This document shows, one piece after another, positions 1-37,329 of a stretch of DNA of 37,329 bases. The notes beneath the pieces were generated by a model. That model did not search any database, was not told the DNA's origin, and saw only the letters and a program-made list of their open reading frames with translations. This DNA is from a virus: IMG/VR virus record IMGVR_UViG_3300049893_000209, positions 1-37,329 of that record, one strand, 5' to 3'. Numbering within the stretch: position 1 is the stretch's first letter; the number at the start of each line of letters is the position of its first letter. A program made the position numbers and the translations under genes.

Positions 1-70
1 GTGTTAGACCGCCGAGGTCTGATAGTGCGGTATTGACCGCCTCCTCTAGTGCTTTGTCGTATAGATTCAC
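1..70 (-). CDS. hypothetical protein, N-terminus only (cut by window edge)
   Basis: A GTG codon at 70-68 begins an open frame of 23 codons that runs off the left edge (MNLYDKALEEAVNTALS...). The start is chosen because a GGAGG-type ribosome site lies just upstream, inside the end of the preceding gene, whose TAA stop is one base away. It is the last visible member of the leftward microgene operon. Nothing about function can be said from this fragment. Confidence 0.5.
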   Translation of the reverse strand, partial: MNLYDKALEEAVNTALSDLGGLT

Positions 71-71
71 T

Positions 72-203
72 TTACTTTCCTCCCTTGATTTCGGTAAAGA
101 TTCTCTCCACCGCGTCGTCTAGTTCTCTCTTTAGTTCATCTACCAATTCAGCAGACCACCCTTCTACCATTTGCTCACTTATTGTTGCACTCCAGATTTT
201 CAT
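72..203 (-). CDS. small acidic hypothetical protein (43 aa)
   Basis: The frame runs from ATG at 203-201 to TAA at 74-72. The protein begins MKIWSATISEQMVEGW and has a helix-prone acidic middle with alternating D/E and K/R (about residues 20-41). Its ATG overlaps the TGA of the preceding membrane-protein gene (ATGA), and AAGG lies just upstream, so translational coupling is likely. I do not recognise a family. Tight packing and a ribosome site are the main evidence that it is real. Confidence 0.6.
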   Translation of the reverse strand: MKIWSATISEQMVEGWSAELVDELKRELDDAVERIFTEIKGGK

Positions 204-352
204 TTGCCCTTCTCCTTTTCTATTCCGTAGCATTTATTTACATTATCCAAGCACCAGTGATCGCCCACCCACCATAGGCGGGTAGATACTAGATAGATAA
301 GCACCGCTAGGGCTATGCCTAGCACGATCTTTCCTCTCCTTGTTAGCTTCAT
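200..352 (-). CDS. small single-pass membrane protein (50 aa)
   Basis: Starting at ATG 352-350, the protein has a basic N-terminus (MKLTRRGK), one strongly hydrophobic segment at about residues 9-28, and a short tail with two Cys residues. The positive-inside rule would place the Cys-containing tail outside the membrane. The frame stays open upstream to an ATG at 448, but that extension reads across the zinc-finger gene at 352-456. The inner ATG has AAAGGA upstream and overlaps the previous stop (TAATG). A phage membrane microprotein of this form could act on envelope functions or superinfection, but no family match is claimed. Confidence 0.65.
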   Translation of the reverse strand: MKLTRRGKIVLGIALAVLIYLVSTRLWWVGDHWCLDNVNKCYGIEKEKGK

Positions 353-456
353 TAGATTATGTCCTTTCCTTCTCTTATACATTGACGGCAGACATAATAA
401 CCGCCGTCGGTTAGTATGTAATCGGCTTCCTCTTGGCATACCCAGCACTCGTTCAT
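352..456 (-). CDS. zinc-binding microprotein (34 aa, two CxxC pairs)
   Basis: This 34-residue protein has CWVC near its N-terminus and CRQC about 19 residues later, the spacing of a small zinc ribbon or knuckle. AGGAGA precedes the ATG at 456-454. The ATG overlaps the stop of the upstream gene (ATGA), and its own TAA overlaps the next ATG (TAATG). Proteins this small that fold around one zinc usually bind a nucleic acid or another protein. The partner is unknown. Confidence 0.6.
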   Translation of the reverse strand: MNECWVCQEEADYILTDGGYYVCRQCIREGKDII

Positions 457-596
457 ACTCTCTCCTTCTCGTTGATTAGTCCTGCCCTGATCTCGTGAAG
501 CGCGTCTAGTAAATACTTTACTTCCGCCCTTTCCTCTCCCGCTTCATAGCCGTCTATTGCTTCCTCGCATAATACGATTATGTCCTCTCTAGTCAC
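453..596 (-). CDS. small acidic hypothetical protein (47 aa, GTG start)
   Basis: The frame runs from GTG 596-594 to TGA 455-453. The protein (MTREDIIVLCEEAIDGYEAG...) is rich in Glu/Asp and Leu/Ile and looks helical throughout. GTG overlaps the preceding TGA (GTGA), with AGAGG upstream as part of the repeated junction module of this operon. No family is recognised. Confidence 0.6.
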   Translation of the reverse strand: MTREDIIVLCEEAIDGYEAGEERAEVKYLLDALHEIRAGLINEKERV

Positions 597-763
597 GCGC
601 TCGCCCTCTCGTTCTCCTTGTAATAATCGGCTAAGACTTTCTCCATAGCCGAGGCGTAGCCCTCTCTTGATTCTGCCGTGAGAGTTTCATTTATAGATTC
701 AAGCTCTAGGCGATACCTTAGAGCTTCATAAGTGATCGCTAGCTCTTGCCTTGTTAGCTTCAC
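593..763 (-). CDS. small helical hypothetical protein (56 aa, GTG start)
   Basis: Translation from GTG 763-761 gives MKLTRQELAITYEALRY..., an amphipathic, charge-rich helical protein that ends ...NERASA. GAGGAAG lies upstream and GTG overlaps the preceding TGA. A longer frame to 883 exists but would read through the gene at 760-900 in another frame, so the inner start is preferred. It could be a small coiled-coil adaptor. Function unknown. Confidence 0.6.
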   Translation of the reverse strand: MKLTRQELAITYEALRYRLELESINETLTAESREGYASAMEKVLADYYKENERASA

Positions 764-900
764 GCGCTCACTTCCTCTCTTACTATTACATCGTCGTAGC
801 CAGAATCTATCCACGCACCAGCTAATCTTTCCGCGTCTTTCCGATTTAGATAGTAGGCGTTTATCTCTACACCGCCCACCCATACGCTAAAGGTATTCAC
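760..900 (-). CDS. small hypothetical protein (46 aa, GTG start)
   Basis: The frame is GTG 900-898 to TGA 762-760. The protein (MNTFSVWVGGVEINAYYLN...) has a predicted beta-hairpin start followed by an Ala/Asp/Glu helix (RKDAERLAGAWIDSG) and a short strand. This strand-helix-strand pattern also occurs in small phage proteins of actinobacteriophages. It uses the shared junction module (AGAGG, then AGCGC, then GTGA) at its start and again at its stop. Confidence 0.6.
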   Translation of the reverse strand: MNTFSVWVGGVEINAYYLNRKDAERLAGAWIDSGYDDVIVREEVSA

Positions 901-1061
901 GCGCTCGCCCCCTCTAGCTTTTTAGCTCCCTCTAGATCGCCATTAGATCGCAGGAAGCTGGCGCAACACTCCACGCAAACGCCATTGTAAAAGGCGAGGA
1001 AAGTAAGCCCGCCCACGCGGTATTTTGCGGGATTCTTTCCGCATTTATCGCATAGCTTCAT
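897..1061 (-). CDS. zinc-finger microprotein (54 aa)
   Basis: From ATG 1061-1059, the protein starts MKLCDKCGKNPAKYRVGG and has a second Cys cluster (CVECC) about 22 residues later, giving a CxxC...CxxC zinc ribbon. A lysine/glutamate tail follows. Its ATG overlaps the TAA of the 101-aa gene, and its stop is fused to the GTG of the next gene. It is one of three zinc microproteins in this leftward block. A nucleic-acid or host-protein target is likely but unproven. Confidence 0.65.
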   Translation of the reverse strand: MKLCDKCGKNPAKYRVGGLTFLAFYNGVCVECCASFLRSNGDLEGAKKLEGASA

Positions 1062-1366
1062 TATTCGCCCGCTTCCGCGTTTAGTATGCTCACGATAAAG
1101 TCGTAAGCGTCTGATCCAATAGTGGCGTATTCTTTTAGCGCGTCGCCTAAGTAATCTAGCTCTAAGTAGCCTAATAGTGGCTCGCTTAGGTTATAGAGTG
1201 GCTCGCCGTATTCCTCCGCCGTGTATCCGATTAGATCAATTAGCAGGGTGAAAGGTGTCCGCCCTGCGGGGTAATTAGTGCTCCAATTATAGAGAGCTAC
1301 GATCTCGGGGAATCTGCTCTCTCCCTGCTCTAGCACCTGCTCTAGTGTTAGCTCTTGTGTATCCAT
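1061..1366 (-). CDS. acidic hypothetical protein (101 aa)
   Basis: This is the longest gene of the leftward cluster (ATG 1366-1364, AAAAGG upstream). The protein is strongly acidic, rich in Glu, Asp, Leu and Tyr, with hardly any Lys and few Arg. The profile resembles DNA-mimic or anti-restriction/inhibitor proteins, but that is only a compositional analogy. An 89-base gap holding a perfect hairpin separates it from the preceding gene. No conserved motif is recognised. Confidence 0.7.
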   Translation of the reverse strand: MDTQELTLEQVLEQGESRFPEIVALYNWSTNYPAGRTPFTLLIDLIGYTAEEYGEPLYNLSEPLLGYLELDYLGDALKEYATIGSDAYDFIVSILNAEAGE

Positions 1367-1417
1367 TACCTTTTACCTTTTCTCTAGTTAGCTACCTCTT
1401 GTTAGGTGAGCTACCTC

Positions 1418-1443
1418 CCGCTAGGGTAGCGATCCCCTAGCGG
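1418..1443. terminator. perfect 9-bp stem-loop in the only gap of the microgene operon
   Basis: CCGCTAGGG (1418-1426) pairs perfectly with CCCTAGCGG (1435-1443) across an 8-base loop. It lies between the stop of the gene at 1456 and the start at 1366. There is no U-tract on either side, so it may be an attenuator, an RNA-processing site or an operator rather than a simple intrinsic terminator. A GAGGTAGCT motif occurs twice just beside it on the minus strand. Confidence 0.45.
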
Positions 1444-1455
1444 AAAGTAAAGCAC

Positions 1456-1644
1456 CTACGCCCACGATCTGCGAAAGATTCCTAACCCTCCCTCTTCCCT
1501 AATCGTCTCCCGCGCTTTCCTTAGCGCGTCTCTTTTGCTATACCATAGGAAAGAGGAGCTACCTAAGTATTCCTCGCCCTGCCACGCTGTTATCTCCCAC
1601 ATACCGCCCCGCCAATAGGCGTTTAGACTTACTCTCTCGCTCAC
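1456..1644 (-). CDS. small hypothetical protein (62 aa, GTG start)
   Basis: GTG 1644-1642 begins MSERVSLNAYWRGGMWEITAW... and the frame ends 11 bases before the hairpin (whose 3' edge is at 1443). The first half has alternating aromatic/hydrophobic residues that suggest a beta-sheet. The second half is a basic helix (SKRDALRKARETIREEGG). This compact beta-alpha layout could bind nucleic acid. The start uses the shared AGAGG...AGCGCGTGA junction. Confidence 0.6.
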   Translation of the reverse strand: MSERVSLNAYWRGGMWEITAWQGEEYLGSSSFLWYSKRDALRKARETIREEGGLGIFRRSWA

Positions 1645-1796
1645 GCGCTTATCCTCTCTCTAGGTGTTAGGTAAATCTCCTGCCGTTTATACTCTCTCAC
1701 TAGGGCGTTTAGGCGGGTATCGCTTAGGGTTGCTACCGCCCACGCTACGCCCTCTTTATCCAATAACTCATACTCTCTCGCGGGTTGCTTAGGCAT
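1641..1796 (-). CDS. small hypothetical protein (51 aa)
   Basis: ATG 1796-1794 overlaps the previous TAA (TAATG). The product (MPKQPAREYELLDKEGVAWA...) is mixed-charge, with a likely helix around TRLNALVREYKRQE, and ends in ISA, as dictated by the shared stop/start 9-mer. No family is recognised. Support comes from operon packing and continuity of the frame. Confidence 0.55.
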   Translation of the reverse strand: MPKQPAREYELLDKEGVAWAVATLSDTRLNALVREYKRQEIYLTPRERISA

Positions 1797-2002
1797 TAGA
1801 TCGCCCTCCCTAAGTGATCGAATCGGTAGCGCATAGGCGCGCCCTCGCAGGGGATAGTCTCGAATCTATTCACGACGCCAGCTATGGGATAAACCAAAAT
1901 CTCACAATTACCATTAGCGAATCTTTCATAGGTGTAATCGTAATAGTGGTAGCCCTCTTGAATCCTGGCGATAGTTTTATCTTTATCGGCAAAACTAGGC
2001 AT
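1796..2002 (-). CDS. small hypothetical protein (68 aa)
   Basis: The start at ATG 2002-2000 is chosen because AGGGGG lies 7 bases upstream and the ATG overlaps the preceding TAA. An in-frame extension to 2047 would cover the zinc-finger gene in another frame. The product (MPSFADKDKTIARIQEGYHYY...) is rich in Tyr and Phe and looks mostly beta, with one Cys in NGNC and one in IPC. Function unknown. Confidence 0.6.
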   Translation of the reverse strand: MPSFADKDKTIARIQEGYHYYDYTYERFANGNCEILVYPIAGVVNRFETIPCEGAPMRYRFDHLGRAI

Positions 2003-2163
2003 TACTTGCCCCCTTGCGCGATATGGGCTAACAGTTGCGCGTCGCACTTAGCGCGAAAGCAACTATCGCATAGGCGATAGGTAGGTGATTCACTATGATA
2101 TCCCTTGCCCTGCCCGCACTTATCACAAGGGCGGATATATGAGGGAGCTTTATATCTCTTCAC
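2002..2163 (-). CDS. zinc-finger microprotein (53 aa, GTG start), first gene of leftward operon
   Basis: GTG 2163-2161 has AAAGGA about six bases upstream. The protein has CDKCG at residues 13-17 and CDSCFRAKC at residues 32-40, a clear four-Cys (plus one) zinc finger with Arg/Lys around it. As the first gene of the leftward block it is placed to be made earliest, perhaps as a DNA-binding regulator. That role is inferred from position and motif only. Confidence 0.65.
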   Translation of the reverse strand: MKRYKAPSYIRPCDKCGQGKGYHSESPTYRLCDSCFRAKCDAQLLAHIAQGGK

Positions 2164-2267
2164 TTTTTATCCTTTCACCGCCAGCTCGATCGTCTAGCGA
2201 TAGGCGCACGATAACATAATTCATAGGTGCGTCTCCCCTAGTTATGCTTAGAGCTTGATTACGATTA

Positions 2268-2310
2268 GATAACAAAGTTATCCACAGGCTAGCGGGTAAT
2301 CTGTGGATAA
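2268..2310. promoter_or_regulatory. inverted pair of consensus DnaA boxes
   Basis: TTATCCACAG at 2278-2287 and CTGTGGATAA at 2301-2310 form a perfect 10-base inverted repeat with a 13-base spacer. Each arm contains the bacterial DnaA box TTATCCACA. A second dyad, GATAAC (2268-2273) / GTTATC (2277-2282), overlaps the left arm. Host DnaA could bind here to start phage replication or to control the flanking divergent operons. Confidence 0.7.
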
Positions 2311-2620
2311 GTTAGAGCTGAGATCGGCGGGCGCAATAAATCGGCGGGAGATAGCTAGGTGCTAAGAGCTATCCAATAGCGGGCGCGATTATTGTTTAGG
2401 GCGAATCGGGAGACTATTAGAATCGGGGGAGAATCTGCCGTGGTGGCTATCGCCCCGCTCATCTACCCTCACCGATTCCAATATCCACGCAACCTCTAGG
2501 GATACGGGAAGCACCACGCCCGAATAGGGTGACCCCAGGTTGCTAAATGCGAGGGCGAGGGTAGTGATAGTCCCCAACAAAATATTTCGACTAACTCACT
2601 ACTGTCCTATATGTCCGATT

Positions 2621-2629
2621 TGATATACT
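2621..2629 (+). promoter_or_regulatory. putative extended -10 promoter
   Basis: TGATATACT matches an extended -10 element (TGN followed by TATACT) in an AT-rich stretch upstream of the terminase operon. No good -35 hexamer is visible 17 bases upstream. The same TATACTAT core, also preceded by TG-N, occurs at 30150-30160 in the other control region. Confidence 0.35.
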
Positions 2630-2717
2630 ATATCTGTGACGTTGGTAACAAAAACAAAGATTTTTTCTGTAAAAACGGGAAATGGCTTATTTTTTCTGCC
2701 TTAGTACAGTATAGGGA

Positions 2718-2870
2718 GCAAATGCGAGCGCCCCTTAGCATTTGCGACCAGAGGCGCCTATGGCGCCTACAGTGGGCGCTTTAAGCGCCCCTAGTTATAG
2801 TAACCGACTTACCCCTCGGCTCCTGTGGTCGCCTCGGGCGCTCAAGCCCGAGTGTGGTGGTTCCCACCAC
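2718..2870. other. run of five stem-loops upstream of the terminase gene
   Basis: Perfect stems follow one another: GCAAATGC/GCATTTGC (2718-2745, 12-base loop), AGGCGCC/GGCGCCT (2752-2768, 3-base loop), GGGCGCTT/AAGCGCCC (2774-2790, 1-base centre), CTCGGGC/GCCCGAG (2833-2852) and GTGGTGG/CCACCAC (2854-2870, loop TTC). They could form a structured leader RNA, a packaging recognition site or a terminator array. None has a U-tract. Confidence 0.6.
2817..2842 (+). repeat. dispersed control-region repeat, copy 1
   Basis: CGGCTCC, CTGTGGTC and GTCGCCTCGG followed by CGCT occur here in the same order as at 30201-30233. The two copies differ by small insertions of 3-4 bases. A nearby 9-mer GGCGCCTAC (2762-2770) also recurs at 30269-30277. 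Confidence 0.6.
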
Positions 2871-2923
2871 TTTTAGTGGGGTGAGGTCTATCTATCCGCT
2901 GGTAGATCCAATTCCTCCTCCCG

Positions 2924-4822
2924 ATGAATAAAAAAGGATTACGCCCCTTGCCACAAAACTTAAAAAACATTGAACGGGCTGATAAGGCTAAACAGATTAT
3001 CCTCCAGCTCGTTGCCCAAGGGGAGACTATTGAGGAAGCCTGCAAGGCTGCAGGCAAATCAGTTAAGACCTATGAGTATTACCGCCGATCAGATCCTTCC
3101 TTCAAGAACTTACTCGACAGAACTAGGCTAGGGTCTCTAGAGAAGAATTTTACGGAAGCCTCAGCTAGGGACTTAGACTTTGTCACCTGGCGAAAGAAGT
3201 ATCTCCACCAGGAGACCTTCGGTCATCAGAAGAATCTGATAGATGTAATCGAAGGACGCGACCCGTCCTGGTTCCATCCGTCGATGAAGTTTGAACGCGG
3301 CTTGGCTGAAAACCGCATCCTTCTAAACATCCCACCTAACCACGCAAAGTCCATCACGGTAACCGTTGACTATGTCACCTACAAGATTGTTAATAACCCG
3401 AACTTTAGAGTTCTGATAGTTTCTCAAACTCAGCGCCTCGCTGCAGACTTTCTTTACGCTATCAAGCAACGTCTGACTCACCCGATGTATGAAGAACTCC
3501 AGCAGGCCTATGCTGCAGGTATCGGGTTTAATACCAAGACCGCTTCCTGGCAACAGACCAGAGTCACCTTCGGTGAGGAACTACGCGAGTCTAGTGAGAA
3601 GGACCCGAACCTAGAGGCTGTAGGTATTGGTGGTCAGATTTACGGTAAGCGTGCAGATATGATTATCATAGATGACGCAGTTACGCTGTCTAACGCCAAT
3701 GACTTTGAAAAGCAGATTAAGTGGCTACAGCAGGACGTTAGGTCCCGTCTTAACCCTACCGGTAAACTTATTGTAGTAGGAACCCGAGTAGCCTCAGTAG
3801 ATTTATATAAAGAACTTCGTAACCCCGATAGATACCCAGGCGGCGTTGTCCCTTGGACATATCTAGCAATGCCAGCACTTCTCGAAACCCACGAAGATCC
3901 AGAAAAGTGGGTTACACTCTGGCCCTACTCAGACCAACCGTTCGATGGGCAGACAGATGAGCATAAGACTGAAGAAGGTTTATACCCCCGCTGGAATGGA
4001 AAGCACCTTTTCGCGGAGCGACAAGCGATGGATGCGTCCACTTGGGCGCTTATCTATCAGCAGCAAGATATTTCAGATGACGCCATCTTTGACCCGATTT
4101 GCGTTAAAGGCAGCATTGACGGAATGCGGAAGGCGGGTCGCTTATCTCCAGGATTTCCTGGACATCCTCGTGACCTCAATGGCTTTAGCTTTATCTGTGG
4201 CCTCGATCCTGCAATGGTCGGTGACACTGCCGCTATCTGTTATGCTATTGATCGCGTTAGCCATAAGAGATATATCGTGGATGCTATCAAGATTACGCGT
4301 CCGACACCTGCTCAGATTAGACAACTTATCACTGACTGGACTAACGTCTATGCCCCGTCTGAATGGATAGTTGAGCGAAACGCTTTCCAGTCCTTCTTGA
4401 CGCAAGATGAAGGCATTAGAAACTTCCTAGCATCTAAAGGTACAGTTCTTAGAGAACACCATACCGGTAATAACAAATGGGATGCAGGTTTCGGTGTGGC
4501 TTCTATGTCCACATTGTTTGGAACTAAACAGCAAGATGGAAAGCATCATAGAGATAATTTGATTCATCTTCCATCAGACCAGACAGAAAATATCAAGAGT
4601 CTTATCGAGCAACTTATCACTTGGTCTCCAACGACCAAAGGTAAGACCGATATGGTTATGGCACTTTGGTTCTGTGAAATCAGAGCAAGAGAAATGCTAA
4701 ACGTAGGACTCAATCAGAAGACCCATATGAGAAATCCGTTCTTGAATCATAATGAGAGACGGCGACAAATCGTAGTAAACATCGACGAATTACTGCAAGA
4801 CAAAGAGAGGCAGTTCATCTAA
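2924..4822 (+). CDS. terL: terminase large subunit (packaging ATPase/nuclease)
   Basis: This is the DNA-packaging motor. It pumps phage DNA into the prohead through the portal using ATP and cuts concatemers with a C-terminal RNase H-like nuclease. An N-terminal helix-turn-helix-like segment (about residues 24-60) resembles DNA-binding small-terminase domains. The ATPase follows, with a Walker A-like PPNHAKS at about 136-143, which lacks the usual Gly before Lys, and Walker B MIIIDDAV at about 246-253. The nuclease domain starts near 422 (GLDP) with a later acidic GKTDMV near 573. At 632 residues the length is normal to long. ATG 2924 is the first possible start after an in-frame stop at 2909. 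It has no ribosome site and instead follows a pyrimidine run. No separate small terminase gene is visible nearby. Confidence 0.93.
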   Translation: MNKKGLRPLPQNLKNIERADKAKQIILQLVAQGETIEEACKAAGKSVKTYEYYRRSDPSFKNLLDRTRLGSLEKNFTEASARDLDFVTWRKKYLHQETFGHQKNLIDVIEGRDPSWFHPSMKFERGLAENRILLNIPPNHAKSITVTVDYVTYKIVNNPNFRVLIVSQTQRLAADFLYAIKQRLTHPMYEELQQAYAAGIGFNTKTASWQQTRVTFGEELRESSEKDPNLEAVGIGGQIYGKRADMIIIDDAVTLSNANDFEKQIKWLQQDVRSRLNPTGKLIVVGTRVASVDLYKELRNPDRYPGGVVPWTYLAMPALLETHEDPEKWVTLWPYSDQPFDGQTDEHKTEEGLYPRWNGKHLFAERQAMDASTWALIYQQQDISDDAIFDPICVKGSIDGMRKAGRLSPGFPGHPRDLNGFSFICGLDPAMVGDTAAICYAIDRVSHKRYIVDAIKITRPTPAQIRQLITDWTNVYAPSEWIVERNAFQSFLTQDEGIRNFLASKGTVLREHHTGNNKWDAGFGVASMSTLFGTKQQDGKHHRDNLIHLPSDQTENIKSLIEQLITWSPTTKGKTDMVMALWFCEIRAREMLNVGLNQKTHMRNPFLNHNERRRQIVVNIDELLQDKERQFI

Positions 4823-5262
4823 TGGCAAAAGGCAAATCAGAAAAAGAGCGAGTAGCAAAAGCAGTAAATAAGGCTCGTGGTATGGTTGAAAAGAAAGGCG
4901 TAAAGGATTACGGATTCTTTAGTAATGTTCGTCCTTCGGATATGAAGACAACCCGCGAGTATAAAGTACTCAAGAAGGCTGGCGCAGTAAAGGCTGAGAA
5001 GAAAAAATATCTTAGCGTTTCTTCAGAAAAGCCAATGCCAGTAAAATACAAAGTTTCTAAAGCAGACGCAGATACTTACAATCTTCTTGCTAAAAGAGCA
5101 AAAGATAAAGGCTTGAAAGGTGCTGAAGCAAGAGCCGCTATCAATAAAGTAATGAAGGGTACAGCACGTCAAGTAAAAGTAGAACGTGAACGTACAGTAA
5201 CCCGCGCTAAGGGAATCGTAAACGCCCAATCAAAGAAACGTAAAAATACAAATCTAGGTTAG
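4822..5262 (+). CDS. basic lysine-rich hypothetical protein (146 aa)
   Basis: The ATG overlaps the terminase TAA (TAATG), so the two are coupled. The protein is very rich in Lys, Ala, Arg and Glu, with no Cys or Trp, and looks helical and extended. Its place between terminase and portal and its high charge suggest a DNA- or head-associated role, such as an accessory packaging factor. A family is not recognised. Confidence 0.8.
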   Translation: MAKGKSEKERVAKAVNKARGMVEKKGVKDYGFFSNVRPSDMKTTREYKVLKKAGAVKAEKKKYLSVSSEKPMPVKYKVSKADADTYNLLAKRAKDKGLKGAEARAAINKVMKGTARQVKVERERTVTRAKGIVNAQSKKRKNTNLG

Positions 5263-5280
5263 TTTAGATAGTAGGTAAAA

Positions 5281-7041
5281 GTGTTATCAGCCAAGGAAGT
5301 CATCGCTAAAGTCGATAGACTCAAAACCAAATACGCACCACGCGACCAGCGTATGCGTAGCGTACTTTCTGTACGCCAAGGAGATATCTCCAAGGTCTAT
5401 CCTGCTATGTTCACTGAGGAATATCCAAAGCCTCTAGTTGCTAACTTTATTGACGTTGCTGCTCGTGACCTTGCAGAAGCGATGGCACCACTACCTTCTT
5501 TTGAATGCTCTGCTACCAATATGGTTTCAGATGCAGCACGCAAAGCCGCTGATACAAGAACCCGCATTGCAAACTATTACGTCTCAGGTTCAGACCTACA
5601 GATTCAGATGTATACCGGTGCTGACTGGTTCAACACCTACGGTATGTTGCCAGCAATCGTTGAGATGGATTACACAAACAACAATCCACGTATCCGCTTG
5701 CTAAATCCATTTGGCGTTTACCCAGAGATTGACAGATTTGGTCGCACGATTTCTTTGACTCAGATCGTAGAAAGCGATGCTGAATCCTTAGCTGCTCAAT
5801 ACCCTGAGTTCTATAATGAGATTCTTGGCAAGAACAATGTTGGCTATCCACTCAACCGTATGCCAAGCAATACTCCATATGTAACCTTGGTTCGTTATCA
5901 CGACAAAGACCAAGATATTATTTTTATCCCAGAACGCAACAACCTCATTTTATCGCAGACTCAAAATCCAGTCGGAAGATGTCTGGCTTCAGTTGCTGTT
6001 CGCTCATCTATTGATGGCGAAGCACGTGGTCAGTTTGATGATGTTCTAGCGGTACAACTAGCTCGCGCCCGTTTTGCTGTTTTGCAAATCCAAGCGGCAG
6101 AAAAATCTATCCAAGCTCCCATTGCGATCCCACAAGATGTGCAAGAGCTGGCCCTTGGACCGGATTCAATTATGCGTTCTGCCAATCCACAAGCGATTCG
6201 CCGTGTACCGCTGGAACTTCCTCCTGGAGTATTTACAGAGTCTGGCGTATTAGAACGAGAACTACGTCTTGGTGCTAGATATCCAGAAGTACGCTCAGGT
6301 AATCTTGACGCTTCTGTTGTAACTGGTCGTGGTGTTCAAGCACTACAGGCTGGATTCGATACACAGATTCGTTCAGCACAAGCACAGTTTGCTCGTCTGT
6401 TTACAGAACTTGTAGCGCTTTGCTTTGAAGTTGATGAAAAGATTTTCGGTGGTATGACCAAGGAAATTCGCGGAAGCGAAGATGGCACGCCATTCTCAAT
6501 GAAGTACATTCCATCAAAGGCTATTGCTGGTGAATATGGAGTAGATGTACGCTACGGAATTATGTCCGGTATGGACCCTAACCGTGCAATCATTGCTTTG
6601 CTACAAATGCGTAGCGATAAATTAGTTTCAAGAGATTATGTACGTCGCGAAATTCCAATGGAGTTAAATGTCACCCAAGAAGAACAACGTGTGGACATTG
6701 AAGAGATGCGTGATTCTCTTCGTGTTGCTATGGCTCAGTATGCTCAAGCTATCCCCACGCTTGCGGCACAAGGTCAAGATCCTTCTCAAATCGTTACCCG
6801 AATTGCGGAAGTTATTAAAGGCCGGCAAAAAGGCAAAGCAATCGAAACAATAGTCGATGAAGTATTTGCTCCAGAGCCACAACCAGAAATCCCAGCAGAG
6901 ATGATGGGTGAACAAGTTCCAGCAGCAGGTATGGCCCCAGTTCCTGCCTCGCAGCCAACTCCAGAAATGACGACTGGTGCGGCCCCTGCTGCTGGTCCTC
7001 GTCCCGATATAGCAAGTTTGCTCGCGCAAATCGCAGGTTGA
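5281..7041 (+). CDS. portal protein
   Basis: Portal proteins form the dodecameric ring at one head vertex, bind the terminase and pass the DNA. This 586-residue product starts at GTG 5281 behind a weak AGGT. It has the usual portal make-up: a helical N-terminus, a mixed alpha/beta wing and a long central helix region (about 330-400, containing the ASVVTGRGVQALQAGFD segment), then a helical crown. The last 60 residues are a Pro/Ala/Gln-rich tail. Position directly after the terminase supports the call. The sequence alone does not show which portal subfamily it belongs to. Confidence 0.88.
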   Translation: MLSAKEVIAKVDRLKTKYAPRDQRMRSVLSVRQGDISKVYPAMFTEEYPKPLVANFIDVAARDLAEAMAPLPSFECSATNMVSDAARKAADTRTRIANYYVSGSDLQIQMYTGADWFNTYGMLPAIVEMDYTNNNPRIRLLNPFGVYPEIDRFGRTISLTQIVESDAESLAAQYPEFYNEILGKNNVGYPLNRMPSNTPYVTLVRYHDKDQDIIFIPERNNLILSQTQNPVGRCLASVAVRSSIDGEARGQFDDVLAVQLARARFAVLQIQAAEKSIQAPIAIPQDVQELALGPDSIMRSANPQAIRRVPLELPPGVFTESGVLERELRLGARYPEVRSGNLDASVVTGRGVQALQAGFDTQIRSAQAQFARLFTELVALCFEVDEKIFGGMTKEIRGSEDGTPFSMKYIPSKAIAGEYGVDVRYGIMSGMDPNRAIIALLQMRSDKLVSRDYVRREIPMELNVTQEEQRVDIEEMRDSLRVAMAQYAQAIPTLAAQGQDPSQIVTRIAEVIKGRQKGKAIETIVDEVFAPEPQPEIPAEMMGEQVPAAGMAPVPASQPTPEMTTGAAPAAGPRPDIASLLAQIAG

Positions 7042-7063
7042 GCATAACCGAAGGAGGTGCTAA

Positions 7064-7195
7064 ATGAAAAAAGGTGGACGTGCTGCTGCTCCAATGCAGA
7101 AGCCAACAGAAGGTAAGAAAGATACTTCAAGACCGAAAGGTGGAAAAGTTGCTTTCGGATATGCCCCTGCCGGACGTAAGGGCAGAAAGGCTTAA
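7064..7195 (+). CDS. small basic Gly/Lys-rich protein (43 aa)
   Basis: An excellent ribosome site (AAGGAGG, 7 bases from ATG) starts a 43-residue protein, MKKGGRAAAPMQKPTEGKKD..., rich in Lys, Gly and Pro and probably disordered. Similar tiny basic proteins follow the coat gene (18269-19148). Binding to packaged DNA or to the portal/head interior is possible but only inferred. Confidence 0.75.
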   Translation: MKKGGRAAAPMQKPTEGKKDTSRPKGGKVAFGYAPAGRKGRKA

Positions 7196-7222
7196 GTAAT
7201 AAACTTATCGAGAGGATAGGGC

Positions 7223-7441
7223 GTGAAGAAAAAACAAGATTATGTTCCGCGTCCTATCCGTCTCGCTGATTTCTTAGTAGTACTAGCAGGATTTATACAT
7301 AACATAACCGCAGCGATTCATACGCTAACAGATGAGATTTTAGAAATAGCAACATACAACGCAATCAGAGAAAACCAAGTCAACGAGGCTTGGGAACAAT
7401 TCACAGAAGATTTAGAGACGATGGAGGACGGAAATGGCTAG
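7223..7441 (+). CDS. small hypothetical protein (72 aa, GTG start)
   Basis: GTG 7223 follows GAGAGGA. A basic N-terminus (MKKKQDYVPRP) leads into a hydrophobic stretch at about residues 15-35 (FLVVLAGFIHNITAAI) and an acidic tail. It could be an amphipathic head protein or a weak membrane segment. Its end overlaps the next ATG by 8 bases within the late operon. Confidence 0.7.
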   Translation: MKKKQDYVPRPIRLADFLVVLAGFIHNITAAIHTLTDEILEIATYNAIRENQVNEAWEQFTEDLETMEDGNG

Positions 7442-7865
7442 AGGTCCATTAGCAGGGGCAGCAGGCCCAGGCAAGTTCTCTAAGAGAACAGATATGAATA
7501 TAGGTTCAATCGCATACGGTGAAGGCGTTGAGACGCAGGCTATTAAATCAGGCGCTCCGCTTGCAAGAACTCCAGATGTTAGAGGAGCTAGAGCATCTGA
7601 TGTTAGAAATGCTGCAGCAGGACAAGCAGTAACTCCTTTATATGCTCCATCACAAAGACCAAATGAGCCAGTAACAACTGGCATTCCTATGGGCGCAGGT
7701 GCAGGTCCTGAAGTACTAGGAATGAATCAACCCGTAGCAGATACAGATACTGATAAGCAAAGATTGATTTCATATCTTCCAGTTCTTGAAGCCTTATCTC
7801 GTTCACCAAATTCCTCTCAAGCATTTAGAAACTATGTAAGGGTTCTTAGGTCCAGCCTTCTATGA
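7434..7865 (+). CDS. hypothetical virion-associated protein (143 aa)
   Basis: The ATG lies behind GGAGG. The protein is Gly/Ala/Pro-rich and probably disordered in its first 100 residues, then forms a helical C-terminus (about 105-143, ...LISYLPVLEALSRSPNSS...). It precedes and overlaps by 4 bases the 1557-residue gene, suggesting joint production. No family is recognised. Confidence 0.75.
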   Translation: MARGPLAGAAGPGKFSKRTDMNIGSIAYGEGVETQAIKSGAPLARTPDVRGARASDVRNAAAGQAVTPLYAPSQRPNEPVTTGIPMGAGAGPEVLGMNQPVADTDTDKQRLISYLPVLEALSRSPNSSQAFRNYVRVLRSSLL

Positions 7866-10800
7866 GTGATCGAGAGATAGCGCAACGTATCTATGCCGAA
7901 CTGCAGGATAAATATAATCCATCTGCGTTCGATACAATGGGTGCATTCAATGCGCTTTACAACAAGGGTAAAGTAAATTCATTATCTGTCCCGCTTGACG
8001 TATCTAGAGCGCTAGACCCAACGGGTCGTCAAGAGTTTATTGACGCATATCGTCGTCAACAGGCCTATCGTGCTGCTCAACAAAAGCCACCAGGATTCTG
8101 GGGCAAGTTATTTGCTGGTATGGAAAAGGCTTACAACTTATCAGCACAAGCAGTTTCATTTGGCTTATTACTTGGTGATGAAAATAATCCATTATTTCAA
8201 GGTAAGGGATTTGACCCAAATAGAATAAGACAGTCTTGGGATGCTGCTCGTAATATATCTCCAGGTAGAGCATTCATAAATGCCACCTTTGGCGAAGGTA
8301 TTAACCTTGCTGAAGACGCTCTAAATGTAGCAACCTTTGGTAAAAGCCGTAATCTTGCGGAAAGTTTTATCAAGGATCATTTACTTTTTGCCGCTAATGA
8401 TTTTGATATCTATAATAAACAGCAAGCGGAACAAGCATTTCGTGAGCAGACATTTGGTCGTTTCTCTTCATATACCACAGACTTTGTAGCTCGCTTTGTT
8501 ATTGACCCAACCATCGTTGCTGGTAAAGCGGTAAAGGTGTATAAAGGTCTAAAGTATGCAGTTGGTGGCGTAGGCGAATTAAAAGCTGTACTTGCCGGAG
8601 AGCAAACTGGTAAAAGAGCAGAACGCATTAAGGCTACATTCCAGAACTTTGTCGAAAAGACAGACGATATGAATACTGCCGAATTGTTTAGAATTAAGGC
8701 TATTCGTGAGTCTGCAAATCCTGCAACCCTTGCAGATTTAATAGCAACTGCTAATAAGATTCCAGATGTTGCAGCCCGCCATAAGGCAAAGGCTGATATC
8801 TTCCAGTGGGCTATGGGAGATGCTTCATCTGCAGCTAACCTAATTGATAAACATACAGACCTTGCTGCCCGTATTGCTAATCTGCAAGATGAAATTGACC
8901 AAGCCAAGTACTTTGGTAAGTCGGTTGACAAAAAGACTGGTCAACTTACTATGGATCTTGTTAATCAAGGTGATAATCTTGAAAAGAATCAACTACTTGC
9001 CAAGACTTTACAGACTGAATTAGATGAGGTTTACAAGAAGTTAGATGTTGCTGGAACTCTAAATCCAGATGCCTTACCTCGTTTTGGTCTAACCGATAAG
9101 GCTCGCATAACTTTAACTCTTGAGAATGATTCCTGGATAGGAAAGAAGTTTACAGACCTACGTAATGGTGCAGCAGGTCCTGTAGTCCGAGTTCTTCAAG
9201 GATTTGCTTACAAGCGTCCTCGTGGTTGGATTGATTTTACCGATAACCAATCAGTAAACACTATAGATAATATGTTTAATCAGGTTCGTCAGTTTTCTGA
9301 TAACCAGAGTACTCTCTATAACCAAAAAATTGCTGACCTTAGGGCTAAACTTGATGTAGCTAAAACTCCTGAAGAAAAAAAGTTACTCAATAAAGATATC
9401 AAGAAGTTACAAGATGATATCTCTCAGGCTGAGTTTACCGTTGAAAAGCGTAATGAACTATTTGATAAGTATGTTTCAGCACCAGATGCTGACGCTCGCG
9501 CTAAAGCCTACCTTGAGATTGAAGAAGAACTATTTAATACTGTAGCCCGTCAGTTTGGCTTTACAAATAAAGAAGATGTTCTAGCTGCTTGGCGTAAATA
9601 CTCTACTGCTCGTAACTCTGCACGTAATTTAATCCGTGAACGAGCCTATACTGGTTCTACAACTAAACTTCCTAATGGTCAAGTAGTACCTGCAGGTGCA
9701 AAAGTTACACCTATTGAAGGTGCAGACGGTATACTTAATGTAGTTCCATTACCTTTGAATGAAACTCAATTATTACGTCAACTTCCAACACTAGATCTTG
9801 ACCAGATGTACCGCTCTTTATCTAGATACACCAGAGCGCAACGTGGCAAACCATACGAAATTGCCGCTATTGGCCAAAGTAAATTGATGAATGTAGCAGA
9901 TGGTCTTGATTCTTTACTAAAGTTTGAGGTTTTAGCTCGCGTTGGTTACCCAATTCGTAACGTAACTGAAGGTTATATGCGAATTATGTCAACCGTTGGA
10001 CCTATGGCAATTATGAACCGCGTTGCATATGGTCTTGGAGCAGCAGGTAAGAACCTAATTAACTCTAAATTTAAGAGTGGTTCTATTGATGATATCTTTA
10101 AGTGGAGCAATGGCGTTAAACTGCAGACAAAGAAGCAGGAACTTGAGGCTTTATTAGACGTTGCTGATGATCCACAAGAGATTGCAAAGCAGATTGCTGA
10201 AATTGATGCAATGCTTGCTGGCAAAGTACCTGTTGTTAATAAGTTTGGTATGGGTCTAAACGAGATTCGTATAGGCGATAAAGTAATTACTGTAGAAGAT
10301 GCACTTGGTGCAACTCCAGAACGAGCGCAATACATTCGTGACCGTTTCATTGCCAACGCTTCGCAGATTGTAGATAGCCACTTTACTGAATCAAGTAAGG
10401 CTTTACGTAACGCTTATGAGACTACCGGTGACTGGATTATCGTAAAAGGTACCGAAGAAGGTTGGGAACAAGCCTATCTACGTGTGGTAAATCGTCAGGT
10501 TCGCGGCTCTAAACTTACAAAGATTCTTTTACAGAATAAACCTCGTGAGGTTCTTATCTCTGAAGCCCGTGAGTTCTTACTGAAGAATCCAGAGGGACGT
10601 AGGATTCTGAAAAATCTTGCACTGGGTCGAGATGTAGATGACATCATCAATGCTAACTTACAAAATATTGATGACCTATTCCCACCATTTGCTACAGAAT
10701 TACGCAAAGCGGCATTAGAAAGAAATATCAATGCTGATGACATTCGTCTATTCTTCTCAAATGCTGCAGACCGTCCAGAGGTAAATGCGGCTCAGATATC

Positions 10801-12535
10801 TAATGCCAATGGAACATCAACTATGGCAAAGAACTGGGCTAAGTTCCAAGAGGGTTTCTACAATATAATGGGTGAAGCTCCTGAAAGAGCGCTAGTTCGT
10901 AACCCTTTATTCGTAGACCTATACCGCAAACGTATTGAATCTTTAGTTCGTAGCGCTATTGATACATACCCTGGCGATGAAATCCCTGCTCTGTATCTAC
11001 GTAAACTTGAAAGCAACGCTCGTCAATGGGCTAGATCAGAGATGCGTAGAACCCTTTACGATACATCAGAACGTGTAGAGATGGCATCTACTCTTCGTTA
11101 TATCTTCCCATTCTTTGGTGCATTTGCTGACGTTGCTGAAAAATGGGGCAAGATAGTTCTAAACGACCCATCAGTAATTAGAACCTTGCAGACTATTTAT
11201 GAATCACCAGACCGTATGGGTCTAGTAGAAGAACGTGATGGTATTAAATATATCAATATGCCTGGCGAGTGGGCAAAGCGTTTAGGACTTGGAGACCGCC
11301 CTCGCGCTATTCCAAAACCATCACTAAACCTAATCTTTCAAGGCGGTGCTTGGTGGAATCCAGGTGCTGGATGGTTCGTACAGATTCCTATGTCTATGGC
11401 TGTAAAGGCCAATCCAAAGTTAGAGAAGAATATTCTTACTAAAGAAATCCTTCCATATGGCCCACAAGGAACTGGCTGGTCAGATGTTTTAATTCAGTCT
11501 GCTGCAGCTCGTAAGGCTTTACAGTTGCTAGACCCTGAAGACCCACAGCGACAGAACTTAACAGTTTTAATTGCTGCTGAAGAGAACGCTAAGTATGATG
11601 CTGGTCTAAGAGATGAACCCCCTACGGCTAAAGAAATCAATGCTAGAGTTCGAGGCGTACTTCTAACAGACGTAGCATCAAGATTAGTTCTTCCATTTGC
11701 CACAAATACTCGTAGCCCTTATCAGTTATTTATTGATGAGTTTCATAGATTACGCGAAGAAGATCCACTAACAGCCGCTGATAAGTTCTATCAATATTAC
11801 GGTGATGATTTCTACTATTTCACCACATCTTTGTCAAAGAATAATACCGGCATTGGTGCAACTATTGAGGCTGACCAGAGAGCAAGACAACTATCAGACC
11901 TAATTGCTAAAGACCCAAATTATGGTTGGTTCTTAGTTGGAGATGCTAACGCTGGAGAGTTCTCACCTTCAGTATATAAACGACAAAGAGAACTGGCAGT
12001 TGCTCCAGGAAGCACAACTAAGTTTAGAGAGTCTCAAGATGCTTATGAAGCGATTAAAGATACCAAAGTTGAAAAGGGTTGGATTGTCTATAACAAAGGT
12101 ATGGATAAAATCGAAGCAGCCCGCATTGCTCGTGGTCTAAAGAGCCTTGAGTCAGCAGGTGCTGAGGACTTAAAAGCAGCTAAACAAAGATTCGTAGCAC
12201 AACTTGAAAGTGCCAATAGAGAGTGGGCTGACGCTAGAGGTAAGATTGATACCAATAAGGTAATCAGTTTCCTACGTTATGCCAAAGATGTCGTAAGCGA
12301 CCCGCGTATCAAAGACCGTCAAGATATGAAAACTATGTCTACATATCTAGCAGGACGTCAAAGAATTATGCAGGCGCTTGCTACTAGAACAAGTCAATCT
12401 ATAGATAACCCAGAAAATCAAGACCTGAAAATTGCTTGGGATAATTTTATAGGTGAACTAATAGATAAAGATGTTACTTTTAACAGAATCTATTCAAGGA
12501 TTCTAGAAAAAGATGACCTAAGGAAAGGCCTGTAA
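7862..12535 (+). CDS. very large putative internal virion/ejection protein (1557 aa)
   Basis: The largest gene of the window, coupled to its upstream neighbour by ATGA. The protein is mostly helical, with long charged stretches that look like coiled coil at about 335-400 and 475-545, and repeated hydrophobic-helix segments between about 680 and 780 and near 1080-1100. There is no signal peptide, tape-measure-like repeat or enzyme motif that I can identify. In short-tailed phages, large helical proteins of this size are usually carried inside the head and ejected with the DNA (for example T7 gp16). That role is inferred here from size, composition and placement between portal and scaffold. Confidence 0.75.
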   Translation: MSDREIAQRIYAELQDKYNPSAFDTMGAFNALYNKGKVNSLSVPLDVSRALDPTGRQEFIDAYRRQQAYRAAQQKPPGFWGKLFAGMEKAYNLSAQAVSFGLLLGDENNPLFQGKGFDPNRIRQSWDAARNISPGRAFINATFGEGINLAEDALNVATFGKSRNLAESFIKDHLLFAANDFDIYNKQQAEQAFREQTFGRFSSYTTDFVARFVIDPTIVAGKAVKVYKGLKYAVGGVGELKAVLAGEQTGKRAERIKATFQNFVEKTDDMNTAELFRIKAIRESANPATLADLIATANKIPDVAARHKAKADIFQWAMGDASSAANLIDKHTDLAARIANLQDEIDQAKYFGKSVDKKTGQLTMDLVNQGDNLEKNQLLAKTLQTELDEVYKKLDVAGTLNPDALPRFGLTDKARITLTLENDSWIGKKFTDLRNGAAGPVVRVLQGFAYKRPRGWIDFTDNQSVNTIDNMFNQVRQFSDNQSTLYNQKIADLRAKLDVAKTPEEKKLLNKDIKKLQDDISQAEFTVEKRNELFDKYVSAPDADARAKAYLEIEEELFNTVARQFGFTNKEDVLAAWRKYSTARNSARNLIRERAYTGSTTKLPNGQVVPAGAKVTPIEGADGILNVVPLPLNETQLLRQLPTLDLDQMYRSLSRYTRAQRGKPYEIAAIGQSKLMNVADGLDSLLKFEVLARVGYPIRNVTEGYMRIMSTVGPMAIMNRVAYGLGAAGKNLINSKFKSGSIDDIFKWSNGVKLQTKKQELEALLDVADDPQEIAKQIAEIDAMLAGKVPVVNKFGMGLNEIRIGDKVITVEDALGATPERAQYIRDRFIANASQIVDSHFTESSKALRNAYETTGDWIIVKGTEEGWEQAYLRVVNRQVRGSKLTKILLQNKPREVLISEAREFLLKNPEGRRILKNLALGRDVDDIINANLQNIDDLFPPFATELRKAALERNINADDIRLFFSNAADRPEVNAAQISNANGTSTMAKNWAKFQEGFYNIMGEAPERALVRNPLFVDLYRKRIESLVRSAIDTYPGDEIPALYLRKLESNARQWARSEMRRTLYDTSERVEMASTLRYIFPFFGAFADVAEKWGKIVLNDPSVIRTLQTIYESPDRMGLVEERDGIKYINMPGEWAKRLGLGDRPRAIPKPSLNLIFQGGAWWNPGAGWFVQIPMSMAVKANPKLEKNILTKEILPYGPQGTGWSDVLIQSAAARKALQLLDPEDPQRQNLTVLIAAEENAKYDAGLRDEPPTAKEINARVRGVLLTDVASRLVLPFATNTRSPYQLFIDEFHRLREEDPLTAADKFYQYYGDDFYYFTTSLSKNNTGIGATIEADQRARQLSDLIAKDPNYGWFLVGDANAGEFSPSVYKRQRELAVAPGSTTKFRESQDAYEAIKDTKVEKGWIVYNKGMDKIEAARIARGLKSLESAGAEDLKAAKQRFVAQLESANREWADARGKIDTNKVISFLRYAKDVVSDPRIKDRQDMKTMSTYLAGRQRIMQALATRTSQSIDNPENQDLKIAWDNFIGELIDKDVTFNRIYSRILEKDDLRKGL

Positions 12536-13341
12536 TGAGTTTCGGATCATCCAATATGACTGCTGAAGAAGCGGCATTAGCCGGACTTGATAGTGATATT
12601 TCTGGGGGCGAAGGCGGTGCAGGAGCTTATCTTAACCAAGTCTATCTAGGCGCTATACAAGTTCCAGCGGTTAAGGGCGTTCTTCGTGGTAAGAAAATAA
12701 ATACTGGAAAAACCTATGCCGACAAAACTATAACAAGAGCTGATGCTAAAAAATTATATTTAACAGATGGTGACCTTCGTGGTTCTTGGGAAGCAAAGTT
12801 AAGAAGCCTTGGTCAGAATGTAACTAAAGTGCAAGCACGTGCGCTATGGGACTTATCCGTAGATGGAGCATCAGACTGGTACTCCACTTCAAATGGAAAA
12901 CAAAAAGTAACTCCACAGGAATACATTGAGTGGTACGTTGGTGGTTCTAAATCTAAACAAAATATACCAACTCGTCAAATCTACAAAACAACTCCTGAAC
13001 AAATTTACGCTGACGTAAATGATATTGCTAGTACAAAGTTAATGAGATCACTTACCGAAGAGGATAGACAAGCTCAGTGGTATAAAGATTTAACCAAGGC
13101 TATCAACGATATGGTAAATCAGGGAACCGTAACCACCACAAAGCAGGTTAAGAATCCTAAGACTGGCAAATTAGAGACTCAAGTTATTCAAACACCTGGT
13201 GTTACAAAAGAAGGAATCGAAGCAAAAATTACTGGCGCACTTGAAACTGCAGACCCAGAGTCAGCAGCCCGCGCAAAACGTCTTTCGTTTATTAAATGGC
13301 TTTATGGTCAGATGGGTAATCAGATGGAGGGAAGAGCCTAA
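12535..13341 (+). CDS. putative internal virion protein (268 aa)
   Basis: The ATG overlaps the preceding TAA (TAATG). The N-terminal 35 residues are Gly/Ala-rich and flexible. The rest is Lys/Thr/Gln-rich mixed alpha/beta, with a compact Trp/Tyr-rich core around residues 85-150 (ALWDLSVDGASDWYST...). The gene is the first of three consecutive genes of similar low-complexity style after the giant protein and is tightly coupled to the next. Ejection or head-interior roles fit the position but are inferred. Confidence 0.7.
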   Translation: MSFGSSNMTAEEAALAGLDSDISGGEGGAGAYLNQVYLGAIQVPAVKGVLRGKKINTGKTYADKTITRADAKKLYLTDGDLRGSWEAKLRSLGQNVTKVQARALWDLSVDGASDWYSTSNGKQKVTPQEYIEWYVGGSKSKQNIPTRQIYKTTPEQIYADVNDIASTKLMRSLTEEDRQAQWYKDLTKAINDMVNQGTVTTTKQVKNPKTGKLETQVIQTPGVTKEGIEAKITGALETADPESAARAKRLSFIKWLYGQMGNQMEGRA

Positions 13342-14432
13342 TGGCAACTAACTTAGGAAGCAGACCTCTTGGAGTTCCCGCTCCTGTTCCCACTCCACCT
13401 CCACCACCTAAGCCATCAACATCTAGTAAGCCATCTTCAGGCGGTGGTCTTACAACTGCAGAAAAAAAAGAACTTTCTGGAGTTCTTGATGAAGTAAGTC
13501 AAGCACTAAATGGAGTAGTTAATTCATTATCTGGTGTATCACAAACTGGAGGTTTTAGTGGCAACACAGCAACTACATCAACACCTACCACGCCGGTAAC
13601 ACCAAAAAGCACTGCTACATTCTTGTCAGATTATGGTATAGGTGAGGCTCTTCTAAACGACCCAATTTATGGCGCCGAATTACGAGCTATGAAAGCAGCA
13701 TATGATTCTGGTAATTTTGGTTTAGCCGCAGAACTTTATGCAGCATCTAAGTTTGGTAAGTTAGATGCTGATGCTCAGAATCGTTACTTAACTAAAGTAC
13801 AAAATAGCGACTTATACAAAGAACGTCTTACCTCTTGGCTTATAGGAATAAAAAGAAGTTTAGCTGAAAGAGGCCTACAGGCCACTGATGCAGCCCTTGA
13901 AGATTACTACATTAAGGGTATTGACGATGCCACAATCTTTGATCAATTAGCATCAGGTATCACATCTGCTGGTGCTGCTGGTGAAATTCAATCAGCGTTA
14001 CAGACCCTTCGCTCTACAGCCTATGCTAATGGATTTAATTTAGATACTGACTATAAAGACCAAATCAATGGTTGGTTACAACAAATTGCTAAAGGTAAAC
14101 CAGTAGAAGATTTCCAACAGTTGATTCGCAATAATGCCAAACTTGGACTACCTGAGAAGGTTGGCGCTTTCCTTGACCAAGGATTGAATCTAGCTGATGT
14201 CTATAAGCCATACAAAAATGTAATGGCAAACGTCCTTGAATTGACACCAGATTCAATAAAGTTAAACGATCCTATTTTACGACAAGCCTATGCTGGAGAT
14301 AAAGAGATGTCGCTCTTTGATTTCCAGAGAGCGCTACGTAAAGACCCACGCTGGCAATATACAGATAACGCAAGAGAAGATGTATCAAATGCTTTACTCG
14401 GTACTCTTCGTGACTTTGGAGTACAGGGGTAA
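13341..14432 (+). CDS. putative internal virion protein (363 aa)
   Basis: ATG at 13341 overlaps the previous TAA, with a GGAGGGA ribosome site. Residues 1-35 are Pro/Ser-rich, 60-90 Gly/Thr/Pro-rich, and from about 95 onward the protein is helical, with repeated A-x-x-Y/L patterns (AELYAASKFGKLDADAQNRY...). This layout of flexible N-terminus plus helical body is shared with the next gene product, suggesting related roles in the virion. Confidence 0.7.
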   Translation: MATNLGSRPLGVPAPVPTPPPPPKPSTSSKPSSGGGLTTAEKKELSGVLDEVSQALNGVVNSLSGVSQTGGFSGNTATTSTPTTPVTPKSTATFLSDYGIGEALLNDPIYGAELRAMKAAYDSGNFGLAAELYAASKFGKLDADAQNRYLTKVQNSDLYKERLTSWLIGIKRSLAERGLQATDAALEDYYIKGIDDATIFDQLASGITSAGAAGEIQSALQTLRSTAYANGFNLDTDYKDQINGWLQQIAKGKPVEDFQQLIRNNAKLGLPEKVGAFLDQGLNLADVYKPYKNVMANVLELTPDSIKLNDPILRQAYAGDKEMSLFDFQRALRKDPRWQYTDNAREDVSNALLGTLRDFGVQG

Positions 14433-14434
14433 TA

Positions 14435-16027
14435 ATGGCTATAAATCCAGAAGAACTCGACCCTGCTATACGTAATGCTCTTATGGGCGCTGTCTCAAGA
14501 GGAGAGTACAGCACATCTACACCTGCAGTACCATCAGGAGCTTCCTCAAATGAAGCAATGAGAATTGAAAACGCATCTATGGGTGCTGTTTCTAGAGGGG
14601 AATACGCAACCTCTGCACCTCAACAGTCAGCAAGAGATCCTCAACAAGAAGCCTTAGCAATAAAAAATGGAGTTTCTAGAGAATATATTGAATCTCGTGG
14701 TGGTATAAATGCCGCTGGTTATTACAATGATGTTCCATTATACAAGCAATTAACTCTTGATGAATTAGCATCAGTCACATTACCTGGTGGTAATATTGAT
14801 ACACAGGCTCAGGCAAATATACTTCTTAAAAAAGAATATGACTATTTAATATCTACCGGACTTCCAGTAGATATGGTTGTATCAAGACTACAGAGTTCCT
14901 ATGGATACCTTTACAACTCCAGCGTACTACCACAAGAAGCGCAAAGAGTAACTCCAATAACTGGTGGTGGTAGTACTGCTATGGGTGGAACCACAACTGG
15001 CGGGACTACAACTGGTGGCACAACAACCGGTGGTACAACACCTGGTGGAACTACACCTACAACTCCTGGCAAAACTGTTGTCTCTACTTATACAGATCCA
15101 ACAACCGGAGATATAGTAGCAATCTATACCGATGGAACTACTCAGGTTATGAGTAGAGGCGCTGTAGTTGACCAACAAACTCAGGCAAGACAATCAGCCT
15201 ATGATTTGCTATATCAACAATTCTCTAATTATGGCTTAGGTTCTCTTGTTGAACCACTAAAGAATTTAATTTCAGAAGGTATATCGCCATCTGAATTTAC
15301 ACTTCGCTTACGCGAGACTGATGCTTACAAAAAGCGCTTTGCTGCTAATGCCCAGCGCGTAGCACAAGGACTTCGTGCTTTATCCGAAGGTGAATATATT
15401 GCGCTAGAAGACCAGTATCAAAACATTATGCGTAACTATGGACTTCCAGCATCTTATTACTCTCGCGGTGATTTAGGAGTACAGCAAGGATTTGAAAAGT
15501 TTATTGCTAATGACGTCTCTGCAGCAGAACTAGAAGACCGTATTCAAACTGCTCAGAACCGAGTAATAAATGCTGCTCCTGAAATATCAGCAACACTTCG
15601 TAACTTCTATCCAAATATCAGTGACGGAGATATCCTCGCTTATGTGCTAGATCCTAGCCAAGCAATTACTGAAATCAAGCGCAAAGTTCAAGCTGCTGAA
15701 ATAGGTGGCGCTGCTGCTATGTCTGGCCTTGGAACTGGCGTAACAAGAGCAGAAGAACTTGCTCGCTATGGAGTAACCGGAGAGCAAGCACGTCAAGGTT
15801 ATCAAGCGGTTGCAAACATTCTTCCTCGCGGAACGCAACTATCAGAATTTTACAAGCAGACTCCATATACGCAGACAACTGCAGAACAAGAAGTATTTGG
15901 AATCACTGGTGCAACTGAAGCTGAAAAACAGCGTAAGAAGTTAACCCAACTTGAGCAAGCCTCATTCTCCGGCCAAGCCGGAATTGCTGGTAGCGCTCTA
16001 TCCCGCGAACGAGCGGGTTCATTCTAG
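14435..16027 (+). CDS. putative internal virion protein with Thr/Gly linker (530 aa)
   Basis: The N-terminus carries a duplicated motif, MGAVSRGEYSTSTP and about 33 residues later MGAVSRGEYATSAP. A helical segment follows, then a TTGG-type linker at about residues 184-212. The remaining 300 residues are helical and Ala/Glu/Gln-rich, with YGLPASYYSRGDLG near 330 and RYGVTGEQARQGY near 450. The gene sits two bases after the previous stop and just ahead of the scaffold gene. I infer a structural, probably ejected, protein. No enzymatic motif is visible. Confidence 0.7.
   Translation: MAINPEELDPAIRNALMGAVSRGEYSTSTPAVPSGASSNEAMRIENASMGAVSRGEYATSAPQQSARDPQQEALAIKNGVSREYIESRGGINAAGYYNDVPLYKQLTLDELASVTLPGGNIDTQAQANILLKKEYDYLISTGLPVDMVVSRLQSSYGYLYNSSVLPQEAQRVTPITGGGSTAMGGTTTGGTTTGGTTTGGTTPGGTTPTTPGKTVVSTYTDPTTGDIVAIYTDGTTQVMSRGAVVDQQTQARQSAYDLLYQQFSNYGLGSLVEPLKNLISEGISPSEFTLRLRETDAYKKRFAANAQRVAQGLRALSEGEYIALEDQYQNIMRNYGLPASYYSRGDLGVQQGFEKFIANDVSAAELEDRIQTAQNRVINAAPEISATLRNFYPNISDGDILAYVLDPSQAITEIKRKVQAAEIGGAAAMSGLGTGVTRAEELARYGVTGEQARQGYQAVANILPRGTQLSEFYKQTPYTQTTAEQEVFGITGATEAEKQRKKLTQLEQASFSGQAGIAGSALSRERAGSF
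14984..15070 (+). repeat. in-frame 12-15 base repeats coding a Thr/Gly linker
   Basis: About seven degenerate units of the form GGT-GGN-ACN-ACN-ACN encode GGTT(T/P) repeats. Codons vary between units, so protein sequence rather than DNA is conserved. Confidence 0.8.
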
Positions 16028-16085
16028 ACCTGCTAACGGAAAAGCTGGCACCGTTAGAGTGACATTTAAGGCCAGAAGTAGGAGC

Positions 16086-16109
16086 CATATAACCTCCCCA
16101 AGTTATATG
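16086..16109. promoter_or_regulatory. stem-loop in the leader of the scaffold gene
   Basis: CATATAAC (16086-16093) pairs with GTTATATG (16102-16109) over an 8-base loop, in the 119-base gap before the scaffold gene. A second dyad, CTAACGG/CCGTTAG, lies about 40 bases upstream. They may protect or process the abundant scaffold/coat mRNA. Neither has a U-tract. Confidence 0.4.
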
Positions 16110-16146
16110 TGGCCTACGACAACTACTAACAAAGGGAGATGGACCT

Positions 16147-16617
16147 ATGTCCAACTACGACTACGAAGATGACGACTTGGATACACCATCAAATGATGGT
16201 AACGATCTCGTCAAGCAGTTGCGTAAAGCAAACAAACAGAAAGAAAAAGAACTGGCTGAATTAAAGGCTCAGTTTGATGGTCTTTCAAAAGCAAACAGAG
16301 AACGAGCAATCAAAGACGCCCTCGCTAGTCGCGGGGTAAACGGCAAAATTGCTGCATTTATCCCACAGGATATAGACCCAACTGAGGAGTCTGTATCAAA
16401 ATGGCTTGAAGACTATGCCGATGTATTCGGTGTACAAACTCAAGCAAACCAGGCTACGCCTAATGTAGATCCAAAGCAAGCGGCTGCATATCAACGTATG
16501 ACCAATGCTGTAGAACAAGGAGTTACTCCAGAGTTCCAAGCAGAAATTCATAAGAAGTTGCTAAATGCAAATAGTCGTGAAGAGTTGGATGACATTATTA
16601 GGCAGTCTGGACTCTAA
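16147..16617 (+). CDS. capsid scaffolding protein
   Basis: Scaffolding proteins guide coat assembly and then leave the prohead. The 156-residue product has an acidic, disordered start (SNYDYEDDDLDTPSNDG), a charged coiled-coil at about 20-60 (QLRKANKQKEKELAELK), then a helical C-terminus with SREELDDIIRQSGL. AGGGAGA lies 9 bases upstream of the ATG. It precedes the coat gene by 29 bases, the classic scaffold-coat arrangement. The family is called from layout and composition, not a sequence match. Confidence 0.8.
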   Translation: MSNYDYEDDDLDTPSNDGNDLVKQLRKANKQKEKELAELKAQFDGLSKANRERAIKDALASRGVNGKIAAFIPQDIDPTEESVSKWLEDYADVFGVQTQANQATPNVDPKQAAAYQRMTNAVEQGVTPEFQAEIHKKLLNANSREELDDIIRQSGL

Positions 16618-16646
16618 TCCGAACCCTAAAACCGAAAGGCAAGTAA

Positions 16647-17582
16647 ATGGCAATTCCTACGGGAACGCTTACCTCGTCTTCGACAATCAGCAATCTAGTC
16701 CAAACAGCGTATGACCAATACGTTCGTATGGCTCTTCGCTCCATCCCAGTGATGAGAGCGTTGGCTGATGTCAAGCCAGTACAGCAAGCAATGCCAGGTT
16801 CGTCAGTTGTATTCTCCATCTACTCAGACCTAAGCACCGCAACCGGTACTTTAACTGAGACATCTGACGTTTCCTCCGTTGCTCTTGGTAACCCATCACA
16901 GGTTACAGTTACACTCAATGAGTACGGCAATGCCGTAACAACAACCAAGAAGTTAAACCTAACTTCTTTCAACGACGTAGACGCTGCTCTTGCAGATGTC
17001 ATCGCTTACAACGCTGCCGATTCTATCGACGTAGTTGTAGCAAACGTCTTGACTTCAGGTACCAACGTAATCTACGGTGGCACCGCAACTGGTACCTCAG
17101 GTATCACAGCATCTGGCACAATGTCCGTTGCTGATATCCGCGAAGCTGTTGTACAGCTCCGTACAAATAAGGCTGTACCTCGCATTGGCGAGCTATATGC
17201 TGCTTATCTACACCCACGTCAATCCGCAGATCTCCGTGCAGAAGCCGGAACCGGCGGATTCCAGGAACTAACCAAGTACGTTGAGCGTACACCGTTCGTT
17301 GCTGGTGCTGTTGGTGTTATCGAAGGTGCATTCGTTGTCGAAACACCTCGTGTTCTTTCAGGCTCCAACGGTGCATCACCTGCAGTTACTGTCTACAAGG
17401 CAGTTGTTGCTGGTCGTGAAGCACTTGCTGAAGCACAAGCACAAGACATCTCAACCGTTATCGGTCCAGAAATCGACGCACTCCGTCGTTTCCGTACCAT
17501 CGGTTGGTACTACTTCGGTGGCTTCAACCGCCTCCGTGAAGCAGCCCTCTATCGTATTGAGACTGCTGCATCAATCGTATAA
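16647..17582 (+). CDS. major capsid protein (N4-gp56-like)
   Basis: This 311-residue protein is the shell subunit. It has the features of the N4 gp56-type coat family: an N-terminal helix with aromatic YDQYVRMALRSIPVMRALADV, then VTLNEYGNAVTTTKKLN at about 90-106 and a long Ala/Val-rich spine helix (DVDAALADVIAYNAADSIDVVV, approximately 112-133), an E-loop-like Thr/Gly region, and a C-terminal FRTIGWYYFGGFNRLREAALYRIET segment. Codon use is more C-rich than its neighbours (e.g. ATC, TAC, CGT), as expected for high expression. AAGG lies upstream of the ATG. Confidence 0.88.
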   Translation: MAIPTGTLTSSSTISNLVQTAYDQYVRMALRSIPVMRALADVKPVQQAMPGSSVVFSIYSDLSTATGTLTETSDVSSVALGNPSQVTVTLNEYGNAVTTTKKLNLTSFNDVDAALADVIAYNAADSIDVVVANVLTSGTNVIYGGTATGTSGITASGTMSVADIREAVVQLRTNKAVPRIGELYAAYLHPRQSADLRAEAGTGGFQELTKYVERTPFVAGAVGVIEGAFVVETPRVLSGSNGASPAVTVYKAVVAGREALAEAQAQDISTVIGPEIDALRRFRTIGWYYFGGFNRLREAALYRIETAASIV

Positions 17583-17596
17583 GTTGATTGATTCTG

Positions 17597-17627
17597 AGGG
17601 ACAGGCATATTAGAAAAGTCTGTCCCT
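17597..17627 (+). terminator. stem-loop after the coat gene
   Basis: AGGGACAG (17597-17604) pairs with CTGTCCCT (17620-17627) over a 15-base loop, 15 bases after the coat stop. A U-tract is lacking, so it may only reduce read-through or stabilise the coat mRNA's 3' end. Confidence 0.5.
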
Positions 17628-17655
17628 TGGGATGAGTCAATTCTGAAAGGAAGAT

Positions 17656-17982
17656 ATGGCTTATAGACTGAATACGCCTTGGCGCTGGGAGACTTGGGGT
17701 ATTACCGAGAATCGTTTTTCTCCGTATGCTCGTCTTGCTGCTAGACCAATTACAGGTGGAACTCAAAGCGGAACCATCAATCCTTTTCTAACTGACATTC
17801 CCCGTGGTTATTCATTGTTGGTCAACGGGACCACAGTAACCGAAGTCCAAACTCCATATCAGGATGACATAGAGAATGCTGATGCAGCCTATCTAGGCGG
17901 TCACGAATATATACTGACCGATGCAGAAGCACAGATTCTAATTGATGCTGGTTATGGCGACTACCTAACACCAATCGTATGA
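17656..17982 (+). CDS. hypothetical virion protein (108 aa)
   Basis: ATG 17656 has GAAAGGAAG upstream. The protein begins MAYRLNTPWRWETWG and ends in a short acidic helix followed by YGDYLTPIV. The middle (NGTTVTEVQTPYQDDIENADAAYLGGHEYILTDAEAQILIDAG) reads like a small domain of mixed strand and helix. Position directly after the coat gene fits a head-decoration or completion role, but no family is recognised. Confidence 0.75.
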   Translation: MAYRLNTPWRWETWGITENRFSPYARLAARPITGGTQSGTINPFLTDIPRGYSLLVNGTTVTEVQTPYQDDIENADAAYLGGHEYILTDAEAQILIDAGYGDYLTPIV

Positions 17983-18266
17983 CAAATAAAAACTGTAGAA
18001 GTGGTTGCAAGACACAAGACCACGAGTCTTATTCAGATTGTTTGCAAGCAGCAAACTTCGGATTTGCAGGGTGCTTCCCTACTCGGCAAGGCTGGGATAA
18101 AGACAAAGAAAATAGGGACAATAAAGAATTGGATTCCTACTACTCGGCAGTTCGCCAAGGTATGGAACCCATCTCAACGAAGCAGAAAGATATTGACGCT
18201 GCGGTGAGGCTAAGTAACGAATCGGGTAAAGCCTTTGATGGCAATACCCTCACTTTCAAGGAGTAA
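17979..18266 (+). CDS. Cys-containing actinophage-type hypothetical protein (95 aa)
   Basis: The ATG overlaps the preceding TGA. The N-terminus NCRSGCKTQDHESYSDCLQ has three Cys and one His, so it may bind a metal or form disulfides. The rest is a charged helical region (TKQKDIDAAVRLSNESGKAFDGN). Proteins opening with this CRSGC...DH...C pattern are familiar to me from actinobacteriophage structural regions, but their role is not known to me. Confidence 0.75.
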   Translation: MTNKNCRSGCKTQDHESYSDCLQAANFGFAGCFPTRQGWDKDKENRDNKELDSYYSAVRQGMEPISTKQKDIDAAVRLSNESGKAFDGNTLTFKE

Positions 18267-18268
18267 AT

Positions 18269-18433
18269 ATGCCAAAAGATAAAGACCCGAATTTGCAGGA
18301 CAATTCGTACAAGCCATCAAGCCGTCCTGAGTTCTACCTTCCATATCCTCCAGGTTCAAATGACAAACCATTTATGACCTATGAATCCCTTACAAAGGGC
18401 GCTAATGGTGCTTACCCAAAGGGTAAGAAGTAA
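18269..18433 (+). CDS. small Pro/Lys-rich protein (54 aa)
   Basis: AAGGAG lies 6 bases before ATG 18269. The protein contains SSRPEFYLPYPPGSNDKPF and ends AYPKGKK. It is probably unstructured. Its stop overlaps the next start (TAATG), in a chain of five basic miniproteins. Confidence 0.7.
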   Translation: MPKDKDPNLQDNSYKPSSRPEFYLPYPPGSNDKPFMTYESLTKGANGAYPKGKK

Positions 18434-18606
18434 TGAAGAAAAAAGCCGCTGCTAAGAAGGTTGCCAAAGTAATGCGTGAGTTCAAGGGTGGAAAGTTACA
18501 CTCTGGCTCAAAGAAGGGACCAGTAGTTAAGTCCCGCAAGCAGGCAGTTGCTATCGCTATGTCCGAAGCGAAGATGTCCAAAAAGAAAATGGGCAAAAAG
18601 AAATAA
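18433..18606 (+). CDS. DUF6496-like basic protein (57 aa)
   Basis: A strongly basic 57-residue product containing VMREFKGGKLHSGSKKG and RKQAVAIAMSEA. This pattern (E-F-x-G-x-L-H-S-G-S, then R-K-Q-A-x-A-I-A) corresponds to a small family I know as DUF6496, common in phages and bacteria with no assigned function. Lys-rich termini suggest contact with packaged DNA. Coupled by TAATG on both sides. Confidence 0.75.
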   Translation: MKKKAAAKKVAKVMREFKGGKLHSGSKKGPVVKSRKQAVAIAMSEAKMSKKKMGKKK

Positions 18607-18758
18607 TGTCATCTGGCAAATACAGACGCCACGATGGATTTAATTCAATCATTATTAGAGATGGCCTGGTGGTACGTCTAAACAAGAACGGAACCATCAG
18701 AGCCATCCTCGGAAAGTATGGCGAATATGGCAAGCAAGAAAGATCCAAGGCTCGCTAG
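18606..18758 (+). CDS. small basic hypothetical protein (50 aa)
   Basis: Starts at ATG 18606 in a TAATG overlap and ends at TAG 18756-18758, overlapping the next gene by about 40 bases. The product (MSSGKYRRHDGFNSIIIRDG...) looks like a small beta-sheet with a basic Lys/Arg tail. No family is recognised. Confidence 0.6.
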   Translation: MSSGKYRRHDGFNSIIIRDGLVVRLNKNGTIRAILGKYGEYGKQERSKAR

Positions 18759-18993
18759 AGCTGGAGTATCAGGTTTCAATAAACCCAAAAGAACACCGAG
18801 CCATCCGAAGAAGTCTCACGTAGTAGTTGCCAAAGAAGGTAACCAAGTGAAGACAATTAGATTTGGACAACAGGGTGTGAGTGGCGATAGAAAACCAACA
18901 GCAAGACAAAAGAGTTTTAAGGCTCGTCACGCAAAGAACATTGCCAAAGGCAAGATGTCTGCAGCGTACTGGGCAGATAGGGTGAAGTGGTGA
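18718..18993 (+). CDS. basic phage protein, DUF5872-like (91 aa)
   Basis: The product contains KKDPRLARAGVSGFNKPKRT, VKTIRFGQQGVSG and a C-terminal GKMSAAYWADRVKW. This set of blocks is one I recall from a small widespread phage family (DUF5872). The start may be ATG 18718 or, three codons later, 18727; the second gives MASKKDP, typical of the family. It is basic and may bind DNA inside the head. It overlaps the preceding gene and shares GTGA with the next. Confidence 0.75.
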   Translation: MANMASKKDPRLARAGVSGFNKPKRTPSHPKKSHVVVAKEGNQVKTIRFGQQGVSGDRKPTARQKSFKARHAKNIAKGKMSAAYWADRVKW

Positions 18994-19148
18994 AGAAGAA
19001 AGCATTTTGGGATACAAAGAATCCAAAGAAGCGCAGTAAAAAATTAACATCAGCACAAAAAAGCGCCGCTAAGAAGCGAGCTAAAGCAGCAGGTAGACCT
19101 TATCCGAATCTTATAGATAACGCCGCTGTTTCAAGAAAAAAGAAGTAA
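18990..19148 (+). CDS. small very basic protein (52 aa, GTG start)
   Basis: GTG 18990 overlaps the previous TGA. The product (MKKKAFWDTKNPKKRSKKL..., ending SRKKK) is about one third Lys/Arg and contains AGRPYPNLIDNAAV, a motif shared by small phage proteins of this region type. It is the last of the basic miniprotein chain following the coat gene. Confidence 0.7.
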   Translation: MKKKAFWDTKNPKKRSKKLTSAQKSAAKKRAKAAGRPYPNLIDNAAVSRKKK

Positions 19149-19158
19149 GGAGATATAG

Positions 19159-19449
19159 GTGGCCATCAATCCAAATTCAACACTCAATCAAGAATTGAAT
19201 CGCCTTGCCAATGGTGGCACCGATTATCGCTCACCATCACAGATGGTAGATATGGCTCTTGCTGCTAGGCAATGGGCTGCTGCTAGGGCTGTAACCACAA
19301 AACACACAGATACTGTAGGAGTTCTAAATGATATCGCGGGTCTTACGGGTTCTGCGAATACCCACCTTGATTTTAGCGGTGTATGTAATAAGCTCGCTGG
19401 CACTTCTGGCTTGGCTGCAGCGGCAGCTCTCAGAGAGGTCACATCCTGA
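19159..19449 (+). CDS. Ala-rich hypothetical protein (96 aa, GTG start)
   Basis: GTG 19159 has AAGGAGA upstream. The product has a long Ala-rich helix (about residues 30-45) and a Gly/Ala C-terminus with VCNKLAGTSGLAAAAALREV. It lies between the basic protein chain and the tail protein genes. No family is recognised. Confidence 0.7.
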   Translation: MAINPNSTLNQELNRLANGGTDYRSPSQMVDMALAARQWAAARAVTTKHTDTVGVLNDIAGLTGSANTHLDFSGVCNKLAGTSGLAAAAALREVTS

Positions 19450-19790
19450 TGAGTGCGAGATTTAATCTGACCTGCGACCAGGCCACTACATTTAATTTTC
19501 AGTTCCAGATAAAGAATGATTCAACTCCCTGGAACTTGAATAACTATACGGTTACTATGACCGTTAGACCTTTTGTTGGTGCATCTACAACCACATTAGT
19601 TGCATCTACTACAAATGGATACATCACTCTTGATGGTCCAAATGGACGGGTGACTGTGACAGTTCCAGCATCCGTAACTGCCGATATCCCATCAGGCAGA
19701 TATTCATATGATTTAGTTTTAGATTCTGGAAGCGTTGTTACCAGAGCGCTTGAGGGCAAGTTCGTCGTGACAGGAGCAGTGACTACGTGA
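19449..19790 (+). CDS. Ig-like tail/baseplate-type protein (113 aa)
   Basis: The product is almost all beta-strand: [30 protein letters not shown] then alternating Thr/Val strands, a [26 protein letters not shown] stretch and a final KFVVTG strand. This matches the N-terminal fold of phage baseplate/receptor-binding assembly proteins of the BppU type. It ends in a GTGA overlap with the collagen-like fibre gene, so it may serve as that fibre's adaptor. Confidence 0.75.
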
Positions 19791-22141
19791 CAACAATTAT
19801 TGTAATTGAATCCATCACACCTCAAATAGGTATAGAGTTTTCTAATGATCAAGGACCGCAGGGCGCTCCAGGAACTGCTGGTGCTACAGGGCCTACAGGT
19901 CCTACCGGTGCCACAGGACCAACTGGTGTTGGTACTACAGGAGCAACTGGCCCTACCGGTGCAACGGGAGTAACAGGAGCGACAGGTGTTCAGGGCAGTA
20001 TTGGCCCAGAAGGTGCGACAGGCTCGACTGGCCCAACAGGCCCTATAGGACCAACAGGACCCGCAGGTGCCACAGGCCCGACGGGTGCAACTGGAGCAAC
20101 AGGACCGCAGGGAGCCACTGGCCCACAAGGAGTTACTGGAGCAACTGGGCCACAGGGAGATATAGGCGTTACGGGCGCTACAGGCCCTGCAGGAGGCCCT
20201 ACGGGAGCAACCGGCCCCGTAGGAGCAACAGGACCAGTAGGTGCTACCGGTCCAACTGGCGCTACTGGACCGCAAGGAATTGAAGGACCCACAGGCGCAA
20301 CAGGCCCCGTAGGGGCAACTGGAGCAACTGGTCCTATAGGTGCTACAGGTGTAACAGGACCTGTCGGAGCAACTGGTGCTACTGGCCCAGTTGGTTCATC
20401 ATTTACAGTTACAGGATTAGGAAGCATTCTTGTTTCCGACGAAACTGCGGCTTCTGCTACCGCTTCATCTACTGCAGAAACTGCCGCACTTAAAACTTAT
20501 ACAGTATCGTCTGCAGATGCTGCTGCATATACAAGTTACAAAATTGAAGCATTAGTTTTATCTCAAAATAACGTTACAACAAGCACTACTGCAACTGTAA
20601 CTTGGCGTTTTAAGACAAGTGGTACAACCGCTAGAACAGTTGTTCATCAAATGACAGCCATATCTGCGGCCAACGCTGGACAACAATACGTTGGAGTTAT
20701 TTCACATACTGTTAGTGGTGCGCAAACTAGCGGAACTACATTTACTATCACATCTCAAAATTCTGTAAGTAACGCAAATATTTCAGCGCAAGTACTGGCT
20801 TGGCGCGTTATGGGTATTGCAGATACCACATTTGGTGCTGGTCCAGCAGGCGCTACTGGTCCAACTGGTTCGGTTGGAGCCACCGGCGCTACTGGTCCTA
20901 CCGGAGCTACAGGACCTGCTGGTCCTACAGGGGTTACCGGTCCTACTGGCGTAACAGGTGCAACTGGTGTATCTGGTAATACAGTTCTTAATGGAACCGT
21001 AGATCCAACAACCCAAGGTGTATCTGGCGATTTCTTTATCAATACATCAAGCAGTGTAATCTTTGGACCTAAAACAACTGTTTGGCCTTCTGGTGTAAAT
21101 CTTATTGGACCTACTGGAGCTACCGGTCCTACCGGTGCGACAGGGCCACAAGGTACAGCAGGTGCAGTTGGAGCAACCGGTGCTACCGGACCGGCTGGTG
21201 CTACAGGTCCTACAGGACCGGCTGGCGCTACAGGCGCCACAGGATCAGTAGGTGCTACTGGTACTACTGGTGCCACCGGTGTTACTGGAGCAACTGGTCC
21301 GACAGGTCCTACGGGAACTAGCGGTCAATTAAAAGAAACTACATTTACTTCATCAAATGCTACTTGGACAATTCCAACTGGCGTTACTGGAATTTGGGCG
21401 CTTGTTGTTGGTTCAGGCGGTGGTGGTGGTGCTTCATCAACCGCAACTGCAACTAACTCAGCAGGTGGTGGCGGTGCAGGACAGATCGTAGAAACATTCT
21501 TTACAGTTTCTGGCGATACCACATTAAACATTACTGTTGCTGCTGGTGGCGCTGGTGCAACCACACAAGGCGCTAAAGGTTCAAGCGGTGGAGCATCTTC
21601 GATTGTTGGTAATACATCAACAACTACCTACGCAACCGCTGCCGGTGGTGGCGGTGGTGGAGGTGGAGCAGCCGCAAACGTTTCTGGTATATCTGGCGCA
21701 TCCGGTGGCGGTAATGGTTCTTCATCAAGCGCTACTGCTGGTGGAGGCGGTGGGTTTTTTGATTCAGCACTTGAAACATTACTTGGTAGATATAGTGCCT
21801 CAACTGGTGGATTTGGTCGTGGTCAAGGAGCAGCGCCAACAACACTAAAAGTCACTGGAACTTATGGCGGCAGCGCAGGAAGTGGTGGCTGTATATATGG
21901 CGGAGAAGGTATAAATATTTGGGGTCGTTCACTCGCTGGTGGCGGAAACGCTGCTGGAGGTAGCGCAAACACTATCGCAGCGAACTTTGGCGCAGCAGCA
22001 TCAGTTGCTACTGGTAACGCTGGTGGAAACGGAACAGCAAATACCGGAGCAGGTGGTGGTGGTGCAAGAACAAGCACAACCGCACAGAACAACGGCGGTA
22101 ATGGCGGTTCAGGTTTAGTAGTTCTTAGATATGTAGGATAG
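19787..22141 (+). CDS. collagen-like tail fibre with glycine-rich receptor-binding tip
   Basis: GTG 19787 starts a 784-residue protein. A short N-terminal anchor (1-22) is followed by collagen-like G-x-y triplets at about 23-203, a beta-sandwich domain at about 204-350, a second collagen block to about 393, a short linker with the familiar 'DPT..G..GDFFINT' form, a third collagen block at about 440-512, and a glycine-rich tip (513-784) with several GGGGG runs. Thr dominates the third triplet position (GATGPTG). Collagen stalks trimerise and extend fibres. Gly-rich tips are known in phage adhesins, where they form packed polyglycine helices that bind receptors. The tip is closely related to that of the fibre at 24964-26478. 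Confidence 0.88.
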
Positions 22142-22149
22142 GAGTGATA

Positions 22150-22377
22150 ATGGAAAATAGAGTAGCACTTGTTAATAAAGAAACTAAACGAGTAGAAAAT
22201 ATAATCCTTGTTGCATCTTTTGATGATGCTCCTAATTGGGCTACCGATAAGGTAGATGCAGTACCAGTCCAAGATGGTCAGGTTGTATATATCTACGGAG
22301 TCTACGATGGCGAGAAGTTTGAAGAGCCAACAAATGAATACCTAATATCAATAGGGGTTGTAGCTGAAGTTCAATGA
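22150..22377 (+). CDS. small hypothetical tail-region protein (75 aa)
   Basis: I prefer ATG 22150 (MENRVALVNKETKRVENIIL...) over GTG 22144, because the ribosome site TAGGAG would be too close to the latter. The product is beta-rich, with an 'x-ENIIxV...DDAPNW' opening that recalls small proteins encoded next to phage tail fibres. A fibre chaperone or tail-cap role is a guess from position. The following GT25-like gene overlaps its 3' end in another frame. Confidence 0.7.
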   Translation: MENRVALVNKETKRVENIILVASFDDAPNWATDKVDAVPVQDGQVVYIYGVYDGEKFEEPTNEYLISIGVVAEVQ

Positions 22378-22933
22378 TTACTTTTCTAATCCAATCCTGA
22401 TAAACCTAGATAAACGTAAGGATAGATTAGAACAATTTAATAAACAGGCTAAGACTCTTGGTATTAACTATGAGAGATTACAGGCCATAGAAGCAGTAGA
22501 TGGCAAGTTTGGCTGTAAGTTAAGCCATCTGGCAGCCTTATCAAAATATGACTCCGAGGTCATATTTATCTTTGAAGATGATGCAGTCTTTGTAGATGAC
22601 TTTGAGGTTAAGTTCCAACAGGCTATGCAGCAAGTCCCCCACGACTGGCATATGCTCTATTTTGGGGCGCATCTGCTGCAGAAGCAACCAGTCAATGAGT
22701 ACTGGGTTAGAAGCCTAGAATGCTCATCTACCCACGCCTATGCGGTCAAAAGGCAGTTTGTAGATAGGCTAATCAAGGTGGCTATGAATGCCACAAGTCA
22801 TATAGATGTGGACTATGCCAGCCTACATAAGGATCTTATAGCTTATGCGGCAAGACCTACCCTGATATACCAAGGTCCAGGATATAGCGACATACTGGGT
22901 GATAAAGTTGACTATAAGGACTTGTATTTCTGA
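22364..22933 (+). CDS. GT25-like glycosyltransferase, apparent CTG start
   Basis: Family 25 glycosyltransferases transfer galactose or similar sugars to LPS or, in animals, to collagen. The product shows the N-terminal INLDKRKDRLEQF signature, a LQAIEAVDGKFGCKLSHLAAL core, the metal/sugar-nucleotide FEDDAVF motif and a C-terminal WVRSLECSSTHAYAV region, 189 residues in all. The frame is open from an in-frame TAG at 22361, yet no ATG, GTG or TTG occurs before Met at 22625, which is past the conserved core. CTG 22364, 6 bases after GGGG, gives MKFNDYFSNPILINLDKR, a natural-looking start. Starting at 22625 would lose the N-terminal signature and the FEDDAVF motif. It lies between the collagen fibre and a GT4-like gene. 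Confidence 0.75.
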   Translation: MKFNDYFSNPILINLDKRKDRLEQFNKQAKTLGINYERLQAIEAVDGKFGCKLSHLAALSKYDSEVIFIFEDDAVFVDDFEVKFQQAMQQVPHDWHMLYFGAHLLQKQPVNEYWVRSLECSSTHAYAVKRQFVDRLIKVAMNATSHIDVDYASLHKDLIAYAARPTLIYQGPGYSDILGDKVDYKDLYF

Positions 22934-22945
22934 TAGGATTATGGT

Positions 22946-24052
22946 ATGAGATTCCACGTCGTAGGTCTACCACATACCCATACCACTAAAGATTTTGCTA
23001 ACTGTGCTTACACTGAAAAGGTAAGACGGTTCTGCAATATGATGAAAGGCTTAGGCCATACGGTCTACCTTTATGCTGGCGAAGAAAATGAAGCCAATGT
23101 CGATGAACTAATCCCTTGTATAACTGATACTCAACGGAGAATCGTAGTAGGTAAGAAGCCTTATGTAGAAGCACCGTTTGATTACAAGTTACCACACTGG
23201 GAAAAGTTTAACGGCAAAGCTATTAAAGAGATTCGCAAGAGGCTTCAAGAGCAAGACTTCATCTGCTTGATTGCTGGCGCTACACATAAACCAATCGCAG
23301 ATGCGTTTCCAGGATATATGTCCGTTGAGTTCGGAGTAGGTTACTCTGGAGTATTTTCACAGTATCGAGTCTTTGAGTCTTACGCTTGGATGCACGCAGT
23401 CTATGCTCAGTTTAAGAACGCAGCTATGGTGGATGGACAATTCTTTGATGCGGTAATCCCAGGTTATCTAGATCCTGATATGTTCCCACTCGGCAAGGGT
23501 GATGGAGATTATTACCTTTACATTGGAAGAATGGTTCCAAGAAAAGGTGTTGAAGTAGCAGCACATATCTGTAAGACGATAGGTGCAAGGTTAATTATGG
23601 CAGGACCTGGTGATTACATACCAACTTATGGTGAATATCTAGGACCTGTTGGACCTGAGAAGCGAGCAGAGTTAATGGGTGGGGCAATAGCCACATTCGT
23701 TCCAACGCTTTATATAGAACCATTCGGTAACGTTAATATCGAATCACAGGCTTGTGGAACTCCAGTAATTACAACAGACTGGGGTGCATTCACAGAGACT
23801 GTAGTTCAAGGCGTTACTGGCTACAGATGTAGAAGCGTAGAAGAATTTATCATTGCTTCACAGAATGTAAAGAATTTAGATAGGGCTGCTATTCGTAAAC
23901 GAGCAGTCGAAACTTATGGCGTAGATGTTATCGCCAAACAATATGAATATTACTTCCAGCGTCTGCTGACACTATGGGGCGATGGATGGTATGAAAAAGG
24001 AAAAGCAGCCGAGGCTATACAAAAAGCTAAGGAGAAACTAACGGAGGGCTAA
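22946..24052 (+). CDS. GT4-family glycosyltransferase (368 aa)
   Basis: The protein has a GT-B fold layout: an N-terminal acceptor domain (MRFHVVGLPHTHTT...), then YLYIGRMVPRKGVEVAA at about 191-207 and the C-terminal donor domain with EPFGNVNIESQACGTPVITTD, the E-x7-E motif of GT4 retaining enzymes. GT4 enzymes transfer a sugar from a nucleotide donor. The gene follows the GT25-like gene by 12 bases and ends in a TAATG overlap with the connector gene. Its substrate may be the virion fibres or host glycans. Confidence 0.85.
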   Translation: MRFHVVGLPHTHTTKDFANCAYTEKVRRFCNMMKGLGHTVYLYAGEENEANVDELIPCITDTQRRIVVGKKPYVEAPFDYKLPHWEKFNGKAIKEIRKRLQEQDFICLIAGATHKPIADAFPGYMSVEFGVGYSGVFSQYRVFESYAWMHAVYAQFKNAAMVDGQFFDAVIPGYLDPDMFPLGKGDGDYYLYIGRMVPRKGVEVAAHICKTIGARLIMAGPGDYIPTYGEYLGPVGPEKRAELMGGAIATFVPTLYIEPFGNVNIESQACGTPVITTDWGAFTETVVQGVTGYRCRSVEEFIIASQNVKNLDRAAIRKRAVETYGVDVIAKQYEYYFQRLLTLWGDGWYEKGKAAEAIQKAKEKLTEG

Positions 24053-24954
24053 TGCCTACATTCAATGACCTAGTTGATGAGGTCAAGAGTAATCTGCAGG
24101 GCTATACCCTGCGTCAAGACCGCATCTCTTATGTTACAAATGCCAACGGCTTGACTACTACATCAAGTCAAATAACCATCGGTTCTGCTGGAAACCTTGC
24201 TAAAGGTATTATTGAAATTGATGATGAACTAATCTGGGTAGACTCTTTTGATAAAGCAACTAACACCTTAACCGTTGCTCCAGGATTCGGTAGAGGTTAT
24301 CTTGGAACTACAGCCTCACCTCATAGCCAATATGCTCAAGTAACCTTATCTCCGACATTTCCAAGAACCACAATCAAGAAGGCTATTAACGATACTATTC
24401 GTTCTTTCTATCCAAAACTATTTGCTGTAGGTTCAACAACTTTTACATTCAACGCATCTCAGGTTACCTATGCTTTACCTGATGATGTAAGAGAAGTTCT
24501 TTATATGTCTTGGGAAACTACAGGTTCTTCTAAGGAATGGTTGCCTATTCGTAAATGGCGCTTTGACCCATTAGCCAATACGCCTACATTTAATACTCAA
24601 AAAACTATCAATCTATACGAGAACATTCAGCCAGGTCGTACTGTGAAGGTTTGGTACACAATGGTGCCAGATACTTTAGATGCAAATACAGATGACTTTG
24701 TAGATGCAACTGGTCTGCCTGAATCTTGCCAAGATGTAGTTGTCTATGGCGCTTGCTACCGTCTGCTTTCGTTCCTTGATGCAGGTCGTATTAACCTATC
24801 ATCTGCAGAGGCAGACCTGAACGATACAAAAATCCCATCATCTGCTGGCTCTTCTGTATCAAAGTATGTCTTCGCTTTATTCCAGCAACGCTTGCAGGAA
24901 GAAGCGCTTAAGCTATCCGACCAATTCCCAATCCGTATCCACCTATCTCGCTAA
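24052..24954 (+). CDS. head-tail connector/tail adaptor-like protein (300 aa)
   Basis: The ATG overlaps the previous TAA. The N-terminal MPTFNDLVDEVKSNLQGYT and the helical section with TTIKKAINDTIRSFYPKLF and LPESCQDVVVYGACYRLLSFLDAGR resemble phage connector/tail-tube adaptors, which close the portal exit. A small beta domain with IEIDDELIWVD...TVAPGFGRGYLGTTA at about 55-90 is inserted, a form frequent in phage fibre-attached modules. Family assignment rests on this pattern and on position. Confidence 0.7.
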   Translation: MPTFNDLVDEVKSNLQGYTLRQDRISYVTNANGLTTTSSQITIGSAGNLAKGIIEIDDELIWVDSFDKATNTLTVAPGFGRGYLGTTASPHSQYAQVTLSPTFPRTTIKKAINDTIRSFYPKLFAVGSTTFTFNASQVTYALPDDVREVLYMSWETTGSSKEWLPIRKWRFDPLANTPTFNTQKTINLYENIQPGRTVKVWYTMVPDTLDANTDDFVDATGLPESCQDVVVYGACYRLLSFLDAGRINLSSAEADLNDTKIPSSAGSSVSKYVFALFQQRLQEEALKLSDQFPIRIHLSR

Positions 24955-24963
24955 GGAAAGACA

Positions 24964-26478
24964 ATGAGAAAATACTCTAGCATCAGCGTTGAGACAACGC
25001 TTGCTTCTACCATAACTAGCGCAAGTACCACTATTACAGTGGCTACAGGTACTGGACCTGGCCTTCTAGGTGGAGCAACACTAGCGGCGGGTAACGTAGA
25101 CCAGTTCACATTAGCCATTGATCCTGACACAACTAACGAAGAAATTGTTTTTGCTACCGCTTCTTCAGGTGATTCGTTTACCATTACAAGAGCAAGAGCT
25201 GGAACTACTGCTATATCTCATAGCGCTGGCGCTACAGTAAAGCACGTTCTTACGTCAGATGATTTAACTTATTTTAATGCTACATTGCCAGCAACTCTTG
25301 TAGAAGCAAAGGGTGATCTTATAGCGGGAAGCGCTGCTGGCGCTGCCGATAATCTAGCCGTTGGTTCTAACGGAACAGTTCTTACTGCCGATTCCGCTCA
25401 GTCACTTGGAGTTAAATGGGCATCAGCATTTCCAACACAAACTGGAAACTCAGGTAAGTATTTATCAACCGATGGAACTAATACATCTTGGGCAGCAGTA
25501 GATTCATTCCCTTCACAGACTGGCAACTCTGGAAAATATTTAACAACTAATGGAACTTCTACCTCTTGGGGTGCTGTAAGTCAGGTTCCATCACAAACTG
25601 GTAATAATGGAAAGTATTTAACTACCGATGGAACTACCGCATCGTGGGTAACTATTGCCGATACTGGACAATTAGTTGAAACTACATTTACTTCATCTAA
25701 CGCCTCTTGGAGTGTACCTACCGGAGTAACTGGAATATGGGCATTAGTCGTTGGAGCAGGTGGTGGTGGCGGAGCCACATCAACTGCAACTGCATCTAAT
25801 TCATCTGGCGGTGGCGGTGCTGGGCAAATCATAGAAACATTTTTTACTGTATCTGGTGACACTACTCTAAATGTTACTGTTGGTGCAGGCGGTGCCGGAG
25901 CAACTACTCAAGGAACAAAAGGTTCAAATGGTTCAGCATCTTCAGTTATTGGAAATCAATCATCAACTACTTACGTAACCGCCTCTGGCGGTGGCGGTGG
26001 AGGCGGTGGTGCCAGTGCTAACGTTTCTGGAAACTCTGGAGCATCTGGCGGTGGTAATGGTTCCTCATCAAGCACATCAGGCGGTGGCGGTGGTGGCGCA
26101 GGGGGACCTGCAGTTAGTTCATCAGACCCATACACTGCAACATCTTTTGTTGACCGTGGTGGTGGAGCTACTCCTACAATCGCAAAAGTTACAGGATATC
26201 CTGGTGGCGGTTCTGGTACTTCTTCAAGAGGTTGGGGTGGAGAAGGTCTGGTCTATTGGAATAAAGCACTTGGTGGTGGAGGACAGGCTGGTGGTTCAAC
26301 TACAGCAGGTATAGCGCCAAACTTTGGTTCTGCAAATAGACAAGCAACAGATGCTGCTGGCAATAATGCAACTGCTAATACTGGAGCTGGTGGAAACGGT
26401 GCAAGTACAAGCACTACAACCTTACGCGCTGGTGGTAATGGCGGTTCAGGTATCGTAGTTTTCAGATACGTATTTTAG
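24964..26478 (+). CDS. second tail fibre with glycine-rich receptor-binding tip
   Basis: AAGGAAAG lies before ATG 24964. The 504-residue protein has a beta-rich N-terminal module (about 1-110, including EEIVFATASSGDSFTITRAR), three tandem repeats of about 25 residues (156-231, each with QTGN(S/N)GKYL(S/T)T(D/N)GT and SW), and a glycine-rich tip (236-504). The tip is aligned throughout with residues 513-784 of the collagen-like fibre. It lacks collagen repeats. The pair suggests two adhesins with related but differing binding surfaces. Confidence 0.85.
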   Translation: MRKYSSISVETTLASTITSASTTITVATGTGPGLLGGATLAAGNVDQFTLAIDPDTTNEEIVFATASSGDSFTITRARAGTTAISHSAGATVKHVLTSDDLTYFNATLPATLVEAKGDLIAGSAAGAADNLAVGSNGTVLTADSAQSLGVKWASAFPTQTGNSGKYLSTDGTNTSWAAVDSFPSQTGNSGKYLTTNGTSTSWGAVSQVPSQTGNNGKYLTTDGTTASWVTIADTGQLVETTFTSSNASWSVPTGVTGIWALVVGAGGGGGATSTATASNSSGGGGAGQIIETFFTVSGDTTLNVTVGAGGAGATTQGTKGSNGSASSVIGNQSSTTYVTASGGGGGGGGASANVSGNSGASGGGNGSSSSTSGGGGGGAGGPAVSSSDPYTATSFVDRGGGATPTIAKVTGYPGGGSGTSSRGWGGEGLVYWNKALGGGGQAGGSTTAGIAPNFGSANRQATDAAGNNATANTGAGGNGASTSTTTLRAGGNGGSGIVVFRYVF

Positions 26479-26507
26479 TAATAAATAATACTAACTTAGG
26501 AGATTAA

Positions 26508-28727
26508 GTGGCCCCATACGGCGACGATATTACCGAACAAATCCCGTATACCCTTTCCAATCCTGCGACTAATACTATAAATTATTCGGCAACAGGTGAG
26601 GCTTACGATGTGGCTATTGGCGGTTTGCCATTCTTCTTGCAGTCATCTGACGATACTCCTTATCGTCGTGTAACTGCTCAGTATCGAAAGCAACAATACG
26701 ATCAGACCAGAGAAGCTGGTGAACAATCTCTAACTGGTTGGTGGTTTAGAAGCCAGTCATCATTTCATTTAGGTCAAGGGATTAAGTACTTTGAGCCTGC
26801 TCAAGATGAAGGACTTAGATTCCAGTATACAGAGTCAAAAGGTGTCAATGTCTGGGACAAAGGTCAAGTAACCTTAATCAATGATGTTGATGAGGTTCAT
26901 ACAACTACCGGTGTATTAAAATCTAATAATAGACCTAACCAACATATGCGTTCTATCCGCTGGATTCAAAATAGCAATACCTATGAAGGTGTACTGCTTC
27001 ACGATGAGTACGATATTGACAAGATATTTCCTACAATAACAGCGACTATTACCAATAAAGCTCTTACCTCTAACGTAGCCACATTAACTGCCGCTAACCA
27101 CGGTTTTGCTGTAGGGTTTCAAGTGGTAGTAACTGGCGTAGATGCTACCTTTAATGGTACCTATACTATTACAGCAGTAACTACTAACACATTTTCCTAT
27201 GCCAAGACTGCATCTAACGTTACATCTACTGCCGCTACAGGTACAGCAACCAGTGAAGTAGAACACTTTGTAGACTATAACGCAGGTACTGACTATCCAG
27301 TTTATGCTATGACTGATGACGGTGTAAACGTATATTGGATTACCAAGATTGTAGATGCTGGCGTAGATAAGACTGCTATGTATAAGCGTCCTCTTGATTC
27401 AAGTTCTGCTGCTACCCAGATGTGGAAGACTTCATCTGTTGTGGTATCTGATGCTTGTATGGAATTTACTAAAGAGCGTATTGTAGCCACAATCAATAAC
27501 TCGGTATATGAAATATCAACTACAGCATCGTCACTACCTACTGCTGTTTATACACATCCAGTAAATGACTTTAACTACACCAGCATAACTTCATCAGGTG
27601 CTGCCATCTATTGTGCTGGATTCTCAGGATCACAATCCAATATTCAGAAGTTTACCTTGGCATCTAATGGAACTATGCCTACCCTGACCAGTGCTATTAC
27701 TGCTGCTGAAATGCCAAGCGGTGAACTTATCTACAAAATTTATTACTACCTTGGATATATGGCTATCGGTACAACTAAAGGTGTACGAGTAGCTGCAGTA
27801 TCCGACGATGGTTCATTAGCTTATGGTCCTTTAGTATTTGAATCAGAGCAACCAGTCTATGACTTTGCTGCTAGAGATTCATTTATTTGGTGTGCTACAA
27901 ATGTTGATGGCGCTCCAGGAACTACAAGAATTAACCTTGGTTCGTCCATTGGAACCCTACTGTTTCCTTATGCCTGGGATACCTACTTCTATCCAGAGGA
28001 TTCCACTCTAAGAGTAACTGGTCATAGAACTACTGCTTGTGCCTTTATTAACGGAACAAACAGACTTGCTTTCTGCACTAACAAGGTTGGTTCTACCAAT
28101 GGTAAGGTTTATATAGAAACTGATGAAGATAATAATGGAAGACTTGTCTGGCAAGGCTATTTACAGACTGGTTTTATTCGTTACAACACTCTTGAATTAA
28201 AGAGATTTAAGTTTATCCTACCTCAGTTTGATACAACATATGGATCTGTAAATCTTTACTCAATAAGTGAATCTGGATTTGAGTTCAATCTAGGTACATT
28301 CTCTCAGAACGATACGGTAGGCGAAGTTGCTATTAACTCACCATCCTCGCCTCAACAATATCTAGGCTTTAAGTTTATATTTAGCCTTGGAGATGACGAC
28401 ACACAGTCTCCAGTATTTACCGGCTATCAGGTAAAGGCTTTACCTGCAGTTCCGCGTCAGCGTTTAATTCAATATCCAGCAATCTGTTTTGATCACGAAA
28501 CAGACAAGTTTGGAGTTCAGGTTGGCTATGAAGGTTCAGCTTGGGCCAGAATGCAGCAACTAGAATCTGTTGAAAATGCTGGAGATACAATCCGAGTAGA
28601 AGATTATAGAACTGGAGAGTCTTACATCGGAATCATAGAAGAACTAGATTTCATCAACCGCACACCTACTGATAAAAGATACTCAGGGTTTGGTGGCGTT
28701 CTGTTGGTGACTATAAGAAGCGTATAA
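26508..28727 (+). CDS. large tail structural protein, probable tail nozzle/hub (739 aa, GTG start)
   Basis: GTG 26508 has TAGGAGA upstream. The protein is nearly all beta, with repeating strand pairs that suggest a propeller or tube. An inserted Ig-like domain at about 180-245 carries the phage-typical LTAANHGFAVGFQVVV and FNGTYTITAVTTNTFSYA segments. In short-tailed phages, beta-rich proteins of about 700-800 residues often form the tail nozzle (T7 gp12-like). That is my best reading from size, fold and place at the end of the structural block. Confidence 0.7.
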   Translation: MAPYGDDITEQIPYTLSNPATNTINYSATGEAYDVAIGGLPFFLQSSDDTPYRRVTAQYRKQQYDQTREAGEQSLTGWWFRSQSSFHLGQGIKYFEPAQDEGLRFQYTESKGVNVWDKGQVTLINDVDEVHTTTGVLKSNNRPNQHMRSIRWIQNSNTYEGVLLHDEYDIDKIFPTITATITNKALTSNVATLTAANHGFAVGFQVVVTGVDATFNGTYTITAVTTNTFSYAKTASNVTSTAATGTATSEVEHFVDYNAGTDYPVYAMTDDGVNVYWITKIVDAGVDKTAMYKRPLDSSSAATQMWKTSSVVVSDACMEFTKERIVATINNSVYEISTTASSLPTAVYTHPVNDFNYTSITSSGAAIYCAGFSGSQSNIQKFTLASNGTMPTLTSAITAAEMPSGELIYKIYYYLGYMAIGTTKGVRVAAVSDDGSLAYGPLVFESEQPVYDFAARDSFIWCATNVDGAPGTTRINLGSSIGTLLFPYAWDTYFYPEDSTLRVTGHRTTACAFINGTNRLAFCTNKVGSTNGKVYIETDEDNNGRLVWQGYLQTGFIRYNTLELKRFKFILPQFDTTYGSVNLYSISESGFEFNLGTFSQNDTVGEVAINSPSSPQQYLGFKFIFSLGDDDTQSPVFTGYQVKALPAVPRQRLIQYPAICFDHETDKFGVQVGYEGSAWARMQQLESVENAGDTIRVEDYRTGESYIGIIEELDFINRTPTDKRYSGFGGVLLVTIRSV

Positions 28728-28744
28728 CCTACAAGGAGCCAGAG

Positions 28745-28948
28745 ATGACCCCTGCTGATTGGGCTGGAATAGCCATTGCCGTAACCACCATCGTAGCTGC
28801 ATTTGCAGCATCAGTAAGATGGCTAGTAAAACACTATCTCTATGAACTACGACCCAATGGTGGCGGCAGTCTTAAAGATAAGGTTGACAAACTAGAAGAG
28901 AAGGTTGAATTGCTAACCGACCTAGTAAAGCAGGCGATAACTAAATGA
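28745..28948 (+). CDS. membrane protein with coiled-coil tail, putative lysis accessory (67 aa)
   Basis: AAGGAGCC lies before ATG 28745. The product begins MTPADWAGIAIAVTTIVAAF, one transmembrane helix (about 8-27), then a basic stretch, a Gly-rich turn (NGGGS) and a heptad-patterned coiled coil (DKVDKLEEKVELLTDLVKQA). This layout is common in small actinophage lysis-cassette proteins. A holin-accessory or spanin-like function is inferred. Confidence 0.75.
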   Translation: MTPADWAGIAIAVTTIVAAFAASVRWLVKHYLYELRPNGGGSLKDKVDKLEEKVELLTDLVKQAITK

Positions 28949-29130
28949 CTTGTCTCCACGTTTATCAAGACATCGGAGCAGAAATATGTCCTAACTGTGG
29001 CGGAGATACACACAGGATTGACTGGTCTATATCAGCAAAAGAACTCAGGAGACATTATGACGAAGGAAGAAACTCCGAATACATCTGTCCAGTTGAAGGC
29101 GGAACTATTAGAGGATGGTGGTCAATTTGA
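28945..29130 (+). CDS. zinc-ribbon phage protein (61 aa)
   Basis: ATG overlaps the preceding TGA (ATGA). The protein has CLHVY near the N-terminus, CPNCGGDTH at residues 16-24, and a later Cys (YICPVEGG) before the terminal RGWWSI. The CPxCGxDTH...WWSI pattern is one I recall from actinobacteriophage proteins. It is small, probably binds one zinc, and overlaps the next two frames at its end. Confidence 0.7.
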   Translation: MTCLHVYQDIGAEICPNCGGDTHRIDWSISAKELRRHYDEGRNSEYICPVEGGTIRGWWSI

Positions 29131-29200
29131 AGAAACTTGTGAAGGTTGCGACTCCTGCTGCGATTGCTGTACTGAGACAAGCGACTGCGATTGCGCCTAA
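29057..29200 (+). CDS. possible acidic Cys-rich microprotein nested between two genes (47 aa)
   Basis: ATG 29057 has AGGAG 6 bases upstream, a better ribosome site than either neighbour has. The frame ends with nine Cys within 19 residues (CEGCDSCCDCCTETSDCDC) and is acidic before that. It overlaps the zinc-ribbon gene and the endolysin gene, and the Cys run is opposite alanine codons of the endolysin, so it could be a chance shadow. I rate it uncertain. Confidence 0.35.
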   Translation: MTKEETPNTSVQLKAELLEDGGQFEETCEGCDSCCDCCTETSDCDCA

Positions 29201-29594
29201 GCGTCAGAAAGCAAGCGATGGATTATTACCATCCGCTGCCCATATAAAGCAGAATCCTAACTCGGATCATAATTCAGGATTAGCTGCTGACCTGACCCAC
29301 GACCCACACAGTGGTTTTGATGGTAAAGAACTATTCCATAAATTAAGAGATGACAAAAGGGTTGACTACCTGATATTCAATAGTCGTATCTGGTCTGCTC
29401 GTAATGGTGAGAGGGACTACATAGGTTCCAATCGTCACGAAAAACATATACACATTTCCATCAAAGCAGAACACTCAAAGGACACCAGTCCTTGGTTTGG
29501 TTGGATGGAAAAGCCTAAGTTGAAGAACAAGGTAAAAGCCAGGTTCGGCAAGAAGGCTACAAAGATAGCAGTACCTAGTCCAAAAGGAGATTAA
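29115..29594 (+). CDS. endolysin, M15-like peptidase
   Basis: The product degrades peptidoglycan at lysis. It carries the actinophage endolysin pattern: KASDGLLPSAAH at about 32-43, then SDHNSGLAADLTHDP (His52, Asp59) and HEKHIHIS (His108/His111/His113), the zinc ligands and catalytic region of M15/VanY-type peptidases. A basic, probably wall-binding tail follows (KNKVKARFGKKATK). ATG 29115, GTG 29118 or TTG 29127 could all be the start. TTG gives MKKLVKVATPAAIAVL, but none has an ideally spaced ribosome site. It lies between the accessory membrane protein and the holin. Confidence 0.85.
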   Translation: MVVNLKKLVKVATPAAIAVLRQATAIAPKRQKASDGLLPSAAHIKQNPNSDHNSGLAADLTHDPHSGFDGKELFHKLRDDKRVDYLIFNSRIWSARNGERDYIGSNRHEKHIHISIKAEHSKDTSPWFGWMEKPKLKNKVKARFGKKATKIAVPSPKGD

Positions 29595-29804
29595 ATGGAC
29601 AAGTTAATCAAGAAGCTAAAGAGCAAAGAGTTCAAGGCTGCATTCAAGACTTACCTCAGAGCTGTATTAGCATCGGGTGTAACAATGGGAATCGCATTCC
29701 TAACAGACCTAGCACCTGAGTACGCAATCCTAATCGGCGGTCTAACCGCACCACTTGTAAAGTGGGCAGACAGAGCCGAAGCGGAGTTCGGTCTAAAGTA
29801 TTAG
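29595..29804 (+). CDS. holin (69 aa)
   Basis: AAGGAG lies 5 bases before the ATG, directly after the endolysin stop. The basic amphipathic N-terminus (MDKLIKKLKSKEFK) leads into two short hydrophobic stretches at about 23-38 (VLASGVTMGIAFLTD) and 43-57 (YAILIGGLTAPLVKW), ending with a charged tail. Position, size and topology fit a holin that opens the membrane for the endolysin. Confidence 0.8.
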   Translation: MDKLIKKLKSKEFKAAFKTYLRAVLASGVTMGIAFLTDLAPEYAILIGGLTAPLVKWADRAEAEFGLKY

Positions 29805-29827
29805 TTTGCTGCTGCGAGGCACAAAGG

Positions 29828-29857
29828 CCCCACCGGAAACGGTGGGGTTCTTTTTTT
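29828..29857 (+). terminator. strong intrinsic terminator of the late operon
   Basis: CCCCACCG (29828-29835) pairs with CGGTGGGG (29840-29847) around a GAAA tetraloop, followed by TTCTTTTTTT. It closes the 27-kb rightward late unit after the holin. The stem could also work in the opposite direction for the minus-strand gene ending at 29970. Confidence 0.92.
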
Positions 29858-29969
29858 ATGCCATTTTAAGGGTGGTTTTATGGCGTGTTGAGACGTTTTC
29901 AGCAGGGGGTAAGGTGATTGCCTAGGGAAATAATTTGCGGGGCTGAACTCCCACCCCATTTACTTTTGT

Positions 29970-30191
29970 TTACTCCTGTTTATCAAGAGGACAGGGTACT
30001 TTTACAAGGTTGCCACAGTTAGCACACTCAGCATCAAGACCCCACCAAGATATATCGTAATCTTCAAACTGAACGAAGCAATTAAATACTGTAGATCCGC
30101 AGACGCATTGATGCGTCGGTCCTAATGACCGCAGATCTGTAGCTTGGATTGGTATACTATTTTTCGACAGGATACGTAGACGGAACCGCAT
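29970..30191 (-). CDS. zinc-finger protein (73 aa), lone minus-strand gene
   Basis: The frame runs from ATG 30191-30189 to the stop at 29970, with GGAAGGAG about 12 bases upstream. Two Cys pairs, CVCGS (about 30) and CANCG (about 56), flank a strand-rich FEDYDISWWGLDA core, and the tail reads LVKVPCPLD. The C-terminal domain is a convincing treble-clef-like zinc fold that I recall from actinophage proteins. The N-terminal 25 residues are less convincing, because they span an extended -10 motif on the other strand. It is convergent with the late operon. Confidence 0.65.
   Translation of the reverse strand: MRFRLRILSKNSIPIQATDLRSLGPTHQCVCGSTVFNCFVQFEDYDISWWGLDAECANCGNLVKVPCPLDKQE
30150..30158 (+). 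promoter_or_regulatory. putative extended -10 promoter for the right arm
   Basis: TGGTATACT fits TGN-TATACT, as at 2621-2629; both are followed by AT. No -35 is evident. It lies 206 bases upstream of the Ntn hydrolase gene and inside the 5' end of the minus-strand zinc-finger gene. Confidence 0.35.
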
Positions 30192-30200
30192 TGCTCTGGA

Positions 30201-30233
30201 CGGCTCCTTCCTGTGGTCAGTCGCCTCGGCGCT
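30201..30233 (+). repeat. dispersed control-region repeat, copy 2, with stem-loops
   Basis: Blocks CGGCTCC, CTGTGGTC and GTCGCCTCGG match 2817-2842 in order. It is followed by a CGGCGCT/AGCGCCG hairpin (30227-30243), a palindrome ACGGCGCCGT (30251-30260) and a second copy of GGCGCCTAC (30269-30277). Confidence 0.6.
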
Positions 30234-30317
30234 TTCAGCGCCGCCACCGTACGGCGCCGTCGATAGCTGGCGCCTACTGCTTATTCGCTATCGCTCATAT
30301 TTTAATAACCGATGGGA

Positions 30318-30359
30318 GTGTCGCAGAAGCGACACGCCGTAAAAGGTATAAGATTTTAC
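30318..30359 (+). promoter_or_regulatory. promoter/operator just before the right-arm operon
   Basis: A GTGTCGC/GCGACAC hairpin with AGAA loop (30318-30335) is followed by GTAAAA (30339-30344) and TTTTAC (30354-30359), an inverted repeat around a -10-like TATAAG (30347-30352). The ATG at 30364 lies 11 bases past this -10 with no ribosome site, so the transcript may be leaderless, as is common in Actinobacteria. Confidence 0.4.
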
Positions 30360-30363
30360 AACT

Positions 30364-30930
30364 ATGACAACGCTAATTGGTTTACAACTAGAGGACCGCT
30401 GTATCTTAGCAGCGGATAGCCAAGTAACTGAAGATAATCTTAGGACGATAAGCACAGCTACTCCGAAGATAGTCTCCGTTGGTAAGTACTTGCTGGGTAT
30501 CGTAGGCGACTCTAGGCCTGGAGATATCCTTGCCTATAACTGGACTCCGCCGATATATAAAAGCTCAGACCCAGTGCAGTGGATGGGTAAGAAAGTCTTG
30601 CCGTCCATATTACGCGCCTTCAAAGAGAATGGATATGATCCGTATGAAGCGACAAAAGAAAAAGAAGCAGGATTCGATTACCTTATTGCGTTTGCTGGCA
30701 ATCTCTTCCACGTTGCGGTTGACCTCTCGTTCATCCAGAACAAACTCGGTGTCTACGGTCTTGGCTCTGGTGGGCAGTTTGCTCTTGGTTACCTTAGTGG
30801 TATCAATGCTTCTAGCCTTGCTCTAAAGCCTGAGCAACACGCCAAGAAAGCTATTGAAATCGCGTCGGTGCTTGATGTCAACACCAATCCACCTATACAG
30901 TTGGTTTCTCAAGAGAGGGAGCGCAGGTGA
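30364..30930 (+). CDS. proteasome beta/HslV-like Ntn hydrolase (188 aa)
   Basis: The protein starts MTTLIGLQLEDRCILAADSQVT. After removal of Met, Thr becomes residue 1, with Asp at 17 and Lys at 34 (TATPK), close to the Thr1/Asp17/Lys33 catalytic set of proteasome beta and HslV subunits. Later GFDYLIAF...GVYGLGSGGQFALGYLSG matches the oligomer-core region with the GSGG turn, and the end AKKAIEIASVLDVNTNPPIQ matches the family's C-terminal helix. Length 188 equals a beta/HslV subunit without propeptide. No ATPase partner lies adjacent. It is first in the right-arm operon and possibly leaderless. Confidence 0.8.
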   Translation: MTTLIGLQLEDRCILAADSQVTEDNLRTISTATPKIVSVGKYLLGIVGDSRPGDILAYNWTPPIYKSSDPVQWMGKKVLPSILRAFKENGYDPYEATKEKEAGFDYLIAFAGNLFHVAVDLSFIQNKLGVYGLGSGGQFALGYLSGINASSLALKPEQHAKKAIEIASVLDVNTNPPIQLVSQERERR

Positions 30931-31124
30931 GAAAAGACTTCAAGCGATTGTCGGTTACGACAAGTCGCAGTTATGTCTATAACTGGTCCTTGGGTCTTGA
31001 CTATTACGAAGAATGTGGAGATACTCCCGATGATGTCATTGCAAAGATTTGTCAGATAGGTCTGTTATTCTTTAGAATAACGATAGTCTATTGGAATACA
31101 GGAGAGTACTTCCCGAATGATTGA
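30927..31124 (+). CDS. small hypothetical protein (65 aa, GTG start)
   Basis: GTG 30927 overlaps the preceding TGA (GTGA) with GGGAG upstream. The product (MRKDFKRLSVTTSRSYVYNW...) has a basic N-terminus, a central acidic DYYEECGDTPDD and a hydrophobic C-terminal third. No family is recognised. Position between a protease and a nuclease gene gives no clear clue. Confidence 0.6.
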   Translation: MRKDFKRLSVTTSRSYVYNWSLGLDYYEECGDTPDDVIAKICQIGLLFFRITIVYWNTGEYFPND

Positions 31125-32064
31125 TATAAAAGAATTGCTAGTTAAAGCTCTGCACGACGTTGAGAACAAACGTAGCAGAAGCACACAGGTACAGATTGGC
31201 CCATCAGAATTAGGTGGCTGCCGTCGTAAGGTTTGGTATCGATTGAACAACCAACCTGAAACCAATGACAATGAACTCAAGCTCGCAGCGATTATGGGCA
31301 CCGCTATTCACGGTGCTATTGAGAATGCTCTATCGAGCAACAAGGATGTGTCACTTGAGCAGACCGTTGAACACAACGGGATGAAGGCTCACGTAGATTG
31401 CTTCATTCCATCTATTGGCGCTGTCGTAGATTGGAAGACAGTAAAGGCTAAGAACCTATCTTACTTTCCTAGCCAGCAGCAACGCTGGCAGGTACAGGTG
31501 TATGGATATTTGATTGATAAGTCTGGATTGGGGAAGGTTCAGACTGTCAGTTTAGTAGCCATACCTCGTGATGGTGATGAGAGGGATGTACTTGTACATA
31601 CCGAAGACTATGACGAGTCCATTGCGCTAGAGGCGCTCAACTGGTTAGAAGCGATAAAGTTATCGGACACGGCTCCTGATCCTGAAAGGGACGAGAGCTA
31701 TTGTAAATTTTATTGCAAATACTATGACGCCTCTGGCGAGATGGGATGCGTTGGTCTAAAAAAAGGACTTACAAAAACTGAATTACCAGTGATAGAAGAT
31801 TCTGAAGCGGATAAATCTGCTTTGGAGTATCTGCAACTGGATGCCAAGATAAAGGAGTTATCCGAACGAAAGGACGCTCTTAGGGATGGGCTTACTGGAT
31901 TACTCGGTATCACCAAGTCTGGCATCCAAGTTCAGACATCTGCAGTGAAAGGTTCTTTCATTGTGGATAAGGATGAAGTCAAGGAAAAACTTGGCTATCT
32001 TCCTGGCAAAGAAGGAAAAGAAACAATCAGAGTAACAGTCAAACAAACTGGAGGAAACAAATAA
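31117..32064 (+). CDS. Cas4/RecB-like PD-(D/E)XK exonuclease with Fe-S cysteines (315 aa)
   Basis: This is a DNA-processing nuclease. The sequence shows an N-terminal GPSELGGCRRKVWY (Cys35), a nuclease core with HVDCFIP (Asp near 93) and VVDWKTVK (Asp and Lys near 104-106), QRWQVQVYGYL as the QxxxY motif near 122-130, and three C-terminal Cys (YCKFYCKYY...MGC, about 196-211). One N-terminal and three C-terminal Cys are the 4Fe-4S layout of Cas4 and AddB-type nucleases. Residues 240-275 look coiled-coil. AGGAGAG precedes the ATG. A role in recombination or degrading host DNA is likely. Confidence 0.85.
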   Translation: MIDIKELLVKALHDVENKRSRSTQVQIGPSELGGCRRKVWYRLNNQPETNDNELKLAAIMGTAIHGAIENALSSNKDVSLEQTVEHNGMKAHVDCFIPSIGAVVDWKTVKAKNLSYFPSQQQRWQVQVYGYLIDKSGLGKVQTVSLVAIPRDGDERDVLVHTEDYDESIALEALNWLEAIKLSDTAPDPERDESYCKFYCKYYDASGEMGCVGLKKGLTKTELPVIEDSEADKSALEYLQLDAKIKELSERKDALRDGLTGLLGITKSGIQVQTSAVKGSFIVDKDEVKEKLGYLPGKEGKETIRVTVKQTGGNK

Positions 32065-32426
32065 TGGCTGCACCGGAATCAACTAAGTTCCAGGTGAATT
32101 TCAAATCACCCGATGGAACTCTTATCAATCTATACGCTGCCAGCAAGGAGGAACTAGAGGCGTTGCTAACTGCAGCGCAAGACTTTTCCACCCTCATTGG
32201 AAGCGTTAGCCAATCTTTCGGAGGCGCTGCTTCTGCTGCGCCCGTACGAAATAATTTCGTTCCACGATCATCAGCACCAGCGGCACCACAAGGTGAGACG
32301 CCAGGTTGCAAGCACGGAACAATGAGCTTCAGAGAAGGCGTCGGAGCCAAGGGACCTTGGAAAGGATATATGTGCGCTGCTCCAAAGGGAGCAACGGACA
32401 AGTGCGACACTATCTGGGTTAGATGA
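32064..32426 (+). CDS. hypothetical protein with C-terminal zinc-binding motif (120 aa)
   Basis: TAATG overlap with the nuclease gene. An N-terminal beta segment (FQVNFKSPDGTLINLYA) and a helix are followed by a Pro/Ala linker, then a small Cys/His domain: CKHGTMSFREGVGAKGPWKG and CAAPKG...KCDTIWV. The pattern C-x-H...C...C suggests a zinc ribbon like those following actinophage recombination nucleases. A ssDNA-binding accessory is possible. This is inference. Confidence 0.7.
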   Translation: MAAPESTKFQVNFKSPDGTLINLYAASKEELEALLTAAQDFSTLIGSVSQSFGGAASAAPVRNNFVPRSSAPAAPQGETPGCKHGTMSFREGVGAKGPWKGYMCAAPKGATDKCDTIWVR

Positions 32427-32430
32427 CTCT

Positions 32431-32700
32431 ATGCGTGAGCCACGTCAATACGAGGCTCCGCTATGTGCGCAGGTCGACGGAGATCTCTGGTTCCCAGAGA
32501 AGCAGAGAGGTAATCCAAGAGGATTACGTTTGGCAAAAGAACTATGTTCTTTATGTACCCATAGACTTGAATGCGCTGAATGGGGTATTACCTATGAACG
32601 GCACGGAATTTGGGGTGGACTCACCGCTGCCGAAAGAAAGAAAATCCGCGGTAAAAGAAAACTAAAAATACCAATAGAGAAACGAGAGGACTGTGCTTAG
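32431..32700 (+). CDS. WhiB-family Fe-S transcriptional regulator (89 aa)
   Basis: The WhiB domain is complete: Cys12, Cys39, Cys42 and Cys48 (C-x26-C-x2-C-x5-C) and the GIWGGLT turn, followed by a Lys/Arg-rich tail (RKKIRGKRKLKIPIEKR) for DNA contact. WhiB proteins bind a 4Fe-4S cluster and associate with the main sigma factor of Actinobacteria. Phage versions can repress host whiB genes or reprogramme host transcription. It starts 4 bases after the previous stop and overlaps the ATPase start by 8 bases. Confidence 0.92.
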   Translation: MREPRQYEAPLCAQVDGDLWFPEKQRGNPRGLRLAKELCSLCTHRLECAEWGITYERHGIWGGLTAAERKKIRGKRKLKIPIEKREDCA

Positions 32701-33523
32701 ACTAGATAGAGCTTGGCATAGTTCGCACAGTAACGCTGAACCTTTACCTTTGGTCTGGAAAGATCTAAAGAGTAAGGACATAACTTTCCGGCGCGGTCAA
32801 GTGTGTATGGTTGCCGCTGCACCTAACGTCGGAAAGTCTATGTTTGCTTTGATATATGCAATCAAGGCACAGGTTCCAACTCTTTTCTTTTCTGCTGATA
32901 CTGATACAGCTACTGTAATGATTAGAGCGGCATCGCATTTATCAGGTCATACACAGATAACTGTTGAAAATAACATCAGGACAAACCCATCTCACTATGC
33001 AAAAGACTTAGAGATGATGGGCCATATCCAATGGGTCTTTGATTCAAGTCCATCACTTGATGACATTGAAGCAGAGGTCAAGGCTTACATAGAACTCTTC
33101 GGTATAGCACCGAAGTTAATAGTGATAGATAACCTGATGAATGTAGTTGCCGAGACTGATAATGAATGGGCAGGACTTCGAGCAATTATGGTAGAACTAC
33201 ACGATATGGCTAGGAAAACCGAAGCCTGTGTGATGGTGCTACACCACGTATCAGAGCAGACTGAATATGGAACTACCTTTGAACCACCAGCACGTAGAGC
33301 AATCCACGGAAAGGTGAGTCAGTTACCAGCTTTGATACTAACTCTTGGGTATGATCCGTATGGACATACACTACGAGTGGCTGCAGTCAAGAACAGATTT
33401 GGCAGACATACTGCTGACGGAAAGGATTACATAGGTTTGTTTACAAACTATTCGGCTTGTCAGATAGGAGACTCTGACGCTTATGGTCGAATGATATTGA
33501 ACTCAAATCCAAGGAATGTATGA
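32693..33523 (+). CDS. RecA/DnaB-like ATPase, probable replicative helicase or loader (276 aa, GTG start)
   Basis: The sequence RRGQVCMVAAAPNVGKSMFAL holds a Walker A (PNVGKS, about 43-49), LIVIDNLMNVV is Walker B (about 141-151), and CVMVLHHVSEQ plus KVSQLPALILTL match the later strand motifs of DnaB/RadA-type cores. No separate N-terminal helicase domain is present, so it may act as a compact helicase or recombination ATPase. GTG 32693 lies inside the end of whiB. It ends in an ATGA overlap with the resolvase gene. Confidence 0.8.
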   Translation: MLRLDRAWHSSHSNAEPLPLVWKDLKSKDITFRRGQVCMVAAAPNVGKSMFALIYAIKAQVPTLFFSADTDTATVMIRAASHLSGHTQITVENNIRTNPSHYAKDLEMMGHIQWVFDSSPSLDDIEAEVKAYIELFGIAPKLIVIDNLMNVVAETDNEWAGLRAIMVELHDMARKTEACVMVLHHVSEQTEYGTTFEPPARRAIHGKVSQLPALILTLGYDPYGHTLRVAAVKNRFGRHTADGKDYIGLFTNYSACQIGDSDAYGRMILNSNPRNV

Positions 33524-33975
33524 GCAGTTACAATAAACAAAAGGGAACTAAGTTTGAGTCTGATGTAATGAAATACATCCGCTCACTTGGTCACTTTGCT
33601 GAACGTCTTGCTAAGGCAGGGGCCAATGATGAAGGTGACATTGTTACCATAATCGCAGGTCAGACCTATATTTTGGAGTGCAAGAATCGCAAGGCTATGA
33701 ATCTTCCACAGTTCTGGGCGGAAGCTCAGACTGAGGCAGCCAACTATGCAAAGGCTAGAGGTCTTTCCGTCGAGCCTCCGGCCTTTGTCATAGTCAAGAG
33801 AAGGAACGCATCTGTTGAAGATGCTTGGGTAATACAACCACTAAAGGAGTGGATAGATGCCAGTACCACAGGGACAAATAACAACAAGCGAGATGATGAA
33901 TCCGCAAGCAGAACCTCCACTACCGGAGGATCCAAGCGAAGTAGAACTAAAGGAAGAAGAAAGGGAAGACTATGA
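33520..33975 (+). CDS. Hjc-like Holliday junction resolvase (151 aa)
   Basis: Resolves branched DNA before packaging. The Hjc/PD-(D/E)XK pattern is clear: KGTKFESDVMKYI (Glu13), ERLAKAGANDEGDIV (Asp40), YILECKNRK (Glu53, Lys55). A PPAFVIVKRRN strand lies near residue 86. The last 38 residues (from about 114) are a Ser/Thr/Arg/Lys-rich tail, read in the frame opposite to the nested gene at 33857-33991. The tail looks shaped by that overlap rather than by a fold. Confidence 0.82.
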   Translation: MSSYNKQKGTKFESDVMKYIRSLGHFAERLAKAGANDEGDIVTIIAGQTYILECKNRKAMNLPQFWAEAQTEAANYAKARGLSVEPPAFVIVKRRNASVEDAWVIQPLKEWIDASTTGTNNNKRDDESASRTSTTGGSKRSRTKGRRKGRL

Positions 33976-33991
33976 AGAACAAAGTAAGTGA
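33857..33991 (+). CDS. small acidic protein nested over the resolvase tail (44 aa)
   Basis: AAAGGAG lies about 8 bases before ATG 33857. The protein (MPVPQGQITTSEMMNPQAEP..., then an almost solid Glu/Asp stretch) is acidic and probably disordered. It shares 119 bases with the basic C-terminal tail of the resolvase in another frame and overlaps the next ATG by 20 bases. Confidence 0.65.
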   Translation: MPVPQGQITTSEMMNPQAEPPLPEDPSEVELKEEEREDYEEQSK

Positions 33992-34148
33992 TATAGATGA
34001 AAAGATTGCATCGGCTATGATAGATAGTTACCATCCCGAAGACAATGCTTACAACCACGGGCTGGCACACGCTGGTTTATTGTTCAATGGTGTAGATGTT
34101 GAAACAGTAAAAGAAATGCAGAAAAGGATTAGGGATTTTTCCAGATGA
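33972..34148 (+). CDS. small hypothetical protein (58 aa)
   Basis: ATG 33972 to TGA 34146-34148. The product (MKNKVSDIDEKIASAMIDSY...) looks like two helices with an HGLAHAGLLFNGVD turn in between. It couples to the next gene by ATGA. No family recognised. The A/G-rich end of the resolvase gene upstream (GAAGAAGAAAGGGAAG) may serve as ribosome site. Confidence 0.65.
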   Translation: MKNKVSDIDEKIASAMIDSYHPEDNAYNHGLAHAGLLFNGVDVETVKEMQKRIRDFSR

Positions 34149-34321
34149 TCTGCAATGAATGTCAAGTTGCTGGAGACTTTAATCTCCGAGGTAACTACGA
34201 TAAAGCTGAAGAACTTCACGGCTACTGCAAAGGAGATTGTGGATGCCAGCACAAGACTGGTCCAGGGTGGTTCGTAAGTCGAAACGCAAAGGCGCCTCTG
34301 ATGCAAACGCAATCCCCATAG
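34145..34321 (+). CDS. small zinc-binding protein (58 aa)
   Basis: ATGA overlap at the start. The protein begins MICNECQVAGDFN and has CKGDCGCQHKTGPG at residues 29-42, giving CxxC...C...CxCxH, a small zinc-finger pattern. The last 79 bases overlap the primase zinc-finger gene in a different frame. It could help the neighbouring primase contact DNA. That is inferred only from position. Confidence 0.65.
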   Translation: MICNECQVAGDFNLRGNYDKAEELHGYCKGDCGCQHKTGPGWFVSRNAKAPLMQTQSP

Positions 34322-34620
34322 ACTTGATAGTCCAGCATTACGCTGGTGAAGTGAAGTATGGTTCAAACCTATCAGTCAAGTGTTGTATGCACGATGACTC
34401 TAGGCGTAGCGCAGTTATAGATACTTACAATAACTTGTATTACTGCCATACCTGCGGTAAAGGTGGGTCAGCAGTAGATGTAGTAATGGCTAACGAGGAG
34501 ATGGGGTTTAAGGATGCTCTCAACTACGCAGTCGAAATCGTTGAACGAGGCGGCGGAAAGGTACAGTCAAAGCATAAGCGCAGAGGCTCTGGCATATCTA
34601 GAAGGACGTGGAATATCTGA
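34243..34620 (+). CDS. primase zinc-finger part (CHC2-like, 125 aa)
   Basis: Starts at ATG 34243 with AAGGAG 7 bases upstream (MPAQDWSRVV). CHC2-type zinc ligands are Cys47 or 48, His50, Cys68 and Cys71 (VKCCMHDDSRRSAV...YYCHTCGKGGSAVDVV). This is the DNA-recognition half of a DnaG-like primase. The frame ends after an Arg/Lys-rich stretch while the adjoining TOPRIM half continues in the +1 frame from within its last 107 bases. Confidence 0.8.
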   Translation: MPAQDWSRVVRKSKRKGASDANAIPIDLIVQHYAGEVKYGSNLSVKCCMHDDSRRSAVIDTYNNLYYCHTCGKGGSAVDVVMANEEMGFKDALNYAVEIVERGGGKVQSKHKRRGSGISRRTWNI

Positions 34621-35158
34621 GGCTGCTGCTGCAAAGTACAGGCTTGGAGTTATTACAGATCCAATAGAAGGCCATCAAGGTTATGAAGGTTGGATATCTA
34701 TTCCATATTTTACAGCTTTAGATATGTGTGTTGGCTTTAAGTTCCGAAGACTTGATGAAGGTAAGCCTAAGTATGGCGCACCGATAGGCCAGAAGAGCCA
34801 TCTCTACAATGTCACAGCCACAATGGAGAATACTTATCGCATAGTTATTTGCGAGGGTGAGTTTGATTCAATCATTATGAATGAGATAGGTATCCCTGCT
34901 GTCGGTGTACCAGGAGTAGCAGCTTGGAAACCCTTTTATTCTAAGTTATTTACTGGCTTTGATGTCATCTATGTCATTGGAGATAACGATACAAGAGAAG
35001 ATAAAGACACTAATCCTGGAGCAGACTTTGCTCGGCGTGTCGCAAGTGAGGTACTAAACTCACAAATAGTACAATTACCACCAGGTATGGACATAACGGA
35101 CTTTTACCTGGCAGAGGGTAGAGAACAATTAGCCAACCTAGTAGGGGGAGCAAAGTGA
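34514..35158 (+). CDS. primase catalytic part (DnaG/TOPRIM-like, 214 aa)
   Basis: The product has YLEGRGISEAAAAKYRLGV (about 28-46), a DnaG N-core motif, then IVICEGEFDSIIMNEIG (TOPRIM Glu) and VIYVIGDNDTREDKD (TOPRIM DxD), followed by VQLPPGMDITDFYL. It makes RNA primers for phage replication. The start is uncertain: ATG 34514 is directly behind AAGG, so either it is translated separately or it is joined to the zinc-finger half by a +1 frameshift. The last base overlaps the next GTG region (GTGA). Confidence 0.8.
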   Translation: MLSTTQSKSLNEAAERYSQSISAEALAYLEGRGISEAAAAKYRLGVITDPIEGHQGYEGWISIPYFTALDMCVGFKFRRLDEGKPKYGAPIGQKSHLYNVTATMENTYRIVICEGEFDSIIMNEIGIPAVGVPGVAAWKPFYSKLFTGFDVIYVIGDNDTREDKDTNPGADFARRVASEVLNSQIVQLPPGMDITDFYLAEGREQLANLVGGAK

Positions 35159-35583
35159 GTGAGCAAGAAAAAGGATCTTCAAGAGGCAGCAGTATTATTG
35201 ACGGATATGGGGATGATAATAGTCTCGATAGATTACAAGAGTGGGACAATAACCTGCAAACCAATGCCCATAAGAAGATAGATGATAAGTTTGTAGAAGA
35301 TATGTGGCGGGTATTTGATACCGCAGGAACTCTTTTGCTAAGGAAGCACAAAGATTATGGCCCCCTAAACGTGGCTCGCTCACCTGGCGGTCCTCTCAAT
35401 GGACTGCGTGTCCGTATGTGGGACAAGGTAGCAAGAATAAATAACCTACTTGATAGTGGCGTCAAGCCATCTAATGAATCACTTAGAGATTCCTTTGTAG
35501 ACCTACTCAACTACAGCGCTATAGCAATTATGGTTCTTGATAAGAATTGGCCTGAGTTGCCAGATGAATCAGACTTGCGGTGA
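35155..35583 (+). CDS. DUF1599-like protein (nucleotide modification associated, 142 aa)
   Basis: GTG 35155 overlaps the preceding TGA. After a 40-residue polar N-terminus, the sequence LLLRKHKDYGPLNVARSPGG, LRVRMWDKVARINNLL and SLRDSFVDLLNYSAIAIMVL is the core of the DUF1599 family, also called nucleotide modification associated domain 1. It is helical and related to MazG-type NTP pyrophosphohydrolases. It may cleanse or supply modified nucleotides. The Mom-like gene is downstream. Its final codons overlap the 5' arm of the tRNA-like element. Confidence 0.8.
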   Translation: MSEQEKGSSRGSSIIDGYGDDNSLDRLQEWDNNLQTNAHKKIDDKFVEDMWRVFDTAGTLLLRKHKDYGPLNVARSPGGPLNGLRVRMWDKVARINNLLDSGVKPSNESLRDSFVDLLNYSAIAIMVLDKNWPELPDESDLR

Positions 35584-35652
35584 TAGTGTAGTGCTAACAC
35601 AGGAAACTATCCAGTTTCAAGACGGCGGTTCAATCCCGACCTCACCGCTCCA
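35577..35652 (+). tRNA. tRNA-like element with encoded CCA and aberrant anticodon arm
   Basis: Its 76 bases can be drawn as a tRNA. The 7-bp acceptor GCGGTGA/TCACCGC is perfect and followed by T and encoded CCA. The D arm (GTGT/ACAC) closes a short 7-base loop without GG. The anticodon arm is GAAAC/GTTTC with a 6-base loop TATCCA (or a mismatched 7-base loop). The T arm GGCGG/CCG(A)CC has a bulged A and loop TTCAATC, the standard T-loop. I do not assign an amino acid. It overlaps the DUF1599 gene by 7 bases and lies 16 bases before the Mom-like start. Confidence 0.55.
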
Positions 35653-35668
35653 ATTAGTATTCAATGTT

Positions 35669-36136
35669 ATGAAACCTAAAGAAGCCTGTCAATTGAATGC
35701 GGTATGGCATAGTAGATTTCCTTATATAAACTATACAAATGTATGCAGGACTGGTAAATATGTTTGCTATTCTGCTTCATATAACAGTTCTTATTATGCT
35801 GTTGCTATCTGGTCTCGACCTATTGCTGCTAATAGATTGAAAGATGGTTGGCTTATGATGGAACTAAGAAGGTTTGCAATAGCACCTGACGCTCCTAAAA
35901 ATACAGCATCAAGAATGCTATCTTGGATGCGTAGTGATATAAAGAAAAGATTTCCAGAGATGATTCGTTTAGTATCTTATCAAGATACAGAGGTTCATAC
36001 TGGTGTAATATATAAAGCATCAGGTTGGAGATTAGCAAATAATCCTGATAAAAGTATTGACTGGAATACAGATAAAAGAAAAAGAAATGTTGCTCAGTCA
36101 AACGCACCTAAAGCAAGGTGGGAAATAGACTTATGA
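35669..36136 (+). CDS. Mom-like DNA modification protein (155 aa)
   Basis: Phage Mu Mom adds a carbamoylmethyl group to adenines, making DNA resistant to restriction. This product fits the Mom/GNAT-like fold: AVAIWSRPIA strand, LMMELRRFAIAPDAPKNTAS (about 62-81), a helix SRMLSWMRSDIKKRFP, and LVSYQDTEVHTGVIYKASGW (101-120), the family's SY.D...H.G.IY.A.GW block. The start is ATG 35669. The frame is open further upstream, but that part translates the tRNA-like element. It ends 4 bases into the next gene (ATGA). Confidence 0.78.
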   Translation: MKPKEACQLNAVWHSRFPYINYTNVCRTGKYVCYSASYNSSYYAVAIWSRPIAANRLKDGWLMMELRRFAIAPDAPKNTASRMLSWMRSDIKKRFPEMIRLVSYQDTEVHTGVIYKASGWRLANNPDKSIDWNTDKRKRNVAQSNAPKARWEIDL

Positions 36137-36291
36137 CTCACACTGAACTACTTACTAAGACTGATGGAGCCTTACTTGAAATCGTCAAGTTACACACACC
36201 TGAAGGCAACATCACTCCTCAGCAGTGTAGACACGATAAAAAGTTTTACCCCTGTCCAACCATTCAGATTATTGAGAAAGAACTTCAATGA
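36133..36291 (+). CDS. small hypothetical protein (52 aa)
   Basis: ATGA overlaps at both ends (36133 and 36288). The protein begins MTHTELLTKTDGALLEIVKL and ends CRHDKKFYPCPTIQIIEKELQ, with two Cys and one His that resemble the CxxC...YPCPT pattern of small actinophage proteins. It could hold a metal, but only two Cys are present. Function unknown. Confidence 0.65.
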   Translation: MTHTELLTKTDGALLEIVKLHTPEGNITPQQCRHDKKFYPCPTIQIIEKELQ

Positions 36292-36920
36292 CTGAACTAC
36301 ATCCAACCCTTACTGAGATAGCACCAGGCGTAGCAACTGCCATCTATCGCAGGTATAGAGGTTATGTAGAGAAGGAAGATGTACTTCAAGAGTGTTATCT
36401 CTGGGCTACTTCTAGGAATGCTTCACTTCAAGATCAACTCAATGAAGAGAATGCGCTTAGAAGGATGGCTAATGAAAGGCGTATAGCCTGGCAGATGAAG
36501 CGCCACGCTGAACGCTATGCTCGTAAAGAGAAGGCTAATAAAGCTGGCTATAAGACTGCCGATGAAGCCTTCTATGACACTACTACTATCGCTCAACTAC
36601 TACCCTTTGTCATAAAGTCTGTTGCTTTAGATACTGCACTAGAGCAGAGCCAAGTCTTACTCAATGATGGCCAACCACGCAAGCAGTCTGCTCCTGCTGA
36701 AGGTGGCAACCTACTAGCTACCCTCGTTGATATAAAGAAGGCTTATCAGAAGTTAGAGAAGGAAGATCAAGAGATTCTTAGCCTTCGCTATTATGAGAAT
36801 GTAACGCTTCAGCATATAGCTGAATATCTAGAGTGTGCTGTATCTACTGCCGATAGAAGAGTCAATAATTCTCTTCGCAAACTACAGAATAATATCGGTG
36901 GAGAGAGTCCCTGGCAGTGA
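36288..36920 (+). CDS. phage RNA polymerase sigma factor (sigma-70/ECF type, 210 aa)
   Basis: Region 2-like YRRYRGYVEKEDVLQECYLWA (about 21-41) and a clear region 4 with LEKEDQEILSLRYYENVTLQ, then HIAEYLECAVSTADRRVNNSLRKLQ (about 155-200), an HTH for -35 recognition. The connecting segment is charged and flexible. Such phage sigma factors redirect host RNA polymerase to phage promoters, plausibly those with TGN-TATACT cores seen here. ATG overlaps the previous TGA and its end overlaps the next GTG. Confidence 0.85.
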   Translation: MTELHPTLTEIAPGVATAIYRRYRGYVEKEDVLQECYLWATSRNASLQDQLNEENALRRMANERRIAWQMKRHAERYARKEKANKAGYKTADEAFYDTTTIAQLLPFVIKSVALDTALEQSQVLLNDGQPRKQSAPAEGGNLLATLVDIKKAYQKLEKEDQEILSLRYYENVTLQHIAEYLECAVSTADRRVNNSLRKLQNNIGGESPWQ

Positions 36921-37294
36921 GAGAACAAGAACTCTTTGACTATCTAAAAGATAAACACTTCCCTGATCTTGAGAAGAGTGAAGGGTCTTATGATTCCTTT
37001 GACTGCACTACAATAGGTAAAGGTTTATACATAGAACTAAAGTGTAGGCATACCCACTACCCTGACCTTCTGATAGAAGAGATGAAATATCGCAGGCTAA
37101 TAAACCAAGCAGGCTCGCTCACTCCGTACTATATCAACTCTACACCACAAGGTATATGGGGTTTTGATTTATCAAGAGTACCTGAACCAACCTGGACTGA
37201 GCGTAGAATGCCAGCAACCACAGAGTTCACTGATACTAGAAAGATTATGAAGCTCGTAGGATTCCTTCATTTAGATTACGGAATAACCCTATGA
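36917..37294 (+). CDS. PD-(D/E)XK nuclease-like protein (125 aa, GTG start)
   Basis: GTG 36917 overlaps the sigma factor stop (GTGA), with GAGAG upstream. The core YDSFDCTTIGKGLYIELKCRHTHYPDLLIE (residues 25-54) shows Asp and an E-x-K pair typical of small restriction-fold nucleases, followed by a helix and a strand SLTPYYINS. Similar short proteins are known beside phage recombination genes. It could be a second branch-specific nuclease. Metal-site identity is inferred from motif only. Confidence 0.7.
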   Translation: MREQELFDYLKDKHFPDLEKSEGSYDSFDCTTIGKGLYIELKCRHTHYPDLLIEEMKYRRLINQAGSLTPYYINSTPQGIWGFDLSRVPEPTWTERRMPATTEFTDTRKIMKLVGFLHLDYGITL

Positions 37295-37329
37295 CTTATG
37301 AGTTTATCTGCCCACAATGCTCAACTACC
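37291..37329 (+). CDS. zinc-ribbon protein, N-terminus only (cut by window edge)
   Basis: ATG 37291 overlaps the preceding TGA (ATGA). The 13 visible codons give MTYEFICPQCSTT, the opening of small CPxC zinc ribbons of FmdB type. The rest lies beyond the right edge. Confidence 0.55.
   Translation, partial: MTYEFICPQCSTT

Follow-up and report, generated by a model that had tools for sequence, protein, structure and literature searches.

The window, by which we mean the whole stretch of viral DNA analyzed (37,329 nt), is a fragment of the record of a virus of bacteria and carries 14 very small genes on the minus strand near its start. This microgene array begins near position 2224, runs divergently from the gene for the large terminase and leaves the window at position 1 (Table 1). 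Searches of the array proteins against PHROGs and Pfam gave only weak matches or matches of unknown function, and a scan for relatives of g9 found none. The products of g11, g7 and g2 are tiny zinc-ribbon-like proteins with cysteine pairs; the Pfam matches of g11 and g2 lay below cut-off.

Table 1. Genes of the microgene array, copies of the repeated 9-mer and other features of the window
Feature	Position	Strand	Remark
g14	1..70	-	start only, runs past window edge; same DNA (97%) in L007
g13, microgene	72..203	-	ORF with Shine-Dalgarno site; ATGA overlap with g12
g12, microgene	200..352	-	small hydrophobic-segment protein; homologues in many relatives, neighbours differ
g11, microgene	352..456	-	cysteine pairs
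g10, microgene	453..596	-	L041 and L045 have homologues, which follow other junctions
g9, microgene	593..763	-	no relative found
g8, microgene	760..900	-	weak phrog_2832 match; about a dozen arrays have homologues
g7, microgene	897..1061	-	cysteine pairs
g6	1061..1366	-	phrog_33275, unknown function
g5, microgene	1456..1644	-	
g4, microgene	1641..1796	-	
g3, microgene	1796..2002	-	order relative to g2 swapped in L067
g2, microgene	2002..2163	-	cysteine pairs; order relative to g3 swapped in L067
g1	2150..2224	-	first called gene of the array
AGCGCGTGA, g9|g10 stop/start overlap	593..601	-	
AGCGCGTGA, g8|g9 stop/start overlap	760..768	-	
AGCGCGTGA, g7|g8 stop/start overlap	897..905	-	
AGCGCGTGA, g4|g5 stop/start overlap	1641..1649	-	
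Pair of DnaA-box-like 9-mers	2277..2310		inverted orientation
Non-coding block	about 2530..2720		between terminase and array
Large terminase	2924..4822		
Cas4/PD-(D/E)XK-like nuclease	31117..32064		predicted
DnaB-like helicase	32693..33523		
Protein with sigma-70 region 4	36288..36920		possible sigma factor

Several other features of the window were recorded alongside the array. Two perfect DnaA-box-like 9-mers, TTATCCACA and TGTGGATAA, lie just before it in inverted orientation; among the terminase-proximal regions of relatives, at least one such 9-mer was present in 16 of 61 and an inverted pair in 5 of 61. The DNA of the non-coding block between terminase and array is common to most relatives, unlike that of the array genes, and the block is possibly a promoter, terminator or replication region. 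Near the DnaB-like helicase gene lies a gene for a Cas4/PD-(D/E)XK-like nuclease, a candidate for phage recombination, and the protein with sigma-70 region 4 is a possible phage-coded sigma factor.

The initial annotation had described an exact 9-bp element at four gene junctions, each with overlapping TGA and GTG and an AGAGG site upstream, and had considered the genes between the copies to be unrelated; all of this was confirmed. The 9-mer, AGCGCGTGA, occurs exactly four times in the window, always on the minus strand and always at a junction, and is found nowhere else on either strand. The expected count was 0.22, and none of 100 shuffles reached four. At every copy the upstream frame closes AGC GCG TGA (Ser-Ala-stop) while the overlapping GTGA opens the next gene, and AGAGG precedes all four, with 8, 10, 10 and 8 nt from its last G to the GTG. 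AGAGG itself is an ordinary Shine-Dalgarno (SD) site; the array has it 15 times on the minus strand and once on the opposite strand. The array proteins are mutually unrelated, with one family per gene and a best pair at E = 0.02 over 6 residues, and the idea that the genes are duplicates of one another was ruled out by this lack of similarity. All four of the 4-nt GTGA overlaps in the window carry the same spelling, and the remaining overlapping junctions of the array are ATGA (g10|g11 and g12|g13) or TAATG. Four of the nine bases, GTGA, are imposed by the overlap; the surprising remainder is the identical pentamer AGCGC, for which array codon usage gives a chance of about 0.3% per junction.

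Related arrays were collected by a terminase search of viral contigs, which gave 80 loci with 79-95% terminase identity, and by using two conserved array proteins as queries, which gave 143 further loci. Removal of duplicates left 142 arrays with 2,023 called genes and 1,881 adjacent pairs. The nearest named phages by terminase (43-46% identical) were an unannotated Caudovirales sp. and Streptomyces phages, and a search of bacterial and archaeal genomes for terminase homologues, made for host assignment, found none. Adjacent genes overlapped by exactly 4, 1 or 8 nt in 68% of the 1,881 pairs, a share that may be somewhat inflated by the gene caller, a custom script favouring 4- and 1-nt overlaps; a gap of 0-20 nt was present in only about 8%. 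The same kind of caller recovered the genes of the window exactly, and the homology-break and chimera results given below are independent of the share of 4- and 1-nt overlaps. At the GTGA junctions the SD site lies at about -14 to -8, that is, within the upstream gene. The 8-nt overlap, spelled ATGCCTAA or ATGTCTAA, recurred in related arrays (338 of 1,881 pairs; L021, L033 and L063 are examples). Its stop falls within codon 3 of the following gene, so that many downstream proteins begin MPK or MSK.

Comparison of these arrays revealed fast-changing gene content. Even L006, a 93%-identical relative, had no blastn-detectable array DNA in common with the window, the sole tie between the two arrays being a distant g12 homologue. 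The same families were met behind many distinct upstream neighbours, and where homologues of the window's genes occurred in relatives their flanking junction sequences differed. The expectation that gene order would change between relatives was amply borne out: in L067 the g2-g3 pair stands as g3-g2, with the breaks at TAATG overlaps, and in L007 the DNA shared with g14 (97% identical) starts within 2 nt of the start codon, behind a different gene. When homology blocks were taken at >=90% identity, 31% of left and 34% of right block ends fell <=4 nt from a start codon, compared with 4.5-4.6% of random positions in the same arrays. Gene gains and losses, meaning genes found in one array but missing from between the same neighbours in another, were resolved further at 56 gene-free junctions that were clean chimeras of both flanking junctions, these having been looked for only in the start-codon register. 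The crossover interval spanned the start codon in 39 of the 56, and some crossovers fell inside the SD site. In L063 compared with L050, for example, a tail ending in gagggagaaggc is joined to GTGATATTTCTA, and in L025 compared with L290 the crossover lies within the SD site. As the SD site belongs to the upstream gene, most joins leave the ribosome site with that gene and the downstream gene acquires a new one. The earlier proposal of a cassette-like system thus stands insofar as whole genes are exchanged at stop/start overlaps with the overlap form kept; identical boundaries were neither needed nor kept.

We also examined how far sequence identity at the boundaries accompanied exchange. In 19.6% of 336 events, compared with 11.6% after permutation, the junctions on either side of a gained or lost gene had an uninterrupted stretch of >=9 nt in common; the events were inferred from family order rather than from a phylogeny and thinned by family pairs, and are possibly not fully independent. 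A same-genome, type-matched control agreed (difference 0.43 nt, P = 0.012), and for recent events the proportions sharing >=9 nt were 30% and 18%. At resolved crossovers the shared run averaged 5.16 nt (median 5) compared with 3.8 nt for a null of random flanks matched for overlap and start codon (P = 2e-5), and runs of >=8 nt were found in 24% compared with 9% under the null. Single gain or loss cases shared as many as 14-20 nt. When the same gene stood behind unrelated genes, the preceding pentamer was shared in 4.0% of pairs compared with 3.1% for matched random junctions (P = 0.07). A general excess of upstream similarity for such genes was considered and set aside, since the pentamer showed none, although the 12-nt identity was slightly raised (0.472 versus 0.450). 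The idea of exchange by short homology therefore survives in that short shared sequence is modestly but significantly in excess, with a median of 5 nt and not 9. Short homology is favoured, at a typical length well below nine, and most events need little beyond the start/stop overlap; short homology may help a minority of exchanges.

Selection alone does not predict the likeness of flanking junctions or crossover runs above the null, and these two results weigh against the account favoured below. A further reading is that phage-coded recombination, perhaps involving the predicted Cas4-like nuclease, uses 5-20 nt of identity across SD site and overlap to join microgenes in register, and that repeated joints such as the four copies of AGCGCGTGA raise exchangeability, making the array a real gene-cassette system. 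We give this reading a small but appreciable chance of being correct. The proposal that identical boundaries like AGCGCGTGA are kept for exchange between repeats of 9-14 nt appears unlikely. It draws on the same excess of shared sequence, on the longest single cases and on the fact that g8 and g9 are each bounded by the 9-mer on both sides, but none of the g8 homologues, known from about a dozen arrays, has it on its flanks, and L067 shows another form, AGCGCATAATG, at the orthologous g4|g5 junction. The median crossover run is also short of nine, pentamer identity is not in excess for a gene found behind unrelated genes, and relatives without repeated identical junctions exchange genes equally actively. 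A single case in its favour is a block of L055 that lies between two copies of GAGCGCGTGA and is missing in L017, though the L017 junction matches neither copy.

The spelling of the junctions was then compared across the family. Among 244 GTGA junctions in the 142 arrays, the most common preceding pentamers were AGCAA (42), GAAGC (23), AGAGC (16) and GAAGG (16), with GGCAA (14), AGCGC (13) and AACAA (13) further down. The phage group has favoured spacer-plus-overlap spellings, which include AGCAAGTGA, GAAGCGTGA, GGCAAGTGA and AGCGCGTGA as well as others. More than two junction copies of AGCGCGTGA were present in the window alone, other arrays having two at most. Given the spacer vocabulary of the family as a whole, four identical copies would turn up in some array with a chance of about 5%. 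Homogenization of junctions within individual genomes was tried as an explanation and rejected: a first, smaller set gave P = 0.001 with the signal coming from the window alone, and in the larger set pentamers were no more alike within than between arrays (P = 0.16, or 0.71 without the window). The 9-mer was likewise rejected as a widespread viral module; AGAGG-N{2,6}-AGCGCGTGA occurred in at least 119 viral stretches, and the matches listed were scattered over many contigs with a single copy in each.

These data also bear on two further explanations. A regulatory element, acting in translation control or as a protein-binding site in the manner of the start-associated sequences (SAS) of cluster K mycobacteriophages, would be in keeping with copies that lie at gene starts in one orientation, adjoin the ribosome-binding site and serve unrelated genes, as SAS does (PMC3203893). 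We regard it as very improbable, since there are only four copies, no other array has more than two at junctions, the viral scan gave one copy per stretch among the matches listed, and the part conserved beyond GTGA amounts to five bases drawn from several equally placed pentamers. Descent of the four junctions from one ancestral junction by duplication or gene conversion within the genome, which would fit the 14 nt (GGGCGAGCGCGTGA) common to the tails of g7 and g9 at the g7|g8 and g9|g10 copies, is highly unlikely in view of flanking genes that are unrelated on both sides, sequence that differs outside the SD-spacer-overlap, and other arrays that lack within-genome homogenization. On the sequence comparisons, AGCGCGTGA is best read as one common overlap spelling, repeated here with some chance involved, and not as a dedicated exchange site. 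Chance spelling has its own difficulty, in that AGCGC makes up 3.75% in relatives and four draws out of four are rare; four of four AGCGC in particular stays unusual, and a residual genome-specific cause may contribute.

The account that we favour, with a probability of about 0.75, is that the region is an accessory array that changes fast and consists of translationally coupled microgenes exchanged at their overlaps, the 9-mer being one favoured spelling of such an overlap. The last ~15 bases of each gene encode its C-terminus and at the same time provide the SD site and overlapping start of the next gene. A gene that is joined in register, whether at the start codon or inside the SD site, would use the ribosome site of the resident tail, and joins of the kind seen in the chimeras would preserve operon coupling. 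The arrays compared show gain, loss and reordering of whole genes at these joints, through very short shared sequence, in most cases the start/stop overlap and at times the SD site. Illegitimate or microhomology-assisted recombination is the probable source of the joins, which would then be filtered by selection for coupling; the coupling itself would operate by termination-reinitiation, with selection against joins that break it. Since the downstream gene lacks its own ribosome site, joining in register would be an economical means of preserving coupling. The design is simple, in that any gene may follow any other because each tail holds the ribosome site of the next.

The 9-mer is in itself of small importance. 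The arrays are of wider use for an old question, namely whether mosaicism reflects targeting of short boundary sequences or illegitimate joins made blindly and then sifted by selection. About 1,900 tight junctions, together with dozens of gain and loss events whose crossovers are located to a few bases, allow the two models to be compared numerically, and the outcome was that extended homology is absent at most joins, yet microhomology exceeds chance.

Several known systems resemble parts of this picture. The SAS of cluster K mycobacteriophages is a 13-bp sequence with 11-19 copies per genome, located upstream of start codons and conserved among relatives (PMC3203893). Like the 9-mer, it is a short one-orientation repeat beside the ribosome-binding site and start codon of unrelated, mostly non-structural genes. 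The window differs in having four copies of a 9-mer that spans the start and includes the stop, with pentamers that vary in relatives and no conservation at the same genes in related phages. Termination-reinitiation coupling is described at ATGA/TGATG overlaps, and overlapping genes have been studied in E. coli and Haloferax volcanii (PMC6728339). The arrays have the same overlapping stop and start with an SD site in the upstream gene, and coupling would follow the same route; they differ in the frequent use of GTGA and of 8-nt overlaps and in having entire operons constructed in this way.

Exchange of phage modules at conserved boundary sequences, or linkers, is described in PMC3233612 and PMC3029335. 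The arrays share with that model short common sequence at the junctions where exchange occurs and crossover homology above chance, but the lengths are mostly below 9 nt and the shared part is mainly the start/stop overlap plus SD site. Relatives do not conserve the window's 9-mer at the corresponding boundaries, and exchanged genes did not keep the same boundary, as seen from the pentamer comparison and the g8 homologues. Another parallel is the event involving Island3 gene 68 and Brujita, in which the gene ends concerned were similar over about 50 bp (PMC3029335); there too a small gene is gained or lost through similar gene tails at a junction, whereas the shared tails in our arrays are mostly 3-11 nt. 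Phage mosaicism with module limits at gene boundaries, for which models are summarized in PMC3233612 and PMC3029335, is a further comparison. Similarity in the arrays breaks at gene boundaries, the same genes have different neighbours in related genomes and most joins lack a long conserved boundary sequence. Unlike mosaicism as described there, what moves is one microgene out of a tightly overlapping array, joins lie no more than a few bases from the start codon and microhomology is measurably, if slightly, in excess. The arrays fit mainly illegitimate joins with selection, to which microhomology makes a measurable contribution. Our finding is known phage mosaicism at fine resolution, with microhomology at ribosome-binding-site and overlap joints combined with selection for coupling.
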